This document shows, piece by piece, positions 1 through 64,000 of a DNA stretch of 64,000 nucleotides. The stretch lies in the NCBI RefSeq assembly GCF_014137945.1, contig NZ_JACGWX010000003.1:186001-250000 (forward strand), written 5' to 3'. Source of the stretch: Microcella alkalica (GTDB lineage Bacteria; Actinomycetota; Actinomycetes; Actinomycetales; Microbacteriaceae). A program made the position numbers and the translations under genes. Position 1 is the stretch's first letter, and every line of letters starts with the position of its first letter. The notes under the pieces were generated by a model, which did not search any database, had not been told where the DNA came from, and worked only from the letters and a program-made list of their open reading frames with translations.

Positions 1-382
1 CACGTCGACGCCCCTGCTGTACGTGCTCGCGCCGTACCTCATCATCGCCTTCTCGATCTTCACCCTCTGGCGCGACTTGAACGCCGAGAACTGGGGCAAC
101 GCGGCGTTCGCGGCGTTCAACGCCGTACTCGCCCTCGCGGCGGTCGTCGCCTACATCGGCCTCGGCACCTCGCTCGTCGACCTCGGCATCGGCCTCACGA
201 ACTGGCTGTACGTCACGCCGAAGGCCGCGCCCGTCGCGCGCGCCGGAGGAGGAGACGGCCGACCCGCCGACTGGCAGACGGTGCTCTACCACGGGGCGAT
301 CCACGACCACGCGGACGAGAACCCCGCTCCCGCGCTCGCGGGCGCCGTCTCATCGACGTCCGACCGGAAGGCGGCCGCCTGA
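1..382 (+). CDS. C-terminal part of a polytopic membrane protein (5' end outside window)
   Basis: The reading frame is open to the first base, so the start lies outside the window. The visible 126 residues hold two or three hydrophobic segments (about residues 4-20, 38-58 and 62-74) and then a hydrophilic tail rich in Ala, Gly and Asp, probably cytoplasmic. No catalytic motif is in the visible part. Its stop overlaps the start of the chitinase-like gene by one base (TGATG), which suggests translational coupling. A membrane glycosyltransferase of the cellulose-synthase type is a plausible identity, judged only from the neighbour and topology; this is inference. Confidence 0.7.
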   Translation, partial: TSTPLLYVLAPYLIIAFSIFTLWRDLNAENWGNAAFAAFNAVLALAAVVAYIGLGTSLVDLGIGLTNWLYVTPKAAPVARAGGGDGRPADWQTVLYHGAIHDHADENPAPALAGAVSSTSDRKAAA

Positions 383-1989
383 TGCACGCGATCCTCTGGC
401 GCGATGGCCGACGACTCTCGTCGTTCCGGGCGATCCTCGCCCTCCTCATGACCTCGGCCCTCGGACTCTGGGGCTATATCTCGGTGCAGAACTGGGCGGG
501 GGCGGCCTCGCTCGAGGACAGGGACCCGTGGTTCGCGGGCTACGTCGACGCCACCGCGACCCCGGTGTTCGCCTTCGAGGACGTCGATGCGGCCGGTGCG
601 CGCGACATCGTCTTGTCGTTCATCGTCGCCGACCCGCAGGAGCCGTGCACTCCGACGTGGGGCACCGCGTACGACCTCGAGGAGGCGGCCGTCGAGCTCG
701 ACCTCGACCGCCGGCTCGCCCGACTCGAGCAGCTCGGGGCCGACCTCGCGATCTCGTTCGGCGGTCTGCTGAACGACGAGCTCGCGACCGTCTGCACGAA
801 TCCTGCCGAGCTGGTGCGCTCCTACGACACCGTGATCGAGCGCTACGACGTGACGACGATCGACCTCGACATCGAGGGCGAGAACCTCACCGACTCGGTG
901 GCCGGGCAGCGCCGCGCCGAGGCGATCGCGACGCTGCAGGAGCGTCGCCGCGACGCCGGCGAGGATCTCGCGGTGTGGCTCACTCTTCCCGTCGCGCCGT
1001 TCGGCCTGACCGAGGACGGCACGACCGCCGTCCAGCAGATGATCGAGGCGGGCGTCGACGTGGCCGGGATCAACGTCATGACGATGAACTACAACGATTC
1101 CAAGGAGCAGGGCGAGTCGATGGCGGATGCCTCGATCCGCGCCCTCCAGGCCACCCACCGCCAACTGCGCATCATGTACGAGCTCGCCGACATCGAGCTC
1201 AGCGACGCGACGCTCTGGCGCAAGATCGGGGCGACGCCCATGATCGGTCAGAACGACGTCGTCGACGAGGTCTTCACGCTGAAGGATGCGGAGGCCCTGC
1301 ACGACTGGGCGGTCGAGAAGGGCCTCGGTCGCATGTCGATGTGGTCGCTCAACCGCGACGTGCAGTGCGGCCCGAACTACGTCGATCTCAGCCGCGTCTC
1401 CGATGCGTGCTCCGGCTTCCCGCAGGGCGACGTGCGCTACGCCGACATCCTCGCCGAGGGGTTCGCGGGGCGTCTGGATGCGAGCGCGGGGATCGTCACG
1501 ACTCCCGAGCCGCGCGACCCGGCCGACTTCATCGACGACCCCGACACGAGCCCGTACCCGATCTGGAACGAGGAGGCCTCCTACCTCGCCGGGAGCAAGG
1601 TCGTCTGGTACCGCAACGTCTACGAGGCCAAGTGGTGGACGCGCGGAGAGATCCCCGACAACCCCGTGCTCAACGAGTGGGAGACCCCCTGGGTCCTCGT
1701 CGGGCCCGTGCTCGACGGCGAGAAGCCGCGCGAGATCCCGACGCTCCCCTACGGCGTCTACCCCGAGTGGGATGGCACGGTCATCTACGACAAGGGCGAG
1801 CGCATCCTGTTCGACGGCATGCCGTACGAGTCCAAGTGGTGGAACCAGGGCGACAGCCCCGAGGCCTACGCCGCCGACCCCGACAGCTCGCCGTGGACCC
1901 CGGTCCGCCTCGAGGAGATCCAGGAGATCCTGATCGAGCTGGAGGAGACGCCGGCGGTCGCGCCGAGCGGCGAGGAGCCGACTGGGTAG
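382..1989 (+). CDS. Membrane-anchored GH18 chitinase-like protein with two chitin-binding modules
   Basis: This 535-residue protein looks like a glycoside hydrolase family 18 enzyme acting on chitin or another N-acetylglucosamine polymer outside the cell. An uncleaved signal-anchor helix spans about residues 15-38. The catalytic barrel spans about 50-350 and shows the SxGG-type strand (ISFGG, about 124-128) and the catalytic DLDIE motif (161-165), whose last Glu is the expected proton donor. Two CBM5/12-like modules follow at about 391-440 and 458-515, each with the AKWW or SKWW aromatic signature. The start overlaps the upstream membrane-protein stop, so the two are probably made together. 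Substrate and anchoring are inferred, and the first motif Asp is replaced by Thr. Confidence 0.88.
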   Translation: MHAILWRDGRRLSSFRAILALLMTSALGLWGYISVQNWAGAASLEDRDPWFAGYVDATATPVFAFEDVDAAGARDIVLSFIVADPQEPCTPTWGTAYDLEEAAVELDLDRRLARLEQLGADLAISFGGLLNDELATVCTNPAELVRSYDTVIERYDVTTIDLDIEGENLTDSVAGQRRAEAIATLQERRRDAGEDLAVWLTLPVAPFGLTEDGTTAVQQMIEAGVDVAGINVMTMNYNDSKEQGESMADASIRALQATHRQLRIMYELADIELSDATLWRKIGATPMIGQNDVVDEVFTLKDAEALHDWAVEKGLGRMSMWSLNRDVQCGPNYVDLSRVSDACSGFPQGDVRYADILAEGFAGRLDASAGIVTTPEPRDPADFIDDPDTSPYPIWNEEASYLAGSKVVWYRNVYEAKWWTRGEIPDNPVLNEWETPWVLVGPVLDGEKPREIPTLPYGVYPEWDGTVIYDKGERILFDGMPYESKWWNQGDSPEAYAADPDSSPWTPVRLEEIQEILIELEETPAVAPSGEEPTG

Positions 1990-1992
1990 GCG

Positions 1993-3870
1993 TCAGCCTG
2001 CCGCGTCGAGATCGGCGGCGCTCGTGACCGGCAACCGGCACACGAAGTCGGTGCACGCGAAAGCGGTGGTCGTGCCTCCGAGCGGCTTCCGGTCGTCGAG
2101 CAGCGCGAAGCCCGCGCCCGCCCACGCCGACGCCGCGGACGCCGTGAGCGCGATGCCGAGAACCCCGTCCCGCTGCGGGCCGCGGGCGCGCGCCTCGAGC
2201 TCCCCGGGCTCGGCGTCGTCGGGTCGCACGACGACGAGCTGCCGCGCGGGGGCCGCGAGCGCCGACGCGATGGCGAGGGTAGCCCCGAACGCGATCGGCC
2301 GCTGCTGCGCGAGCGGTGCGAGCGCCGCGACGAGCGCGTCGGCGGCGAACCGGTAGCGCGGCTCGGCGGTGAGCTGGTGCAGCAGCAGTGCCGCGCGGGC
2401 GATCGCGGCGTCGCCGCTCGGCGCCGCGCCCTCGTTGGGGTCCTCCTCCGCGGTGAGCCCCTGCGCCGCGAGCACGGGGTCGCCCCCGCCGGGTGCCGCC
2501 GCCGTGATCGCCCGCCCCGACTCGACGGCGGCGCGGTCACCCGCGACGAGGCACGCGTCGACGAGCTCGCGCGCGACGCTCGCGTACCGGTGCTCGCCGG
2601 TCGTGATCGCGAGCTCGACCAACCCGACGGCGAGGTCGCCGTAGTCCTCGAGCGCGGCGCGAGCGGTCGAGGCGCGCCCGTCGCGGGTCGCGCGCAGCAG
2701 GCGCGGCGACCCTTCGTCGTCGCGAGTGAGGTGCGCGGCGATCAGCTCGTCGGCGAGCTCGACCCCGAACGCCGCCCACTCGGGCTCGTCGAGCAGCCGG
2801 GATGCGACCGCGAGCGCACCGATCGCGAGGCCGTTCCAGCCGGTCAGCACCTTCGCGTCGAGAGCGGGGCGCGGATGCCCGGCGCGGGCCGCGGCAGACA
2901 GCGCGTAGTACCCGCCCTCGTTCCGCTCGCCGTCGATGAGGCTCTCGCTGTCCTGCCCCGAGGCGAGCCCGCCGGAGACGCGCATGATCTCGCGCAGGAA
3001 CCCCACGACCCCGGCCGCGGTCTCGCGCGCTCCCGCGCGCGCGGCGACCTCGAGCAGCAGGGCGTTGTCGTTGAGCATGCGCTCGTAGTGGGGCTCGCTC
3101 CAGTCGCGACGGGTGGCGTAGCGGAAGAAGCCGCCCTCGACGGGGTCGCGCAGGTCGCTCGCGGCGATGCGCTGGAGCGTGCGCGCGGCGAGGGCATCGG
3201 CATCCGCATCACCGGCGGAGCCGCGCGCCTGCAGGAACAGCAGCACGGGCGCGACCGGGAACTTCGGCGCGCCCCCGAATCCGCCGTGCAGCTGGTCCTC
3301 GAAGCCCTCGAGCTCGGCGACGATCTCGGCGAGGGCGTCGGCGTTCGGCAGGGCTCCCGGGTCGCGGCGGCTCGCGGCGGTGATCGCGTCGCGCAGCCCG
3401 TCGGCGCTCTGCAGCACCTCCTCGCGGCGGCTCGACCACGCCTCCAGCACGGCGTCGACCACCTGCCGGAACGACGGCACTCCCGAGATCGGCTGCGGAG
3501 GCAGGTACGTCGCGGCGTAGAACACGCGCCCCTGCGGCGTCGCGAAGACCGTCAGGGGCCAGCCGAGCTGGTCGCTGAACGCGCTCGCCGCGGTCATGTA
3601 CGCGGCGTCGACGTCGGGATGCTCCTCCCGATCGACCTTGATGCTGACGACCCTCTCGGCGAGCCACGCGCCCACCTCGGGGTCGGAGAACGTCTCGCGC
3701 GCCATCACGTGGCACCAGTGGCACGTCGCGTAGCCGATCGAGATCAACACGGGCACATCGCGGAGCGCGGCCTCCGCGAAGGCCTCCTCGCTCCACGTCC
3801 ACCAGTCGACGGGGTTGTCCGCGTGCGACTGCAGGTACGGGCTGACGGCGTTCTCGAGCCTGGCTGCCAT
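1993..3870 (-). CDS. Thioredoxin-domain DUF255 protein (YyaL / SPATA20 family)
   Basis: A 625-residue protein of the DUF255 family, in which an N-terminal thioredoxin-like fold is joined to an (alpha/alpha)6-barrel resembling N-acylglucosamine 2-epimerases. The N-terminal [15 protein letters not shown] segment and the CHWCHVM redox motif (about residues 50-56) are diagnostic. The family's reaction is not established. The start chosen is the ATG just before the family's conserved N-terminus; the frame stays open upstream, but that stretch lies over the oppositely oriented MBL gene and has no family similarity. It is divergent from that gene with only 12 bases between the two starts, so the promoters must overlap or lie inside the coding regions. 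Confidence 0.9.
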
Positions 3871-3882
3871 AGGTTCGAGCCT

Positions 3883-4815
3883 ATGAGCCTCCCCTCCGAC
3901 TCCTCCGCGTCTCCCAGCCCGCGCCCGGGTTCGCCCGCTGCGTCGGACCAGGGCTCGCGCAGCGGCTCGCCCACCGGTTCGCCCATCGCCGTCACCGTCG
4001 TCGGCGGACCCACCGCGCTGCTCGAATGGACGGGCCTGCGCCTCCTCCTCGACCCGACCTTCGACCCGCCGACCGTCTACGGCCCGGGCCCGAACGACCT
4101 CACGAAGACCGAGGGGCCGGCCGTCGCGGCCGCCGACCTCGGCCGCATCGACGTCGCTCTCGTCTCGCACCACCACCACGAGGACAACCTCGACGAGGCC
4201 GGCCGCGCGCTCGCGCTCGGGCTGCCGCTCGTCATCACGACCTCGGCGGGTGCGCGCGAGCTCGCGGCCCGCTGCGACTCCGGTGAGGGCACGGCGACGG
4301 TCATCGGACTCGAGGAGGGAGAGTCGCTCGCCCTCGACAGCGCCGCACTGGTCGGCTCGGCGGTCGCCGCGCACGCACCGGCGGGCGCGCGCGTGATCGC
4401 CGTCACCGCGCAGCACGGGCCGCCCGAGGTCGCCGAGCGCCTCGGCCCGGTGATCGGGTTCGTGCTCTCCGCTCCGGGCGAGCCGACGGTGTTCGTGTCG
4501 GGCGACAACTCGTCGGTCGAGGTCGTGCGCGCGATCGCGGCCCGCCACAATGCGCTGGATGTCGCCGTCCTGTTCGCGGGCGCCGCCCGCATCCCCGCGA
4601 TTGATGCGGCCCTCACCCTCACCGCGGCGGACGCGCGCGCCGCCGCCCTCGCGCTCGGCGCCCGCCGAGTCGTCGGACTGCACGTGGACCAGTGGGCGCA
4701 CTTCAGCGAGGGCCGCGACGCCCTCGAGCGGGAGTTCGCCGAGCTCGAGAGCGCCGCAGGTGGTCCGCTGCTCGCGGCGACGCCGCTCGGCGAGCGCACC
4801 GAGCTCGCCGTCTAG
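3883..4815 (+). CDS. MBL-fold metallo-hydrolase (UlaG-like)
   Basis: A 310-residue protein of the metallo-beta-lactamase superfamily, probably a cytosolic zinc or manganese hydrolase. After a Ser/Pro/Gly-rich 30-residue leader, the fold begins with ITVVGG-like strands and a LLDPTFDPP segment. The metal motif is present in altered form as [10 protein letters not shown], with Glu in place of the usual Asp after the histidine run. The protein ends in a conserved-looking LHVDQWAHF region that could supply a late His ligand. Substrate is unknown; the L-ascorbate-6-phosphate lactonase-like subfamily is only the nearest fold class. The start ATG is 12 bases from the divergent DUF255 gene. Confidence 0.82.
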
Positions 4816-4889
4816 CCGGCTCGCGCCGCAACTCGGGTCAGGGGCCGGCGACGAAGCCCCGCTTCCGATTTCTGGCTGCAACTCGTCCT

Positions 4890-4935
4890 GTTTCGGGCAA
4901 ACCGTGCGCCCCCGGGCGCACGAGTTGCCCGAAAC
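4890..4935. terminator. 46-bp near-perfect palindrome between convergent genes
   Basis: Two 23-base arms match at about 20 positions; the outer arms are GTTTCGGGCAA and TTGCCCGAAAC, the inner arms CGTGCGCCC and GGGCGCACG. The element sits between the MBL gene (ends 4815) and the GNAT gene (ends 4984), which are convergent, so a bidirectional terminator is the simplest reading. No U-tract follows on either side. A dispersed intergenic palindrome is the alternative. The rest of the 168-base gap shows nothing recognisable. Confidence 0.6.
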
Positions 4936-4983
4936 GGCCCGGATTAGTCGGCACGTACCGCGGCACCCAGCGCCAACGACGTC

Positions 4984-5502
4984 TCACCAGCGCTTGATGA
5001 GCTCCTCGTCGCGCTCCGTGACGGTCTGCGTGACGCCCTCAGCGTCAACGTAGCTATACGTCGTCGACGACAGCACGCCGGTCCGTCTGTAGCCGAGCCT
5101 CTCGTAGAGCGAGGCTGCTCGCGGGTTGTCGAGACCCACGCCCACGACGAGCGAGCGCTCCCCGACCCCTGCGCTCGTGATGCGGGCGTCCACAGTCAGC
5201 TCAGCAGCGCGGATCAGCGCGGTGCCGAGCCCATGACCGCGAACGCCCTCATCCACGCCGAGGTTCTTCAGCTCGGACGGCTCGCCGTTCGTCAGCTCCG
5301 CAGACCCCACCACGGTGCCGTCAGCGACGGCGACCGCAACGAGGAACTCGACGACGCCGGCCTCCTGACGAGCGAAAGCGCCGCGCGCGTAGCCGCTGCC
5401 GGGCGGCTCGCGAGTCTCGAGAGCCGAGACGTCGGCCTCCGTGCACCGTCGGACGAAGACGTGACTGAGGCCCGCGTCGCCGCCCGCAGGCGAGCCGAGC
5501 AT
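4984..5502 (-). CDS. GNAT family N-acetyltransferase
   Basis: A 172-residue GCN5-related acetyltransferase expected to move an acetyl group from acetyl-CoA to an amine. The acetyl-CoA-binding motif A is seen as VDEGVRGHGLGTALI (about residues 86-100) and motif B as NPRAASLYERLGYRRTG (about 126-142). The substrate cannot be told from sequence. The first ATG is used; an internal valine start a few codons in, before the first beta strand, is possible because the initial 12 residues look unconserved. It lies 10 bases after the aldo/keto reductase on the same strand and is probably co-transcribed with it. Confidence 0.85.
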   Translation of the reverse strand: MLGSPAGGDAGLSHVFVRRCTEADVSALETREPPGSGYARGAFARQEAGVVEFLVAVAVADGTVVGSAELTNGEPSELKNLGVDEGVRGHGLGTALIRAAELTVDARITSAGVGERSLVVGVGLDNPRAASLYERLGYRRTGVLSSTTYSYVDAEGVTQTVTERDEELIKRW

Positions 5503-5512
5503 CCGCCCGCGC

Positions 5513-6355
5513 CTAGAAGTCGGTGTTGAGCGGGTGCGCGCCGACGCGCTCGTCGCGGTCGGCCGCCGCGATCGTCGCCATCTCGTCGGCCGAGAGCTCG
5601 AAGTCGAAGATGTCGGCGTTCTCGATCATGCGCTCGCGCTTGGAGGTCTTCGGGAAGACGATGATGCCCTCCTGGAGGTGCCAGCGGATCGCGACCTGCT
5701 GCACGCTCTTGCCGTGCCGCTCGGCGATCTCGGCGAGGCCCGGCAGCTCGGCGAGCTCGTACTTGCCCTGGCCGAGCGGGCCCCACGCCTCGGTGAGGGT
5801 GCCGCGAGGCTCCTGGAAGGCGCGCAGCTCGCGCTGCTGAAAGGCGGGGTGCAGCTCGACCTGGTTGACGACGGGCACGACGTCGGATACCTGGGCGAGG
5901 TCGTCGAGGTGCGTCTGCATGAAGTTCGAGACGCCGATCGAGCGCGCCTTCCCCGACGAGCGCAGCTCGACGAGGGTCTGCCACGACTCGACGTGCTTGC
6001 CGTACTTCGGCGCCGGCCAGTGGATCAGGTACAGATCGACGTAGTCCAGACCCAACTTCGACAGCGACGTGTCGAGCGCGGCGCGGGCGGAGTCGGTTCC
6101 CTGGTCGCTGTTCCAGAGCTTCGTGGTGATGAAGAGCTCCTCGCGCGGAATGCCGGAGTTCGCGATCGCGCGACCGACGCCCTCCTCGTTCTTGTAGATC
6201 ATCGCCGTGTCGATGTGGCGGTAGCCGACCTCGAGCGCGTCGGAGACGATGCGCTCGGCCTCGGCCGGGTCGACGAGGAAGACGCCGAGCCCGAGCTGAG
6301 GGATGGCGCGGCCGTCGTTGAGCGTCAGGTGCGGAGTGGGAATCGCAGAAGTCAT
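5513..6355 (-). CDS. Aldo/keto reductase
   Basis: A 280-residue NADPH-dependent aldo/keto reductase of the short, 2,5-diketo-gluconate-reductase-like group. The TIM-barrel hallmarks are in order: GLGVFLVD, the GYRHIDTAMIYKNE segment with the catalytic Asp and Tyr, the catalytic Lys in TTKLWN, the His in LYLIHWPAP, and the cofactor-binding FPKTSKRERMIEN near the C-terminus. The physiological carbonyl substrate is unknown. The gene starts 14 bases after the prpC stop on the same strand, so read-through from the propionate operon is likely. It resembles the aldo/keto reductase at 23734-24591 but is not an identical copy. Confidence 0.92.
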   Translation of the reverse strand: MTSAIPTPHLTLNDGRAIPQLGLGVFLVDPAEAERIVSDALEVGYRHIDTAMIYKNEEGVGRAIANSGIPREELFITTKLWNSDQGTDSARAALDTSLSKLGLDYVDLYLIHWPAPKYGKHVESWQTLVELRSSGKARSIGVSNFMQTHLDDLAQVSDVVPVVNQVELHPAFQQRELRAFQEPRGTLTEAWGPLGQGKYELAELPGLAEIAERHGKSVQQVAIRWHLQEGIIVFPKTSKRERMIENADIFDFELSADEMATIAAADRDERVGAHPLNTDF

Positions 6356-6369
6356 CCCCCCACTCTTGC

Positions 6370-7497
6370 TCACGAACCCGGGAGGTGGCGCTCGTCGGGG
6401 CCGTTGTACGCGCTCAGCGGACGGATGAGCGCGTTCGATGCGAGCTGCTCGCGCACGTGCGCCGTCCAGCCCGTGACGCGCGAGGCGATGAACAGAGGCG
6501 TGAACATCGTCGTGTCGAAGCCCATGAGGTTGTAGGCCGGGCCCGACGGGTAGTCGAGGTTCGGCTTGATGTTCTTCGTCTCGACCATCGCGCTCTCGAG
6601 GGCGTCGTACAGGTCGAGCACCTCGGGCCGGTCGTAGTGCGCGACGAGGGTCTCGAGCGCGGCCTTCATGGTCGGCACGCGCGAGTCGCCGTTCTTGTAC
6701 ACGCGGTGGCCGAAGCCCATGATCTTGCGCTTCTCGGCGAGCGCCGTCGCGAGCCACTCGCGCGCTCCGTCGGCCGAACCGACCTCGTCGAAGGTGTGCT
6801 GCACGGCCTCGTTGGCGCCGCCGTGCAGCGGGCCCTTGAGCGCGCCGATCGCGCCGACGACGGCCGAGTACACGTCGCTGAGCGTCGAGGTGATGACGCG
6901 CGCGGCGAAGGTCGAGGCGTTGAACGAGTGCTCGGCGTACAGGATCATCGACACGTCGAACGCGTCGACGACGACCTTCTCGGGCATCTCTCCGAAGGTC
7001 ATGTGCAGGAAGTTCGCCGAGTAGCCGAGGTCGTCGCGGGGCTCGACGAGGCGCTCGTCGCGCAGGCGGCGCTGCGTGTAGGCGACGATCGCGGGCAGCT
7101 GCGCGAAGAGGCGGATGCTCCGCTCGAGGGTGAGGTCGAGATCGATCCACGTCCTGTCGGTCGTGAGCGACTCGTCGAGGGCGCCGATGACGCTCACGGC
7201 CGTCCGCACGACGTCCATGGGGTGGGCAGAGAGGGGCAGCGCGTCGATCGCGTCCTTCACGGTCGGGTCGAGGCGCCGGTGGGCGCGCTCGAGCGTCTCG
7301 AATGCGGCGAGCTCAGCATCCGTCGGCAGCTCGCCGTGCCAGAGCAGGTAGGCGACCTCCTCGAAGGTGCAGTTCGCGGCGAGCTCCTGCACGGGGTAGC
7401 CGCGGTAGAGCAGCGAGTTGGTCTCGGGGTTCACCTTGCTCACGGCGGTGTGGTCGACGACGACCCCGGCGAGGCCCTTGCGGATGTCTTCGGTCAT
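6370..7497 (-). CDS. prpC: 2-methylcitrate synthase / citrate synthase
   Basis: A 375-residue citrate-synthase-fold enzyme that condenses propionyl-CoA with oxaloacetate to 2-methylcitrate, the first step of the methylcitrate cycle. The length and the motifs EHSFNASTFAARV, GPLHGGANEAV and GFGHRVYKNGDSR (active-site histidines and substrate arginines) match the short bacterial PrpC/citrate synthase type. The choice of methylcitrate over citrate synthase rests on prpB and prpD directly upstream. The ATG is preceded by a strong AGGAGG ribosome site. The gap to prpB is 52 bases, longer than the other junctions of the operon, and holds a small duplication. Confidence 0.92.
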   Translation of the reverse strand: MTEDIRKGLAGVVVDHTAVSKVNPETNSLLYRGYPVQELAANCTFEEVAYLLWHGELPTDAELAAFETLERAHRRLDPTVKDAIDALPLSAHPMDVVRTAVSVIGALDESLTTDRTWIDLDLTLERSIRLFAQLPAIVAYTQRRLRDERLVEPRDDLGYSANFLHMTFGEMPEKVVVDAFDVSMILYAEHSFNASTFAARVITSTLSDVYSAVVGAIGALKGPLHGGANEAVQHTFDEVGSADGAREWLATALAEKRKIMGFGHRVYKNGDSRVPTMKAALETLVAHYDRPEVLDLYDALESAMVETKNIKPNLDYPSGPAYNLMGFDTTMFTPLFIASRVTGWTAHVREQLASNALIRPLSAYNGPDERHLPGS

Positions 7498-7520
7498 GCG
7501 TTCCTCCTGGTGGGGCGGGC

Positions 7521-7566
7521 TCAGCGGCCGGTGTAGGGCAAGGCCGCGTTCAGCGGCCGGTGTAGG
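7521..7566. repeat. 17-bp direct repeat copying the prpB 3' end
   Basis: The sequence TCAGCGGCCGGTGTAGG occurs at 7521-7537 and 7550-7566. The second copy encodes the last codons and stop of prpB; the first lies in the prpB-prpC gap. This looks like a short duplication that lengthened the intergenic spacer. Confidence 0.75.
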
Positions 7567-8461
7567 TGTAGATGCCGTCGTCGAAGGCGTTGTACGCCTC
7601 GTAGTCGAGCAGCTCGTAGAGCCTGCCCCGAGTCTGCATGCCCGCGACCTCATCGTCGAGCGTGCCGGTCGCGAGCAGCGCGTCGAGGCCTCGCTCGATC
7701 GCGCCGAACGCGATGCGGAGCAGCGACACGGGGTGGATGACCATGTTCACGCCGACGTCGGCGAGCTGCTGATGCGTGAACAGCCGGCTCTTCCCGAACT
7801 CGGTCATGTTGGCGAGGATCGGCACGTCGACTGCCGCGCGCATCGCGGCGAACTCCTCGAGCGTGCCCATCGCCTCGGGAAAGATCGCGTCGGCGCCGGC
7901 GTCCTGCAGAGCCTTCGCGCGGTCGATCGCGGCGTCCATCCCCCCGCCCTGATCAGAACCGACCCCGCGGATGTCGGTTCGGGCCATGATCACGAGGTCG
8001 GGGTCGCGGCGGGCGTCGACAGCCGCGCGGATGCGCTTGATCGCCGTCTCAGCATCCACGACCGCCTTGCCGTCGAGGTGACCGCATCGTTTGGGGTTGA
8101 CCTGGTCTTCGAGGTGCAGGCCGGCGACGCCGGCGTCTTCGAGCTCGTGCACCGTTCGGGCGACGTTCATCGGCTCGCCGAAACCGGTGTCGGCGTCGAC
8201 GAGCGTCGGCAGATCGCTCATGCGGCTGATCTGGTGCGCGCGCTGCGCGACCTCGGTGAGCGTCGTGAGCCCGATGTCGGGCAGGCCGAGCTCGGCGGCC
8301 ATGACGGCGCCCGAGATGTAGGCGCCGTCGAAGCCCTTTTCCTGGATGAGGCGGATGCTCAGCGGCGTGAACGCGCCGGGGAAGACCTGCAGGCGGTCGC
8401 TCTGCAGTCCCGCCCGGAAGGCCTGGCGGCGCTGCGACGGCGTGGTGGTGGTCGACAGCAT
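7550..8461 (-). CDS. prpB: Methylisocitrate lyase
   Basis: A 303-residue enzyme of the isocitrate lyase / PEP mutase superfamily that splits 2-methylisocitrate to pyruvate and succinate, the last step of the methylcitrate cycle. The metal-binding DADTGFG segment (89-95) and the catalytic loop KRCGH with Cys126 are present, as is LHLEDQ. KRCGH is the PrpB form of the loop; true isocitrate lyases are much longer. Its ATG overlaps the prpD stop by one base (TGATG), indicating coupled translation. Confidence 0.95.
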   Translation of the reverse strand: MLSTTTTPSQRRQAFRAGLQSDRLQVFPGAFTPLSIRLIQEKGFDGAYISGAVMAAELGLPDIGLTTLTEVAQRAHQISRMSDLPTLVDADTGFGEPMNVARTVHELEDAGVAGLHLEDQVNPKRCGHLDGKAVVDAETAIKRIRAAVDARRDPDLVIMARTDIRGVGSDQGGGMDAAIDRAKALQDAGADAIFPEAMGTLEEFAAMRAAVDVPILANMTEFGKSRLFTHQQLADVGVNMVIHPVSLLRIAFGAIERGLDALLATGTLDDEVAGMQTRGRLYELLDYEAYNAFDDGIYTYTGR

Positions 8462-9972
8462 CAGAAGAGTCCCTTCGGGGCGGCGGGCGGGGGCGTGAGC
8501 GGGGTAACGGTGAGACCGCCGAGCTCGTCGGCGCTCAGCTCGGGCAGGCGGGCCGCGAGCGCGAGGAAGCGGTCGACCTCCTCGTCGGCCAGCACGCCGT
8601 CGGCGAGGATGCGCAGCTTGTGCTCGTACTCGGCCCGACCGAAGGGGCGGGCGCCGAGCGGGTGGGCGTCCGCGACGGCGATCTCGTCGACGACCCGCTC
8701 GCCGTTCGTCAGCTCGATCTCGATGCGGCCGCCGAACGCCTTCTCGCTGATGTCGAGCGAGTGGTAGCGGCGGGTCCACTCCGCGTCCTCGGTCGTCGTG
8801 ATCTTGTGCCACAGGGCGACGGTGTCGGGGCGGGCGGCGCGCTCAGGGGCGTACGAGTCGACGTGGTGCCAGCCGCCGTCCTGCAGCGCCACGGCGACGA
8901 TGTACGGGATCGAGTGGTCGAGCGTCTCGCGGCTCGCGGTCGGGTCGTACTTCTGCGGGTCGTTCGCGCCCGAGCCGATGACGTAGTGCGTGTGGTGGCT
9001 CGTGTGCAGCACGATGCTCGCGATGTTGGCGGGGTCGCGCAGCTCGGGACGCTCGGTGCCGAGGCGACGGGCGAGGTCGATCCACGCCTGCGCCTGGTAC
9101 TCGGCCGAGTGCTCCTTCGTGTAGCTGTCGAGGATGCCCGTGAGCGCTTCGCCGCCGTCGGGCAGCGGAACCTGGTAGCGAGCATCCGGCCCGCTCAGCA
9201 GCCACGCGATGAAACCGTCCTCGCCCTCGTAGATCGGGCTGGGGCTCGTCTGGCCGCGCATGGCCCGGTCGACGGCTTCGACCGCCATCTTGCCGGCGAA
9301 GGCGGGGGCGTGGGCCTTCCAGGTCGAGATCTCGCCCTTGCGCGACTGGCGCGTGGCGGTCGTCGTGTGGAGGGCCTGGCCGATGGCCTGGAAGATCGTC
9401 TCCGTCGGCAGTCGGAGCAGCGTGCCGATGCCGGCGGCGGCGCTCGGGCCGAGGTGGGCGACGTGGTCGATCTTGTGCTCGTGCAGGCAGATCGCGCGGA
9501 CGAGGTCGATCTGGATCTCGTAGCCGGTGAGCAGGCCCTTCAGCAGCTGCGCGCCGTCCTGGCCGGTGTGCTGCGCGACGGCGAGGATCGGCGCGATGTT
9601 GTCGCCGGGGTGCGAGTAGTCGGCGGCGAGGAAGGTGTCGTGGTAGTCGAGCTCGCGCACGGCGACGCCGTTGGCCCAGGCGGCCCACTCGGGGCTGACG
9701 CGCTGGATCTGGGGCAGCCCGAAGACGGTCGCGCCGGGGCTGTACGGGTGGGCTTCGGCCTGTCCGCGCGCGCTCACGACGGGTGCACGGCCGATGCTCG
9801 CGGTCGCGACGGCGGCGTTGTCGATGATGCGGTTGATGACCATGTCGACGGCCGCGACGTCGAGCGGGCGATCCTGCTCCGCGGCGAGCGCGGCGAGCTT
9901 CCCGGCGAGCTGGTCGGCGGAGGCGAGGGGCTCGCTGCTCTTGTAGGTGCGGACGGTGTGGACGGTCGTCAT
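8461..9972 (-). CDS. prpD: 2-methylcitrate dehydratase
   Basis: A 503-residue MmgE/PrpD-family protein that dehydrates 2-methylcitrate to 2-methylaconitate in the methylcitrate cycle. Family signatures are clear: [24 protein letters not shown]-type segment near residue 105, the [16 protein letters not shown] region, [19 protein letters not shown], and [13 protein letters not shown] in the C-terminal half. Length is typical. The start ATG overlaps the GntR-family regulator stop by four bases (ATGA), so regulator and enzyme are co-translated. With prpB and prpC it gives three of the steps of the cycle; the hydratase step would need an aconitase encoded elsewhere. Confidence 0.95.
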
Positions 9973-10670
9973 GGGGTCTCCTTGCGGGGCAGATGGGCGC
10001 GGATGCTCGTGAGGGCGTCGTGCAAGTGCAATCGCGTCGCCGCCGCGGCGCGCTCGCCGTCTCCGTCGGCGATCGCTCGGGCGATGGTGCCGTGCTCGGC
10101 GGCGCTCGCCGCGAGGCGCGCATCGTCGTCGCGGGCGAGCCGGCGGACGCGCGCGAGGTGGACGCGCGTGCTCGCGATCGCGGCGGCGAGGTAGGGGCTG
10201 CTGCTGAGGGCCGCATCGAGGGCGTCGTCGAACTCGGCGACGAGGGCGTAGTAGCCGTGGCGCGCGGCGTCGTCGTGCTTCAAGGTGGCGGGGCTGACGT
10301 GGGCGAAGCGCTCGGCGAGGGCGCGGAATCGCGCGCCGGTCTCGCCGTCGCCCACGGCGCGCGCGGCGGCGAGGCGCGCGGCCTGCTCGTCGAGCGCGCG
10401 GCGCAGGTCGAAGAGCGCGGCGACATCGTCGGCGTCGATGTCGGAGACGACGAGCGTGCGCGGGCCGCGCTCGGTCGCAAGGCCGGCGGCGATGAGTCGG
10501 GCGAACGCTTCGCGCACGGGGGTTCGGCTCACCCCGAGGCGCACCGCCTGTTCGACCTCGGTGAGCGGGGCGCCGGGCGCGAGCTCGCCCTCGACGATCT
10601 GCGTGCGCAGCGACTCGAAGGCGCGGTCGGCGGAGGTGTGGGCGCTCGCCCGCTGCACCGCCGAATCCAT
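9969..10670 (-). CDS. GntR/FadR-family regulator of the methylcitrate operon
   Basis: A 233-residue transcription factor with an N-terminal winged helix ([24 protein letters not shown], about residues 40-63) and a C-terminal all-helical FCD ligand domain ([18 protein letters not shown] onwards) in which Asp and His residues usually bind a metal and an organic acid. It heads the prpDBC operon and most likely senses a propionate-derived metabolite; this is inferred from context. The ATG at 10670 was chosen because GGGAG lies seven bases upstream; an ATG two codons earlier (10676) would suit a leaderless message. Any earlier start would read through the palindromic operator. Confidence 0.88.
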
Positions 10671-10680
10671 CGCCATACTC

Positions 10681-10696
10681 CCAATGTATACATTGG
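10681..10696. promoter_or_regulatory. Perfect 16-bp palindromic operator upstream of the GntR-prpDBC operon
   Basis: CCAATGTATACATTGG is a perfect inverted repeat five bases outside the regulator's earliest plausible start. TGTATACA cores are typical of FCD-type GntR sites. On the minus strand the centre also supplies a TATACA -10 hexamer, so binding would block the promoter directly (autorepression). A related core, CCGTATACAC, lies at about 10736-10745, inside the end of the upstream gene. Confidence 0.75.
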
Positions 10697-10708
10697 GCGC
10701 GGTCTGCG

Positions 10709-11143
10709 CTAGCAGTTCTGCAGATTCAGGCTCCTCCGTATACACCAGCACCGCGCGACGTCTTCTTCGTCATCCACCGTCGGTGGGGCCTCCCAGCCGA
10801 TGTCTCGGTCGCCGCCGTCGAGGTCGAGGTCGTCGTACCCGGTCGCTGTTCGCAGTTCGAGAAGGTGCGCGACGAGGCCGTCGAGCGCTCCGATGACGCG
10901 AGGACTGAGACGGTAGATGCGGTTGTTCATGTCGATGCGGACCTCGATGAGGCCGGCGCGACGGAGGCGGCCGAGGTGCTTCGAGATGGCTTCGCGCCCG
11001 ACGCCGCGCATCGACTGCACGGCGTCGGCGAGCTGCCCGGCGCTGTGCTCGCCGCTCGCAAGGATCTCGATGAGGCGCCAGCGCAGAGGGTGCGCGAGCA
11101 GGAAGAGTGTTTCCACTTCGCGAGTGTGCCCGGCGCGGCACAT
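10709..11143 (-). CDS. ArsR-type winged-helix regulator with cysteine-containing tail
   Basis: A 144-residue DNA-binding protein. The winged helix is clear: [29 protein letters not shown], then [17 protein letters not shown] and a wing ending IYRLSPRVI. The C-terminal tail [17 protein letters not shown] carries three cysteines that could sense metal or redox state, though the classical ArsR ELCVCDL-like motif is absent. The start is uncertain: ATG at 11143 is used, but a GTG at 11116 immediately before the first helix is about as good, and no clear ribosome site is seen for either. It lies just upstream of the propionate regulator on the same strand, with no evident functional tie. Confidence 0.72.
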
Positions 11144-11310
11144 GCCGCTGGGGTGGGCGGCGCACTCGGCGGAGCGCCGCATGGAGGCCCGGCTGGGGAC
11201 GAGCGCTGCCGGACGCGGCATGTGCCACGGGAGGCACAAACAGGAAACGGAAAACCGGGGGCCAGTGGAACAGCCGGGTGCAGTGAGCGGGCATCGGAGA
11301 TGCCGCCACG

Positions 11311-11316
11311 TACCCT
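11311..11316 (+). promoter_or_regulatory. Leaderless-type -10 box (TACCCT)
   Basis: TACCCT lies six bases before the ATG at 11323, with no Shine-Dalgarno sequence between. The spacing puts the transcription start at or next to the start codon. Confidence 0.55.
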
Positions 11317-11322
11317 GATGTC

Positions 11323-12060
11323 ATGCCCGAACGCCTCGAGGGCGGCAACATGAACGCCGTCAAGCTCGACAGCGGCAACGTTCTGCGTGACGCCGGTCCG
11401 TGGTCACCGAGTGTGCACGCGCTGCTCGACCACCTGCGATCCGAGGGCGTCCAGGGCATCCCTCTTCCCCTCGAGCTCGACGTCGAACGCGGTCGCGAAC
11501 GCCTCAGCTACCTCGATGGCCACGTGCCTCAATTCCCCCTGCCGACATGGGTGTGGCGGGAGTCAGTGCTGACCTCAGGCGCGCAACTGCTACGCACCCT
11601 GCACGACGCGTCGGAGTCGTTCTCGACAGCCGGCCGCACCTGGCAGCAGCCAACGCGAGAGCCAGCGGAGGTCGTCTGCCACAACGACTTCGCCCCGCAC
11701 AATCTCGTGTTCGATGACGGTCACCAGTTGGTCGGGGTCATCGACTGGGACATGTGCTCGCCCGGTCCGCGCCTGCACGACCTCGCGGTCTTCGCGACGC
11801 GTGCCGTGCCGCTCACAGTCGACCTGCCGGCCGACGGTCCGAGCGCTGCCGACCTGCGAGCGCGCATCCAAACCGTTCTCGACGCCTACAGAAGCGAGGC
11901 AACGATCGACGAGCTCCTCGCCAGCGCCGCCTCTGGGCTGCGTTTCCTCGCCGACCACTCGCGCGCCGCCGCGGCACGGCTCGACAAGCCCGATCTTGCC
12001 GTGCACGCCAGGCTGTACGAACGCGACGCGACCGCCATCGAGTCAGGCCGGCTCGTCTGA
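11323..12060 (+). CDS. Aminoglycoside-phosphotransferase-family kinase
   Basis: A 245-residue small-molecule kinase of the APH/choline-kinase fold. The catalytic loop CHNDFAPHNLVF (about residues 123-134) holds the Brenner-type HxDxxxxN residues, and the metal-binding Asp follows in VGVIDWDMCSPGPRLHDLA. The N-terminal lobe is short and lacks an obvious glycine-rich loop, which is common in this family. It is probably a housekeeping or unknown-substrate kinase rather than a resistance determinant, since no mobile context is present; this is inference. A TACCCT box six bases upstream of the ATG suggests a leaderless message. Confidence 0.85.
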   Translation: MPERLEGGNMNAVKLDSGNVLRDAGPWSPSVHALLDHLRSEGVQGIPLPLELDVERGRERLSYLDGHVPQFPLPTWVWRESVLTSGAQLLRTLHDASESFSTAGRTWQQPTREPAEVVCHNDFAPHNLVFDDGHQLVGVIDWDMCSPGPRLHDLAVFATRAVPLTVDLPADGPSAADLRARIQTVLDAYRSEATIDELLASAASGLRFLADHSRAAAARLDKPDLAVHARLYERDATAIESGRLV

Positions 12061-12084
12061 GCGCTCACCTAGACTGGAGGGCTC

Positions 12085-15000
12085 ATGACTGCGGCTTCCG
12101 AGACTCCGCCGGCCGACTCGTCGGCGCCGTCGGCGACCGCGCTCGCAACCAGCGCCGCGCCCCTGCGCATCACCTACCCGGAGGACCTGCCGGTCAGTCA
12201 GCGGCGCGACGACATCGCCGCCGCCATCCGCGACAATCAGGTCGTCATCGTCGCGGGCGAGACGGGGTCGGGCAAGACGACGCAGCTGCCGAAGATCCTG
12301 CTCGAGCTCGGGCGCGAGCGCATCGCCCACACGCAGCCGCGCCGCATCGCCGCTCGCACGATCGCCGAGCGCGTCGCCGAGGAGCTCGGAACCGAGCTCG
12401 GCGGGCTCGTCGGCTACAAGGTTCGCTTCACCGACCAGGTCGGCAAATCGACCCGCGTCACCTTGATGACCGACGGCATCCTCCTCGCGGCCCTCCGCGG
12501 CGACCGCGAGCTCAACAACTACGACGCGATCATCATCGACGAAGCGCACGAGCGCAGCCTCACGATCGACTTCCTGCTCGGCTACCTCAAGCAGCTCCTC
12601 CCCCGCCGCCCCGAGCTCAAGGTCATCATCACCTCGGCGACGATCGACCCCGAGAGCTTCGCCGCGCACTTCGCCGCCGCCGACGGCACCCCCGCCCCGA
12701 TCATCGAGGTCAGCGGACGCACCTTCCCCGTCGAAGTGCGCTACCGCCCGCTCGTCCCCGACGGCGTCGACACCGACAATCTGACTGATCCGGATGACGA
12801 CGAAGCAGACGGCCCGTCGACCCCCGGCGAAGCAATCGACATGATCGACGGCGTCATCGCCGCGGTCGACGAGCTCGGCCGCGAGGGCGACGGCGACGTG
12901 CTCGTGTTCTTCAGCGGCGAGAACGAGATCCGTGACGCGACGGATGCCCTGCGCGGCCACTTCCAGCGCCAGGGCGCGCGCGGCGCGAGCACCGAAGTGC
13001 TTCCGCTGTACGGCCGGCTCAGCGCGGCCGAGCAGCACCGGGTGTTCGAGCGGGCGCCCGCGGGCATCCGTCGCCGGATCGTGCTCGCAACCAACGTCGC
13101 CGAGACGAGCCTCACCGTGCCGGGAATCCGCTACGTCGTCGACACCGGAACCGCCCGCATCAGCCGCTACTCGGCGCGCGCGAAGGTGCAGCGCCTGCCG
13201 ATCGAGCCGATCTCGCAGGCGAGTGCCAACCAGCGCTCGGGCCGCTCGGGGCGCACGAGCGACGGCATCGCGATTCGCCTGTATTCAGAGCTCGACTACG
13301 CGAAGCGGCCCGAGTACACCGACCCCGAGATCCTCCGCACCAACCTCGCCGCGGTCATCCTGCAGATGATCTCGCTCGGGCTCGGCGACATCGAGCGATT
13401 CCCGTTCCTGCAGCCGCCCGACAGGCGCGGCATCAAGGACGGCCTCGACCTGCTGCTCGAACTGGGTGCGATCGTGCCGGCGAACGGCGAGAACCGCATC
13501 ACCCAGCTCGGGCGCGACCTCGCCCAGCTGCCGCTCGACCCCCGTTACGGCCGCATGGTGCTCGAGGCGAAGCGGCACGGCGTCGTGCGCGAGGTCATGG
13601 CGATCGTCGCCGGCCTGTCGATCCAGGATCCGCGCGAGCGGCCCGTCGAGAAGCGCGAGCGCGCCGACCAGCTGCACAACCGCTTCCGCGACCCGAGCAG
13701 CGACTTCATCAGCCTTCTGAACCTCTGGAACCACCTGCAGGAGCGGCAGTCCGAGCTGAGCGGCAACCAGTTCCGTAAGGAGGTGCGTGCCGAGTTCCTC
13801 AACTACCTGCGCATTCGCGAGTGGCAGGACGTCTACCGTCAGCTCACCCGTCAGGGGCAGCAGCTGCGGCTGCTCACGAAGGAGGAGGCGCGCACGCCGG
13901 CAGCCAAGGGCGGCGACGCCGACGGCATCCACCGCTCGCTGCTCGCGGGCCTGCTGAGCCACTTGGGGATCCGCGACGCCGAGAAGCGCGATTACCTCGG
14001 CGCGCGACAGCGGCGCTTCGTCCTCTTCCCCGGCTCGGGCCTCGCGAAGAAGCAGCCGACCGCGATCATGGCCGCCGAGCTCGTCGAGACGAGCCGCCTG
14101 TTCGCGCGCACGGTCGCCGCGATCGACCCCGCGTGGGCCGAGCCGATCGCGGGCGACCTCGCCAAGCGCCAGTACAGCGCGCCGCGGTGGGAGAAGCGGC
14201 AGGGCGCCGCGGTCGTCGACGAGAAGGTGACGCTCTTCGGTGTGCCGATCATCCCGCGCCGCCGCACGCAGCTCGCCCGCATCGACCCCGCGCAGGCACG
14301 CGAGCTGTTCATCCGGCACGCGCTCGTCGAGGGCGACTGGGACGTCTCGCGCATCGACAAGCGACTCACCGCGTTCCTGCGCGACAACCAGCGCACCCGC
14401 CGCGAGCTCGAGCAGCTCGAGGAGCGCACGCGCCGCCGCGACATCCTGCTCGACGACGAGCGCATCGTCGACTTCTTCGACGCGCGAGTCCCCGCGGAGG
14501 TCACCGACGTGCGCCGCTTCGAGAAGTGGTGGCGGGATGCGGGAGCCAAGCATCCCGACCTGCTGACCCTGTCGCGCGACGATCTCGTCCAGGCCGACGA
14601 GATCGCGGCCGACGCTGCGTCCACGGATGCCGCCTACCCGACGCGGCTCACGCTCGGCGACCAGACCCTGAGCGTCGGATACCGCTTCGACCCCGGCACC
14701 GCCGACGACGGCGTGACGGTCACTGTGCCGCTGCCGCTCCTCCCCCGTCTCGACACCGCGGGCTTCGACTGGCTCGTGCCCGGACTGCGCCTCGAGCTCG
14801 TGACGGCGCTGCTCAAGACGCTGCCGAAGGCGATCCGCCGCAACGTCGTGCCCGCCGCCGACTGGGCCGCGAAGCTGCTCGCCACCGTACCCGAGGGCGC
14901 CGACCTGCGCGAGCTGTCGATCACCGAGTTCCTCGCGCGCGAGATCCGCCGCCAGACGTTCACGCCCGTCGAGCCCGATGACTTCGAGCTCGACCGCCTG

Positions 15001-16041
15001 CCCGCCCACTTGCGCATGGGCTACGCCGTCGTCGACGAGCGCGGGTCGCGCCTCGCGCGCGGCACCGACCTCACGGCGCTGCAGGCGAAGCTCAAGGAGC
15101 GCACGCGCGACTCGGTCGCCCGCGTCGCGACGTCCGCGACGCGCAGCCCGATCGAGCGCGGCGGCATCACCGCGTGGGACGACTCAGTCGGCGCCGGCTC
15201 GGGCGCGCCGGCCGGCACGCTCCCGCGCACCCTCGACTCGCGCCGCGGCGAGACGACCATCCGCGCCTACCCGGCCCTCGTCGACGAGGGGTCGAGCATC
15301 GCCCTGAAGCTCTTCGCGACCGCCGCCGACCAGGAGCGCGCCCACCGCAGCGGCGTGCGCAGGCTCGTGCAGCTCGGCGTCCCCTCGCCCCTGTCCTACG
15401 TGCAGGAGAACCTCACGCACTCCGAGAAGCTCACCCTCGCCGCCTCGCCGTACCGCTCGACCGCGGCGCTCATCGACGACGCGATCCGCGCCGTCGTCGA
15501 GGCCGAGCTGGATGCGGCGGGCGGGGTCCCCTGGGATCGCGCCTCGTTCGAGTCCCTCCGCGATCGCGTCAACGCGGGATTGCCCGACCGCCTGTTCCGC
15601 GTCGTGGCGACCACCGCATCCGTGCTCGCCGCCGCCCGTGAGGCCGACGTCGCGATCGGGCGCGCCTCGTCGATGTCGCTCATGGCGCCGCTCGCCGACG
15701 CGCGCGAGCAGCTCAACCAGCTCGTGTTCGATGGCTTCCTCTCGCGCACGGGCCTCGACCGCCTGCCGCGCCTCGCCGTTTACGTGCGCGGCATCACGCA
15801 CCGCGTCGAGCGCCTCGCCGACGACGTCGGCCGCGACCGGCAGCGCATGGCCGAGCAGCAGGAGTCGACGACGCTCTTCACGCGCGCCGGCGGCTCGCTT
15901 CCCCTCCCCCCGGACGCGCGCCCCGACCTGGTCACCGCCCGCTGGATGCTCGAGGAGCTGCGCATCTCGCTCTTCGCCCAGCCGCTCGGTGCGCACGGGC
16001 CGATCTCGGTGCAGCGCATCCGCAAGGCGCTCGGCGGCTGA
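12085..16041 (+). CDS. hrpA: ATP-dependent RNA helicase HrpA
   Basis: A 1318-residue DEAH-box (DExH, superfamily 2) RNA helicase. Walker A is GETGSGKT (58-65), followed by TQPRRIAA (motif Ia), DEAH (152-155, motif II), TSAT (motif III), and NVAETSLTVPGIRYVVDTG plus QRSGRSGRT (motifs V and VI). The C-terminal half holds the helicase-associated/OB region and the long DUF3418-type extension that distinguishes HrpA from shorter DEAH proteins. In E. coli HrpA acts on mRNA processing and stalled or collided ribosomes; the role here is inferred by family. The 24-base gap after the kinase gene includes TAGACT and GGAGG before the ATG. Confidence 0.96.
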   Translation: MTAASETPPADSSAPSATALATSAAPLRITYPEDLPVSQRRDDIAAAIRDNQVVIVAGETGSGKTTQLPKILLELGRERIAHTQPRRIAARTIAERVAEELGTELGGLVGYKVRFTDQVGKSTRVTLMTDGILLAALRGDRELNNYDAIIIDEAHERSLTIDFLLGYLKQLLPRRPELKVIITSATIDPESFAAHFAAADGTPAPIIEVSGRTFPVEVRYRPLVPDGVDTDNLTDPDDDEADGPSTPGEAIDMIDGVIAAVDELGREGDGDVLVFFSGENEIRDATDALRGHFQRQGARGASTEVLPLYGRLSAAEQHRVFERAPAGIRRRIVLATNVAETSLTVPGIRYVVDTGTARISRYSARAKVQRLPIEPISQASANQRSGRSGRTSDGIAIRLYSELDYAKRPEYTDPEILRTNLAAVILQMISLGLGDIERFPFLQPPDRRGIKDGLDLLLELGAIVPANGENRITQLGRDLAQLPLDPRYGRMVLEAKRHGVVREVMAIVAGLSIQDPRERPVEKRERADQLHNRFRDPSSDFISLLNLWNHLQERQSELSGNQFRKEVRAEFLNYLRIREWQDVYRQLTRQGQQLRLLTKEEARTPAAKGGDADGIHRSLLAGLLSHLGIRDAEKRDYLGARQRRFVLFPGSGLAKKQPTAIMAAELVETSRLFARTVAAIDPAWAEPIAGDLAKRQYSAPRWEKRQGAAVVDEKVTLFGVPIIPRRRTQLARIDPAQARELFIRHALVEGDWDVSRIDKRLTAFLRDNQRTRRELEQLEERTRRRDILLDDERIVDFFDARVPAEVTDVRRFEKWWRDAGAKHPDLLTLSRDDLVQADEIAADAASTDAAYPTRLTLGDQTLSVGYRFDPGTADDGVTVTVPLPLLPRLDTAGFDWLVPGLRLELVTALLKTLPKAIRRNVVPAADWAAKLLATVPEGADLRELSITEFLAREIRRQTFTPVEPDDFELDRLPAHLRMGYAVVDERGSRLARGTDLTALQAKLKERTRDSVARVATSATRSPIERGGITAWDDSVGAGSGAPAGTLPRTLDSRRGETTIRAYPALVDEGSSIALKLFATAADQERAHRSGVRRLVQLGVPSPLSYVQENLTHSEKLTLAASPYRSTAALIDDAIRAVVEAELDAAGGVPWDRASFESLRDRVNAGLPDRLFRVVATTASVLAAAREADVAIGRASSMSLMAPLADAREQLNQLVFDGFLSRTGLDRLPRLAVYVRGITHRVERLADDVGRDRQRMAEQQESTTLFTRAGGSLPLPPDARPDLVTARWMLEELRISLFAQPLGAHGPISVQRIRKALGG

Positions 16042-16050
16042 TCCTGCGGC

Positions 16051-17820
16051 TCAGCCGTGCACGCGGCGGCCCGCGATCCACGTGCCGACCGCCCGCGTCG
16101 CGTGGATGCCCGCCGCCGGCCCCGCGAACGGGTCGCGGTCGGTCGCGGCGAGATCCGCGATCGCACCCACAGCGATGACGCCCGCGACCTCGGGGTCGCC
16201 CGGGCCGCGCCCGGTGATCCACGCCGAGCCCGCCGTGTACGCGTCGAGAGCCTCGGCGAGCGTGAGCGCTTCGTGCGGTAGGAGCGCCTCGGCGTCGAAC
16301 TCGGGGTCGTCCTCCGGCAGGCGCCGGTTCACTGCGACGTGGATCGCCTGCCACGGGTCGGGGGTGGAGACCGGCCAGTCGGAGCCCGCGCACAGCACCG
16401 GTCGGGCATCCATGCCGATCGCGGCATGCGGGCCGCCGGACGCGCTCGCGCGCAGGATGCTCGCGAACGGGTACTGCGTCGCGGCGCGCTCCTCCCCCAC
16501 GATGGGGACGGTCAATTCGCGCATCTGCGGTTCGTAGCAGGCCCAGAGCGCTTGCATGTTGGCCGTCACGCCGAGCGCGGCGAGGCGGGCGACGTCGTCG
16601 GGGTGCACGAACTGGAGGTGGGCGAGGTGGTGGCGCCGAGCATTGGATGCCGGGCGCGACGACCATTCGTTCGCGGCGCGCGCCGCCTCGAATCCGTCGA
16701 GGGCATCGCGCGCGGCGCGATCGCCGATGACGTGCACGTGCGCGGAGAAGCCGGCCGCGTCGAGCGCGACGATCGCGTCGATGAGAGCCTGCCCGCCGAC
16801 GAAGGCGATGCCGTGCGGGTGCGAGATCGCGCCGAGCGGACCCAGGTACGGCTCGAGCATCGACGCGGTGCCGTTCTCGACGACGCCGTCGGCCATGATC
16901 TTGATGGCCGGGAGGCGGAAGCGGGCGTGCGCGCCGAGCTCGGCGACGAGCGCCTCGCGGCGGGCGATGAGCTCGGGGAGCTGCTCGACCCCGCGGTCGC
17001 GATCCCACCAGAGCGCGCCCGTCACGTCGACGAGCAGGCGCCCCTCGGCGAGCGCGCGCCGGTACACGAGGGCGGTGTCGCTCGCGCCGAAGTAGTCGCC
17101 GACGATGGCGTCCTGCCAGCCGGTGATGCCGAAGCCGAGCGCGTACCGCTGCGCCTCGAGGAGGGCGGCGAGCTCCTCATCCGGGGTCGGCGCGGGGGCG
17201 ACGGCCGCGACGAGCTTCGCCGCACCCTCGTGCAGCGTTCCCGAGGGCGACTCGTCCGGCAGCCGCTCGATGCGCCCGTCAGCAGGATCGGCGGTGTCGG
17301 CGGTGATGCCCGCGAGCGCGAGAGCCGCCGAGTTCGCCCACGCGCCGTGGTGGTCGCGGTTGTAGAGGAGCACCGGGCGGTGCGGCTCGATCGCATCGAG
17401 CTCGGCGGCGGTCGGCGTGCCGCCGGGGAAGGCGCTCATCGCCCAGCCGCCGCCCGTGATCCAGGAGCGCGAGGCGTCGCATCCCCTCGGCGGGTTCAGC
17501 TGCGCGTACGCGGCGACGATCTGGAGGTACTCCTCGCGCGTCGAGCCCTCGCTCAGATCGCACGCGAGCCGCTCGAGGCCGCCCTGGATGGGATGGATGT
17601 GGGCGTCGACGAACCCGGCGTGGAGCATCCCGCCCGCCAGATCGACCACCGAGGTCTCCGGCCCGCGGCATGCGCTCAGGTCGGCGTCGACAGCCGCGAT
17701 GCGCCCGTCGACGACCGCGACCTCCAGTGCTTCGGGTCGCGCATCAGCCCCGGACGCAGCACCGCGGCCCGGCCCCCGCCAGACGACGCCTCCGGTGAAG
17801 AGGGTGTCGGCGTGGGGCAC
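16051..17820 (-). CDS. YtcJ-type amidohydrolase
   Basis: A 589-residue metal-dependent amidohydrolase of the YtcJ / N-substituted formamide deformylase group. The first metal motif DAHIHP is at about residue 72 after the GGMLHAGFVD strand; later signatures include LPAIKIMADGVVENGTA, HVHVIGDRAARDALDGF, HHLAHLQFVHPDD and CAGSDWPVSTPDPW (late Asp ligand). The substrate is unknown; an amide or formamide bond is the family norm. The GTG at 17820 is used because no ATG precedes the first conserved strand; the frame stays open upstream without similarity. It lies 41 bases after the nrd small-subunit gene on the same strand and converges on hrpA, with only 9 bases between the stops. Confidence 0.88.
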   Translation of the reverse strand: MPHADTLFTGGVVWRGPGRGAASGADARPEALEVAVVDGRIAAVDADLSACRGPETSVVDLAGGMLHAGFVDAHIHPIQGGLERLACDLSEGSTREEYLQIVAAYAQLNPPRGCDASRSWITGGGWAMSAFPGGTPTAAELDAIEPHRPVLLYNRDHHGAWANSAALALAGITADTADPADGRIERLPDESPSGTLHEGAAKLVAAVAPAPTPDEELAALLEAQRYALGFGITGWQDAIVGDYFGASDTALVYRRALAEGRLLVDVTGALWWDRDRGVEQLPELIARREALVAELGAHARFRLPAIKIMADGVVENGTASMLEPYLGPLGAISHPHGIAFVGGQALIDAIVALDAAGFSAHVHVIGDRAARDALDGFEAARAANEWSSRPASNARRHHLAHLQFVHPDDVARLAALGVTANMQALWACYEPQMRELTVPIVGEERAATQYPFASILRASASGGPHAAIGMDARPVLCAGSDWPVSTPDPWQAIHVAVNRRLPEDDPEFDAEALLPHEALTLAEALDAYTAGSAWITGRGPGDPEVAGVIAVGAIADLAATDRDPFAGPAAGIHATRAVGTWIAGRRVHG

Positions 17821-17861
17821 GGGCCGCGGGCTCGGGGGGTCGGTGACGACGCGTCGCTCGG

Positions 17862-18845
17862 CTAGGCCGAGGTCTTCGCGTTGACCTCGTACGACGTGTT
17901 CGTCGACTCGAAGAAGTTGACGAGCTGCAGGGTGTCGTTCGCGGTCGCCATCCACTTCGCCGGGTTCGTCACGTTGTACTCGGGCTCGAAGCCGAGCTCC
18001 TCCAGGCGACGGTCGGCGAGGTACTTCACGTACTGGTTGATGTAGTTGGCGTTGAGGCCGAGGATGCCGTTGGGCAGGAGGTCGCGGTTGTACGCCTCCT
18101 CCATCTCGACGGCGTCGAGGATCATCTGCTTGATCTCGGCCGCGAACTCCGGCGTCTGCAGGTCGGGGTTCTCCTCCAGGACGGTGAGGATGAGGTTGAT
18201 GCCGAACTTCAGGTGAAGGCTCTCGTCGCGCACGATCCAGTCGACGAGCGAGCCGAAGTTGCGCAGCAGGTTCCGCTGTCGGAACGAGAGCGCCACCATG
18301 AATCCCGAGTAGAACCAGATGCCCTCGAGGATGACGTTGTACGCGACGAGGTTGCGGATGAAGTCCTGCTTGCCCTCGGTCGTGGTGATGTCGAGGGTGT
18401 CCTCCGTCATGCGACGGATGAACTTGACCTCGAACTCCTCCTTGCGCGCCATCGACGGCACGTCGATGTGGCTGTCGTACGCGGCGGCGCGGTCGATCGG
18501 GAAGGTCTCGAGCACGTACTCGAAGCTCATGCAGTGGTTGGCCTCCTCCCACATCTGCTTCGCGAGGTAGAGGTGCGCCTCGGGGGCCTTGACGTAGGGG
18601 TACACGCCGAACGCGAGGGCCTTGTTGACGAGCAGCTCGTTCGGGTTGAAGTACGACATGAGGAACGTGATCGCGTGGCGCTCCTCGTCCGTCATCTTCT
18701 TGAAGTCGGCGATGTCCTCGCCCAGCTGCACCTCGTTGGGGAACCAGGTGTTGGCGACGGCCTGGTCGTAGAGATCCATCGCCCACTTGTACGTGACGGG
18801 CTTGAGCAGCAGGCCCTCTTGGATGCCGGTGCCGAGAATTCCCAT
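17862..18845 (-). CDS. nrdB: Ribonucleotide reductase small subunit, class Ic-like (Phe at radical Tyr position)
   Basis: A 327-residue ferritin-fold R2 subunit that generates the oxidant used by NrdA to make deoxyribonucleotides. The six metal ligands appear as Glu70 (NPNELLV), Glu101 and His104 (WEEANHCMSF), Glu174 (ILEGIWFYSGF), Glu208 and His211 (RDESLH). The residue four after His104, which is the radical tyrosine in class Ia/Ib, is Phe108, as in the Mn/Fe class Ic protein of Chlamydia; the first ligand being Glu rather than Asp also fits. The C-terminal Tyr319 would carry the radical to NrdA. Genes for NrdI and NrdH (class Ib partners) are absent here. It is the third gene of an nrdA - tail ORF - nrdB unit. 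Confidence 0.95.
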   Translation of the reverse strand: MGILGTGIQEGLLLKPVTYKWAMDLYDQAVANTWFPNEVQLGEDIADFKKMTDEERHAITFLMSYFNPNELLVNKALAFGVYPYVKAPEAHLYLAKQMWEEANHCMSFEYVLETFPIDRAAAYDSHIDVPSMARKEEFEVKFIRRMTEDTLDITTTEGKQDFIRNLVAYNVILEGIWFYSGFMVALSFRQRNLLRNFGSLVDWIVRDESLHLKFGINLILTVLEENPDLQTPEFAAEIKQMILDAVEMEEAYNRDLLPNGILGLNANYINQYVKYLADRRLEELGFEPEYNVTNPAKWMATANDTLQLVNFFESTNTSYEVNAKTSA

Positions 18846-18933
18846 GGTCTGTCGTTCTTTCTATTCGGGAGGAGGGGAAGTGTGGGGTGGATGGGTGGAT
18901 TCGATGGGTGGAGCGGTCGTGCGGGCGCTGCGC

Positions 18934-19026
18934 CTACTGGCAGCTCTCGCAGTGCAGGTCGTCCATCGGATCGGTCGGGACGTGGTAGCCGCCGACGGTG
19001 TCGGTGGCGGTCTCGAAGGGGTCCAT
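18934..19026 (-). CDS. 30-aa ORF carrying the CxxC tail missing from NrdA
   Basis: This ORF begins at an ATG that overlaps the nrdA stop (TGATG) and encodes 30 residues ending DDLHCESCQ. A CxxC motif two to five residues from the end is the usual finish of class I NrdA proteins, where the cysteines shuttle electrons into the active site. Here it is in a different frame from nrdA. AAGGG about ten bases upstream may serve as ribosome site, and the overlap favours reinitiation; a -1 frameshift near the nrdA stop would instead fuse the tail, but no slippery heptamer is evident. It could also be the product of a sequencing indel. It is too short for most gene callers. Confidence 0.75.
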   Translation of the reverse strand: MDPFETATDTVGGYHVPTDPMDDLHCESCQ

Positions 19027-21500
19027 CACTCGCCGCCCTTCGCGACGCCGCCGAAGCCGAAGCCCTTGCGGGGAGCCGCAGCCGCTGCGGGCTCGGCCGC
19101 GGGGGCCGTCGAGCCGCCGGCCGCGCCGAAGCCCTTCTTGGGCGCGCCGCCGCCGGCGTTGATCGTCTCGGCCTTGTTGACCTTGACCGTCGACTGCTCG
19201 GCGGTGTGGCGCGGCTTCATGTGCAGGTAGTAGGTCGTCTTCACGCCCTTCCTCCACGCGGCCGAGTAGATGTCGACCATCTCGTCGACGTCGCGCGTCT
19301 CGAGGTACATGTTGCGGCTGATCGCCTGGTCGATCCACTTCTGGGCGCGGGCCGCGACCTCGAGGAAGGCGTAGGGCGAGAGCTGGAAGCTCGTCTTGTA
19401 CGTCGCCTTGATCTCGTCGGGGATGAGCGCGATGCTCTGGATGTCGCCCTGGCTGCGGAGGATGTCCTCGCGGACGCGCTCCCACAGGCCGCGCTCCTGC
19501 AGCGTCGCCACGAGGTTGCGATTGACCTCGAGGAACTTGCCCGAGCTCGTGGAGCGGCTGAAGATCTGCGAGAACTGGGGGTCGAGGCCGGGCGTCGTGC
19601 CGGCGACGAGACCGATGGATGCCGTGGGCGCGATCGCCATGAGGGTCGCGTTGCGCATCCCGCCCTTGACCTTCGCGCGCAGGGCGTCCCAATCGAGACG
19701 GCTCGTGCGGTTGACCTGCACCTCGAGTCCGCGGTCGGCCTCGGTGAGGTCGATCGTGTCGAGGGGCACGAGGCCCTGCGACCAGCGGCTGCCGGCGAAG
19801 TTCGCGTACGAGCCGCGCTCCTTCGCGAGCTCGGTCGACTCGTCGATCGCGGCGTAGGAGACGTGCTCCATGATCTCGTCGATCAGGTCGAAGGCCTCCT
19901 CCGAGTCGTACGAGAAGCCGAGCTTCTCGACGACGTCGGTGAAGCCCATGACGCCGAGGCCGATGGCGCGGTTCTGCTGGTTGGCGTGGTCGGCCTCGTC
20001 GACGCTCGAGACGGTGATGTCGATGAGGTTGTCGAGCTGACGCACGGCGAGACGCGCGCTCTCCTCGATCTTCGCGAAGTCGATGACGCCGTTGTCGATG
20101 TGGCGCGAGAGGTTGATCGACGCGAGGTTGCAGACGGAGATGTTCTCGCGGTCCTGCGGGAGGCAGATCTCGGTGCAGAGGTTGGAGAGGTGGATCGTGC
20201 CGGTGTTGTTGTTGATCGCCCGGTTGTTGATCGTGTCCTTCCACGTGAGCCACGGGTGGCTCGTGGACTGCAGCGAGATGAGGATCTGCTTGAACTGCTC
20301 GCGTGCACCGAGCTTCTTGAACATCGTCAGCTCGCCGCGCTCGGCCATCGCCACGTACTCGGCGTAGCGGGTCGAGAAGGCCTTGCCGTAGAGCTCATTG
20401 AGGTCGGTGACCTCGAGCGGGTCGAAGAGGTACCAGTCCTCGTCGTTCTGCACGCGCTTCATGAACTCGTCGCTGATCCAGACGGCGGTGTTGGCCGTGC
20501 GGGTGCGGCGGTAGGGGTCGCCGGAGTTCTGGCGGAGGTCCAGGAACTCCGGGAAGTCCATGTGCCAGTTCTCCATGTAGAAGCACAGCGCGCCGAACTT
20601 CTTGCCGCCGCGGCTGACCGCGCGCAGCACCGAGTCGATCGTGTGCATGAAGGGGATCGGGCCGGTCGAGGTCGTGTTGTTCGAGCGGATGGGCGAGCCC
20701 TGCGCGCGGAGCTTCGTGACCGAGAGGCCGATGCCGCCGGTGCCCTTCGTGAGCCACATGACGTCGCGCACGCTCTTGGCGATGTGCTCGATGTCGTCCT
20801 GCATCTCCATGACGAAGCAGTTCGACAGCTGCGGGTAGCTCGTGCCGGCGTTGACGAGGGTCGAGCCCGCCGCGAGGTACTCGAGCTTCGACATCTTCGA
20901 GTAGAAGGCGATCGCGTGGCTCGTCGGGTCGGCCTCGTTGAGCGAGAGGCCCATCGCGACGCGCATCCAGAAGTACTGGGGCACCTCGAGCGGCTCGCCG
21001 TTGCGGGCCTTGATGCCGTAGCGGTTGTTGAGCGTGACGACGCCGATGTACTTGAGAAGCTCGTCGTTCGCCGGCTCGAGGGCCGCGGCGAGCTTCTCGA
21101 GGTCGAAGAGGTCGGTGAAGCGCGGGTCGAGCAGCACCTCGTCGACACCGCGGTGAACGTAGGCGACGAACTGCTCCTGGTGCAGGCGGCGCAGCTCGTC
21201 GGCGGAGGAGTAGTCGCCGAGCACGCGCTTGTAGATCGTCTTGAGGAGGAGACGGGCTGCGACGATGTCGAACGCCGGGTCATCCTTGATGTTCTGCAGG
21301 GCGACCTGGATGACGGCCTCGTCGAGCTGCTGCGTCGTGATGCCGTCGAAGAGCGTGAGCTCGAGCTCGCTCGCGATCTGGGTGACCCACGTGATGCTCG
21401 GGTCGAGGCCCTCGGCGGCGCTCTCGATCGCCAGGTTGATCTTGTTGGCGTCGTAGGACTCGCGGGTTCCGTCTCGCTTGACGACCGTGATGCTGCTCAC
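19026..21500 (-). CDS. nrdA: Ribonucleotide reductase large subunit lacking its redox tail
   Basis: An 824-residue R1 subunit. An ATP-cone domain spans about residues 3-95 (VVKRDGTRESYD; allosteric activity site). The catalytic barrel has Cys228 and Cys457 as the redox pair, Cys442 as the thiyl radical with Asn440 and Glu444 nearby (SNLCTEI), and Tyr757-Tyr758 for radical entry. After residue 780 a Gly/Ala/Pro-rich linker contains two KGFG repeats and then stops in KGGE with no cysteine. The expected CxxC tail is encoded by the overlapping 30-codon ORF. A GTG start at 21500 is chosen because GAGGAG lies eight to twelve bases upstream. NrdR-like and DnaA boxes precede the gene. Confidence 0.95.
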   Translation of the reverse strand: MSSITVVKRDGTRESYDANKINLAIESAAEGLDPSITWVTQIASELELTLFDGITTQQLDEAVIQVALQNIKDDPAFDIVAARLLLKTIYKRVLGDYSSADELRRLHQEQFVAYVHRGVDEVLLDPRFTDLFDLEKLAAALEPANDELLKYIGVVTLNNRYGIKARNGEPLEVPQYFWMRVAMGLSLNEADPTSHAIAFYSKMSKLEYLAAGSTLVNAGTSYPQLSNCFVMEMQDDIEHIAKSVRDVMWLTKGTGGIGLSVTKLRAQGSPIRSNNTTSTGPIPFMHTIDSVLRAVSRGGKKFGALCFYMENWHMDFPEFLDLRQNSGDPYRRTRTANTAVWISDEFMKRVQNDEDWYLFDPLEVTDLNELYGKAFSTRYAEYVAMAERGELTMFKKLGAREQFKQILISLQSTSHPWLTWKDTINNRAINNNTGTIHLSNLCTEICLPQDRENISVCNLASINLSRHIDNGVIDFAKIEESARLAVRQLDNLIDITVSSVDEADHANQQNRAIGLGVMGFTDVVEKLGFSYDSEEAFDLIDEIMEHVSYAAIDESTELAKERGSYANFAGSRWSQGLVPLDTIDLTEADRGLEVQVNRTSRLDWDALRAKVKGGMRNATLMAIAPTASIGLVAGTTPGLDPQFSQIFSRSTSSGKFLEVNRNLVATLQERGLWERVREDILRSQGDIQSIALIPDEIKATYKTSFQLSPYAFLEVAARAQKWIDQAISRNMYLETRDVDEMVDIYSAAWRKGVKTTYYLHMKPRHTAEQSTVKVNKAETINAGGGAPKKGFGAAGGSTAPAAEPAAAAAPRKGFGFGGVAKGGE

Positions 21501-21619
21501 GTGGTTCTCTCCTCTTCGCGCCGGCGGCGCGGCTCTGCGGTGGTCTTCTTCCGACCTCGGCCGGGGGCTCCGACCCCCTCTCGGGGGCCACCGAGCGATG
21601 CTCCGGTCCAGCGGTTCCG

Positions 21620-21667
21620 CCACTATATATCGGGCCCCTGACATTGCGCACACCCCACATGTAGTAG
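21620..21667 (-). promoter_or_regulatory. Two NrdR-like boxes upstream of nrdA
   Basis: Box 1 has the core CTATATATCG (21623-21632), nine of ten matching the CWATATATWG centre of the NrdR consensus. Box 2 has CCACATGTAG (21655-21664), a weaker match. Their centres are 32 bp apart, close to the three-turn spacing typical of tandem NrdR boxes. NrdR represses ribonucleotide reductase genes when dATP is high. The operator role is inferred. The nrdA promoter presumably overlaps, with TATATA in box 1 as a possible -10. Confidence 0.65.
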
Positions 21668-21683
21668 GCGTGTCGTCCACAGC

Positions 21684-21711
21684 TGTGCATAAGTCCGCGG
21701 ACTTATCCACA
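21684..21711. promoter_or_regulatory. Inverted pair of perfect DnaA boxes between nrdA and the MFS gene
   Basis: TTATGCACA (minus strand, 21684-21692) and TTATCCACA (plus strand, 21703-21711) both match TTATNCACA exactly and face each other around GTCCGCGGAC. Together they form a 28-bp palindrome with one mismatched pair. A weaker site (TCGTCCACA) is at 21673-21681. DnaA is known to control nrdAB in E. coli; here the role is inferred. The remainder of this 319-base gap (21501-21819) contains no gene. Confidence 0.7.
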
Positions 21712-21805
21712 GTCTGGGGGCGACCTCCGACATGCGTCGGAACGCCGGGAAACCGGCGGAGGCGCGCGGCTCCGAAGCCTCCGGAACGGTGTCGACGGCC
21801 TCCCC

Positions 21806-21811
21806 TAGGCT
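21806..21811 (+). promoter_or_regulatory. Leaderless-type -10 box (TAGGCT)
   Basis: TAGGCT lies eight bases before the GTG at 21820, with no ribosome-binding site between. Confidence 0.5.
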
Positions 21812-21819
21812 GGGCTCTC

Positions 21820-23028
21820 GTGAGCGGATACGGGGACCTGTTGAGAACGCGGGGGGTCGCCCGCATCATCGCGGCGCAGCTCACCGCGCGGTTCCCCAGC
21901 GGGATGCTGTCACTCGCGTACCTCATGCACGTGGAGGGCATCTTCGACTCGTACGGCGCCGCGGGGCTCGTGCTCGCCGCGACAAGCGTGGGGCAGGCCG
22001 TCGCCGGTCCCCTCACGAGCCGCTGGATGGGGATCTGGGGCATGCGCCCCGTGATCTCGCTGACGATCGCCGTCTGCGCGTCGAGCATGGCCGCGATCGC
22101 GTTCGTGCCGATGGAGCTCTGGGGCTACATGGTCGTCGGGCTCGTCGGCGGCCTCGCCTACCCGCCGATCCAGCCGGCCGTGCGCACGATCTACCCGAAG
22201 ATGGTGACCTCGCGCCAGCTCACCCCGCTGTTCGCGATCGACGCCTCCGCCCAGGAGATCATCTGGATCGCCGGCCCCGTCATGACGACCTTCGTCGCGA
22301 CGCAGGTCTCGACGGTCGCCGCGATCGTGCTCGCCGGGGCCTTCCTGCTCGGCGGCGGACTCTGGTTCCTGGCCTCCCCCGAACTCGGCCGTGTGCGCAT
22401 CCCGCGCTCGAGGCGCTCCTTCGGCGTCGTCCTCAAGCGGCCCCCCGTGCTCCTCGCCACGGTCGTCGGCTTCCTCCTCATCGCCTCGTGCGCCGCGATC
22501 GAGGCCGCAGTCGTCGCAAATTTCGGCAAGGAGGGGATCGAGGCCGGGCTCGTACTCGCCATCTGGGCGATCGGCTCGCTGGCCGGCGGCCTCGGGTTCG
22601 GCCACGTGCCGATCGGTCCATGGGCGCTCGCGAGGCGCATGTCAGTGGTGTTCATCGGCGGCGCGGCCGCGATGTTCTTCCTCGACTTCTGGGGGCTCGC
22701 GATCACCCTCCTCATCGCCGGCGCCGGCATCGCCCCTGCGCTCGCCGTCATGTTCGCGATCGTGTCGGTGAGCGTGAAGTTCAGCGACACCGCCGAGGCC
22801 TACGGCTGGGTGGGCACGGGTCAGCTGATCGGCGCCGCGCTCGGTTCAGCCGCCGCCGGCTTCCTCATCGACGGCTTCGGCGCATCCGGCGGGTTCGCCG
22901 CCGGCGCGGTGTTCGCCTTCGTCGGCATGGTCATCGCGATCATGTTCAAGCGCGCGCACCCCGACCTGCGGGGGCGCGACGCGAGCCCGCTGCCCGACAC
23001 GGAACCGGTGAGCCTGCCCGTCAGCTGA
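21820..23028 (+). CDS. MFS transporter
   Basis: A 402-residue integral membrane protein with about twelve hydrophobic helices, of the major facilitator superfamily. The loop after helix 2 (SRWMGIWGMRPVI) takes the place of the MFS motif A. Helix 5-6 (DASAQEIIWIAGPVM) resembles the drug:H+ antiporter-like group of small actinobacterial efflux proteins. The transported compound is unknown. The GTG start fits the first helix boundary and the TAGGCT -10 box eight bases upstream. It is divergent from nrdA across the region with the DnaA boxes. A short hydrophilic tail ends the protein. Confidence 0.87.
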   Translation: MSGYGDLLRTRGVARIIAAQLTARFPSGMLSLAYLMHVEGIFDSYGAAGLVLAATSVGQAVAGPLTSRWMGIWGMRPVISLTIAVCASSMAAIAFVPMELWGYMVVGLVGGLAYPPIQPAVRTIYPKMVTSRQLTPLFAIDASAQEIIWIAGPVMTTFVATQVSTVAAIVLAGAFLLGGGLWFLASPELGRVRIPRSRRSFGVVLKRPPVLLATVVGFLLIASCAAIEAAVVANFGKEGIEAGLVLAIWAIGSLAGGLGFGHVPIGPWALARRMSVVFIGGAAAMFFLDFWGLAITLLIAGAGIAPALAVMFAIVSVSVKFSDTAEAYGWVGTGQLIGAALGSAAAGFLIDGFGASGGFAAGAVFAFVGMVIAIMFKRAHPDLRGRDASPLPDTEPVSLPVS

Positions 23029-23064
23029 GGGGACGGATCAGCGCAACGGCTCAGGGCATCGGCT

Positions 23065-23643
23065 TCAGCGCAGCGGCTTCAGGGCCTCCGACGTCTCCAC
23101 CAGCATCCGCGTCATCGTCGCGACCGTGCCGCCGAGCTTGTCGTCTCCCTGGAAGACGCCGTCGATCATCCGCGTCCCGATGAAGTTGATCTCCGGGTTC
23201 GCGGCGACCTTCACGAGACCGACGCTCGCGAGCACGGGAGCGAGCGCCGCGGCGCCGCGGGTGCCGGCCGAGGCGCCGCCGTAGCTGACGACGGCGACGG
23301 GCTTGTGCGCCCACTCGGTGAAGAGGAAGTCGATCGCGTTCTTGAGCGCGGGGCTGTACGAGTGGTTGTACTCGGGCGAGACGAGGACCACGGCGTCGGC
23401 GGCCGACACGCGCTCGCTCCATGCGACGGTGTGCGGCTTCGTGTACGCCCTCTTCGCCGGGTGGTGCGGCTCGTCGAGGAACGGCAGGTTCAGCTCGGCG
23501 AGGTCGACGAGGTCGAGGGATGCCGCGTCGCCGTCGCCGTCGCCGTCAAGGCTCTCCTGGATGCGATCGCGCACCCACTCGGCGACGGAGAGGCCGACTC
23601 GGCCGGGGCGGACACTGCCGACGATGATCATGATGCGGGTCAT
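23065..23643 (-). CDS. NADPH-dependent FMN reductase
   Basis: A 192-residue flavodoxin-fold oxidoreductase that reduces FMN, quinones or azo compounds with NAD(P)H. The FMN phosphate loop is IIVGSVRPGRVG near the N-terminus, and the flavin-ring loop is SPEYNHSYSPALKNAID (about residues 89-105), the diagnostic SPEYN motif. A GYGG-like segment is seen as VSYGGASAG. The first ATG is used; an alternative ATG lies four codons further in. It is convergent with the MFS gene, the two stops being 37 bases apart with no clear hairpin between them. Confidence 0.93.
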   Translation of the reverse strand: MTRIMIIVGSVRPGRVGLSVAEWVRDRIQESLDGDGDGDAASLDLVDLAELNLPFLDEPHHPAKRAYTKPHTVAWSERVSAADAVVLVSPEYNHSYSPALKNAIDFLFTEWAHKPVAVVSYGGASAGTRGAAALAPVLASVGLVKVAANPEINFIGTRMIDGVFQGDDKLGGTVATMTRMLVETSEALKPLR

Positions 23644-23733
23644 GTGTCGATGCAACCGAATGGATCGCGCCTCCATTCCGCGCGTCCGGCCAACTCCCAC
23701 CCCGCGCACCGGGGACCAGAAGATACTGGGGGG

Positions 23734-24591
23734 ATGACCGACAGCATCCTCCCCGGCATCGGCCCCACGATCCCCCTCCACGACGGCACCGCGATCCCGC
23801 AGCTCGGCCTCGGCGTCTACAAGGTGCCGGAGCCCGAGACCGCCGAGCTCGTGGCCGGCGCTGTGCGTCTGGGGTACCGGCACGTCGACACGGCGCAGCT
23901 GTACGCGAACGAGCGCGGCGTCGGGGAGGGCATCCGGGCCAGTGGACTGCCGCGGGAGGACGTCTTCGTGACCACGAAGGTCTGGAACGACGCGCACGGG
24001 CTCGACGAGACCCGTCGCGCGTTCGACGCGAGCATGGCGCTGCTCGGCATCGAGACCCTCGACCTCTACCTCATCCACTGGCCCGCGCCGCGGCAGGACC
24101 GGTACGTCGAGGCGTGGCGCGCGATGATCGCGCTGCGCGACGAGGGCCGCGTGCGCTCGATCGGCGTGAGCAACTTCGAAGCTCACCACGTGCAGCGCCT
24201 CGTCGATGAGACCGGCGTCGTGCCCGTCGTCAACCAGGTCGAGCTGCACCCGCACCTGCCGCAGACCGCCCTGCGGCGGGCGAACGCCGCGCTCGGCATC
24301 GTGACCGAGAGCTGGAGCCCGCTCGCCCGCGGGCGGATGCTCGCCGAGGGCTCGAGCGACCTCGAGGTGCTCTCGGCGATCGGGGCGCGGCACGGCCGCT
24401 CCGCGGCGCAGGTCGCGCTGCGCTGGCACGTGCAGCAAGGGCTCGTGGTGATCCCGAAGTCGACGTCGCTGCGGCGCGTGGAGGAGAACGCCGCCCTCTT
24501 CGGCTGGGAGCTCTCGGTCGACGACATGGCGGAGATCGCGACGCTCGAGACCGGCGAGCGCACGGGTCGGCACCCGGACGACCTGGGCTGA
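23734..24591 (+). CDS. Aldo/keto reductase
   Basis: A 285-residue aldo/keto reductase with the complete catalytic set: GLGVYKVPE, GYRHVDTAQLYANE (Asp, Tyr), TTKVWN (Lys) and LYLIHWPAP (His). The cofactor motif IPKSTSLRRVEEN is at the C-terminal side. It belongs to the same short subgroup as the reductase at 5513-6355, with many differences, so it is a distant paralogue. The carbonyl substrate is unknown. The ATG follows a GGGGGG run and a GATACT hexamer seven bases upstream. It probably forms a unit with the alpha/beta hydrolase 32 bases downstream. Confidence 0.93.
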   Translation: MTDSILPGIGPTIPLHDGTAIPQLGLGVYKVPEPETAELVAGAVRLGYRHVDTAQLYANERGVGEGIRASGLPREDVFVTTKVWNDAHGLDETRRAFDASMALLGIETLDLYLIHWPAPRQDRYVEAWRAMIALRDEGRVRSIGVSNFEAHHVQRLVDETGVVPVVNQVELHPHLPQTALRRANAALGIVTESWSPLARGRMLAEGSSDLEVLSAIGARHGRSAAQVALRWHVQQGLVVIPKSTSLRRVEENAALFGWELSVDDMAEIATLETGERTGRHPDDLG

Positions 24592-24623
24592 GCATCCGCC
24601 GCCTCGCTCGAAACGCTCCCGGC

Positions 24624-25424
24624 ATGACCGCCGATCAGCGCACTCCCGTAACGCTCCCCCGCCTGCACTGGGGCGCCCCCGATGCCGCGCGGCGCGCCCT
24701 CCTCGTCCACGGTCTGGGCAGCTCGGCGGCCACGATGTGGCAGCTCGGCGAGGGCCTCGCCGCCGCCGGATGGTCGGCGACCGCCGTCGACCTGCGCGGC
24801 CATGGCAGTGCGCCCCGCACGAGCACCTACCGCATCGACGATCTCGCCGCCGACCTCCTCGCGACGCGGCCGACCGATCCGCCGCACGCCGACGGCGCGT
24901 GGGATGCCGTGCTCGGCCACTCGATCGGTGGCGCCGCCGCGATCGTGGCCGCCGCGATCGCGCCCGACTGGGCGCGCAGGCTCGTGCTGCTCGACCCCGC
25001 GGTGCGCGCCGACGCCGAGCTGCGGCGGACGATCCTCACTAACCAGCTGACGGCGCACGACGGCGCGACGATCGCGTCGGTCGCCGAGCAGAACCCGCAG
25101 TGGCACCCGATCACGGTCGAGCTGCGCGTGCAGGCGGTCAGGCAGGCCTCGCGGTTCGCGCTCGAGCACGCGGTTCTCGACAACCCCGAGTGGGATGTCA
25201 CGAGGGAGGCCGAGCGCCTCACGACCCCGACGCTCGTGATCGCGGGCGAGCCCGCGCTCGGCGGCATGTTCGCCGGGGACCACGGCGACGCCCTGCTCGC
25301 CGCGAACCGGCATTTGCGGGCCGTCGTCGTCGCGGGCGGGCACAACGCGCACCGCGATGCTCCGGAGGTCGTGCTCGAGCACGCGCTCGCATTCATCGAC
25401 GGGCGGACGACCGGGCAGGGCTAG
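24624..25424 (+). CDS. Alpha/beta hydrolase
   Basis: A 266-residue serine hydrolase. The oxyanion-hole segment LLVHGLGSS is at about residues 26-34, the nucleophile elbow GHSIGG holds the catalytic Ser at about 99, and the C-terminal GGHNAHRDAPE provides the likely catalytic His. The acid residue would be in the IAGEPALGG region. Esterase, lipase and haloperoxidase-like activities are all possible. Its stop codon overlaps the stop of the convergent siderophore-interacting protein gene by four bases through CTAG. Confidence 0.9.
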   Translation: MTADQRTPVTLPRLHWGAPDAARRALLVHGLGSSAATMWQLGEGLAAAGWSATAVDLRGHGSAPRTSTYRIDDLAADLLATRPTDPPHADGAWDAVLGHSIGGAAAIVAAAIAPDWARRLVLLDPAVRADAELRRTILTNQLTAHDGATIASVAEQNPQWHPITVELRVQAVRQASRFALEHAVLDNPEWDVTREAERLTTPTLVIAGEPALGGMFAGDHGDALLAANRHLRAVVVAGGHNAHRDAPEVVLEHALAFIDGRTTGQG

Positions 25425-26218
25425 CGCCGCCTCCAGTACCCCTTCGCGACGGCGCGCTCGACGTCGATTCCCCACGCGGCGAGCAGCGCCCGGGCGGGAG
25501 CCAGCAGCGACTGCTCGCCGCACGCGAAGACGAAGACGTCGTCGGCCGCGGCGGGCGGCGACTCCGCCGCGAGCGCGGCGAGCTCGGCGGCGAGCCCGGC
25601 GCTCGGCCGCGCGGGGTCGGGCTCGAGCACGCGCAGCTCGACCCCCGCGCCGACCGCGACCCCGAGCGCCGCGGGGTCGAACGCGGTCTCGAGCAGCACG
25701 AGGCCCGGGATACCCGCGCCGAGCACCCCGAGATAGCGACGGACGGCGGGGATCGCCGAGTCGTCGCCCACGAGGACGAACGCCGCGGGGCTGCCGGTGA
25801 GCACGACCGAGCCCTTCGGGTCGGCGAGCGCGGCGGGCGAGCCGAGCGGCGCGTGCGCGGCCCACGGTCCGATGAGGCCCGCGTCGCCGGCCGCGTCGGA
25901 GGCGTGGACGAGGATGTCGAGGTCGACCCACCCGGCCTGCGCGTCGAACGCGACGATCGTCTCGGTGCGCGATGGCCCGGTCGGATTCCCGCCCTCGTCG
26001 ACCGCGACGCCGGTCCACTCTGGGGCCTCCGGCACGAACACCCGCAGATGGTCGCCCGCGCCCGGGGACGTGAATCCGTCCAGCGACCCCTCGCTCTGCA
26101 GGCGGATGCGCACGAAGCCGCCGCCTTCTGCGCCGCGCGGCACGAGCGCGGTACGCGAGGCCAGTCGCATGTGCCGCAGTCGGGGCGGGAACGGGTGGCG
26201 GGTCAGCGTGAACGGCAC
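25421..26218 (-). CDS. Siderophore-interacting FAD-binding protein
   Basis: A 265-residue protein of the SIP family (ferric-siderophore reductase, ViuB-like), expected to release iron from imported siderophores with flavin and NAD(P)H. Family features: an N-terminal beta-barrel with VRIRLQSEG and DHLRVFVPE, a R-T-E-T strand as the flavin-binding R-x-Y-T/S equivalent, the GPWAAHAPLGSPAAL segment, the GDDSAIPAVRRYL motif, and FACGEQSLLAPAR near the end. A GTG start at 26218 is preferred; an ATG 16 codons inside is possible. It lies 17 bases after the MFS_3 exporter on the same strand, so a shared iron or siderophore role is likely but inferred. Confidence 0.9.
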   Translation of the reverse strand: MPFTLTRHPFPPRLRHMRLASRTALVPRGAEGGGFVRIRLQSEGSLDGFTSPGAGDHLRVFVPEAPEWTGVAVDEGGNPTGPSRTETIVAFDAQAGWVDLDILVHASDAAGDAGLIGPWAAHAPLGSPAALADPKGSVVLTGSPAAFVLVGDDSAIPAVRRYLGVLGAGIPGLVLLETAFDPAALGVAVGAGVELRVLEPDPARPSAGLAAELAALAAESPPAAADDVFVFACGEQSLLAPARALLAAWGIDVERAVAKGYWRRR

Positions 26219-26235
26219 TCGCCAATAGTGGCAGG

Positions 26236-27582
26236 TCAGTCGACCGCCGGAACGCCGGGCGGCTCGCCCGGCGGGAGTGTGCCGATCGCCCCGGTCTCGG
26301 CGGGCGGCTTGTCGCCGTTGTCGATCGTCGCGGGGTCGGGCAGCGTCGTGAGGAAGCGGTAGAAGACGAGCGCGAGGAGGGTGAGGGCTCCCCCGCCGAC
26401 GATCCACGGCACGGGGAGGCCGAGCAGCGCGAGCCCGCCGCCGAGCAGCGACCCGAGCGGCATCGACCCCCAGAGCAGCGTGCGCCACGTGCCGTGCACG
26501 CGGCCGAGCAGCCGGCCGGGGATGATCGCCTGCCGGAACGACATCATCAGGATGTTCCAGATCGTCACGGCGCCCGAGCCGAGCGCGAACATCACGACGA
26601 CCCAGATCGGCTGCGGCCACAGCCCGATGAGCAGGGTCGTCACGCCGCACAGCAGGTTCATCGCGGCCATCACCCGGCCGAGGCCGAATCGCGCCTGCAG
26701 CCGCGAGGCGACCATCGAGCCGAGCAGCCCGCCGATCGCGCCCGCGAGGAGGAACGCGCCGAACGCGGCCTCCGGCACGGCGAGCGTGTCGAGGACGAAG
26801 AGCACGAGCGTGGCCGAGGCGGCCGAGAACAGGATGGCCGTGCCGATGGAGAAGAACCACAGGGTGCGGAGCATCCGGTTGCCGATGATGAACCGCCAGC
26901 CGTCGGCCAGCTGCCGGCGGAACGGGACGACCGCCTCGCCGGCCGGAGCGTGGAACTGCTTGCCCGACGCGACCGCCGGCAGGAACGCGGCGAGGAGGGC
27001 GGCGAGTCCGAACGCGGCGACGAGGCCGCCGACCGGGATGAGCACGGCGACGGCGAAGAGCACCGAGGTGAGGGGGGCTGCGGCGAAGTTCTGCACGACG
27101 AGCTCGGCGCCCTCGATGCGGGCGTTCGCGCGCGGCAGCTTCGCCTTCGGCACGATGCTCGGCACGACCGCGCGGATCGCCCCGTCGTAGAGCGTCTCGC
27201 ACGCGCCGTAGACGAAGATCACGAGGTAGAGCCACCAGATCGTGAGCGAGTCCGTCGCGACGAGCACGACGAGCCCGACCGCGAGCACGGTGCGCACGCC
27301 GGCCGCGAGTGCGAGCGCGCGTCGCCGGTCCATCCGATCGACGAGGATGCCCGCCGGCAGCGCGAAGAACAGCCACGGAAGCATCGCGACCGCCGCGATC
27401 CCGGCGATCAGCAGCGCATCGTCGGTGAGCCGCGCCGCCAGGAGCGGCGAGACGGTGCGGGCGATGCCATCGCCGAGGCTCGACGCGAGGTTCGCGGTGA
27501 AGACCGTGCCGAAGGTGCGGCCGAGGCCGGATCGCCCTCTGCCGCTCTCCCCGCCCGCGGCCCGCCCGGCCGCCGCGGTCAC
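26236..27582 (-). CDS. MFS transporter, EntS-like (MFS_3)
   Basis: A 448-residue major facilitator protein with about twelve helices. The loop after helix 2 reads LVDRMDRRRALALAAG, the conserved motif A form of the MFS_3 group that contains enterobactin exporter EntS and macrolide exporters. The C-terminal tail is a hydrophilic Pro/Gly-rich stretch. The adjacent siderophore-interacting protein makes siderophore export plausible, but no siderophore biosynthesis genes are in view. The GTG start overlaps the stop of the upstream aldo/keto reductase by four bases (GTGA), indicating coupled translation. Confidence 0.9.
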   Translation of the reverse strand: MTAAAGRAAGGESGRGRSGLGRTFGTVFTANLASSLGDGIARTVSPLLAARLTDDALLIAGIAAVAMLPWLFFALPAGILVDRMDRRRALALAAGVRTVLAVGLVVLVATDSLTIWWLYLVIFVYGACETLYDGAIRAVVPSIVPKAKLPRANARIEGAELVVQNFAAAPLTSVLFAVAVLIPVGGLVAAFGLAALLAAFLPAVASGKQFHAPAGEAVVPFRRQLADGWRFIIGNRMLRTLWFFSIGTAILFSAASATLVLFVLDTLAVPEAAFGAFLLAGAIGGLLGSMVASRLQARFGLGRVMAAMNLLCGVTTLLIGLWPQPIWVVVMFALGSGAVTIWNILMMSFRQAIIPGRLLGRVHGTWRTLLWGSMPLGSLLGGGLALLGLPVPWIVGGGALTLLALVFYRFLTTLPDPATIDNGDKPPAETGAIGTLPPGEPPGVPAVD

Positions 27583-28565
27583 CAGCGCTCGTGGATGGTC
27601 GCGCGGAAGTACTCGTCGTAGAGCGCGACGACGCTCTCGTGGAAGCTCGGCGGCAGGTCGGCGACCTCGCCGGCGGCGGCGTTCTCGCGGGCCTGCTCAG
27701 GGCTCCGCGCGCCGGGGATGACCGTCGAGACCCCGGGCAGCTGCGTGAGCCAGGCGAGCGCGGCGGTCGCGGGTGCGAGGTCGTGCTCGGCGGAGAGGAC
27801 GGAGAACCGCTGCGCGGCCTCGACACCGGCCGCGTAGTCGACGCCCGAGAAGGTCTCGCCGACGTCGAACGCCTCGCCCTGGCGGTTGTAGGTGCGGTGG
27901 TCGTCCGCGGCGAAGGTCGTGTCGCGCGTGTACCGGCCGCTCAGGAGACCCGAGGCGAGCGGGACGCGCGCGATGATGCCGACGCCGGCCGCCTGCGCGG
28001 CGGGCAGCACCTCGTCGAGCGGCTTGAGGCGGAACGCGTTGACGATGATCTGCACGCTCGCGACGTTCGGTCGCGCGATCGCGGCGAGGGCCTCGTCGAC
28101 GCGCTCGACGCTCACGCCGTAGTGGCGCATCCGGCCCTGCTCGACGAGGGCGTCGAGGTCGTCGAAGACGCGGTCGATGCCGTAGACGGCGGTCGGCGGG
28201 CAGTGCAGCTGGACGAGATCGAGGGTGTCGACGCCGAGGTTGTCGAGGCTGCGGCGCGTCCACGCGTCGAAGTTCGCGGCGGAGTAGTTCTCGGGCTCCT
28301 GCGGCAGGCGGCGGCCCATCTTGGTCGCGACGAACACGTCGAGCTCGGGGCGGTCGTGCAGGTAGCGGCCGATGAGCTGCTCGCTGCGGCCGTCGCCGTA
28401 CACGTCGGCGGTGTCGAAGATCGTGACGCCGGAGTCGACCGCGGCGTCGAGGACGGCCCGGGCATCCTCGTCGGAGACGTCGCCCCAGTCGGCACCGAGC
28501 TGCCAGGTTCCGAGGCCGATGGAGGAGACGGTCGCATCGGTGCGGCCAAGGATGGAAGTGCGCAT
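27579..28565 (-). CDS. Aldo/keto reductase (long, YajO/Tas-like)
   Basis: A 328-residue aldo/keto reductase of the longer YajO/Tas-like subgroup, unlike the two shorter ones in the window. Visible are SSIGLGTWQLG, the FDTADVYGDGRSE segment with catalytic Asp and Tyr, Lys in VATKMGRR, His in LVQLHCPP, and the C-terminal VIPGARSPEQARENAAAG that binds NADP phosphate. The substrate is unknown. It is the first gene of a likely operon with the EntS-like transporter and the siderophore-interacting protein, although the metabolic link is unclear. Confidence 0.92.
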   Translation of the reverse strand: MRTSILGRTDATVSSIGLGTWQLGADWGDVSDEDARAVLDAAVDSGVTIFDTADVYGDGRSEQLIGRYLHDRPELDVFVATKMGRRLPQEPENYSAANFDAWTRRSLDNLGVDTLDLVQLHCPPTAVYGIDRVFDDLDALVEQGRMRHYGVSVERVDEALAAIARPNVASVQIIVNAFRLKPLDEVLPAAQAAGVGIIARVPLASGLLSGRYTRDTTFAADDHRTYNRQGEAFDVGETFSGVDYAAGVEAAQRFSVLSAEHDLAPATAALAWLTQLPGVSTVIPGARSPEQARENAAAGEVADLPPSFHESVVALYDEYFRATIHERW

Positions 28566-28640
28566 GAGGCCAGCCTACGCAGAGCGGGGTCGGCGCGCGG
28601 ACGGCGTGCACGCGCGCATCGGCGCTGCCCGGAGACGCAG

Positions 28641-28668
28641 CGAGGGGGCCGATCTCTCGGCCCCCTCG
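28641..28668. terminator. 12-bp perfect hairpin in a 349-base gap between divergent genes
   Basis: CGAGGGGGCCGA and its complement flank a TCTC loop. The hairpin has terminator strength but sits between two divergent starts (28565 minus, 28915 plus), where no recognised gene ends. It may mark a lost gene or insulate the two promoters. The rest of the gap (28566-28914) contains no supported gene. Confidence 0.5.
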
Positions 28669-28901
28669 TCCCTCGCGTCCACCCCTGAGCGCGCAGGCTG
28701 TCAACGCGGTGGCGGATGCATCGGGCCGCCGTCCATCAGGCGAACCGGCGAGCATCCTCACCGCGCTGAGACGACCGTAGCCGCGGTCGCGGTGGCGGCC
28801 AGCCGTTCGGGGTCGACCCTCAGAGGTCTTTCGGGGCGCACCCAGGTCACGATCGCGCCGCACAGGCCCTCCGGCCCTGGTGCCCCGTCACGACGCGGGT
28901 C

Positions 28902-28907
28902 TACGGT
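28902..28907 (+). promoter_or_regulatory. Leaderless-type -10 box (TACGGT)
   Basis: TACGGT lies seven bases before the ATG at 28915, without a ribosome site. Confidence 0.5.
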
Positions 28908-28914
28908 CAGCCGC

Positions 28915-30120
28915 ATGAGCACCCAGGATGCTGCGCCGGTCGGGTTCGGAACGCCGTCATCGGACCTGTCGCACGGCATCCCTCGAGCGGGAGGACCGCT
29001 CGCGTCGCGCGCTCGTCGGCGGCGCGCGGGCGCCCTCTCGCTCGCCGTCCTCGGCGTCGTGGTCGCTCCCCTTCTCGCCGGGTGCGGCGCGATCGGCTCG
29101 CGGGACGAGTCGGGCGGAGTCGGCGGCGATCCGGGCGTCGTCGGCGAGGCCCCGCCGCTGGCCGATGGCGGAGGCTCCGACGGCGAGGATGCGGGTGGCG
29201 ACGCTCCCGCGGAGGACCGGGAGCTGGTCATCACCGGGTCGCTCTACGTGACGGTCGAGGATCCGCTCGATGCGGCGGACGAGGCGGCGCGCATCGTGGA
29301 GCGTGCGGGCGGCCGCGTCGACGGGCGGCGGGAGTCCGCGCCGCGCGACAGCGGGACGGGTGGCTCCGGCGACGGTTCGAACGGAGCGGAGTTCGCGCCC
29401 GAGTACTCGTACGACGGGTACGGCGGCTACTTCTCGTTCGGTGCGGGCGGTGGCGCGGTGCTCGAGCTGCGCATCCCGAGCGCGCGCCTGACGGAGACGC
29501 TCGACGAGCTGGCGGCTCTCGGCGAGCGCGAGGAGCTCGTGCTCTCGAGCGACGACGTCACGTTCGAGCGCCGCGACCTGACGGCGCGGATCTCGGCGCT
29601 CGAGTCGTCGGTCACCCGACTGCTCGCACTGCAGGACGCCGCGGCCGATCTGAACGACCTCATCGCGCTCGAGTCGGCGATCAGCGACCGGCAGGCGGAG
29701 CTGGAGAGCCTGCAGGCGCAGGAGCGCTACTACGAGGATCAGATATCGCTCTCGACGATCACGCTCACGCTCGGATCGGAGGACGTCGCTCCGGTCGACG
29801 AGCCCGACTCGTTCTGGACGGGGCTGACCACCGGGTGGGATGCCCTGCTCGCCTTCGTCGGGGGCGCCCTCGTCGTCGCGGGCGTGCTCCTGCCGTGGCT
29901 GATCGTGCTCGGGCTGCTCGCGCTCGTCGCGTGGGCGGTGCTCCGGGGCGCGCGGGCTCGGCGGGCGCGGTCGACGGCCGGGAGCGAGCCGACGGGCTGC
30001 GCTCAGCCGGGCAGCGCTCAGCCGGGCGGCGCACAGCCGGGCGGCGCGAGCGCGACCTCGCCTGCAGGCACGGCTCCCGGGGGCACCGCGTCGAGCACGG
30101 TCTCCGGTTCGGACGAGTAG
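28915..30120 (+). CDS. DUF4349-type lipoprotein
   Basis: A 401-residue exported lipoprotein. A twin-Arg/Lys-rich n-region precedes a hydrophobic stretch and lipobox LLAGC (Cys at about residue 57). The mature part has a Gly/Asp-rich linker and then a DUF4349 domain (ELVITGSLYVTVEDP to TITLTLGSE), including a heptad-rich coiled coil (SALESSVTRLLALQDAAADLNDLIALESAI and beyond). One transmembrane helix (about 305-335) is followed by a basic stop-transfer sequence and a Gln-Pro-Gly repeat tail, so the protein is probably anchored at both ends. Function is unknown. Its last 103 bases overlap the 3' end of the opposite-strand HNH gene. Confidence 0.85.
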   Translation: MSTQDAAPVGFGTPSSDLSHGIPRAGGPLASRARRRRAGALSLAVLGVVVAPLLAGCGAIGSRDESGGVGGDPGVVGEAPPLADGGGSDGEDAGGDAPAEDRELVITGSLYVTVEDPLDAADEAARIVERAGGRVDGRRESAPRDSGTGGSGDGSNGAEFAPEYSYDGYGGYFSFGAGGGAVLELRIPSARLTETLDELAALGEREELVLSSDDVTFERRDLTARISALESSVTRLLALQDAAADLNDLIALESAISDRQAELESLQAQERYYEDQISLSTITLTLGSEDVAPVDEPDSFWTGLTTGWDALLAFVGGALVVAGVLLPWLIVLGLLALVAWAVLRGARARRARSTAGSEPTGCAQPGSAQPGGAQPGGASATSPAGTAPGGTASSTVSGSDE

Positions 30121-31478
30121 GAGCGGCCCGACGGCGCACGCCACCGCAGCACTCCCCCGGGCTCCTGCGCGACGGTCCACCCGGTCTGGTGCTTCAGGCG
30201 GTGGTGATGTCGGCACAGGTGGGCGAGGTTGTCGTGGCTCGTCCCGCCGCCGTGCTGCCAGTCGCGCGTGTGATCGAGGTCGCAGCGGGCGGCGCTGCGG
30301 GCGCATCCCGGGAAGCGGCAGGTTCCGTCGCGCACCCGCAGCCAGGTCTGCAGGTCGGCCGGGACGCGGTACCGGTCGCGGCCGACGGAGAGGACGACGC
30401 CGGTCTCCGGGTGGGTCAGGATTCGCGTGAAGCTCGGGGCGGTCGCGGCGAGCCGGCGCGCGATGTCGTCGTCGATCGGGCCGTAGCCCTCGAGCGTCGC
30501 GGGTGCGCCGCCGCTCTGACCGAGCAGCGTCAGCACCGGGACCGTCACGTGCACCTCGGCCCGCATGCCGAGGCCGAGACCGCTCGCATCGACCTCGCCG
30601 GCGATGAGCAGATCGGCGAGCGCGTCGGCGCGGCGGTTGCCGAGGGTTCGGCGCGCGGAGTTGGCTCCGGTGCCGAGGCCGGCCTCGCGCGCGTCGTGTC
30701 CATCCTCGAGCGACTCGGCGATCCGGGTCAGCCGTCGGTAGGCGCCGTGGGCCTTCTCCGCCGGCAGCAGCGCGCTCAGCCACGCCATGCCGTCGGCGAC
30801 GGGGTCGACGAAGACATCGCGCGTCGCCATCGCCTCGGCCCTGCGCGCGGCGATGGATTCCGGGTGCATCCGCTCGCGCAGGACTCGTGCCCGTGACGTC
30901 AGCCGGGACGGGTTCTGCGCCTCGGCGCTCGGCAGGATCGCCCGCTCGAACTCGGCGCGCGACCCCTCGGGAAGGCTGTCCGCGGCGTCGGCGATGACCG
31001 CGGCGTGCGCGAACGCGACCCGGCCGTCCCGGAGCGCCTCCATCGTGACGGGCAGCGTCGTGATCAGCGTCGCCGCCCGGGCAAGAAGCGAGTCCGCCGT
31101 GCGGGAGGTGATGCGCAGTGCGCACGCGAGCTCCGCCGACGCGCTGCGCCGAGCGCTGATGCGAGGGTCCCACTGGGTGGCCGACGACGCAGACGATCCC
31201 GTCTGCTCCCGTTCAGCGCGCCCGCGCTCGATCCGCTCCTGCTCGACGCGGAGCTCGTGCGCGAGCTCGATCCGGCGCGCGGCGATGCGGGACGCCCGCA
31301 CCTCGCACTCGACGAGCGCCCCGAGCAGGGCATCCGTTCGCGACGACGCGAGGCCGGCGCTGATCCCCGCTGTGAGCTCGTCGAGTTCTGCAGCGGCGAT
31401 GAGCTCGTCGAACACGCGACGCAAGTCAGAGTCGTGAGGACTCTGCCCCGGTGCGGGCGTCTCGATCGGGCTCGTCAT
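30018..31478 (-). CDS. DUF222 / HNH endonuclease (13E12 repeat family)
   Basis: A 486-residue protein with an N-terminal DUF222 helical domain (about 20-330) and a C-terminal HNH nuclease motif: CRFPGC, DLDHTRDWQHGG, NLAHLCRHHHRLKH (about 395-445). The His-Asn-His metal site and two Cys-containing turns are intact. These 13E12-type genes are multicopy in many actinobacteria; the biological role is unresolved. The 34 codons after SGRSYS lie antisense to the lipoprotein gene. ATG at 31478 is used; a GTG three codons earlier is possible. Confidence 0.9.
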   Translation of the reverse strand: MTSPIETPAPGQSPHDSDLRRVFDELIAAAELDELTAGISAGLASSRTDALLGALVECEVRASRIAARRIELAHELRVEQERIERGRAEREQTGSSASSATQWDPRISARRSASAELACALRITSRTADSLLARAATLITTLPVTMEALRDGRVAFAHAAVIADAADSLPEGSRAEFERAILPSAEAQNPSRLTSRARVLRERMHPESIAARRAEAMATRDVFVDPVADGMAWLSALLPAEKAHGAYRRLTRIAESLEDGHDAREAGLGTGANSARRTLGNRRADALADLLIAGEVDASGLGLGMRAEVHVTVPVLTLLGQSGGAPATLEGYGPIDDDIARRLAATAPSFTRILTHPETGVVLSVGRDRYRVPADLQTWLRVRDGTCRFPGCARSAARCDLDHTRDWQHGGGTSHDNLAHLCRHHHRLKHQTGWTVAQEPGGVLRWRAPSGRSYSSEPETVLDAVPPGAVPAGEVALAPPGCAPPG

Positions 31479-31601
31479 GCACTCCACTCAACACCCCACC
31501 ACCGACATTCCGGCCATCCGCGACCGGCACCGCGGGCTACGTGTGGGAAGTGGCCTGACCTGGGGAAATGGGGAGGAGCGGCGATCCGGCGACCGGCACG
31601 A

Positions 31602-31657
31602 GACGCGCGGCTCGCAACGCGCAGCTCGCGACGCGCAGCTCGCGACGCGCAGCTCGC
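31602..31657. repeat. Four tandem 14-bp units
   Basis: GACGCGCAGCTCGC occurs four times head to tail, at 31602-31615 (one change), 31616-31629 (one change), 31630-31643 and 31644-31657. It lies in the 221-base gap between mtlD (ends at 31700) and the start of the HNH gene (31478). No gene is seen in the gap. The repeat may come from replication slippage or bind a protein. Confidence 0.85.
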
Positions 31658-31699
31658 CGCGCTCCAGGCGGCGAGCGCGCCCGACCCCGCCGACAGGGC

Positions 31700-32863
31700 C
31701 TACGCCCCGACCCCCTCCGCCCGCGCCCCGTCGACCGCCGCCTCGAGCGCCGCGAACAGCGGATGCCCCGGCTCGACCCCCGTGATCGACTCCACGAGGT
31801 CGGCCGACGAACTCCCCGACCCGAGCAGCTTCTGCAGCTCGGCGCTCTCGGGGTCGTTCGCGACCTGGAATCGCAACGCTGCCGCGATCACCGCGAGCAG
31901 CCCGACCGGCTCGATCCCCTGCTCGGCGAGCGCCGCCGCGGGCTGGATGAGCCGCTCGTTCCGCGAGAGCTTCCGCAGCGGCTGCCGCCCGACGCGCTCG
32001 ACGCCGTCACGAAGGGCCGGGTTCGCGAAGCGCACGAGCGCCGTCTCGCGGTACGCATCCTGCACGGCGAGGGGAAATCCATGCCGGGAGACGAGCAGTC
32101 TCGATGTCTCGCGCAGCGCCGCCTCGACGCCGGCGCGCACCGCCGGCATGGTGAGGGCTTCGTCGATCATCGCGGCGCCGGCGAGCCGCCCCAGGTACGC
32201 GGTCGCCGCATGCCCGGTGTTGACGGTGAAGAGCTTCCGCTCGATGTAGGGGGCGAGGTCGTCGACGAGGTGGGCGCCCGGAATGGCGGGCGGCGAGCCG
32301 GCGAACGGGCCCGCCTCGATCGCCCACTCGCAGAACGGCTCGACGCGGACATCCAGCTCACGGCCCGCCTCGGGCTCCTGGATCGGGACGATGCGATCGA
32401 CGGCCGTGTTCGCGAAGACGGCGCGATCGAGCACGGCCGGGTCGTCGGCGAGCAGCTCGGCGAGGTGACCGCGCAGCAGATCGGTCGCGCCGAGCGCGTT
32501 CTCGCACGCCATGATCGGCAGCGGCGCGCGGTCGGCGGGGCGGGCGCGCAGCCCGGCGGCGACGACGGGCGCGATGAAGCGCAGGATGCTCGGACCGACC
32601 GCCGTCGTCACGACGTCGGCCCCGGCGACGGCCGCCGCCGCGCCCTCCGGGTCGGCCGACGAGTCGATCCCGGTGAAGCCGGTGACGGTGCGGATGCGCT
32701 CGTCGCCCCCGATCTCGATCACCCGATATGAATCGGCGGCCGCGATCGCGGCGATGAGCGGCCCGTTGACGTCGAGGAAGACGAGCTCATGGCCGGCGTC
32801 ATGGAGGAGGAGGCCGATGAATCCGCGGCCGATGTTGCCCGCGCCGAAGTGGACGGCGGTCAT
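31700..32863 (-). CDS. mtlD: Mannitol-1-phosphate 5-dehydrogenase
   Basis: A 387-residue NAD-dependent dehydrogenase that oxidises mannitol 1-phosphate from the PTS to fructose 6-phosphate. The Rossmann motif HFGAGNIGRGFIG is at residues 5-17. The polyol-dehydrogenase catalytic region is seen as RKLFTVNTGHAATAYLG (Lys, Asn and His) in mid-protein, with the NTAVDRIVP segment before it. Length matches the MtlD family. It is the last gene of the mannitol operon; its start is 7 bases beyond the mtlF stop. Downstream lies the 14-bp tandem repeat, not an obvious terminator. Confidence 0.96.
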   Translation of the reverse strand: MTAVHFGAGNIGRGFIGLLLHDAGHELVFLDVNGPLIAAIAAADSYRVIEIGGDERIRTVTGFTGIDSSADPEGAAAAVAGADVVTTAVGPSILRFIAPVVAAGLRARPADRAPLPIMACENALGATDLLRGHLAELLADDPAVLDRAVFANTAVDRIVPIQEPEAGRELDVRVEPFCEWAIEAGPFAGSPPAIPGAHLVDDLAPYIERKLFTVNTGHAATAYLGRLAGAAMIDEALTMPAVRAGVEAALRETSRLLVSRHGFPLAVQDAYRETALVRFANPALRDGVERVGRQPLRKLSRNERLIQPAAALAEQGIEPVGLLAVIAAALRFQVANDPESAELQKLLGSGSSSADLVESITGVEPGHPLFAALEAAVDGARAEGVGA

Positions 32864-32870
32864 GATGCGG

Positions 32871-33320
32871 TCACTCCGCGACGGCGTCGTTGACGTCGCC
32901 GAGCATCGCGAGCACGGTCTCGGCGTCGGGCGCGATGAGCAGCTGCTCGACGGCCTCCTCGTCGCTGAAGACGAGGGCGAGGGCCGACAGCACGCTCATG
33001 TGCTCGCCGTTCTTGCCTGCGATCGCGACGACGACGCGCACGGGGTTGCCGTCCCAGTCGATGGGCTCGGCGTAGCGGACGATCGTCATCGCTGACGCCT
33101 TGATCGCGTCCTTCGCGTCGTTCGTGCCGTGCGGGATGGCGAGGTGGTTGCCCATGAAGGTGGAGGTGAGCTCCTCGCGCGCGAGCATCGCGGCGTGGTA
33201 CTCGCTCGTGACGGCGCCCGCGGCCTCGAGGAGGCGGGCGCCCTCGGCGATGGCCTCGTCGCGCGTGCGCGCGGTGCCGTCGAGGACGATGCGGTCGGTG
33301 GTGAGCACGGTGGCGGTCAA
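32871..33320 (-). CDS. mtlF: PTS mannitol EIIA component
   Basis: A 149-residue EIIA of the mannitol/fructose PTS family that takes phosphate from HPr and hands it to the EIIB cysteine of MtlA. The active histidine is His64 in GNHLAIPHGTND. The start is a TTG at 33320, supported by AGGAAGGA about ten bases upstream; a GTG four codons in is an alternative. It is separated from mtlA by a strong hairpin, which may lower its expression relative to mtlA, and is followed closely by mtlD. Confidence 0.93.
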   Translation of the reverse strand: MTATVLTTDRIVLDGTARTRDEAIAEGARLLEAAGAVTSEYHAAMLAREELTSTFMGNHLAIPHGTNDAKDAIKASAMTIVRYAEPIDWDGNPVRVVVAIAGKNGEHMSVLSALALVFSDEEAVEQLLIAPDAETVLAMLGDVNDAVAE

Positions 33321-33409
33321 GGGGTCGCCGTCCTTCCTGGAAGTCGGCGCGGGCGGGTCGCGGCGCCGAGGATTAGTGAGCCGAGGAGCGATGAGCCGAA
33401 TGCGGGGAG

Positions 33410-33441
33410 CCGGGGGCGGTCGCGCGAACGACCGCCCCCGG
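33410..33441 (-). terminator. 13-bp perfect hairpin between mtlA and mtlF
   Basis: CCGGGGGCGGTCG pairs perfectly with CGACCGCCCCCGG around a six-base CGCGAA loop, starting 12 bases after the mtlA stop. It could act as a partial terminator or an mRNA-stabilising end inside the operon. No U-tract is present. Confidence 0.7.
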
Positions 33442-33453
33442 TTGCGGCAGAGA

Positions 33454-34920
33454 CTAGCCCTGCGGCGACTGCTGCGACTTCAGCATCCCGACGACGACGT
33501 CGTACTGCGGGCTGGACATGAAGTTCTCGACCGACTGGTGCTGCGCGTGCGGCGCCTGCTGGGTCGCGCGAGCGGTGAGGTCCTGGTGGGTGATGACCAG
33601 GTCGGCCTCGTCGGTGAGGTTCGTGATCGCCTGGTTGGTGACCGTGACCCCCTCGATGCCGGCGTCCTTGAGCTTCTTGCGCAGGACGGTCGCGCCCATC
33701 GCGCTCGAGCCCATCCCGGCATCGCACGCGAAGACGATGTTCTGGATGCGCGTGGCCGTCGCCGTGCCGGTCTCCTGACCCAGGAGGCTCGCGACCTTCG
33801 ACTCGCCGCCCTTGTTGGAGGCGTTCTGCGAGACCGCGTTGCTGAATCCGTCGGCACCGGCGTCGAGCGCCGCCATGTCCTTCTTGCGGCTCGCGCGGAG
33901 GATGACGCCGGCGATGAGGAACGACACGGTCGCCGAGAGCACGACCGAGAGGATCACTCCGAGGTAGCTGTCGCTCGCGGTCTGCAGGAGCACCGCGAAG
34001 ATCGAGCCGGGCGAGGCCGGAGCACGAAGACCCGAGTCGAACAGCAGGTTGGTCGCGATGCCGGTCATGCCGCCGCCGATCATGGCGACGATGAGGATGG
34101 GCTTCATGAGCACGTACGGGAAGTAGATCTCGTGGATGCCACCGAGGAAGTGGATGATGATCGCGCCGGGAGCGGTGGCGCGCGCGATGCCGACGCCGAA
34201 CACGGCGAAGGCGAGCAGCAATCCGAGTCCGGGGCCGGGGTTGGCCTCGAGGAGGAAGAGGATCGACTTGCCCTGCTCGGCGGCCTGCTCGATGCCGAGC
34301 GGGGTCAGCACGCCCTGATTGATGGCGTTGTTGAGGAACAGCACCTTGCCCGGCTCGATGACGAGGCTCGCGAGAGGCAGCAGGCCCGTCTCGGTGAGGA
34401 ACTTCGCGCCCGCGCCGAGGGCGTTGCTCAGGACCGTGAAGACGGGCGAGAGGGCGAAGAAGGCGAGGATGGCGAGACCGAAGCCGAGGATGCCGGCGGA
34501 GAAGTTGTCAACGAGCATCTCGAAGCCGGCCCGAATCTTGCCGGCCCACAGCGCGTCGATTTTCTTCATGAGGTAGGCGGCGAGGGGGCCGACGATCATC
34601 GCGCCGAGGAACATCGGCACGCTCGTGCCGACGATGACGCCCATCGTCGCGATCGAGGCCACGACGCCGCCGCGCGTGCCGTAGACCATGCGGCCGCCGG
34701 TGTTCGCGATGAGCAGCGGCAGCAAGTAGACGATCATCGGGCCGACGAGCTGCTCGAGGTCGGCGTTCGGCGTCCAGCCGGTCGGGATGAAGAACGCCGT
34801 GATGAAGCCCCACGCGATGAAGGCCGCGATGTTGGGCATGATCATGCCGCTCAGGAAGGTGCCGAAGCGCTGCACGCGGACGCGTGCGGAGCTGGCGGGC
34901 GGTGCTGACGTCGTCGTCAT
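33454..34920 (-). CDS. mtlA: PTS mannitol EIICB permease
   Basis: A 488-residue membrane protein that imports and phosphorylates mannitol. The EIIC domain (about 15-340) has eight or more hydrophobic segments and the family signature GGIHEIYFPY, plus FLNNAINQGVLTPLG. A linker leads to the EIIB domain (about 388-488) with the phosphorylated Cys399 in VFACDAGMGSSAMG. EIIA is not fused and is encoded separately by mtlF. The ATG is preceded by AAGGAG. Transcribed after ptsI with an 88-base gap that shows no clear hairpin. Confidence 0.96.
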   Translation of the reverse strand: MTTTSAPPASSARVRVQRFGTFLSGMIMPNIAAFIAWGFITAFFIPTGWTPNADLEQLVGPMIVYLLPLLIANTGGRMVYGTRGGVVASIATMGVIVGTSVPMFLGAMIVGPLAAYLMKKIDALWAGKIRAGFEMLVDNFSAGILGFGLAILAFFALSPVFTVLSNALGAGAKFLTETGLLPLASLVIEPGKVLFLNNAINQGVLTPLGIEQAAEQGKSILFLLEANPGPGLGLLLAFAVFGVGIARATAPGAIIIHFLGGIHEIYFPYVLMKPILIVAMIGGGMTGIATNLLFDSGLRAPASPGSIFAVLLQTASDSYLGVILSVVLSATVSFLIAGVILRASRKKDMAALDAGADGFSNAVSQNASNKGGESKVASLLGQETGTATATRIQNIVFACDAGMGSSAMGATVLRKKLKDAGIEGVTVTNQAITNLTDEADLVITHQDLTARATQQAPHAQHQSVENFMSSPQYDVVVGMLKSQQSPQG

Positions 34921-35008
34921 GGGTGTCGCTCCTTGTTTTCTGGGGTTCGGGGTGTGCGGGTGCGGGGTGGTGCGGGCGGCAGCGGTGCGGTGGATGCCGT
35001 GGTGCGGG

Positions 35009-36703
35009 TCAGAGGACGGGCGGGGGCCAGGAGGCGATGCGGTCGGCGACCGCGGCGCGAGCCGTCCCGGCGCTGTCGGCGGCGAGGGCGAGCGCGGCGA
35101 GCTCCTTCGCCTCCTCGACGGTGCGCAGCGCGAGCTCGGCGCGCACGTCGGCGATCGAGGTCGACGACATCGACAGGCTCGTCGCGCCGAGGCCGACGAG
35201 CACGAGGGCGAGGCGCGGGTCGGCTGCGGCCTCCCCGCAGATGCCGACGGGCACGTCGTGCTCGGCCCCGGCGCGGCCGACCTGCTCGATGAGGCGCAGC
35301 ACGGCCGGGTGCCACGGGTCCTGGAAGGCCGAGACGGTGCCGAGCAGCCGGTCGGCTGCGAAGACGTACTGGGTCAGGTCGTTCGTGCCGATGCTCATGA
35401 AATCGGCGTTCGCGGCGACGTGGTCGGCCATGATCGCGCACGAGGGCACCTCGACCATGACGCCGGCGACGGCGATGCCGAGCTCGTGGGCGAGGTCGCG
35501 GAAGTAGCGCGCCTCGCCGGCGGTCGACACCATCGGGGCCATGACCTGCACGTGCGCCTGGCTCGCGGCCGCGGCCGTCGCGAGGGCGGTGAGCTGGTCG
35601 CGCAGCACCTCCTCGTGCGCGGCGAGCGCGCGCAGGCCGCGGCGGCCGAGCGCGGGGTTCTCCTCGCCCTGGTCGGTGAGGAAGGCGAGGGGCTTGTCGG
35701 CGCCCGCGTCGAGCACCCGCACGACGACCTTCTGACCGGGGAACTGCGCGAAGACATCCCGGTAGGTCGCCGCCTGCTCGTCGACGCTCGGCGCCTTCTC
35801 GGCCCCCAGGAAGAGGACCTCGGTGCGGAAGAGCCCGACGCCCTCGGCGCCGCGAGCGACGGCCTCGCGCGCCGACTCGGGAGAGCCGATGTTCGCCAGC
35901 AGCGGCACGGCGCGGCCGTCGGCGAGGCGGCCCGGCCCGCTGCTCGCGGCGCGGATGGCCTGGAGCGTCGCGGTGCGCTGCCGGGCGAGGTCGATGCGCT
36001 CCTGGGCCGGATCGCGCTCGACGGTGCCGTTCTCGGCGTCGACGAGCACGAGGTCGCCGTCGATGAGGTCGGCCGCGTCGGTCGCGCCGACGATCGCGGT
36101 GATGCCCTTCTCACGGGCGAGGATCGCCGTGTGCGAGGTGGGGCCGCCGTCGGTCGTGACGAGCGCGAGCACGCGCTCCAGGTCGAGGGTCGCGGTGTCG
36201 GCGGGAGCGAGGTCGCGCGCGACCAGCACGAACGGCGTCGCCGATTCGGGGATGCCCGGGGCGGGCAGCCCCTGCAGGCGGGCGATCGCGCGGCGCGCGA
36301 CGTCATCGAGGTCACCGGCCCGCTCGCCGAGATAGCCGCCCATCCCCGCGAGGAGCTCGCGGAAGGTCGTCATCGCGGCGTGGATCGCGTGCTCGGCGGT
36401 CGCGCCGTCCTCCGTGCGGTGCTGCACGTCGGCGGCGAGCGCCGGATCCTCCGCCATCATCGCGAGGGCGTCGAGAACCTCGGCGGCCGTGCCGCCCGCG
36501 GCTTCGCCCCGCTCGCGCAGCTGGGCGGCGGTCGCCGCGAGCGCCTCGGTCGCGCGCGCCTGCTCCTCGGCGGGTGCGAGGGTGCTCGGCCGGTCGCTCG
36601 GGTCGGGGACGGGGTCGGGCATGCGCAGCACGGGGCCGACCGCGGTGCCGCGGCCGATGCCGATGCCGCGCATGAGGGCCGGGCGGGTCGAGGTGCCGCT
36701 CAC
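35009..36703 (-). CDS. ptsI: PTS enzyme I (PEP-protein phosphotransferase)
   Basis: A 564-residue EI, the first phosphotransfer protein of the PTS. It autophosphorylates from phosphoenolpyruvate on His191 (GGPTSHTAILAR) and passes the phosphate to HPr. The N-terminal HPr-binding helical domain and the C-terminal PEP-binding barrel with GVGLFRTEVLFLG, MVEVPS, SIGTNDLTQY and VGICGEAAADP are intact. The GTG start overlaps the ptsH stop by four bases (GTGA). Its place inside the mannitol locus suggests EI and HPr are made together with the mannitol permease. Confidence 0.96.
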   Translation of the reverse strand: MSGTSTRPALMRGIGIGRGTAVGPVLRMPDPVPDPSDRPSTLAPAEEQARATEALAATAAQLRERGEAAGGTAAEVLDALAMMAEDPALAADVQHRTEDGATAEHAIHAAMTTFRELLAGMGGYLGERAGDLDDVARRAIARLQGLPAPGIPESATPFVLVARDLAPADTATLDLERVLALVTTDGGPTSHTAILAREKGITAIVGATDAADLIDGDLVLVDAENGTVERDPAQERIDLARQRTATLQAIRAASSGPGRLADGRAVPLLANIGSPESAREAVARGAEGVGLFRTEVLFLGAEKAPSVDEQAATYRDVFAQFPGQKVVVRVLDAGADKPLAFLTDQGEENPALGRRGLRALAAHEEVLRDQLTALATAAAASQAHVQVMAPMVSTAGEARYFRDLAHELGIAVAGVMVEVPSCAIMADHVAANADFMSIGTNDLTQYVFAADRLLGTVSAFQDPWHPAVLRLIEQVGRAGAEHDVPVGICGEAAADPRLALVLVGLGATSLSMSSTSIADVRAELALRTVEEAKELAALALAADSAGTARAAVADRIASWPPPVL

Positions 36704-36963
36704 GCGTCGTGGTCCTGCTCGAGGAAGGCGGCGAGCTCGGAGAGCACGCGCTCGTCGTCGTCGCCCGTGACGGTCAGCGTCACCTCGTCGCCGTGCTCGA
36801 TGCCGAGCGAGACGACGCCGAGGATGCTCGCGGCGTTCACGCTGCGCTCCCCCTTCTTCAGCTGCACCGCGCAGCCCGACTCGGTCACCGACTTCACGAA
36901 CAGCGCGGCGGGGCGGGCGTGGAGCCCGTGAGCGGATGCGACGACGAGAGTGCGGTCAGCCAT
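36700..36963 (-). CDS. ptsH: PTS phosphocarrier protein HPr
   Basis: An 87-residue HPr. The phosphorylated His15 is in ASAHGLHARPA. The Ser46-region motif RSVNAASILGVVSLG keeps the regulatory-site serine sequence, though HPr kinase is generally lacking in actinobacteria. The start lies inside the end of the preceding EIIB-like gene (8-base overlap), and its stop overlaps the start of ptsI. Confidence 0.96.
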   Translation of the reverse strand: MADRTLVVASAHGLHARPAALFVKSVTESGCAVQLKKGERSVNAASILGVVSLGIEHGDEVTLTVTGDDDERVLSELAAFLEQDHDA

Positions 36964-37288
36964 GGTGCTCTCCTTCGGAGGGGGCGGAGGTGGTCGAGGT
37001 GAGATGCGCGAGGGCCGCGGTCACGGCGTCCGGCCCGGTGCCGGGGGCGTCGAGCACGACGGCGGGCACGCGCCCTCCGAGCGCGGCGGAGACGGCATCG
37101 GCGTCGGCCGCGAGGTGGTGCCCGACGATCACGAGGTCGAGCGCATCGGCGCGGTCAGCGAGGTCGTCGACGGAGAGCGGCTCGACCGCCCAGTCGAGCG
37201 ACCGGTCGGCGATGGCTCCGCGGAGTCCGCGGGCGAGGAACGTGCTCGAGACGCCCGACCCGCAGACGACGGCGACCGTGCGGGTCAT
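36956..37288 (-). CDS. Free-standing PTS EIIB-like protein
   Basis: A 110-residue protein that begins VAVVCGSGVSSTFLARGL, with Cys9 in the P-loop position of EIIB domains of the lactose/cellobiose or galactitol type. The rest (LDLVIVGHHLAADADAVSAALGG) fits a small Rossmann-like EIIB fold. No matching EIIC or EIIA of that type is nearby, so its partner is unclear; it may modulate MtlR or serve a remote permease. AGGAGG precedes the ATG. It is the first gene of the ptsH-ptsI-mtlAFD series and is divergent from mtlR. Confidence 0.78.
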   Translation of the reverse strand: MTRTVAVVCGSGVSSTFLARGLRGAIADRSLDWAVEPLSVDDLADRADALDLVIVGHHLAADADAVSAALGGRVPAVVLDAPGTGPDAVTAALAHLTSTTSAPSEGEHHG

Positions 37289-37434
37289 GAGCGCCTCCTC
37301 GCGGTCGTGTGCGGAACACCCCCATGCTCGTCCGCGAGCGCCCCCGGCTCCAGCAGACTTCCTTCCCACCCCTGCGGAAGGCGCGCCGAGCATCCCGGCC
37401 CGCCGCGACCGCGGACGAGCGCGACGCGCTGGTC

Positions 37435-37440
37435 TACAGT
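37435..37440 (+). promoter_or_regulatory. Leaderless-type -10 box (TACAGT)
   Basis: TACAGT lies nine bases before the ATG at 37450. The 161-base divergent region 37289-37449 also holds the pts operon promoter. Confidence 0.45.
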
Positions 37441-37449
37441 GAGCCGGAC

Positions 37450-39357
37450 ATGGCCGACAAGTACGAGCGGATGCTCGAGCTCCTGCTGCACGCCGACGAC
37501 TGGGTGACCGCCACCGAGCTCGCCGAGCGGCTCGGCGTCACCACGCGATCGGTGCGCAGCTACGTCGCCGCGGCGAAGACCGCCGCGCACCCCCTCGTGA
37601 TCGTGACCGCGTCGACCTCGGGCTATCGCCTGAACCGCGAGGCGTACGCCGAGTTCCGCGCCGCGGGGCGCGGTCGCGGGAGCGCCGCGGAGATCCCGCA
37701 GGCGCGCGTGCACCACCTCGTGCGGCGACTCACCGATGCCGAGTCGGGGCTCGACGCGCACGAGCTCGCCGAGAGCCTCTACGTGAGCGACTCGACCCTC
37801 GAGGCCGATCTGCGCAAGGTGAAAGCGCTCGCGGAGGAGAGCGGGGCATCCCTCACGCGACGCGGCAGCTCGATCGCGCTCGTCGGGTCGGAGGCCGCCA
37901 GTCGACGGCTGCTCAGCCGCCTCCTGCAGAGCGAGAGCGCGCAGGGCGTGCTCGAGCTCGACGCGATCGAGAGCGAGTTCGGCGTCGCGGGGCTCGGTGC
38001 CTTCAAGACCGAACTCATCCAGGCGCTCGACGCCGACGGCTTCTTCATCAACGAGTACGGCATCGACGCCGTCATCCTGCACGTCGCGATCGCGGTCGAG
38101 CGCGCGCGGCGCGAGCTGCACCTGCCGCCGACCGCGACGGCCGGGAGCGACGCCGCGCCCATCAGCGCCGCGCTGCACCGACTGATCCCCGACCACTTCG
38201 CGGTCGCGGTCACGGAGGCCGACGTCGAGTACCTCGCCCGTCTGCTCACGACGCGCGTCATCGCGCCGGGGGCCGGGGCCGAGGGCGCGCCGCACGTCGA
38301 CGAGGCCGACCTCGACACCGTCCGCCGAATCGTCGACCTCGTGGCCGAGGAGTACCTCGTCGACTTCCGCGACGACGCGTTCATCGCCCGCCTCGCCCTG
38401 CACCTCGGCAACCTCGTCACCCGCGCCCGGGAGGACGCCCGATCGCGCAACCCGCTCGCGCGCTCGATCAAGAGCTCATACCCGCTCATCTTCGACATCG
38501 CGGTCTTCATCGCCTCGATCGTGCAGCGCGAGCGCGGCATCACGGTCGACGACGACGAGATCTCGTACATCGCGCTGCACCTCGGCTCGCACCTCGAGCG
38601 CGTCGCCCGCCGCGAGGAGCGCGTGACCGGGACGATCATCTGCCCGAGCTACTACGACCTGCACGCGATCCTCCGCAGCCGCATCGAGCGCGAGCTGGGC
38701 GCCGATCTCTCCATCGAGTTCGTCGTCACGCGCACCGACATCGACCCGCGCGAGCTCACGAGCGACCTCGTGATCTCGACGATCCCGTCCCCCGCGCTGC
38801 GCGAGGGCGTCGTCGTCGTGCAGCCGTTCCTGACCGACGACGACATCGACTCCATCCGCGGCGCGATCTCGCGCGTCCGCCGGCAGCGTCGACGTCAGCG
38901 CATCACCGACGAGCTGCTCGAGTACTTCGACGCCGAGCTGTTCTTCCCCGAGCCGCCGGGCGACGACCCCGAGTCGATCATCCGCGGCCTCGGCGCCGCG
39001 CTCGTCGCGGCCGACGTCGTCGACGACCGCTACGTCGACGGCGCGCTCGAGCGCGAGCGCATGTCGTCGACCGCGTTCAGCGACACCCTCGCGATGCCCC
39101 ATGCGATGGGGCTCTCCGCGGCGCGCACCGCGATCGCCCTCGCGCTGTGCCCCGCTCCCGTCGCGTGGGGGGACGCCCGGGTCTCGGTCGTGGCTCTCAT
39201 CGCGTTCAGCCCCGAGGGCAGGGCGCGCTTCCAGCCCCTGTTCGACCAGTTCGTCGACGTCTTCGCCTCGCGCCGCGAGGTCGGCGAGCTCGTGCGGGCC
39301 GGGAGCGACTTCGCCGGCTTCATCGGCGAGCTCGCGCAGCTCATCGAGCGTCGCTGA
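37450..39357 (+). CDS. mtlR: PRD-containing activator of the mannitol operon
   Basis: A 635-residue BglG/MtlR-family transcription regulator. Domains in order: an N-terminal HTH_11 (LLHADDWVTATELAERLGVTTRSVRSYV), a second HTH (LDAHELAESLYVSDSTLEADLRKV), two PTS-regulated PRD domains (about 170-400, with the LALHLGNLV and IALHLGSHLERV histidines), an EIIB-like domain (IICPSYYDLH with Cys) and an EIIA-like domain (LAMPHAMGL with His). Phosphorylation by HPr and the EII proteins should set its activity according to mannitol flux. It is divergent from the pts-mtl operon. Its 3' end overlaps the convergent hydrolase by 17 bases. Confidence 0.92.
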   Translation: MADKYERMLELLLHADDWVTATELAERLGVTTRSVRSYVAAAKTAAHPLVIVTASTSGYRLNREAYAEFRAAGRGRGSAAEIPQARVHHLVRRLTDAESGLDAHELAESLYVSDSTLEADLRKVKALAEESGASLTRRGSSIALVGSEAASRRLLSRLLQSESAQGVLELDAIESEFGVAGLGAFKTELIQALDADGFFINEYGIDAVILHVAIAVERARRELHLPPTATAGSDAAPISAALHRLIPDHFAVAVTEADVEYLARLLTTRVIAPGAGAEGAPHVDEADLDTVRRIVDLVAEEYLVDFRDDAFIARLALHLGNLVTRAREDARSRNPLARSIKSSYPLIFDIAVFIASIVQRERGITVDDDEISYIALHLGSHLERVARREERVTGTIICPSYYDLHAILRSRIERELGADLSIEFVVTRTDIDPRELTSDLVISTIPSPALREGVVVVQPFLTDDDIDSIRGAISRVRRQRRRQRITDELLEYFDAELFFPEPPGDDPESIIRGLGAALVAADVVDDRYVDGALERERMSSTAFSDTLAMPHAMGLSAARTAIALALCPAPVAWGDARVSVVALIAFSPEGRARFQPLFDQFVDVFASRREVGELVRAGSDFAGFIGELAQLIERR

Positions 39358-40156
39358 CCGGGGCCTCCTCCTCGAGGGACGACGCGAGCACCCGCGCTAC
39401 CGCCTGCGCGAGGCGCGGGCGGATGATGTGCGCGACGTTGGAGACCCGGTGGGTCGTCACGTGGCGCAGCTGCTCGACGATCCCGATGCCGCTCGGCGCG
39501 AGGAACGGGTCGAGGGCGCCGTAGACGAGATCGATCGGCACACTAACCCGAGCGAGGTCGGCGAGAGTCGTCTGCGACTCGATCGCGTTCTGCAGCGACA
39601 GCATGAACGGAGTCCAGTTCTTCTCGGTGAGCTCGAGCACGTTCTTGATCGGCGCGATCGTGGCGAGCGCCGCGGCCGTGCGCTGCGTGAACGCTGGGTT
39701 GGAGCGCAGGAACTCGTAGACGGTGAAGTAGGCGCCCATGTTCGCGCGATCGACCGGGTCGCCGATCAGGGCGGGCGGCAGGTAGATGGGCGAGCCGACG
39801 AGCACGAGGCGCGCGAGCGACTTCCGGTGCGTCGCGGCGTAGCGCGCGGCGATGAGTCCACCGAGCGAGTGGCCGACGAGGATGACCTCGCGCCGGAGCC
39901 CGAGCGAGCGGAGCGTCGCATGCAGCGCACGCTCGTGCTCGTCGAGCGTGTATGTCGCCCCCTCGGGCGCGGGCGAGGCGCCGAAACCGAGGATGTCGAG
40001 CGTGATGACGCGGAAGTGCCGCTCGAGCAGCGGCACGAGGTGGTGGAAGGTGACGGAGGACGACGCGATGCCATGGATCATCACGACCACCGGCCCGCTC
40101 CCGGAGTCGCTGGTGACCGCGAGGAGCGGTGCGCCGCGCCACGGCCGGGGTGCCAT
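39341..40156 (-). CDS. Alpha/beta hydrolase
   Basis: A 271-residue serine hydrolase. VVVMIHGIASSS (oxyanion hole) is at about residue 20-31, the nucleophile elbow GHSLGG at about 95-100, and the acid in VYGALDPFLAP; the late His is in THRVSNVAHIIRP. The substrate is unknown. The ATG at 40156 is preceded by CATAAT (40163-40168) with a six-base spacer, so the message is probably leaderless. Confidence 0.9.
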   Translation of the reverse strand: MAPRPWRGAPLLAVTSDSGSGPVVVMIHGIASSSVTFHHLVPLLERHFRVITLDILGFGASPAPEGATYTLDEHERALHATLRSLGLRREVILVGHSLGGLIAARYAATHRKSLARLVLVGSPIYLPPALIGDPVDRANMGAYFTVYEFLRSNPAFTQRTAAALATIAPIKNVLELTEKNWTPFMLSLQNAIESQTTLADLARVSVPIDLVYGALDPFLAPSGIGIVEQLRHVTTHRVSNVAHIIRPRLAQAVARVLASSLEEEAPVSDAR

Positions 40157-40162
40157 AGCCCG

Positions 40163-40168
40163 ATTATG
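40163..40168 (-). promoter_or_regulatory. Leaderless-type -10 box (CATAAT)
   Basis: CATAAT on the minus strand lies six bases before the hydrolase ATG at 40156. Confidence 0.55.
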
Positions 40169-40230
40169 GCGGATCTGCACTGCCGTGAGCCGTGCTCCCC
40201 GTCGCTCGCCGCCAAGGGGCGTCGGGGGGC

Positions 40231-40236
40231 TAGCCT
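40231..40236 (+). promoter_or_regulatory. Leaderless-type -10 box (TAGCCT)
   Basis: TAGCCT lies six bases before the ATG at 40243. Confidence 0.55.
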
Positions 40237-40242
40237 CGAAGC

Positions 40243-40701
40243 ATGCCGCTGACCGGAGAGTACGCACCCAGCACGTCCGAGTGGGCCCGCGAGCAGGCCG
40301 AGCTCTACGAGCGCACGAACGGCCAGGAGGGCAACGACCTCCGCGGCCGGCCCATCATCGTGCTGACGACGCTCGGCGCGGCGAGCGGGAAGCTGCGCAA
40401 GACGGCGCTCATGCGCGTCGAGCACGAGGGCGACTACCTCGTCGTCGCCTCGAAGGGCGGCGCGCCCGACCACCCCTCCTGGCACCGGAACCTCGTCGCG
40501 CATCCGCTCTGCGAGTTGCGGGACATGGACGACCGACGCGACTATCGCGCCCGCGAGCTCGCCGATGGCACCGAGCGCGAGCTGTGGTGGGAGCGCGCGT
40601 GCGCCGTCTGGCCCGACTACGCCGAGTACCAGAGGAAGACGGAGCGGCGCATCCCCATCTGGGTGCTCGAGGCCGTGACAGAGGACGCTGGCGATAGCTG
40701 A
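40243..40701 (+). CDS. DDN-type deazaflavin (F420)-dependent nitroreductase-family protein
   Basis: A 152-residue split-beta-barrel protein of the deazaflavin-dependent nitroreductase family (related to Mycobacterium Ddn). Typical segments are [55 protein letters not shown] and [40 protein letters not shown]. Such proteins use F420, or in some members FAD or haem-like cofactors, for quinone or nitro reduction. The substrate is unknown. It converges on sufU, with 7 bases between the stops. Confidence 0.93.
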
Positions 40702-40708
40702 ATCGCGA

Positions 40709-41179
40709 CTACCGGGCCACGCCCGTGCGCCGGAGTAGCAGGTCCTCCGCCGCGACCCAGGCGAGCATCGCGCATTTCACGCGCGCGACGTACTTCGAGA
40801 CGCCGCTGAGGGCCGCGGCGTCGCCGAAGCGCTCCTCGTCGAGCGGGATCGCCCCGCGCGAGCGCAGCGCCTCGCGGAAATCCTCGATGAGCGCGGTCAG
40901 CTCCTCCGGCGTCCAGGGCTCGCCCTCGGCGGCCCTCTCCTCCGCGAGCGTCGCCAGCAGCGAAGCGCTCGCCTGAGAGATCGAGCAGCCGCTGCCCTCC
41001 CACGCGACATCCGCGATGCGGTCGCCCGCGGCATCCCACCGCAGCGTGAGCGTGACCTCGTCGCCGCAGACAGGATTGCGCTGGTGGCTCGTCTCGTCGC
41101 GTGCCACCAGGCCCGTGCCGTGAGGGTGCTTCGCGTGATCCATGATGATCTGCTGGTACAGCTGCTCGAGGTCGCTCAT
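40709..41179 (-). CDS. sufU: Fe-S cluster assembly scaffold / sulfur acceptor SufU
   Basis: A 156-residue NifU-like protein of the SufU type. The three zinc or cluster cysteines are Cys38 (NPVCGDE), Cys65 (GSGCSIS) and Cys136 (VKCAML), and the characteristic SufU insertion lies between the second and third. In Gram-positive bacteria SufU takes persulfide sulfur from SufS. Its start overlaps the sufS stop by four bases (ATGA), so the pair is co-translated. The rest of the suf operon is not in the window. Confidence 0.96.
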   Translation of the reverse strand: MSDLEQLYQQIIMDHAKHPHGTGLVARDETSHQRNPVCGDEVTLTLRWDAAGDRIADVAWEGSGCSISQASASLLATLAEERAAEGEPWTPEELTALIEDFREALRSRGAIPLDEERFGDAAALSGVSKYVARVKCAMLAWVAAEDLLLRRTGVAR

Positions 41180-42483
41180 GCTCCCGCCCCCTCGCCGAGA
41201 CCGAAGAACGGGCGGATGCCCGCGACCGCGTCGATCGCGAGATCGAGCTCGTCCGGCGTCGTGTGGATTCCCGCGCTCAGCCGGAGACTCGCGCTCACGC
41301 CGAAGCGGCGGTGCAGCGGCTGCGCGCAGTGGTGGCCGACGCGCGCCGCGATGCCGCGGTCGTCGAGCACCTGACCGGCGTCGTGCGCGTGCACGCCGTC
41401 GATGACGATCGAGGCGAGGGCCACGCGCGGCGCCGGGTTGTCGACGCCGAGCATGCGGACGCCCGGTACGCGCACGAGGCCGTCGAGGAGGCGCGCGGCG
41501 AGTGCGTGCTCGGTCGCGGCGATGCGCGCCATGCCGAACTCCTCGACGAAGCGGACCGCCGCGGCGAGCCCGACCGCCTGCGAGAGACGGGGAGTGCCGG
41601 GCTCGAAGCGCTGCGGCGACGGCAGGTACTCGGCGCGGTCCATGGTGACGGTCGTGATCATCGAGCCGCCGTAGAGGAACGGCGGAAGCGCGTCGAGGAG
41701 CTCCGCGCGGCCGTAGAGCACGCCGATGCCCGTCGGGCCGTAGAGCTTGTGGCCGCTGAACACGGCGACGTCGACGTCGAGCTCTCGCGGCCTCAGCGGC
41801 AGATGCGGGGCCGACTGGCACGCGTCGAGAACGACGAGCGCGCCCACCGCGCGAGCGAGCGGAACGAGCCGATCGAGGGGCGTCACGGCGCCCGTCACGT
41901 TCGAGACGTGCGTCACGGCCAGCACGCGCGTGCGCTCGCCGATGATCTCCGCGGCCGCGTCGAGGTCGAGCCCGCCGTGGTCCAGCACCGGGATGTACCG
42001 CAGCGTCGCGCCCGTGCGGGCCGCGAGCTCCTGCCACGGGATGAGGTTGGCGTGGTGCTCGAGCTCGGTGACGACGATCTCGTCGCCCTCATGCAGCGCG
42101 AAGCGCGCGGCGTCGGTGTGCGACCCGGCTCCCCTGCCGCTGCTCGCGGTGCCGAGCGCGTACGCGACGAGGTTGAGCGCCTCGGTAGCGTGGCTCGTGA
42201 ACACGACCTCGTTGTCGTCGACGCCGAGGAAGCGCGCGATCGTGTCACGGGCATCCTCGTACGCCTCGGTGGCCTCGCCGGCGAGGAAGTGGGCTCCGCG
42301 GTTGACGGCTGCGTTCGAGGTGCGCACGAAGTCGCTCTCGGCATCGATCACCGAGTCCGGCTTCTGCGCGGTGGCCGCCGAGTCGAGGTAGACGAGGGGA
42401 TGCCCGTGCACCTCACGGCGCAGGATCGGGAAACGGGCGCGGATGCCCTCGATCTCGGCGGAGGTCAGCGGGGTGGCGAGCAC
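41176..42483 (-). CDS. sufS: Cysteine desulfurase SufS
   Basis: A 435-residue PLP-dependent class V aminotransferase-fold enzyme that removes sulfur from cysteine for Fe-S cluster assembly. The PLP lysine is Lys246 in VFSGHKLYGPTGIG; the catalytic persulfide Cys386 is in RVGHHCAQPL; HHANLIPW is also conserved. The GTG start at 42483 is preferred because the family begins at this position and TACCCT lies six bases upstream. A roughly 17-residue insertion after ALGTASS is unusual but tolerated in this family. Confidence 0.96.
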   Translation of the reverse strand: MLATPLTSAEIEGIRARFPILRREVHGHPLVYLDSAATAQKPDSVIDAESDFVRTSNAAVNRGAHFLAGEATEAYEDARDTIARFLGVDDNEVVFTSHATEALNLVAYALGTASSGRGAGSHTDAARFALHEGDEIVVTELEHHANLIPWQELAARTGATLRYIPVLDHGGLDLDAAAEIIGERTRVLAVTHVSNVTGAVTPLDRLVPLARAVGALVVLDACQSAPHLPLRPRELDVDVAVFSGHKLYGPTGIGVLYGRAELLDALPPFLYGGSMITTVTMDRAEYLPSPQRFEPGTPRLSQAVGLAAAVRFVEEFGMARIAATEHALAARLLDGLVRVPGVRMLGVDNPAPRVALASIVIDGVHAHDAGQVLDDRGIAARVGHHCAQPLHRRFGVSASLRLSAGIHTTPDELDLAIDAVAGIRPFFGLGEGAGA

Positions 42484-42489
42484 CCTTCC

Positions 42490-42495
42490 AGGGTA
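42490..42495 (-). promoter_or_regulatory. Leaderless-type -10 box (TACCCT) for sufS
   Basis: TACCCT on the minus strand lies six bases before the GTG at 42483. Confidence 0.5.
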
Positions 42496-42701
42496 GGCCG
42501 TGCCGCTGGGGCGCGAGCATGTTCGCTGCATGCACTACGAGGAGAAATTCGTCAATCCCTTTCCGCAGACCACGTCATGTGCTCGGATTGCGGAGATGCA
42601 TCGGCGGCCCGCGCCGCCCCGAACACCCTTGAGAGTCAATCGATGACGAGAGCCGCCTGCGCCGGCCCCGCCCCCGCCCCCGCCCCCCTCCCCGCGGCCC
42701 G

Positions 42702-43442
42702 ATGAGGGAGAGCGAACTCCTGACCTGCCTCGCCGAGCTCGCCCGCATCTGCGCGAATCGGCCCGAGCGCACGTCGTTCGCGAGCTCGCTCGTGCTGCAG
42801 GTGCTGCGCCCGTTCGAGGCACGCAGCGCTGCGGTGGGCGTGATCGACAGTCAGAGCTTCCTGGACGTGCGCACGATGTTCGGGTTCCCTGCGGGCGTGC
42901 TCCGAGACGGGCCTCGGTATCCGCTCCGGAGTCCCATTCCACTGGCGGACTCCGTGCGTCGCGGCGTCGTCGTCGAGGGCACGGTTCCCGAGCTGACGGC
43001 TCGATACCAGGGCTTGGAGGGTCTCGAGCTCCGCGGGGCCCACGTCATCTGCCTGCCGCTCCTCTTCCGCAGCGCCACCATCGGTGGAGTGGCCATCGCG
43101 ACCGACATCGCCCCCGATCACGCCCGGCACGCCGTCTTCTGGTCGGCCGTCGCCGACCTCGTGTCTGCGTCGATCGCGAGCGACGAGCCCACGCCGCCCG
43201 CGCGAGACCGCCCGCGCCGCTCGGCCCCGCTGAACCCGCGCCAGCGCGAGATCCTCGCGCACATGCAGCAGGGGCGCACGAACGCCCAGATCGCGCGCGC
43301 GATGAACTTCGGCACGTCCACGATCGGGCATGACATCATGCGAATCTTCGACGCCCTCGGCGTCGAGTCGAGGCGGGAAGCGGTCGCCGAGGCGGAGCGG
43401 GCGGGGCTTCTCGCGCCCAGGGAGCACGACTCCGTCGAGTAG
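42702..43442 (+). CDS. GAF-like domain LuxR-family regulator
   Basis: A 246-residue transcription factor. The N-terminal ~165 residues form an apparent GAF-type sensor (RSAAVGVIDSQSF, ADSVRRGVVVEG, HVICLPLLFRSATIGGVAIATD). The C-terminal LuxR helix-turn-helix reads LNPRQREILAHMQQGRTNAQIARAMNFGTSTIGHDIMRIFDALGV. The signal is unknown. The upstream 218-base gap (42484-42701) contains C-rich CCCCCG repeats before the start and no other gene; no clear -10 was found. It could control itself or the small membrane protein downstream. Confidence 0.85.
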   Translation: MRESELLTCLAELARICANRPERTSFASSLVLQVLRPFEARSAAVGVIDSQSFLDVRTMFGFPAGVLRDGPRYPLRSPIPLADSVRRGVVVEGTVPELTARYQGLEGLELRGAHVICLPLLFRSATIGGVAIATDIAPDHARHAVFWSAVADLVSASIASDEPTPPARDRPRRSAPLNPRQREILAHMQQGRTNAQIARAMNFGTSTIGHDIMRIFDALGVESRREAVAEAERAGLLAPREHDSVE

Positions 43443-43500
43443 CGGACGGCCGGCTGCGACCGGTCAACCCCCTGCCGTGGGGCCCTCCCGATCCGCTCTC

Positions 43501-43785
43501 ATGGAGTGCATGAACGACATCGACGCTCGTCCTGAATCCGCACCCGACCCCACGCCGTCGTCCGGCTGGGGGCTCATCGCTCCCGGGGCGGTCCTCCTCA
43601 TCATCGGGATCACGGTCGCCGCGGTGATGTTCGGCCGCGAGACTCCGGGCTCGAACGATCCGGGCGAGTTCATCGCCTGGAACGCCGGCCTCACGATCGG
43701 CGCTGCGGTCCTGGCGGGTATCGGCGCGCTGCTGCTGGCGCTGGGCTTCGTCCGTCGGCGACGCCGCGCCGCCGATCGCCGCTGA
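43501..43785 (+). CDS. Small two-helix membrane protein
   Basis: A 94-residue protein with two hydrophobic helices (about 25-45 and 62-84), a short polar loop between them and an Arg-rich C-terminus that should lie in the cytoplasm. The first ATG is used; a second ATG three codons later is equally usable. No known family was recognised. It is 58 bases downstream of the GAF-LuxR gene and may be co-transcribed with it. Confidence 0.65.
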   Translation: MECMNDIDARPESAPDPTPSSGWGLIAPGAVLLIIGITVAAVMFGRETPGSNDPGEFIAWNAGLTIGAAVLAGIGALLLALGFVRRRRRAADRR

Positions 43786-43791
43786 CGACCG

Positions 43792-43831
43792 TCGCGCGGT
43801 GCGAGGCCTGCTCGGGCCCCGCACCGCGCGA
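43792..43831. terminator. Bidirectional hairpin terminator
   Basis: TCGCGCGGTGCG and CGCACCGCGCGA form a perfect 12-bp stem with a partly paired inner loop. It lies exactly between the convergent small membrane protein (ends 43785) and pntB (ends 43841), so it can terminate both. Confidence 0.8.
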
Positions 43832-43840
43832 TGATCGACG

Positions 43841-45214
43841 CTAGAGCGCCTTGACCGCGCCGAGCACCTTCGTGAGCGACTCCTTCGCGTCGCCGAACAG
43901 GAGCGTCGTCTGCGGCTCGAACAGGAGCTCGTTCTCGATGCCGGCGAATCCGGGGCGCATGGAGCGCTTGAGGAAGACGACCTGACGCGCGGACGCGACA
44001 TCGAGGATGGGCATACCGTAGATCGGCGATCCGGGGCTCGACTTCGCCGCGGGGTTCACGACGTCGTTCGCGCCGACCACGAGAGCGACATCGGCGGTCT
44101 TGAACTGCGGGTTGACCTCGTCCATCTCCTGCAGCACCTCGTACGGGACGTTGGCCTCGGCGAGGAGCACGTTCATGTGCCCGGGCATGCGGCCGGCGAC
44201 GGGGTGGATGCCGAAGACGACCTCGATGCCCTTGGCCTCGAGCGTCGTGGCGAGCTCGGCCATCGTGTGCTGCGCCTGAGCGACGGCGAGGCCGTAACCG
44301 GGGACGACGATGACGCGCTGGGCATAGCCGAGCAGGATAGCGACGTCCTCCGCGCTCGACGAGCGCACCGGGCGGTCGGAGGCGATCGTCGAGCCCGCGG
44401 TCGATCCGCCCTTGAACGCCCCGAACAGGATGCCCGCGACGCTGCGCCCCATCGCCGACGCCATCGCGCGGGTCAGGATCGTGCCAGAGGCTCCGACGAG
44501 CGTGCCCGCGACGAGCAGGAGCGTGTTGCCGAGCACGAGGCCGGAAGCGGCGACCGTGAGGCCCGTGAAAGCGTTGAGCAGCGAGATCACGATCGGCACG
44601 TCCGCGCCGCCGACCGGCAGCACGAACAGCACGCCGAGCACGAGTCCGAGCGCGAGCAGCACGTACGCGGCTGTCGGGTCGCTGGTCACGACGAGCCAGC
44701 CCGCCGCGGCGACCGACGCGATCGCGACGACCGCCATGACGACCGGGCCGCCGGGGAAGACGATCGGTCGGGTCGGCATGAGCTCCTGCAGCTTCGCGAA
44801 GGTGATGACCGAGCCGGAGAACGAAACCGCGCCGACGAGCACCGTGAAGGCGACCGCGGCGACCGCGCCGATGCCCTCCACGTGCGTGAGCTCGAGCAGA
44901 GCGACGAGCGCCGCGGCGCCGCCGCCGACGCCGTTGAACAGCGCGACGAGCTGCGGCATCTGCGTCATCGCGACCTTCCGCGAGACCGGGGCCGCGATCG
45001 CCGAGCCGACGAGGATCGTCGCGATGATGAGCGCGACGTTGTCGAGCTCGGTCGACAGGAACACCGTCACGAGGGCGATGACCGCGCCGGCCGCGCCGAT
45101 GAGGTTGCCGCGTCGCGCCGACTTCGGCGAGCTGAGGCCCTTGAGGGCGAGGATGAAGCAGACCGCGGCGACCAGGTAGAGCAGCGCCGTCCATTCGACC
45201 GACAGGATGCTCAT
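43841..45214 (-). CDS. pntB: NAD(P) transhydrogenase subunit beta
   Basis: A 457-residue protein with eight or nine membrane helices (about 1-260) and a C-terminal NADP(H)-binding domain III (about 290-457; VIVVPGYGLAVAQAQH, GIHPVAGRMPGHMNVLLAEANVPYE, VGANDVVNPAAKSSPGSPIYGMPIL). With the two alpha subunits it uses the proton gradient to make NADPH from NADH. Its start overlaps pntAb by four bases. Confidence 0.97.
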   Translation of the reverse strand: MSILSVEWTALLYLVAAVCFILALKGLSSPKSARRGNLIGAAGAVIALVTVFLSTELDNVALIIATILVGSAIAAPVSRKVAMTQMPQLVALFNGVGGGAAALVALLELTHVEGIGAVAAVAFTVLVGAVSFSGSVITFAKLQELMPTRPIVFPGGPVVMAVVAIASVAAAGWLVVTSDPTAAYVLLALGLVLGVLFVLPVGGADVPIVISLLNAFTGLTVAASGLVLGNTLLLVAGTLVGASGTILTRAMASAMGRSVAGILFGAFKGGSTAGSTIASDRPVRSSSAEDVAILLGYAQRVIVVPGYGLAVAQAQHTMAELATTLEAKGIEVVFGIHPVAGRMPGHMNVLLAEANVPYEVLQEMDEVNPQFKTADVALVVGANDVVNPAAKSSPGSPIYGMPILDVASARQVVFLKRSMRPGFAGIENELLFEPQTTLLFGDAKESLTKVLGAVKAL

Positions 45215-45525
45215 CGCGCGCCCTCCTCGGTCGTCGCCTTCGCGACCGGCTTGCGCCCGCCGAACATCTCGAGCATGCGGTCGGTGACGACGAACCCGCC
45301 CACGAGGTTGATCGTCGCGAGAAGGACGGCGATGAGCGCGACGATCAGCAGACCGACGTTCTCGGCCTGACCGGCGACGATGATCGCGCCGACCAGGATG
45401 ATGCCGTGGATGGCGTTGGCGCCCGACATGAGGGGCGTGTGCAGGGTGCTGGAGACCTTCGAGACGACTTCGAAGCCGACGAAGACCGAGAGCACGAAGA
45501 AGGTCAGCAGGGTGATGGGGTCCAT
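45211..45525 (-). CDS. pntAb: NAD(P) transhydrogenase subunit alpha, membrane part
   Basis: A 104-residue protein with three membrane helices. It corresponds to the C-terminal membrane domain of the fused E. coli PntA, as in the three-subunit transhydrogenases of Rhodospirillum and many actinobacteria. SSTLHTPLMSGANAIHGIILVGA is the conserved stretch. It overlaps its neighbours on both sides by one to four bases, indicating a coupled operon. Confidence 0.96.
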   Translation of the reverse strand: MDPITLLTFFVLSVFVGFEVVSKVSSTLHTPLMSGANAIHGIILVGAIIVAGQAENVGLLIVALIAVLLATINLVGGFVVTDRMLEMFGGRKPVAKATTEEGAR

Positions 45526-46697
45526 CAGTGCGCTCCCGTCGTTCCGGTCGAGGAGGTGGCGGCGGCCGCGATCGCGGCGGCCGTGGGCTCGTGGCGCACC
45601 TCGCCCGCGTGGGCGAGGCAGGCGCCGGCGATGACCTCGTCGTCGAAGTCGGGCGCGATGACGCCCTCGACGGTCATGAGCCCGATGAGGTTGGCGATGT
45701 TCTGAGCGAGCAGGCGGCTCGCGTCGAAGGCCATGGTCGAGGGGGCGTCCTTCATCCCCACGATCGTGACGAATCCGCCGGAGACCTCGACCCGGGCATC
45801 CTCGCCCGCGACCGCGCCCTCGACGTTGCCGCCCGTCTCGGCGGCGAGGTCGACGATGACGGACCCGGACTTCATGCCCTGCAGCATCGATGCGGTGATG
45901 AGGCGCGGCGCCGGGCGGCCGGGGATGGCCGCCGTCGTGATGATGACGTCGGCGTCGGCGACGTGCGGCGCGAGCAGTTCGCGCTGGCGGTCGGCGCGGT
46001 CGGCGGCGAGCTCCTTGGCGTACCCGCCTGCGGCGTCGGCCGCGGCGTCGAGGTCGAGGTGGATGAACGTGCCGCCCATCGAGCGCACTTCATCGGCGGA
46101 TGCCGAGCGCACGTCGTACGCCGAGACCTTCGCACCGAGGCGCTTCGCCGTCGCGATCGCCTGCAAGCCCGCGACGCCGGCGCCGAGCACGAGGACGCGC
46201 GCGGGCGGGATCGTGCCGGCCGCGGTCATGTAGAGCGGGAAGAAGCGCGGGAAGCGCATCCCCGCCTCAAGGACGCAGCGGTAGCCCGCGATGAGCGACT
46301 GCGAGGTGAGGGCGTCCATCGACTGCGCGCGCGAGATGCGCGGGATGAGCTCGAGCGAGAAGGCGGTGACGCCATGCGCGGCGAACGCTGCGACCCCCTC
46401 GAGCTCGGAGGCGGGGGAGCCGAAGCCCACCGTGACTGCGCCGCTCGGCAGCGAGGCGATCGTCGCGCCGTCGAGCGGACGCACGTGCGCGAGCACGTCG
46501 ACGCCGCTCAGGTCGATCGCGTCGACGAGCGTCGCGCCCGCTGCCTCGTAGTCGGCGTCGGCGTAGCCGGCGGCGAGACCGGCGCTTCTCTCGATCGTCA
46601 CGGTGAGGCCGTTCTTCAGATACTGCGCCGTCGAAGCGGGTGTCGCGGCGACGCGGCGCTCCCCCTCGATCGGTTCGCGGCGGACGGCGATGTCCAT
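45525..46697 (-). CDS. pntAa: NAD(P) transhydrogenase subunit alpha, NAD-binding part
   Basis: A 390-residue soluble domain I of proton-translocating transhydrogenase, related to alanine dehydrogenase. The N-terminus RREPIEGERRVAATPAS, the dinucleotide-binding VLVLGAGVAGLQAIATAKRLGA with DVRSA at the strand end, and RPAPRLITASMLQGMKSGSVIVDLA are characteristic. It heads the pntAa-pntAb-pntB operon. A GATACAGT stretch about 40 bases before the ATG on the minus strand may be the -10 element. Confidence 0.96.
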   Translation of the reverse strand: MDIAVRREPIEGERRVAATPASTAQYLKNGLTVTIERSAGLAAGYADADYEAAGATLVDAIDLSGVDVLAHVRPLDGATIASLPSGAVTVGFGSPASELEGVAAFAAHGVTAFSLELIPRISRAQSMDALTSQSLIAGYRCVLEAGMRFPRFFPLYMTAAGTIPPARVLVLGAGVAGLQAIATAKRLGAKVSAYDVRSASADEVRSMGGTFIHLDLDAAADAAGGYAKELAADRADRQRELLAPHVADADVIITTAAIPGRPAPRLITASMLQGMKSGSVIVDLAAETGGNVEGAVAGEDARVEVSGGFVTIVGMKDAPSTMAFDASRLLAQNIANLIGLMTVEGVIAPDFDDEVIAGACLAHAGEVRHEPTAAAIAAAATSSTGTTGAH

Positions 46698-46763
46698 GCA
46701 GCTCCCTCGGTCGTGTGCTGTGGTGTTGGTGCACTGTATCCATCAGGAGCGTGGGAATCGATG

Positions 46764-46787
46764 TTCATTCTGACTGGACAGAGTGAA
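46764..46787. promoter_or_regulatory. 24-bp inverted repeat between the pnt operon and the diiron-enzyme operon
   Basis: TTCATTCTG and CAGAGTGAA match at eight of nine positions around a six-base ACTGGA spacer. It lies 66 bases upstream of pntAa and 122 bases upstream of the 42-aa ORF, so it may be a shared operator. No gene was seen elsewhere in 46698-46909. Confidence 0.45.
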
Positions 46788-46909
46788 GGAACAGCGAATC
46801 TTTCGCATGAGGAAAGACGGACGAGCGGGAACAGCACTCCGGCGCTCGGCAGGAGAGCCAAAGAGTGACTCGCGCAACCCCGTTTCGCGCAGCGGGCGAT
46901 CACGGAAAC

Positions 46910-47038
46910 ATGGCTCGCATGATCAAGAGAGCTATCGGAGCAGCGATCGTCGCCTGGGCCGCTCGACGAGTCGTCGCAGGCATCGAACGCAGGCGGTCTC
47001 GCCGCCGAGTGCGGTCCTACCCGAATCCCGCGCTGTGA
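46910..47038 (+). CDS. 42-aa basic peptide with one hydrophobic helix
   Basis: A short ORF beginning MARMIKRAIGAAIVAW with a single amphipathic or membrane-binding helix and then an Arg-rich run (ERRRSRRRVRS). Its stop overlaps the GTG start of the next gene (GTGA), the same junction used in the rest of the operon, which supports it being translated. GGAAAC before the ATG is a weak ribosome site. No family was recognised. A role as membrane tether or translation-coupling leader is possible but speculative. Confidence 0.55.
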   Translation: MARMIKRAIGAAIVAWAARRVVAGIERRRSRRRVRSYPNPAL

Positions 47039-48081
47039 CGCGCGCCGTGCAGACCATGCGCGCCCCCGGATCCCGCGGCGCTGTCAGCGCTGCCGTGATC
47101 GACGTCCTTCTCGCCGACCCCGACGCCGCCGACGGCCCGCTCGAGCGCCTTCGCGAAGCGACCGACGGTCGCGCAGCGGCGGATGCCCTCCTCGACGAGG
47201 ATCTGCAGCTCGCCCTCTTCCTCCTCTACGAGCAGCACTACACGGGGATGGACGCGGCGAGCGAGCGGTGGGAGTGGGACTCCCGTCTGATCGCGGCGCG
47301 ACGGACGCTCGAGAGGCTCCACGAGTCCGAGCTCACGGCCCGCGTCACCATTCCGGGCACTCCGGAGGCCGAGGCGTCCGCCGTCGCGGAGACGCTGTTC
47401 GCACTGACCACGCCGACTCCCGGCCCGAGCCTCGCCCGGGCGGTGGCCGCCGACGCAACAGCCGACCAGCTTCGCGAGTTCCTCATCCTGCGCTCCATCT
47501 ACACGCTCAAAGAGGCGGACCCGCACAGCTGGGGGATCCCGCGACTGCGCGGGCGACCCAAGGCAGCCCTGGTAGAGGTTCAGAGCGACGAGTACGGCGG
47601 CGGCCGACCCGAACGGGTCCACGCGACGATGTTCGCCCGGGCGATGCGCGCCGCCGGGCTCGACGACGCCTACGGGGCCTACCTCGACGCCGTCCCCGCG
47701 GCGACGCTCGCCTCGATGAACACGATGTCGATGTTCGGGCTCCACCGTCGGTGGATAGGGGCCCTGTGCGGCCACCTCGCCGCGTTCGAGATGACCTCGT
47801 CGCTGCCCAGCCGAATGGTCGCCAAAGGAGTCCGCCGACTCGGCTTCGGCGACGAGGTCGCGGCCTACTTCGACGAGCACGTGGAAGCGGATGCCGTGCA
47901 TGAGCAGGTCGCGGCGCGGGACCTCGCTGGCGGCCTGGCCGAGCAGCAGCCCGAACTCGTCGAGGACATCCTCTTCGGCGCCGCCGCCTGTCTCCTCGTC
48001 GACGGCCTCGCGGCGGAGCATGCGCGGCTCGCGTGGGCAGAGGATCGGAGCGCCCTGCGGGATGCGACGGTCGGGGTGTGA
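47035..48081 (+). CDS. Iron-containing redox enzyme, haem-oxygenase-like diiron fold
   Basis: A 348-residue helical protein of the iron-containing redox enzyme family (Haem_oxygenase_2-like, HDO superfamily). Likely metal-ligand segments are YEQHYTG (about residue 65), QSDEYGGGRPERVHATMFARAM (about 183-203), FEMTSS, and YFDEHVEADAVHEQVAARDLA (about 280-300), giving the E/H...E...H pattern of this fold. Relatives use O2 for N-oxygenation, decarboxylation or C-C cleavage; the substrate here is unknown. The GTG at 47035 gives a coupled start with the 42-aa ORF. The glycosyltransferase start overlaps its stop. Confidence 0.85.
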   Translation: MTRAVQTMRAPGSRGAVSAAVIDVLLADPDAADGPLERLREATDGRAAADALLDEDLQLALFLLYEQHYTGMDAASERWEWDSRLIAARRTLERLHESELTARVTIPGTPEAEASAVAETLFALTTPTPGPSLARAVAADATADQLREFLILRSIYTLKEADPHSWGIPRLRGRPKAALVEVQSDEYGGGRPERVHATMFARAMRAAGLDDAYGAYLDAVPAATLASMNTMSMFGLHRRWIGALCGHLAAFEMTSSLPSRMVAKGVRRLGFGDEVAAYFDEHVEADAVHEQVAARDLAGGLAEQQPELVEDILFGAAACLLVDGLAAEHARLAWAEDRSALRDATVGV

Positions 48082-49052
48082 TCGGGCGCGAGCTCGGGGA
48101 TTGCGAGTACCTGATCCCTCTCCGATGGAATGATGACGGCCCGCTCGAGGAGTTCACCGCCTATCTCCGCGAGATCGCACTGGCGATGCCCGTCACCGTC
48201 GTCGACGGCTCGCCGGAGGCGCTCTGGCGCCACCACCGGGAGGTCTGGAGCGGCATCGCCGCTCGCCACCTCCGGGCGCCCGGCCGGACGGGGAACGGGA
48301 AGACGGATGGCGTGCTCGCGGGCCTCGCCGTGACGACTGCTGTCGTGGTCGTCATCGCCGACGACGACGTCCGTTGGGGTCGTGCCGGACTCACTCGGGC
48401 TCTCAGCCTGCTCGACGGCGCCGCGATCGTGCGCCCTCAGAACGTCTTCGATCCCCTTCCGTGGCACGCGAGATGGGACACCGCTCGCAGCCTCATCAAC
48501 CGCTCGATGCGCTCGGATTACCCCGGCACCCTCGTGCTCCGTCGTGCGGCGCTCCCGTCCGACTCCGACGGCGCTCCGCACTACGACGGCGATGCGCTCT
48601 TCGAGAACCTCGAGCTCATCCGCACCGTGATCGCGCGCGGCGGACGCGAGGTCCGCGCGGACGACCTCTTCGTGCAACGGCGACCGCCGACCGTTCGACG
48701 ATTCATCGAGCAGAGAGTGCGGCAGGCCTACGACAGCGGCGCGCAGCCCTGGCGGCTCGCCGTCGAACTGGCCGTGCTGCCGAGCATCCTCCTCGCGGAG
48801 CGTCCCCTCCGGCGCGGGCTCCTCGTCGCCGCCGCGACCGTCCTGCTCGCGGAGATCGGACTGCGGCGAGCGCACGGGCGCGAGGTCTTCCCCGCGAGCT
48901 CGGCAGCGTGGGCTCCCCTCTGGGGGCTCGAGAGGATGATCTGCGCCTGGATCGCCGTGCTGCATCGAGCAGCAGGCGGGATGCCGTACCGAGGGCGGCG
49001 GCTGCGGCTGGCCGCCCACAGCGTGCGTCACCTCCGGAGAGCCCATGCCTGA
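48078..49052 (+). CDS. Family-2-like glycosyltransferase with C-terminal membrane segments
   Basis: A 324-residue protein. The N-terminal part resembles a GT-A nucleotide-sugar fold: CEYLIPLRWND, MPVTVVDGSPE, then VVVVIADDDVRWG with the metal-binding acidic motif (about residue 95-105), and YPGTLVLRRAAL. The C-terminal part has two hydrophobic stretches (about 225-265 and 280-300), so it is probably membrane-bound. Donor and acceptor are unknown. The GTG start overlaps the previous stop (GTGA), and its last eight bases overlap the CDGSH gene. Confidence 0.75.
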   Translation: MIGRELGDCEYLIPLRWNDDGPLEEFTAYLREIALAMPVTVVDGSPEALWRHHREVWSGIAARHLRAPGRTGNGKTDGVLAGLAVTTAVVVVIADDDVRWGRAGLTRALSLLDGAAIVRPQNVFDPLPWHARWDTARSLINRSMRSDYPGTLVLRRAALPSDSDGAPHYDGDALFENLELIRTVIARGGREVRADDLFVQRRPPTVRRFIEQRVRQAYDSGAQPWRLAVELAVLPSILLAERPLRRGLLVAAATVLLAEIGLRRAHGREVFPASSAAWAPLWGLERMICAWIAVLHRAAGGMPYRGRRLRLAAHSVRHLRRAHA

Positions 49053-49260
49053 GGCGGGGTGGCGAGGCGACGGGCCCGGCGAGATCATCGTCTGCCCGAA
49101 CGGGCCGCTGCTCGTGCGCGGCGACGTCGATCTCGTCGACGCGGACGGAGCTCCCGTCGAACGCCGTCGTGCGACCGTCGCCGTCTGCCGGTGCGGGGCG
49201 TCCGCCATCAAGCCGTGGTGCGACGGCAGTCACAAGCTGATGCCGCGCGACGAGCCGTGA
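49045..49260 (+). CDS. CDGSH iron-sulfur domain protein
   Basis: A 71-residue protein ending in the CDGSH motif CRCGASAIKPWCDGSHK, whose three Cys and one His bind a labile [2Fe-2S] cluster. The first 45 residues form the strand-rich mitoNEET-like lead-in. Such proteins transfer clusters or electrons; as the last member of this operon it may supply electrons or iron-sulfur chemistry to the diiron enzyme, which is inference. It overlaps the glycosyltransferase by eight bases. Confidence 0.93.
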   Translation: MPEAGWRGDGPGEIIVCPNGPLLVRGDVDLVDADGAPVERRRATVAVCRCGASAIKPWCDGSHKLMPRDEP

Positions 49261-49268
49261 GCGCTGGG

Positions 49269-49274
49269 TAGCGT
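49269..49274 (+). promoter_or_regulatory. Leaderless-type -10 box (TAGCGT)
   Basis: TAGCGT lies six bases before the ATG at 49281. Confidence 0.5.
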
Positions 49275-49280
49275 GAGGCC

Positions 49281-49835
49281 ATGTCACGCCTCGTGTACTC
49301 GGTCGCTTGCTCTCTCGACGGTTACAACTCCGACGCAGGGGGCGGCTTCGACTGGGCCCTCCCGAGCGACGAGGTCGTCAGGGCGATCAATGACGACATG
49401 GACGGCATCTGCACGTTCCTCTACGGACGGCGGATGTACGAGACGATGTCCGGCTGGGAGACCGAGCCGGAGTGGGCCGACACCCCACAGATGGCGCGCT
49501 TCGCCGAGATCTGGCAGCGCGCGGAGAAGGTCGTCTACTCTCGGACCCTCGAGCGCGTTGTCACAACGAGGACGCGGCTCGAGCGCGAGCTCACCGCTGA
49601 GTCGATCGCACGCGCCCTCGACTCGGCTGCCGGGGACGTGACGATCGAGGGGCCGACCCTCGCCGCGACGGCCTTCCGGCTCGGCCTCGTCGACGTCGTC
49701 CAGCTCCTGATCTGCCCCGTGATCGTCGGCGGCGGCATCCGCGCCCTCCCCGACGATGCGCGTCTCGCCCTGCGGCTCGTACGCGAGCGGCGGTTCGAGA
49801 ACGGCATGGTGCAGATCACGTACGAGCGGCTCTGA
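49281..49835 (+). CDS. Dihydrofolate-reductase-family protein (RibD C-terminal type)
   Basis: A 184-residue protein of the DHFR/RibD C-terminal fold common in actinobacteria (YyaP/YwjB-like). Motifs are VACSLDGYNSDAGGGFDW at the N-terminus, TFLYGRRMYETM, KVVYSRTLERVVTT, and ITIEGPTLAATAFRLGLVDVVQLLICPVIVGGG-type region near the end. The NADPH-binding glycine turns are present; the substrate is not known and it is unlikely to be the essential FolA. It may have its own leaderless promoter despite lying just after the CDGSH gene. Confidence 0.9.
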   Translation: MSRLVYSVACSLDGYNSDAGGGFDWALPSDEVVRAINDDMDGICTFLYGRRMYETMSGWETEPEWADTPQMARFAEIWQRAEKVVYSRTLERVVTTRTRLERELTAESIARALDSAAGDVTIEGPTLAATAFRLGLVDVVQLLICPVIVGGGIRALPDDARLALRLVRERRFENGMVQITYERL

Positions 49836-49844
49836 GCGCCCGCG

Positions 49845-50069
49845 TCAGCCGACGATGAGGAGCACCGCGGCGATCGCCGAGAGCACGGCGATGGCGAGAG
49901 CGATCGCGATGAGCACGACGTGCACGTGGAAGAAGGCGGTCGGCCGACCGTCGGCATCGCGCGAGCGGGGGTCGGCGGCGATGCGCGGGTAGAACCGCGG
50001 CCACACGACGATATTGAAGACGGCGCCGAGAAGCAGAGCGATGATGGCGGTGACGACAGGAGCATCCAT
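49845..50069 (-). CDS. SCO4848-type small membrane protein
   Basis: A 74-residue protein with two hydrophobic helices (about 5-25 and 50-73) joined by a polar loop (YPRIAADPRSRDADGRPTAFFHVH). This pattern matches the small SCO4848-like membrane proteins widespread in actinobacteria. Function is unknown. It converges on the DHFR-family gene with nine bases between the stops. Confidence 0.8.
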   Translation of the reverse strand: MDAPVVTAIIALLLGAVFNIVVWPRFYPRIAADPRSRDADGRPTAFFHVHVVLIAIALAIAVLSAIAAVLLIVG

Positions 50070-50110
50070 TGTTCGACGCTAGCGCGCTCGAGCGAGCTCC
50101 GAACGAGCGA

Positions 50111-50138
50111 GAACCCCGGCGCAGCCGAGCCGGGGTTC
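50111..50138 (-). terminator. Hairpin terminator after tRNA-Ala
   Basis: GAACCCCGGC and GCCGGGGTTC form a perfect 10-bp stem with an eight-base loop, starting 10 bases after the tRNA 3' end. TTCTC follows on the minus strand, giving a weak U-rich end. Confidence 0.8.
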
Positions 50139-50148
50139 TGCGTTCCGG

Positions 50149-50221
50149 TGGACCTGAGGGGATTCGAACCCCTGACCTCTTCATTGCGAACGAAGCGCGC
50201 TACCAACTGCGCCACAGGCCC
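50149..50221 (-). tRNA. tRNA-Ala (anticodon CGC)
   Basis: The complementary strand folds into a 73-base cloverleaf: acceptor GGGCCTG with CAGGTCC (one G-U pair), D stem GCGC with GCGC, anticodon stem CTTCG with TGAAG and loop TTCGCAA giving anticodon CGC (GCG codons), and T arm AGGGG TTCGAAT CCCCT. The discriminator is A; the full CCA is not encoded. The CGC anticodon suits a GC-rich genome. Confidence 0.95.
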
Positions 50222-50269
50222 GTGAACGACGACAACACTATCACTGCGGACGAGGGCGTCCGCACGTGC

Positions 50270-51265
50270 TCAGCCGGCCGCGCGACGCCGGGCGAGCACC
50301 TCGTCGAGGTCGGGCGCCGCGGTCGGCAGCCCGTCGAGGAGACCCATGCGCGCGAACCGGCTCACGGGCTCGGAGGTGCTGCGCCCGGTCGCGTCAGCAG
50401 CAGGGACGGCGACCGGAGCGGCAGGAACGGGGGCCGCCTCGGCGAGGTGCGAGGCGGCGGGGGATGCGGCGCTCGCGACCGCGGGCGCGCTCGGCGCCGT
50501 CGCTGCGCGCTGCGCTCTCTCCGCCTCGGCCGCGGCGGCGGCGAGCACCGCGGTGTGGTCGATCGAGCCGAGGCCGGGGCGGCCGGAGCTCGCGGTGGGC
50601 ACCGCGAGGTAGCGCGGCTTCGGCAGCGGCACGGGCGTCCAGTCGCGCGGCTCGGCGGCGCGGGAGGACGACTCGGCGGCAACGGCGAAATCCACGAATC
50701 GCGGGGCGCGGCGGGGCGCGGAGACTCCGGTCGAGCGGCGGCGCGTGGCGCGAGCGAGCCCAACGAGCAGAGTGATCCCGCTCACGACGATGAACGCGGA
50801 GAGGGTCGTCCAGGCCCACGCCCCTGTCGCGGCCGACGCGACGGCACCGATGACGGCAGCGAGCGTGAGCAGCGACGTGACCAGCCGGGAGCGGCGCACG
50901 CGCGCCTGTCCGCGCTGGGCGGCATCGACCTCCGCGGCGAGACCGGGAGCGGTCTGCTGCAGCCGTTCGCGAACCGCTCGCTGCGCGGCGGCCTCGCGAG
51001 CCCGGGCGATCGCCTGCTCCTCGCGGTGACGCGCCGCGAGAGTGCGCTCCTGGTTGGCGACCTCGCGCGCCGTCATCTCGGCCCGCACCGCCTCGGGCAG
51101 CTCGGCTGTCTGCGCCATGATGCGCAGGGTCTGCTGCAGTCGCAGGGCGTTCCGCTCGGTCGACAGGTACTCGGTTCGGCGGCGCCACATCGGCACGAGG
51201 TAGACGAGCCAGAGCCCCGCGGCAAGCGCGATGAGGATCGCCGTTCCGCCGCCTGTGAACTCCAT
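50270..51265 (-). CDS. Membrane protein with coiled coil and Ala/Pro-rich tail
   Basis: A 331-residue protein. An N-terminal helix (about 8-26, ILIALAAGLWLVYLVPMW) is followed by a long, highly charged region that should form a coiled coil (about 30-115). A hydrophobic pair (about 130-180) precedes a low-complexity Ala/Ser/Pro tail ending DLDEVLARRRAAG. Proteins of this layout sit next to galU in related actinobacteria, but no function was recognised. The ATG is 27 bases after the end of the acetyltransferase gene on the same strand. Confidence 0.75.
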   Translation of the reverse strand: MEFTGGGTAILIALAAGLWLVYLVPMWRRRTEYLSTERNALRLQQTLRIMAQTAELPEAVRAEMTAREVANQERTLAARHREEQAIARAREAAAQRAVRERLQQTAPGLAAEVDAAQRGQARVRRSRLVTSLLTLAAVIGAVASAATGAWAWTTLSAFIVVSGITLLVGLARATRRRSTGVSAPRRAPRFVDFAVAAESSSRAAEPRDWTPVPLPKPRYLAVPTASSGRPGLGSIDHTAVLAAAAAEAERAQRAATAPSAPAVASAASPAASHLAEAAPVPAAPVAVPAADATGRSTSEPVSRFARMGLLDGLPTAAPDLDEVLARRRAAG

Positions 51266-51292
51266 GGCCGCAACGGTATGCCCGAGCGGACG

Positions 51293-51946
51293 CTACGGCA
51301 GGGCGATCCCCCGGCGTGCCGCGATGAGGTCGACCTCGGGGATGCTCGCTGCCGTCGCGGGGGCGCGTCCGGCCCGCCAGCGCTGCAGAACCCCCTGCGG
51401 CACCTCTTCGACCGTGAGCGCGAAGCAGAAGTGATCGCGCCAGTCGCCGTTGATGTGGATGTATCGGCGACGAAGACCCTCGTAGCGGAAGCCGAGCTTC
51501 TCCACGACTCGGAGGCTCGGGCCGTTCTCAGGGCGGATGCAGATCTCCATCCGGTGCAGCCCGAGGGTGAAGAAGACGTGGTCGGTCGCGAGGGCGACGG
51601 CGGTGGGGGTGATTCCGCGACCGGCGAAGCGCTCCCCCACCCAGTAGCCGATCGTCGCGGAGGCGAGCGAGCCGTAGGTCATGCCGGAGACGTTGAGCTG
51701 ACCGGCGAGCTCCCCGCCGCTCTCGATGACGAACGGCAGCCCTGATCCGGTGCGGGCGGCGGCGAGGAGGCCCCGGATGCTCCCCCGCGTGTCCCACGAC
51801 ACGGGAGCGACGGGGCTCGTCGCCTCCCACGGGCGCAGCCACGCGCGGTTCGCGAGCAGCTCGCGCTCGAGCGCCTTGGCGTCGCGGACGCGGATGGGCC
51901 GGAGAGTCGTGGCCCCGTCGCGGAGGGTCGGGATGCTCGTCGCCAC
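51293..51946 (-). CDS. RimJ/RimL-type GNAT acetyltransferase
   Basis: A 217-residue GNAT enzyme of the ribosomal-protein-alanine acetyltransferase type. LRPIRVRDAKALERELLANRAWLRPWE is the typical N-terminus; IGYWVGERFAGRGITPTAVALATDHVFF is motif A and the acetyl-CoA site; NGPSLRVVEKLGFRYEGL is motif B, followed by WRDHFCFALTVEE. The target is probably the N-terminus of a ribosomal protein, but this is by family only. A GTG start at 51946 is used. It lies six bases after galU on the same strand, so the two are probably co-transcribed. Confidence 0.92.
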   Translation of the reverse strand: MATSIPTLRDGATTLRPIRVRDAKALERELLANRAWLRPWEATSPVAPVSWDTRGSIRGLLAAARTGSGLPFVIESGGELAGQLNVSGMTYGSLASATIGYWVGERFAGRGITPTAVALATDHVFFTLGLHRMEICIRPENGPSLRVVEKLGFRYEGLRRRYIHINGDWRDHFCFALTVEEVPQGVLQRWRAGRAPATAASIPEVDLIAARRGIALP

Positions 51947-51952
51947 TGCCGG

Positions 51953-52843
51953 TCAGTCGAGGGTCGCGGCGAAGTCGCGCAGCCAGGGCCGCAGGTCGAC
52001 GCCGAGGTCCTCCCGCTCGACTGCGAGCTGGACGATCGCCTTGATGTAGTCGAGCCGGTCGCCCGTGTCGTACCGGCGGCCGCGGAACACGACGCCGTAG
52101 ACGCCGCCGGAGGCGTCGTCGTTCGCGAGCTCGAGCAGGGCATCCGTCAGCTGGATCTCGCCGCCCTTGCCCGGCTGCGTGTGCTCGAGGACCGCGAATA
52201 TCTCAGGCTTGAGCACGTACCGACCGATGATCGCGTAGTTCGAGGGGGCCTCGCCCTGAGAGGGCTTCTCGACGAGACCGGTGATGCGGACGACGTCGTC
52301 GTCCTCGGTCCCCTCGACGGTGGCGATGCCGTACATGTGGGTCTGCGAGGCGGGCACCTCGAGGAGGGCGACGACGGTGGCGTCGCGCATATGGTGCACC
52401 TCGGTCATGCGCGACAGTAGGGGGTCGCGGGGGTCGATGATGTCATCACCGAGGAGGACGGCGAACGGCTCGTGACCGACGTGCATCTTCGCGCGGAGGA
52501 CGGCGTGGCCGAGCCCGAGCGGATCGCCCTGGCGGACGTAGTGCACGTCGGCGAGGTCGGTCGAGTACTCGACCTTCCGCAGCCTCTCGCGGTCGCCCTT
52601 CGCCTCGAGCGTCTGCTCGAGCTCGTACATGCGGTCGAAGTGGTTCTCCAGGGCCGCCTTGTTGCGCCCCGTGATCATGAGGACGTCGCGCAGTCCTGCG
52701 CCGACCGCCTCCTCCACCACGTACTGGATGGCCGGCTTGTCGACGACGGGGAGCATCTCCTTGGGCATGGCTTTCGTCGCCGGGAGGAAGCGCGTTCCGA
52801 GCCCGGCGGCGGGAATGACGGCCTTCGTGAGTGCGGGAGTCAT
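51953..52843 (-). CDS. galU: UTP-glucose-1-phosphate uridylyltransferase
   Basis: A 296-residue nucleotidyltransferase that makes UDP-glucose from UTP and glucose 1-phosphate for cell-envelope and trehalose synthesis. The signature IPAAGLGTRFLPATKAMPKE is at residues 10-29, followed by DKPAIQYVVEEA; QGDPLGLGHAV and LLGDDIIDP are the substrate and metal motifs. Length is typical of bacterial GalU. The ATG lies seven bases after a TAGGGT -10 box and is divergent from the 5-formyl-THF cyclo-ligase gene, with 58 bases between the two starts. Confidence 0.96.
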   Translation of the reverse strand: MTPALTKAVIPAAGLGTRFLPATKAMPKEMLPVVDKPAIQYVVEEAVGAGLRDVLMITGRNKAALENHFDRMYELEQTLEAKGDRERLRKVEYSTDLADVHYVRQGDPLGLGHAVLRAKMHVGHEPFAVLLGDDIIDPRDPLLSRMTEVHHMRDATVVALLEVPASQTHMYGIATVEGTEDDDVVRITGLVEKPSQGEAPSNYAIIGRYVLKPEIFAVLEHTQPGKGGEIQLTDALLELANDDASGGVYGVVFRGRRYDTGDRLDYIKAIVQLAVEREDLGVDLRPWLRDFAATLD

Positions 52844-52850
52844 GCCCGCA

Positions 52851-52856
52851 ACCCTA
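52851..52856 (-). promoter_or_regulatory. Leaderless-type -10 box (TAGGGT) for galU
   Basis: On the minus strand TAGGGT lies seven bases before the galU ATG. Confidence 0.5.
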
Positions 52857-52889
52857 GCGAAACGCCTTCGGCGGGCATCCGGTGAACTC

Positions 52890-52895
52890 TAGGAT
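52890..52895 (+). promoter_or_regulatory. Leaderless-type -10 box (TAGGAT)
   Basis: TAGGAT lies six bases before the ATG at 52902. The 58-base region to galU carries both divergent promoters. Confidence 0.55.
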
Positions 52896-52901
52896 TGGCT
52901 C

Positions 52902-53504
52902 ATGCCGAGCGACGCCGAGCAGGCCGCCCACGCCAAGCGCGCCCTCCGAGCCGAGCTCCGCGAGCGCCGCCGGATCCGCCCCCGGCACGAGCGCGAGGTC
53001 GCGGAGGAGGAGCTCACACGGCAGCTGATCGCGCTCGTCTCCGAACTCGGTCCTCGCCGCCTCAGCTGCTACCTGTCCACCCCCGATGAGCCGCCGACGC
53101 GCGGGTTCCTCGACTGGGCGCGCGAGCAGGGCATCGAGGTGCTCCTGCCGGTGTCGCGCGATGACGGCCTGCTCGACTGGGCGCCGTTGCCGGCATCGGG
53201 GGCGGATGCCCTCGCCGAGCTCGTCGATGCGGCGGGCTTGCCCGTGCCGGACGCCGAGCTGCTGAGCCCCCTCGCGATCAACGACGCCGGGCTCATCCTC
53301 GTGCCGGCCGCCGCCGTCGACCGCTCGGGCATGCGGATGGGCTGGGGCCGCGGATACTTCGACAAGACCCTCGGCTCGATGGAACGCAGGCCCCCCGTGT
53401 TCGCCGTCGTCTTCGACGACGAGCTCGTCGACGAGCTGCCGAGCGAGCCGCACGACGAGCGCGTCGACGGGATCGTCACGCCGAGCGGCACGACGCGGTT
53501 CTGA
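52902..53504 (+). CDS. 5-formyltetrahydrofolate cyclo-ligase
   Basis: A 200-residue enzyme that converts 5-formyl-THF to 5,10-methenyl-THF with ATP. The N-terminal AKRALRAELRERRRIRP is the substrate-binding basic helix; LILVPAAAVDRSGMRMGWGRGYFDKTL is the signature region (G-x-G-x-G-Y-F-D). The protein ends in DGIVTPSGTTRF. Length fits the family. It leads a short plus-strand series with the FmdB zinc-ribbon and mscL genes, an order seen in many actinobacteria. Confidence 0.95.
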   Translation: MPSDAEQAAHAKRALRAELRERRRIRPRHEREVAEEELTRQLIALVSELGPRRLSCYLSTPDEPPTRGFLDWAREQGIEVLLPVSRDDGLLDWAPLPASGADALAELVDAAGLPVPDAELLSPLAINDAGLILVPAAAVDRSGMRMGWGRGYFDKTLGSMERRPPVFAVVFDDELVDELPSEPHDERVDGIVTPSGTTRF

Positions 53505-53580
53505 GGATCCGGCCGGGCGAAGGTAACAGCGCGGTCGAGCGGGCACCCGCGCGACCGTATCCTTGTCCAGGAGGATCGCC

Positions 53581-53874
53581 ATGCCCACGTACTCGTACCG
53601 CTGCACGGAATGCTCGACCGCGTTCGACATCCAGCAGGCGTTCGCCGACGATTCGCTCACCGAGTGCCCCGAGTGCTCGGGCCGGCTCCGCAAGCTCTTC
53701 TCCGCGGTCGGCGTGACCTTCAACGGGTCGGGCTTCTACCGCACGGACAGCCGTGCGGGCGCGTCGACGGGCGGCTCGTCGACCGACTCGCCCGGCGACT
53801 CGTCGGGAGTGTCGAGCACCTCGACGTCGTCGGCGGCCCCGGCTGCCGCGAGCGCTCCCGCCGCCGCGAGCTGA
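53581..53874 (+). CDS. FmdB-family zinc ribbon protein
   Basis: A 97-residue protein with an N-terminal C4 zinc ribbon (YSYRCTECSTAFDIQQ, then CPECSGRLRKLFS) followed by GVTFNGSGFYRTDSR, the FmdB regulatory-protein signature, and a Ser/Asp/Ala-rich low-complexity tail. Despite the name its function is not established. ATG at 53581 is chosen because AGGAGG lies seven bases upstream; the frame is open further up without similarity. TATCCT before it may be the -10 box. Confidence 0.92.
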   Translation: MPTYSYRCTECSTAFDIQQAFADDSLTECPECSGRLRKLFSAVGVTFNGSGFYRTDSRAGASTGGSSTDSPGDSSGVSSTSTSSAAPAAASAPAAAS

Positions 53875-53945
53875 CCGGTTCGCGGTCCCGTCACGCCGCC
53901 GGTTAGGGTCGAGGCATCGTCAGCCACCACACCCTCGGGGGTTCC

Positions 53946-54383
53946 ATGTTCAGCGGCTTCAAGGCCTTCATCCTGCGCGGCAACGTCATCGAGCTCGCCG
54001 TCGCCGTCGTCGTCGGCACGGCGTTCACCGCCCTCGTCAACGCGATCGTCACCGCGGTCATCAACCCGGCGATCGGGGCGCTCTTCAGCGCCAAGAGCCT
54101 CAGCACGGCCCTCGTCGTCGAGATCCCGACCGTCATGGGCGACGAGCCTGCGAGGCTCATGGTCGGCGCTGTGCTCGCCGCGCTCCTGAACTTCCTCATC
54201 GTCGCGGCCGTTGTGTACTTCGCCCTCGTCATGCCCATGAACGCCCTCGCCAAGCGAGCCGAGGCAGCCCGGCAGGCGGGTCAGCCGGTCACCGCGGCCG
54301 ACGAGCCGCCGTCCGAGCGTGAACTGCTCAGCGATATCCGCGATCTGCTCGCGCGGCGCGACGCGGCCGGGCCCCAGGCCTAG
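53946..54383 (+). CDS. mscL: Large-conductance mechanosensitive channel
   Basis: A 145-residue MscL. The N-terminal MFSGFKAFILRGNVIELAVAVVVGTAFTALV is the amphipathic helix plus first pore helix; the second helix is about residues 76-100 (AVLAALLNFLIVAAVVYFALV); the C-terminal cytoplasmic helix holds ERELLSDIRDLLARR. It opens under osmotic down-shock. It is 71 bases downstream of the zinc-ribbon gene. The 122 bases after it (to 54505) contain nothing recognisable. Confidence 0.96.
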   Translation: MFSGFKAFILRGNVIELAVAVVVGTAFTALVNAIVTAVINPAIGALFSAKSLSTALVVEIPTVMGDEPARLMVGAVLAALLNFLIVAAVVYFALVMPMNALAKRAEAARQAGQPVTAADEPPSERELLSDIRDLLARRDAAGPQA

Positions 54384-54505
54384 GGCGACGCGGGGCGCGG
54401 AGAGCCGCGGCCCTGGCCGCCGCCCCCAGCGGCAGCCCGACGCCCGGCCAGAGCCCGGCGAGAATCCGCGTTCGAGGCGTGACCGGATCAGGCCCCGCTC
54501 GCCGA

Positions 54506-54781
54506 TCAGTAGTGCGGAGGCTTCTCGGCCGTCAGTCGCGCATCGTTCTCGTCGACACGGTGGCGCTCCGGCTCGCCGATCGGGCTCGGGTCGCTTCCGG
54601 GCGGGGGCGGCGTCGTCGCGCGCCTGCGCTGGGGCGGTCGCCGCGGCTCGGCCGGAATGGACGCGACGGTCGCGGTCTCGCCGGGTGCGGGCTTGCCGGG
54701 TGCGGGCTTGCCGGGTGCGCATGCCCGGTCTGCAGGGGCCTGATCCTCGGCGGGGAGGCGCTCGGCCATGTCGTCGACCAC
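54506..54781 (-). CDS. Small proline-rich hypothetical protein
   Basis: A 91-residue, disordered-looking Pro/Ala/Glu-rich protein with PGKPA repeated through a 15-bp tandem DNA repeat (54681-54710), and no hydrophobic segment. It starts six bases after the degenerate helicase gene on the same strand, which is the main support for its being a gene. A GTG at 54781 or an ATG four codons inside could start it. No function was recognised. Confidence 0.5.
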   Translation of the reverse strand: MVDDMAERLPAEDQAPADRACAPGKPAPGKPAPGETATVASIPAEPRRPPQRRRATTPPPPGSDPSPIGEPERHRVDENDARLTAEKPPHY

Positions 54782-54787
54782 CGCGGC

Positions 54788-57700
54788 CTATCGAGGCATC
54801 GGGGGCAGCGCGTCGATCGGCTGCGTCTCGCTGAGCGCGGCACGGTGCCGGGCGGCTGCGGCCTCGGTCGCCGCCGAGGGGCGCCCGGTCGAGCCGGCAC
54901 TCGCACCCGCCATCGCGGCGATGCGGTCGGCCACGGCGTCGGGCTGGCTGAACAGCTCGAAGACGTGCACGCGGGCGTAGTGCCAGCCGAGGCGACGCAG
55001 CAGGTCGGGTCGCAGGCGCAGCGACTCGCGCAGGCTCATCTCCATGAGCGATGCGTCGGTGTCGACCGCTATGCAGTAGCCGCCGCGGCTCGCGACGAGC
55101 CGGAACTTCCCGCGGTGTCCGAGGGAAACACGCAGTCCGCGTGCCTCGAGGCGACGCGCCAGATCGATGAGCATCGGGTCGCTGTCGTCGGGCAGCTCGA
55201 TGCGCGAGCGTCGCGCCTCGATGTCGGCGAGGAGGTCGGCGAGGGCGCGCGCGCCGTGCGAGAGGCGATCGTCGTCCAGGTCCTCGGCGCGGACGCTGCT
55301 GACGATCCGGACGAACCGGCGGGCGCGGGTCATCGCGACGGCGAGCAGACGGTCTCCGCCAGGGCGGCCGAGCGCGCCGAACTCGCTCAGCACCCGGCCG
55401 TGCGGCGTGCGGCCGAAGCCGATCGAGAAGATCACTCGGTCTCGGCTCTGAGCGACGGCCTGCTCGATCGTGAGCACCGCGAACGGCTCGGGGCGGTCTC
55501 CGAGCACGAAGTCGTGCAGGTCCGGGCGCGTGCCGATCGCCTCGAGCACGGCGGCATGCACGCGCGAAGCGTGCTTCGCGCTCGCCGTGATGACCATGAG
55601 CGACTCGTGCGGCCGCGCCGTCGCGTGCTCGAGCACGAGATCGACGACGCGCTCGACCTCGACATCGACGCTCTCGATCGCTCCCGATTCGTCGTCGGGC
55701 ATCCCGACGCCGTCGGCGAGGTAGTCAACCGCGATCGACGGGTGCCCGAGGAAGGACCCGGCCCAGGGCAGCGAGTCGATGCGGCCGGCGTAGAAGCGGC
55801 GGTTGACGAGCTCGGCGAGGTCCTCGCCGCCGGCGCGGTACGAGCGGGTGAGTGACATCGACGGCAGCAGCTCGGCCAGCTGGAAGAGGGCCGAGGCGGC
55901 GTGCCGGGCATCCACGTCGGAATCGCCATCGGGCGCGTCGGCGTCGAGCGCGACGGTGAAAGGCGAGGGGGTCTGGGTCACCGGGTCGCCGATCGCGACG
56001 ACCTGCCTGGCCCGGCGGATCGCCCCGGCGACCTCGGGGATCGTCACGGCCCCGGCGTCGAGCAGGAAGACCGCGTCGAACGGGATGTCATCGCTGATGC
56101 CGTGGATGTCGTACGGCGAGGCGAGCCACACGGGAGCGATCGGCCGACTGAGGTGCGGGGCGCACTTCTGCAGATCGCCCGAGGTGAGCATCCCCGCCTT
56201 GAGCAGCGCCTTCAGCGCGGCCGCCTCGTCCGGCCAGTCGGTGATCCCGATCGACCAGTTCTCGGCGAGCTGCCACGCGAGCAGCGACGCGGTGCCCGCG
56301 GCGTGCGCCTCATCGACGAGGCGGAAGTCGGCCTCGAGCCGGTCGAGGACGGCGGTGTCGGCGCCGAGCAGAGCCCGGTCGCTCTGCAGCAGGGCGTCGA
56401 GCGCCGAGCGCCACCACGCGAGCTCGAGCTCGGCCGCGACCTGGTCGTGCGGCACGTGGCGCGCCGACAGGTCGCTCAGCAGCGGGCCGACCTCCCAGCG
56501 CTCCATCTCGCGCAGCAGCTCGGTGCGCTCCTGCAGGTTGTTGAGCACATCGCTCTCTGCGGCGAGCGACGCCACGAGCTCGACGAGATCGGCGATGCGG
56601 CGCTGGCGCAGCAGCTGGGGCTTCGACTCGTGCCCGAGCGGGGCATCCAGGGCGTCGAGATCCTGCTCCACCTGCTGGAAGGCGTGATGCACGTCCGCGA
56701 TGCCGACGGGCACCTGAGGGGTGATGCCGACGGGGACGAAGCGCTGCCAGAGCACGCGCTGCTGCTGGATGCGGGTGAGCGCCTCGTGCAGATCGCCGAT
56801 GTGGACGCCCGGACGCAGGTACTCCTTCGCGAGCGACTTCAGGCGCCGGCGGGTCGAGGCGGGCATCGACGAGCCCTCGCGGCGCGGGGCGGTCGCCGCG
56901 ATGAGCTCGCTGAGCGAGCGGTCGAACACGGAGGGCTGGAACTTGTCGAGGGTGTCGCGGATGTCGATGAGCAGCCGCAGGTAGATGCCGAGCTCGGCGA
57001 CCGACTCGAACGGGCGCATGTGCGTCGAGCCGATGAGGGCGTTGGCCCGCTCGAGCAGACGGGGAAGCAGCTCGTGATGGAGTCGCTTCGCGCGGTCGTG
57101 GGCGCGCTCGGCCTCCTGGCCCGTCGAGAACCGGGCACCGTACCAGGGCGAGTCGTCGGGACCGTACTTGAACTGCCCGAGCTGCGCGGCCTGCACCATG
57201 ACCGAGCTCGCGTGAGCGCGGTCCTTCGCGAGCAGCTCGACGGCCTGGCGGCTCAGTCGCGCGCGCGTCGTCGGCGGCGTCGGCAGCAGAGCGAGGCGGC
57301 TGAGCTCGGTGACGCAGTCGTACACGCTGATGCCGAGCGCGGCGTCGGGGCGCGCGAGCGCCTCCCGGTAGTCGACGAGCACGCCGCGCAGCCGGGCGAG
57401 GGCCTCGTTGACATCGGCCACCTGCGGCCGCGAGGCCTTCTCGTTGCGTGAGATCGCACGGATGACATCGCGACGCAGCGACCGTGAGGTGACCGCGATG
57501 CCGGGAAGACCGATCTCCGCGAAGCGACTCGCGACCGATCGCACGCTCGCGCGGCGCGGGCTCACGACGAGCACGCGCTTGTTCTGTGCGACCAGGGCTC
57601 CGACCGCGTTGACGACGGTCTGAGTGCCGCCCGTGCCCGGCAGCGTCTTCACGACGATCGAGTTGCCCGCGGCGATGCTCGCGATGACCTGCTCCTGCTC

Positions 57701-58591
57701 GGCGTCGGCGTCCAGCAGCAGCAGGTCGGTCTCGGGCGGCCGCTTGTCGGCGTGCACGAGCTCGACCGGAGTCGAGCTCTCGCGCACCGCCCATCGCGCG
57801 CTCTGATTGCCGGCGAGGGCGTCGAGCACGGGATGCGCGAGGTCGTGCGCGTCGGCCGCCATCGGTGCGCCGATCTCGGCGAAGGTGCTCACGACGAGGC
57901 GTGGCGAGATCGTGAAGCCGTCGAGGTGGGCGGTCAGCCCGCGCAGCCGATCGAGGGGCGGGTTGGGCTTGAAGGTGCCCTCGTCGTCGGTGAGGGCGAC
58001 GAAGGCGTGGGTGTCGAGGTGCAGCGAGAACTGCTGCGAGAGAGCGCGGACCAGGGCGGGGTTCACGGCCACGGCCCCACGGAGCGTGAGCTCGACATCC
58101 CGGCCCCGGCGACGCAGGCGCAGCGGACGCAGCAGGAGCGGCGCGCGGTAGTCGGCGCCGTCGTGGTGCCAGGCGACCATGCCGATGCCGAGGGCGACGG
58201 CGTCGATGCCGCGCACGCTCGCGAGCTCGAGGCCCTTGTCGGCGATGCGCTCGGCGGCGAACCGTGCGCGGCGCAGGGCGATGTCGTCGCGCACGAGGTT
58301 GCTCAGCAGGGTGGGACTCCCGGCGATGAATCGGGCGAGGCCCCCCGGGTGGCTCGTGCCGAGCTCGATGCGCGTGCGGTCGGAGTCGTCGAAGTGCAGC
58401 AGAGGCGACCGGCCGCCGAGAGCCGCCAGCTCATCCCGCCAGCGCTCCCACACCGGGGTCGCGATGTTGCCGACGCTCACCGTCGGGTCGCCGATCGTGA
58501 GCGCGCTCGCGCTCGTGCCCCCGGCTGCCGAGGTCGCGGGAGCGTCGTCGTCAGCGACATCGGGATCGTCGTATCGGTCGGCACGCCACAC
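54788..58591 (-). CDS. Degenerate SF1 helicase-like protein with nuclease-like C-terminus
   Basis: A 1267-residue protein with the layout of a UvrD/Upf1-like helicase. The N-terminal DUF4011-like region (about 40-270) precedes a P-loop reading TLPGTGGTQT (316-325), where the normal GTGKT lysine is Gly322. Motif II is VFLLDAGAV (841-849) with Ala846 for the catalytic Glu. Motif III, AIGDPVTQTPSPF (866-878), and motif VI, VAMTRARRFVRI (1085-1096), are intact. The C-terminal ~120 residues look like the Vsr-type nuclease of MTES_1575-like helicases (CIAVDTDAS, LRLRPDLLRRLGWHYARV) with poorly conserved catalytic residues. ATP hydrolysis is unlikely. GTG start with TAGGGT six bases upstream. Confidence 0.85.
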   Translation of the reverse strand: MWRADRYDDPDVADDDAPATSAAGGTSASALTIGDPTVSVGNIATPVWERWRDELAALGGRSPLLHFDDSDRTRIELGTSHPGGLARFIAGSPTLLSNLVRDDIALRRARFAAERIADKGLELASVRGIDAVALGIGMVAWHHDGADYRAPLLLRPLRLRRRGRDVELTLRGAVAVNPALVRALSQQFSLHLDTHAFVALTDDEGTFKPNPPLDRLRGLTAHLDGFTISPRLVVSTFAEIGAPMAADAHDLAHPVLDALAGNQSARWAVRESSTPVELVHADKRPPETDLLLLDADAEQEQVIASIAAGNSIVVKTLPGTGGTQTVVNAVGALVAQNKRVLVVSPRRASVRSVASRFAEIGLPGIAVTSRSLRRDVIRAISRNEKASRPQVADVNEALARLRGVLVDYREALARPDAALGISVYDCVTELSRLALLPTPPTTRARLSRQAVELLAKDRAHASSVMVQAAQLGQFKYGPDDSPWYGARFSTGQEAERAHDRAKRLHHELLPRLLERANALIGSTHMRPFESVAELGIYLRLLIDIRDTLDKFQPSVFDRSLSELIAATAPRREGSSMPASTRRRLKSLAKEYLRPGVHIGDLHEALTRIQQQRVLWQRFVPVGITPQVPVGIADVHHAFQQVEQDLDALDAPLGHESKPQLLRQRRIADLVELVASLAAESDVLNNLQERTELLREMERWEVGPLLSDLSARHVPHDQVAAELELAWWRSALDALLQSDRALLGADTAVLDRLEADFRLVDEAHAAGTASLLAWQLAENWSIGITDWPDEAAALKALLKAGMLTSGDLQKCAPHLSRPIAPVWLASPYDIHGISDDIPFDAVFLLDAGAVTIPEVAGAIRRARQVVAIGDPVTQTPSPFTVALDADAPDGDSDVDARHAASALFQLAELLPSMSLTRSYRAGGEDLAELVNRRFYAGRIDSLPWAGSFLGHPSIAVDYLADGVGMPDDESGAIESVDVEVERVVDLVLEHATARPHESLMVITASAKHASRVHAAVLEAIGTRPDLHDFVLGDRPEPFAVLTIEQAVAQSRDRVIFSIGFGRTPHGRVLSEFGALGRPGGDRLLAVAMTRARRFVRIVSSVRAEDLDDDRLSHGARALADLLADIEARRSRIELPDDSDPMLIDLARRLEARGLRVSLGHRGKFRLVASRGGYCIAVDTDASLMEMSLRESLRLRPDLLRRLGWHYARVHVFELFSQPDAVADRIAAMAGASAGSTGRPSAATEAAAARHRAALSETQPIDALPPMPR

Positions 58592-58597
58592 GCCGAC

Positions 58598-58603
58598 ACC
58601 CTA
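58598..58603 (-). promoter_or_regulatory. Leaderless-type -10 box (TAGGGT)
   Basis: On the minus strand TAGGGT lies six bases before the GTG at 58591. Confidence 0.5.
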
Positions 58604-58671
58604 CGCGCGGTGCGGGCCCTCTTCGGGGATTGCGCACCGTTCGGCGGCAAATCGGGCGGGCGCTCCGGGTC

Positions 58672-60048
58672 TCACGCGATCTCGAGCACGACGACCGACA
58701 CGGCGATCGTGACGGCGATCGGCTCATCGCGCGCGACGAGCAGGTCGCTGAGGGCCTCGCGCTGCTGATGGAAGGCGTTCGGCCCCATCATCACGAGGTC
58801 GAGCACCTGGTCGCGACCGAGCTCGTGCACCGCTCGAACCCGCGTCGACGAGACCAACCGGGCGCCCGGGATGCTCGCCTCCGCCTCCTCCGCCTTGCCG
58901 GCCGGCACACGCAGCAGACGCAGGCTCTCGACGAGCTCGCGATGATGGTCAGCCTCGGGCACCGCGATCACGACTCGCGCGCGGGGGGCGAGGATCCGCT
59001 CGAGCTCGGCTGCGCCGCGCTCTCCGCCGCCCGGCGCGAACACCCGGAGCACGACGTCGACGCTCGCATCCTGCACGGGAACCCCCCGCCAGACGTCGCT
59101 CGCCACGGCCGCGAGCCGCTCGTGCGCGCGGGCCGCGCGGCGCAGGGCGGGAACGGAGGCGTCGAGCACGATGCCGCGCAGCGATGGCCGCGCGTCGAGG
59201 ACGCGCGCCGCGTGCCAGCCGGTTCCGCCGCCGAGGTCGACGAGCCAGCGCGCATCCACCGGTACGGCCTCGGCGATCGCCGCCGCGATGGCGTCGTGGG
59301 CGCCAGAGGCCTGCACGCGCTCTCGGGCCTCGACCATCGCCACCGTGTCGCCCGTCGCGGTCGAGGCCCCGCCCCGCAGGCTCGCATAGCCCTGGCGGGC
59401 GACGTCGAAGTGATGGCCCGCCTCGCATCGGACTCCCCCGTCGACGCGCTCGAGCGCCTCGCGGCAGAGCGGGCACTCGACGATCTCGAGGGCGGCGGTC
59501 AGAGCGTCGGAGTCGTGCGGCGGGGCCGGGGTCACGCCGCTACTGTACGGGTCGCTCCAGACGACCTCGCCCCGCTCGTCGTTCGTGACGTGCTGCGCGA
59601 TGAACCCGACCTTCGCGGCGACACGCAGAGACGCGAGGTTGCTCGCCGCGATCGTGGTCCAGAGCCGCTCGCGTCCCGTGCGCCAGGCGGCGGCGATGAG
59701 CTCGTAAGCCGCCTCGGTCGCGAGCCCGTGGCCGCGGACGGCCGGCAGGAGCTCCGAGACGAGCTCTGGCTCGTCGACGGTGGCGCGACCGGGGATGAGC
59801 GCGATGTAGCCGACCGGCCAGCGCTCGCCCGCGAGCCGCAGCATCCGCAGGCCGAGGCCGTGCTGAGCGAGGCCGTGCTCGAGAGCGGGGATCCGTTCGA
59901 GGATCGTGGCAGGATCCGCCGGCTCCCCTCCGCGCGCCGCGCAGATGGCGGCGTAGGCGACTGCGTCGTCCGAGTGGAAAGGGGTGAGCGCGAGACGCTC
60001 GGTCGTCAGCTCGGTGTCGAGGGGGCGGTAGGGAGCGGTGCGCGTCAT
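58672..60048 (-). CDS. GNAT acetyltransferase fused in frame to an RlmA-like rRNA methyltransferase
   Basis: One uninterrupted 458-codon frame. Residues 1-170 are a GNAT acetyltransferase (RLALTPFHSDDAVAYAAICAARG, motif A as VRGHGLATEAAYELI, ending EVVWSDPYSSG). Residues 172-458 are a methyltransferase resembling 23S rRNA (guanine-N1) methyltransferase RlmA: zinc-finger-like CPLC and CEAGHHFD, then VDLGGGTGWHAARVL (SAM motif I), VFAPGGGERGAAELERIL and a late PNAFHQ. No stop separates the halves, but a TACAGT box six bases before a GTG at codon 172 (59535) could produce the methyltransferase alone. The ATG overlaps the upstream phosphotransferase stop (ATGA). Confidence 0.82.
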   Translation of the reverse strand: MTRTAPYRPLDTELTTERLALTPFHSDDAVAYAAICAARGGEPADPATILERIPALEHGLAQHGLGLRMLRLAGERWPVGYIALIPGRATVDEPELVSELLPAVRGHGLATEAAYELIAAAWRTGRERLWTTIAASNLASLRVAAKVGFIAQHVTNDERGEVVWSDPYSSGVTPAPPHDSDALTAALEIVECPLCREALERVDGGVRCEAGHHFDVARQGYASLRGGASTATGDTVAMVEARERVQASGAHDAIAAAIAEAVPVDARWLVDLGGGTGWHAARVLDARPSLRGIVLDASVPALRRAARAHERLAAVASDVWRGVPVQDASVDVVLRVFAPGGGERGAAELERILAPRARVVIAVPEADHHRELVESLRLLRVPAGKAEEAEASIPGARLVSSTRVRAVHELGRDQVLDLVMMGPNAFHQQREALSDLLVARDEPIAVTIAVSVVVLEIA

Positions 60049-60806
60049 GCTGCCACCTCCCCGAGCGAGCCTCGGGCATCCCTCGCGGACGCCGCATCGC
60101 GCCTCGCGCCCACGAGCCGGCCGATCGCGCGCGCTCCGATGATGACCTCGACGACGGCGGCCGGCCTCATCCACGCCGAGCGGGGCAGATCGACGACTCC
60201 GCCGCGCGCGAAGCTCACCGCGGCGAGCGCCGCGACCGGTGCCGCCCACGCCGCGAACGTGATCGCGCGCCACGTCGGGCTCGGCTCGTGCTTGAGCACG
60301 AACCACGTCCAGAGCACGGTGTCGGAGAGGTAGTCGCCCTGCGTGCCGAAGCGCGTGACCGTTCCCGTGCCACGCGCGAGCTTCCCGTCGACGAAGTCGG
60401 TCGCGAGCGCGAGGACGGGCACGGCACCGCCGAGGCGGGCGGACGCCGCGGGCAGATTGGCTCGTGCGATCGTGAGCAGGTTGGGGGCTCCGAGCGTGCG
60501 GCGCTGCTCGAGCATCCCCAGGTGGGTGACGGTCATGATCCAGCTCGTGAGCACCCAGGCGCGCCCCCTGGGGTGCGCGAGGGCCGCCATCGCGGCGTGC
60601 ACCGCGGTCGCCTCGACGACCGCGCGCGGCCGCTTGCGCGCCTCGAGGATGCTGCGCGCCGTCGTCTCGACGACGAATCGACCCCAGGCGCCCGGCCCGA
60701 ATCGCCCCGCACGCAGGCCATCGAGGAGCGCGTTCGACGCGGCTCGACTGTCGTCGGCCGTGAGGGCACGACGATGCGACGCGTCGCGCGCGCGCGCTCG
60801 GGTCAT
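60045..60806 (-). CDS. CDP-alcohol phosphatidyltransferase-family membrane protein
   Basis: A 253-residue membrane enzyme. The complete CDP-alcohol phosphotransferase motif is in DFVDGKLARGTGTVTRFG followed by TQGDYLSD, with all the acidic metal ligands. Five or six hydrophobic helices surround it. It would join a CDP-alcohol to an acceptor such as inositol, glycerol phosphate or another alcohol; the acceptor cannot be told. The ATG at 60806 is supported by AGGAGG five bases upstream. It is coupled to the fusion gene downstream. Confidence 0.88.
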   Translation of the reverse strand: MTRARARDASHRRALTADDSRAASNALLDGLRAGRFGPGAWGRFVVETTARSILEARKRPRAVVEATAVHAAMAALAHPRGRAWVLTSWIMTVTHLGMLEQRRTLGAPNLLTIARANLPAASARLGGAVPVLALATDFVDGKLARGTGTVTRFGTQGDYLSDTVLWTWFVLKHEPSPTWRAITFAAWAAPVAALAAVSFARGGVVDLPRSAWMRPAAVVEVIIGARAIGRLVGARRDAASARDARGSLGEVAA

Positions 60807-60860
60807 GCGCACCTCCTGGAGGAAGGCTAGGACTAACGGGAGGAGAACTCGATACCCGCG

Positions 60861-61068
60861 TCAGGGTGCCATTCGTGACGCAGCCGCGCCGGTGCGCACC
60901 CCGGCCTCGAGCAGGGCATCCCAGCCCGATGCATCGAGGGCATCGAGGGCATCGAGCCGGGGGGCGGTGGACGCGACCGCGCACGGTGACGGCATCCAAG
61001 CCGTCGAGCGGGAGCCCGCCGAGATCCCAGGCGTTGTGGAGCCCGCTGATGGGGAGCGCACGCGCCAT
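60861..61068 (-). pseudogene. Truncated, frameshifted tyrosine phosphatase (Y_phosphatase3) N-terminus
   Basis: From the ATG at 61068 the frame reads ISGLHNAWDLGGLPLDGLDA and VRGRVHR, the family's usual N-terminus. A run of six C's then shifts the frame, and the continuation RLDALDALDASGWDALLEAG is in another frame, ending in a stop before the catalytic HCxxGxxR region. Only about 65 residues remain of a protein that is normally near 250. A 9-bp tandem repeat (60931-60957) lies inside. With it, the 356-base stretch 60807-61162 has no intact gene. Confidence 0.7.
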
Positions 61069-61148
61069 GGAGTCACAGGAATACGAATCCTCAGGTATTG
61101 CGAGTGAGTTCTGCGGCGCTCGACTACGCGGGCGCGCCCCGGCGGGTC

Positions 61149-61154
61149 TATGCT
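61149..61154 (+). promoter_or_regulatory. Leaderless-type -10 box (TATGCT)
   Basis: TATGCT lies eight bases before the GTG at 61163. Confidence 0.5.
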
Positions 61155-61162
61155 CGACCGCC

Positions 61163-61495
61163 GTGGGAGACATCCGGCCGCACCTGACCTCGAACGTCGA
61201 GCAGTTCAGCCAGCGCATCAAGATGCGGGATGACGTCGACCTCCCCCGTGAGGTCGAGCACTTCGCCAACTTCGCCGCCATCAAGGATGCCCGCGGGGCC
61301 GCTCGCGACCTCGAGGCGCTCGGGTACGCGGTGTCGGTGACCCGCCGCATGATCTTCCGCGCGACGCTGCGCGCGACGAAGCAGTCGACCGTCGACATCG
61401 AGACCGCCGACGCGATGGTCGAGGAGGTCTTCGGGGTGGTCGAGTCCCGTCGCGGCGACTACGACGGCTGGGGTGCTCCGGTCATTCAGCGGTAG
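61163..61495 (+). CDS. RraB-like ribonuclease E inhibitor-family protein
   Basis: A 110-residue protein matching the RraB domain (DUF695-neighbour, regulator of RNase E activity B). The DDVDLPREVEHFANF segment followed by ALGYAVSVTRR and a final RRGDYDGWGAP are typical. In E. coli RraB binds RNase E and alters mRNA decay; here the target is inferred. A GTG start at 61163 is used. It converges on the HIT gene with a 14-base overlap of 3' ends. Confidence 0.85.
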   Translation: MGDIRPHLTSNVEQFSQRIKMRDDVDLPREVEHFANFAAIKDARGAARDLEALGYAVSVTRRMIFRATLRATKQSTVDIETADAMVEEVFGVVESRRGDYDGWGAPVIQR

Positions 61496-62174
61496 GCGCC
61501 GGCTCGGGCGCCGATTCCGGCTCGGTGCTGACCGGGCCCTCGAGGTCGACTTCGTGCGGCTGCGCTAGCGGGCCCTCGGGCTCCTCCTTGATGCCCGAAA
61601 GCTCCCGGAGCTGCGCAGTGATCGCGTCGCGGAGCGGCTGGTGCCCCGGCTTGTACTGATGAAGGTCGTCCGTCCAGTGCGTCTCGCGGTAGTCCCAGAC
61701 GGGGCGCTGGGCCTTCGGCCCCTCCCACTCGTAGCGGGGGAAGACGTGCGCGTGCACGTACTCGTCGGTGTTGCCGAGGATCTCGATGTTGACGCGGCGA
61801 AACGCCGGGTCCTTCTCGATGCAGGCGCGCTCGACCGCGACCGCGAGGAGGTCCAGGTCGGCGAGGAACTGCAGGCGCTGCTCGCGAGTGAGCTCGCTCA
61901 GCATCGCGGCATCGCGGTGCTTGCTGATCAGGAGCGAGTAGCCGGGCAGGAACTGCGTGTCGCCGACGACGGCCCAGCCGCTCGATAGCTCGAGCATGAC
62001 CATGGGGTTCTCGCCTCGCGCGCTCGCCCCGACGCGGTCGTCGCGCCACGAGATCGCGGAGTCCTCCGAGGAGGAGGGGGAGGAGGAGGAGGAGGGATGC
62101 GCGCTGCCGACGGGAGCGGAGCCGGTGGGGACGTCGGCGGGATCCGCGTCGGCCTTCTTCGAGAAGAGGTTCAT
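61482..62174 (-). CDS. HIT-family protein
   Basis: A 230-residue protein. A Ser/Glu-rich 40-residue leader precedes a histidine-triad domain (about 45-190) with NIEILGNTDEYVHAHVFPRYEWEG, where HAHVF is the reduced triad of nucleotide hydrolases/transferases; GWAVVGDTQFLPGYSLLISKHR is the N-terminal strand pair. The substrate is likely a nucleotide or dinucleoside polyphosphate. The C-terminus is an acidic Pro/Glu tail. Confidence 0.9.
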   Translation of the reverse strand: MNLFSKKADADPADVPTGSAPVGSAHPSSSSSPSSSEDSAISWRDDRVGASARGENPMVMLELSSGWAVVGDTQFLPGYSLLISKHRDAAMLSELTREQRLQFLADLDLLAVAVERACIEKDPAFRRVNIEILGNTDEYVHAHVFPRYEWEGPKAQRPVWDYRETHWTDDLHQYKPGHQPLRDAITAQLRELSGIKEEPEGPLAQPHEVDLEGPVSTEPESAPEPAPTAE

Positions 62175-62197
62175 GAGGCGACCCTACTGAAGCGGAT

Positions 62198-62590
62198 TCA
62201 GCCGCGTGCGGGGGTTGCGTGCTCAGGGCGCTCGTGCTCGGGGCGCTCGTGCTCGGCGGCGTGGCGCGCAGCGTGCTCGGCGATCCGTGTCACGAGCTCG
62301 TACGGCATGGGCTTGGAGTACAGCAGATTGACCGTGTCCTTCGCCGACCGGTACTCCGCGATCGCCGCCTCGAACTCCTCGTCGCCGCCCGGGACGGGGT
62401 AGATGCCCGCGTGGTTCTTCCATCCCGCGAAGTGCAGCCAACAACCGCCGTCGAGTCGGATGGCGGGCATCCCGTACCGGATGCGCTCGTCGCCGCCCGG
62501 GGATGCGGCCCGGATGGCCTGACGGAGGCCGCGCAGGATCGGCTGCACATCGGTCGGGAATCGCGCGATGTAGTCGTCGACGTCGCTCAT
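62198..62590 (-). CDS. DUF1801 (YdhG/iron-chaperone-like) protein
   Basis: A 130-residue protein of the DUF1801/YdhG fold, small proteins related to frataxin-like chaperones. VDDYIARFPTDVQPILRGLRQAIRAASPG, ERIRYGMPAIRLDGG and HFAGWKNHAGIYPVPG are the family segments. A short repetitive tail HERPEHERPEHATPARG follows, encoded by repeated DNA, and may be a recent expansion. Function is unknown. It precedes the HIT gene on the same strand, 23 bases away. Confidence 0.9.
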   Translation of the reverse strand: MSDVDDYIARFPTDVQPILRGLRQAIRAASPGGDERIRYGMPAIRLDGGCWLHFAGWKNHAGIYPVPGGDEEFEAAIAEYRSAKDTVNLLYSKPMPYELVTRIAEHAARHAAEHERPEHERPEHATPARG

Positions 62591-62641
62591 GGTGCCGCCA
62601 GCATGAACCCCGGGCGAGAGAAGGTCAAGAGCGCGTCTGGA

Positions 62642-64000
62642 TCACAGCTCGGGCGCCCGCGGCGCGGCGACGCGAGTCACCCCGAGCGTCGAACCCGGTT
62701 CGTTCGCCGACGCCTCGAACGCGGCGGCGAGACCGAGGAGGCGCGCGTCGTCGTAGGCGCGACCGGCGAAGGTGAGCCCCACGGGCATTCCGATGTCGCT
62801 CATCAGCCCCATGCCTACCTGGACGCACGGGATGCCGAGGTGGCGCGGCACCAGGTTGCCGTTCGCGACCCAGGTTCCGTTGCGCCAGGCGAGCTCGGCG
62901 CTCGCGGGGTTCACGTCGGCATCAGCAGGGCCCACGTCGGCAACGGCGGGGAACACGACGGCATCGAGCCCGAGATCGTCCATCCACGCCTCGAGGTCGA
63001 CTCGACGCGCCTCCTCGAGCCCGCGGACGCCCGCCTCGACATTGGGGATTTCCGTGAGCGCCGGCACGCCGTCGCGTCGGGCCCTGCGCACGTACTCCTC
63101 GAGCGGCACGTCCTCGGGCGCGAACCGACCGAGGTGGTCGTCGTACCGACCGGGGAGCGCGCCCGGTGAGGTCGGAAAGATGAGCTCGGGGTCGACGTCG
63201 GCGAGATGCTGAAGGTTGGGGTCGCCGTTCGCCTGCAGGAACTCCTCCCAGCCCCACATCGAGAGCTCCCACAGCTCGGAGTCGGCGAATCCTGCGGGCA
63301 CGAGTCCGCGCGCGGTCAGAGAGCGGTCAACCGCACGACCGCGGCTCTCGTAGTTCGTCACGACCGGGAAGTCGACCTCGACCACCACCGCGCCGGCCGA
63401 CTCCAGGTCGCGCCTGGCCTTCTCCCACTGGGTGATCACGGTTCCGCGCGTCTCGATCCGGTCGGGCGAATCGGGGTCGGCACCGATGTACATGCGCGGG
63501 ACGCCGAGCCGAGCGCCCTCGAGCGCTGTCGCCCGAGCGGCGGGTGTACCGAGAGCGGCATATGACAGCGGGCGCACCGACGACGCGGCGGGGATGCTCA
63601 CCCATGGCTGGACCCGCCAGAAGTCGCCGCGCGCTTCGAGGTCGTCAGCGACGATCTGGTCGAGCACGAGCAGGAGATCGTCGACCGAGCGCGTGTAGGG
63701 CACGACGACGTCCATCGTCGGGACGAGCGGCCAGTTGCCGCGCACGGAGATGACGCCGCGGCTCGGGGTGTAGCAGACGAGGCCGTTGTTCGAGGCGGGC
63801 CCGCGCCCGCTCGACCAGGTCTCCTCCGCGAGGGCGAAGGCGCACAGCGACGCCCCAGCGGCGGTGCCTGAACCGTTCGACGACCCCGAGCCGAAGGGCG
63901 CGGTCAGCCAGTCAGGGTTGTACGGGCTCTCGGCCCGGCCGTAGAGGCCGCGCTGCATTCCGCCGTTGGCCATGGGCGGCATGTTGGTGAGCCCGAGGCA
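62642..64000 (-). CDS. Amidase (start outside window)
   Basis: The frame is open to the last base, so the N-terminus is missing; 452 residues are visible. The amidase-signature region is seen as APFGSGSSNGSGTAAGASL and then ETWSSGRGPASNNGLVCYTPSRG, a divergent form of the Ser-cisSer-Lys triad with SSGRGPAS in place of the usual GGSIRxPA. Later strands (VVVEVDFPVVTNYESR, LDAVVFPAV, GIPCVQVGMG, MPVGLTFAGRAYDDARLLGLA) match the amidase C-terminal half. The substrate is an unidentified amide or related compound. Confidence 0.9.
   Translation of the reverse strand, partial: CLGLTNMPPMANGGMQRGLYGRAESPYNPDWLTAPFGSGSSNGSGTAAGASLCAFALAEETWSSGRGPASNNGLVCYTPSRGVISVRGNWPLVPTMDVVVPYTRSVDDLLLVLDQIVADDLEARGDFWRVQPWVSIPAASSVRPLSYAALGTPAARATALEGARLGVPRMYIGADPDSPDRIETRGTVITQWEKARRDLESAGAVVVEVDFPVVTNYESRGRAVDRSLTARGLVPAGFADSELWELSMWGWEEFLQANGDPNLQHLADVDPELIFPTSPGALPGRYDDHLGRFAPEDVPLEEYVRRARRDGVPALTEIPNVEAGVRGLEEARRVDLEAWMDDLGLDAVVFPAVADVGPADADVNPASAELAWRNGTWVANGNLVPRHLGIPCVQVGMGLMSDIGMPVGLTFAGRAYDDARLLGLAAAFEASANEPGSTLGVTRVAAPRAPEL

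Follow-up and report, generated by a model that had tools for sequence, protein, structure and literature searches.

In those members of the Microbacteriaceae that possess NrdA, the redox arm of class I ribonucleotide reductase (RNR) is very probably a free microprotein, which is encoded apart from the catalytic subunit and would act upon it in trans. RNR is an essential enzyme and class I enzymes have been described as possessing a flexible redox arm of their own. Were the arm instead to exist as a free microprotein from one or more genes, delivery of reducing power could be adjusted independently of the enzyme, by phages as well as by the host. The tail genes also illustrate how genes of 20–30 codons are overlooked or misnamed by annotation, and the trans action of the RNR tail can now be tested directly with a synthetic 27-mer.

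The window is the whole stretch of Microcella alkalica DNA analysed here, 64,000 nucleotides in length; the following features, given in its coordinates, concern the RNR locus:

17862..18845, minus strand: nrdB, small subunit, 327 aa, the next gene (PF00268 Ribonuc_red_sm, 257 bits)
18934..19026, minus strand: nrdA-linked tail micro-ORF, 30 aa, ending in VPTDPMDDLHCESCQ (family-wide arrangement, codon-position pattern)
19024..19028, minus strand: overlap of the nrdA stop with the micro-ORF start, TGATG (sequence)
19026..21500, minus strand: nrdA, encoding the 824-aa catalytic subunit of class I RNR, which lacks a C-terminal Cys pair (NF005101, Pfam, PDB 5im3 alignment)
21621..21665, minus strand: pair of NrdR-type boxes in tandem ahead of nrdA, spaced 32 C-to-C (pattern; putative NrdR binding)

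The nrdA gene opens with GTG at 21500, and its product terminates in ...RKGFGFGGVAKGGE, with no cysteine C-terminal of the YYLHMKPRH region. The class I profile was by far the best for this protein in a search of NCBIfam (NF005101, 1619 bits, cut-off 988, residues 3–803 corresponding to positions 2–799 of the 822 in the profile); Pfam recognizes ATP-cone, lgN and lgC domains, and alignment to PDB 5im3 locates the motifs QLSNC, SNLCTE, VCNL and KTTYYL, the residues of which we take to have active-site roles. No other RNR catalytic subunit was found in the M. alkalica genome (PF02867, E ≤ 0.001), and profile, motifs and the paired NrdB all place it in class I, except that the Cys pair expected on the same chain is borne by a separate ORF. 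That ORF runs from 19026 to 18934 on the minus strand and its 30 codons translate as MDPFETATDTVGGYHVPTDPMDDLHCESCQ before the stop. The A at 19026 is common to the TGA of nrdA (19028–19026) and the ATG of the micro-ORF (19026–19024), a one-base overlap that is consistent with translational coupling of the two. A sequence-only reading had described an NrdA of 824 aa with all active-site residues and a cysteine-less end, and a 30-codon ORF beginning within its stop codon and ending CESCQ; translation from 21500 to 19026 (minus strand) and the alignment bear out this description, and the interval given for the whole, 18934..21500, is right.

The same reading proposed either that the tail works in trans or that ribosomes change frame to make a fused form, and recommended that nrdA 3′ ends be compared across the family. 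Among 167 Microbacteriaceae nrdA loci, the same split is found in 157; six lack an adjacent tail, one is irregular, three are cut off and none is fused (0 of the 164 readable). A set of 80 named loci, which overlaps with the 167, comprises 77 that are split and again none that is fused. It is therefore vanishingly improbable that an error of sequencing or assembly broke a normal nrdA, as these loci come from separate assemblies; the relatives alone dispose of this explanation, and of the single-base indel or the uniformly fused relatives that the sequence-only reading named as grounds for its own refutation. The one locus that does resemble an indel is the irregular one (L036, from genome G034, which is 86% complete), where the nrdA frame continues beyond the tail, which is encoded in a different frame.

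Programmed frameshifting or ribosome bypass would yield a fused NrdA-tail protein, a reading encouraged by the micro-ORF frame being open far upstream (a 439-aa frame) and by the many relatives in which the micro-ORF overlaps or almost touches the nrdA stop. A programmed frameshift gene should display a fixed frame relation and a recoding signal. However, across the 148 loci analysed by script the micro-ORF occupies frame +2 relative to nrdA in 131, frame 0 in 12 and frame +1 in five, with its start offset from nrdA by anything between −17 and +60 bases, and no X XXY YYZ slippery heptamer was seen by eye at the window junction. Furthermore, the adjacent tail is missing from six genomes with four genus labels, all six of which have an unlinked tail, and nrdA is preceded by the tail gene in phage locus L286. 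We regard recoding as most improbable on these grounds: the frame-change half of the earlier proposal is contradicted, and the trans microprotein has gained strong support from the comparison of genomes. Ligation or trans-splicing of NrdA and tail after translation likewise deserves very little credence and was rejected, given that tail N-termini vary in sequence and in length (20–57 aa, starts chosen by script) and that unlinked genes also supply tails.

No cysteine follows the nrdA end motif in any of the 148 scripted loci, and tail and catalytic subunit occur together. In 398 genomes of the family, read from tables by eye, 170 have both NrdA and a tail match, none has NrdA without such a match, eight have a tail match only and 220 have neither (Fisher p = 6e-104, uncorrected for relatedness, which is close among these genomes and inflates the counts). 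When 296 genomes of the class were searched with a pattern allowing at most one mismatch, the only match was in the window's own genome; 14 of them belong to the same family, and the 13 of these without a match at this setting come from genera (g107, g108 and g114) that are absent from the 170 NrdA genomes. The setting misses divergent tails, since the fused tail of G081 has two mismatches, and those of G066, G076 and G084 went unfound even at three.

Outside the Microbacteriaceae, a homologous tail is fused to NrdA (CPVDPMEALQCESCQ, CPVDPMERLQCESCQ and CPVDPQERLQCEACQ), and the three genomes concerned yielded no additional tail match at up to three mismatches. Because relatives beyond the family are fused, we identify the micro-ORF as a detached NrdA tail; in RNR biochemistry, fused tails of this kind serve as the reducing arm. 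Conservation extends to two residues left free by the searches, namely Pro at −14 (148/148 linked, 19/19 unlinked and 99/99 viral tails) and Ser at −3 (146/148, 19/19 and 89/99, respectively). Conservation of the cysteines is not independent evidence, since the script for linked tails required the Cys pair and the pattern for unlinked and viral tails fixed both. The Pro and Ser residues, the fused homologues and the observation that no Microbacteriaceae NrdA examined retains a tail of its own all argue against the microprotein being a regulator or relic, with a redoxin reducing NrdA directly. We consider that alternative to the predicted redox role unlikely, although phages and plasmids often carry modulators, and the tail-like end of a glutaredoxin-like ORF at L189 indicates that this motif can also be borne by proteins of other kinds.

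The set of linked tails has a codon-position pattern that suggests a translated gene. Over the last 16 codons, differences at positions 1, 2 and 3 are 0.14, 0.11 and 0.39 for linked tails, 0.10, 0.05 and 0.33 for unlinked tails, and 0.24, 0.17 and 0.60 for viral tails. Less favourably, a Shine-Dalgarno (SD)-like sequence precedes the start in 18/19 unlinked but in 77/127 linked and 24/81 viral cases, compared with 913 among the 11273 ATGs that made up the viral control. NCBIfam gave no match for four microproteins and Pfam none for two; in PHROGs the window micro-ORF weakly matches one unknown family (phrog_23645, E = 0.0071), and three other microproteins match nothing. The glutaredoxin-like ORF at L189 matches PF00462 with E = 0.0089, below the cut-off.

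M. alkalica has a second tail gene, unlinked to nrdA, at G000:C12:8191-8274, which encodes 27 aa (MDNDNETVGGYAVPVDPMDMLQCESCQ); it sits outside the window and was beyond the view of the sequence-only reading. At least two tail matches are present in 153 of the 170 NrdA genomes; individual inspection covered 39 match loci (L175–L213, linked ones included), a minority of the second matches among them. The unlinked gene of M. alkalica is preceded by tandem NrdR-type boxes that resemble the pair at nrdA, with C-to-C spacings of 32–33 before nrdA and the unlinked tail gene. Using patterns read off these same loci and not a published profile, we found tandem boxes in 24/25 nrdA upstreams (the 25 of 30 loci with a start found by script) and before 16/19 unlinked tail genes (13/19 with a stricter pattern), and none in 13 other copies, 100 viral copies or 148 linked micro-ORFs. 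The counts for the 19 unlinked and 13 other copies are not independent because the groups were made after the upstream sequences had been seen; L190, which is without boxes, was placed among the others at that stage.

The M. alkalica genome encodes NrdR (TIGR00244, E = 1.2e-45), which may act at these putative boxes. RNR promoters under NrdR control have a pair of boxes separated by about three turns of the helix (PMC9110341, in part), and the Microbacteriaceae boxes before nrdA and the unlinked tail gene share this arrangement, in keeping with predicted NrdR binding. No mention of a redox-tail microgene under NrdR boxes was found in the passages of the NrdR literature that were searched, those of PMC9110341 included. 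Hairpins 3′ of four unlinked tail genes, hand-picked from twelve inspected, score z −3.6 to −7.6 against shuffles; among the same twelve, L184 has no clear hairpin downstream.

The NrdA active-site disulfide needs to be re-reduced after every turnover. We propose that the tail is translated as a separate chain, which would dock onto NrdA through its conserved Y-x-V-P-x-D-P-M-D-x-L core and use its C-[ED]-S-C pair to reduce the disulfide, before a protein of the thioredoxin type re-reduces the tail in turn. The tail would have two host genes as its sources, one that overlaps nrdA or follows it closely and another that is unlinked, with NrdR-type boxes of its own and, usually, a terminator-like hairpin.

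The closest precedent is the split class II NrdJa/NrdJb of Pseudomonas aeruginosa, of which both parts are needed and in which NrdJb, of 229 residues, belongs to the same operon (PMC4520616, in part). There, as probably here, a separate polypeptide performs reductive dithiol exchange with the catalytic subunit, and nrdA with its micro-ORF likewise comprises two genes, the second bearing the redox Cys. Unlike NrdJa/NrdJb, the Microbacteriaceae RNR is class I, its tail is of 20–57 aa in place of a chain of about 229, and the tail has an additional unlinked gene besides phage and plasmid copies. The class I NrdA of phage Aeh1 is encoded in two pieces that are active together, but this split reflects a homing endonuclease gene inserted in the viral nrdA and involves no tail-gene family (PMC2988022, in part). 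CXXC is present in 1737 of 2022 class I sequences (PMC9531940, in part); the catalytic subunit and tail motif are the same as in these enzymes and are fused in neighbouring families, whereas the tail is a separate ORF in NrdA-bearing Microbacteriaceae. In the titles, abstracts and passages searched among openly available journal papers, we found no earlier account of a free NrdA-tail microprotein.

Tail sequences lie on at least 120 viral-contig stretches, and carriers include Clavibacter and Pontimonas phages, and plasmids of Clavibacter, Leifsonia and Gryllotalpicola. A search of plasmids for near-DNA matches to nrdA returned only short ones, in three records. The chances seem to us evenly balanced that the arm is a mobile trans microprotein, a limiting carrier under NrdR control that tunes dNTP synthesis, and that the extra copies let phages and plasmids exploit the RNR of the host while encoding none themselves. 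One plasmid copy of 33 aa is annotated as 'ribonucleotide-diphosphate reductase subunit beta'. A match in Pseudanabaena phage Pan2, an outlier by its recorded host, was retained; its frame reads MDDFDTIDGFACPNDPADLVSCESCQ, and the annotation uses another frame.

The nrdA locus occupies the minus strand of the window:

21500-19026, minus strand: nrdA, GTG start, 824 aa, C-terminus ...RKGFGFGGVAKGGE and stop
19026-18934, minus strand: tail micro-ORF, 30 codons, reading MDPFETATDTVGGYHVPTDPMDDLHCESCQ and stop
18845-17862, minus strand: nrdB, next after the micro-ORF, with a PF00268 match

The A of the nrdA TGA (19028-19026) doubles as the A of the micro-ORF ATG. Residues 3-811 of NrdA align to PDB entry 5im3 with the active-site motifs retained, and the sequence contains no cysteine C-terminal to the YYLHMKPRH region; the split from a 30-codon ORF ending in CESCQ, described in the sequence-only reading, is thus borne out in both the ORF coordinates and the missing late cysteines. 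A profile search returned one PF02867 match at E <= 0.001 in the whole genome, and by that test the nrdA product is therefore its sole ribonucleotide reductase (RNR) catalytic subunit.

Comparison of nrdA 3' ends across Microbacteriaceae, as that reading had proposed, finds the split to be common and fusion absent. NrdA matches at E <= 0.001 occur in 94 of 99 relatives, many being distant RNR homologues of about 25-35% identity; at E <= 1e-150, NrdA is present in 170 of 398 family genomes sampled and in 41 of 85 genera. Among the 167 loci read, the window's own included and covering part of these 170 genomes, a separate tail ORF lies directly downstream of nrdA in 157 (148 automated, nine inspected), no adjacent tail is present in six (L035, L067, L144, L145, L148, L161), a contig end intervenes in three (L156, L172, L174), and none is fused. 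At one locus, L036 (genome G034, rated 86% complete), the nrdA frame continues beyond the tail, itself in a different frame, and reaches into the nrdB region, which is perhaps an assembly indel. An overlapping set of named loci, the best 80 of 344 matches (Microcella/Yonghaparkia, Leifsonia, Clavibacter, Naasia, Salinibacterium, Humibacter, Amnibacterium and others), comprises 77 split, two without adjacent tail, one cut off and none fused; the closest named NrdA among the matches listed is from Yonghaparkia sp. Root332 (97%).

In other families of the order, fused NrdA tails read CPVDPMEALQCESCQ (genome G068), CPVDPMERLQCESCQ (G086) and CPVDPQERLQCEACQ (G081), and the fused copy is the only match to the tail pattern there at up to three mismatches. 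More distant fused proteins end in DCEACQ (G066), ECEACQ (G084) and SCEACQ (G076), and the pattern has no match at this tolerance in these three genomes because their tails diverge from it. Since the same tail is fused to NrdA in other families, the micro-ORF is best read as a detached NrdA tail.

Besides a trans-acting micro-protein, a frame change yielding a fused form had been offered. Across the 148 automated loci, the micro-ORF lies in frame +2 relative to nrdA in 131, 0 in 12 and +1 in five, its start is offset by +2 in 63, by -1 in 39 and otherwise by values between -17 and +60, and the nrdA stop is TGA (102), TAA (35) or TAG (11). Recoding would require a fixed frame relation, and since both frame and distance vary, frameshifting and bypass were set aside. 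The micro-ORFs measure 20-57 aa (median 27; start chosen automatically), with an N-terminal part variable in length and sequence and a nearly invariant core, Y-x-V-P-x-D-P-M-D-x-L-[QH]-C-[ED]-S-C-Q, of which the Cys pair was required when gathering the linked set. Three loci (near L005:3984, L011:4005 and L040:1474) carry the same insertion of ~50 bases, which keeps the frame, in the variable part, reading RAGAMEIA.RSRDASAE and partly palindromic by eye; its exact seeds are absent from the window.

Over the last 16 codons, differences at codon positions 1/2/3 are 0.10/0.05/0.33 among 17 distinct unlinked tail genes (those encoded away from nrdA), 0.14/0.11/0.39 among 136 linked and 0.24/0.17/0.60 among 95 viral copies, the pattern of translated, constrained genes, with constraint partly imposed by the searches. 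Proline at -14, not required by the searches, is present in 148/148 linked, 19/19 unlinked and 99/99 viral copies, and serine at -3 in 146/148, 19/19 and 89/99 respectively. Of the start codons, 18 of 19 unlinked, 77 of 127 linked and 24 of 81 viral ones have a Shine-Dalgarno-like sequence in front of them, compared with 913 of 11273 control ATGs in viral loci.

The unlinked genes emerged from a degenerate DNA pattern which, at up to two mismatches, hits 178 of the 398 family genomes; reversing the pattern as a control gives no match in any of them. All 170 NrdA-positive genomes fall within the 178 (tables compared by eye) and 220 genomes have neither (Fisher p = 6e-104, uncorrected for relatedness). 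Eight have a tail match without NrdA at E <= 1e-150 (G176, G203, G234, G311, G351, G353, G384, G398): seven belong to genera with NrdA in other genomes, five of these being <90% complete, and G203, from a genus without NrdA, matches with one mismatch. At least two matches occur in 153 of the 170 NrdA genomes, and a few of the two-mismatch matches, such as one in G186, need not be tail genes. Inspection covered 39 loci (L175-L213); in L212 a mismatch lies beyond the reading pattern, so no tail was read out. The second match in the window's genome is:

G000:C12:8191-8274, on another contig than nrdA: unlinked tail gene, reading MDNDNETVGGYAVPVDPMDMLQCESCQ and stop

Each of the six genomes that lack an adjacent tail has an unlinked gene, namely G040 (L184), G117 (L175), G200 (L183), G369 (L182), G367 (L180) and G186 (L197), which is the best individual piece of evidence that the tail may act in trans. 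The six span four genus labels (g16, g83, g98, g104), and since other g98 and g104 genomes keep the linked copy and two tail matches, the linked copy appears to have been lost more than once.

Upstream of the unlinked gene stand two NrdR-type boxes, e.g. CTACATATAG...CGTTATATAG (C-to-C 33), and the window's nrdA promoter carries CTACATGTGG...CGATATATAG (C-to-C 32); the genome encodes NrdR, which according to PMC9110341 binds a pair of boxes spaced by roughly three turns of the helix. With a first pattern derived in-house, the box pair was found in 24 of 25 nrdA upstream regions (a start was found in 25 of 30 loci) and in none of 100 viral copies or 148 linked micro-ORFs; random pieces of the window matched in 15 of 2000 cases, and the nrdA promoter is the single site in the window. 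The same first pattern matched 16 of 19 unlinked genes and 0 of 13 other copies, the 19 having been picked after viewing upstream sequences and boxless L190 then moved to the other copies. A stricter pattern retained 13 of 19, and the three missed by the first (L175, L195, L197) show comparable boxes on visual inspection. A hairpin lies within 90 bases downstream of most of 12 unlinked genes inspected (L184 has no clear one), with z against shuffles of -4.7, -5.2, -7.6 and -3.6 in four picked from the 12. Given its own putative NrdR boxes and downstream hairpin, the unlinked gene appears to be a self-contained unit of a single gene.

At least 120 viral-contig stretches match the tail pattern. 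Either nrdA or nrdB lies within the retrieved stretch in 3 of 100 loci examined, many stretches being only part of a contig that could carry RNR genes elsewhere. At L286 a phage NrdA lacks the tail cysteines and a tail gene lies upstream; its 1120-aa frame (L286:9955-13317), followed by nrdB, has its NrdA homology broken by an interruption of ~250 residues that may be an intein. Eight neighbouring proteins chosen from 18 loci were assigned by PHROGs as holin (two), terminase large subunit (two), portal, DNA polymerase exonuclease subunit, peptidase/endolysin-type and one unknown. Six annotated phage records match (E 0.02-0.2):

Clavibacter phages CMP1 and CN1A, two records each
Pontimonas phage phiPsal1
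Pseudanabaena phage Pan2

The frames in all of these read as tails, phiPsal1 having CTSCQ instead of C[ED]SCQ, and in CMP1, CN1A and phiPsal1 the site has no annotated gene. Nineteen plasmid records match (E 3e-4 to 0.1; four inspected), from Clavibacter (15), Leifsonia (three) and Gryllotalpicola (one), all Microbacteriaceae per their record lines; Pontimonas has NrdA of the same type, and Pan2, with a recorded cyanobacterial host, is the exception. We infer that these phages and plasmids may supply tail to the host RNR. In Pan2 (L419; ON968453.1, ~21243-21326) the tail-like micro-ORF reads MDDFDTIDGFACPNDPADLVSCESCQ and the deposited gene uses a different frame; on a Leifsonia sp. ZF2019 plasmid (L414:3983-4084), a 33-aa tail microprotein (WP_223361114.1) is labelled 'ribonucleotide-diphosphate reductase subunit beta'.

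Among class II RNRs, a redox function on its own chain has a precedent in the split NrdJa/NrdJb of Pseudomonas aeruginosa (PMC4520616), whereas here the class I tail is the detached part. In the portions of these papers seen, the NrdA of phage Aeh1 is split by homing endonuclease insertion (PMC2988022), 1737 of the 2022 class I sequences of a 2022 study have a CXXC end (PMC9531940), and C-termini without cysteines are discussed for class II in a companion paper (PMC9669993). The literature searched, partly as excerpts, yielded no earlier report of a detached class I tail and no description of one as a microgene present in several copies, with NrdR boxes and carried by phages and plasmids.

In RNR, the active-site disulfide is reduced by the two cysteines of the C-terminal arm, which thioredoxin or glutaredoxin afterwards returns to the reduced state. 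Most simply, the microprotein would go through this same cycle in trans. The closest fused tails retain much of the microprotein's conserved core as well, pointing to NrdA as its putative docking partner. The two sources would then differ in supply, coupled from the linked gene and NrdR-tuned from the unlinked one. In G367, one of the genomes without a linked tail, a two-mismatch match (L189, G367:C5:94783-94821) falls in a glutaredoxin-like ORF (PF00462 E = 0.0089, below cut-off) ending APVDPEDGLDCDSCQ, as if a redoxin had gained an RNR-type tail.
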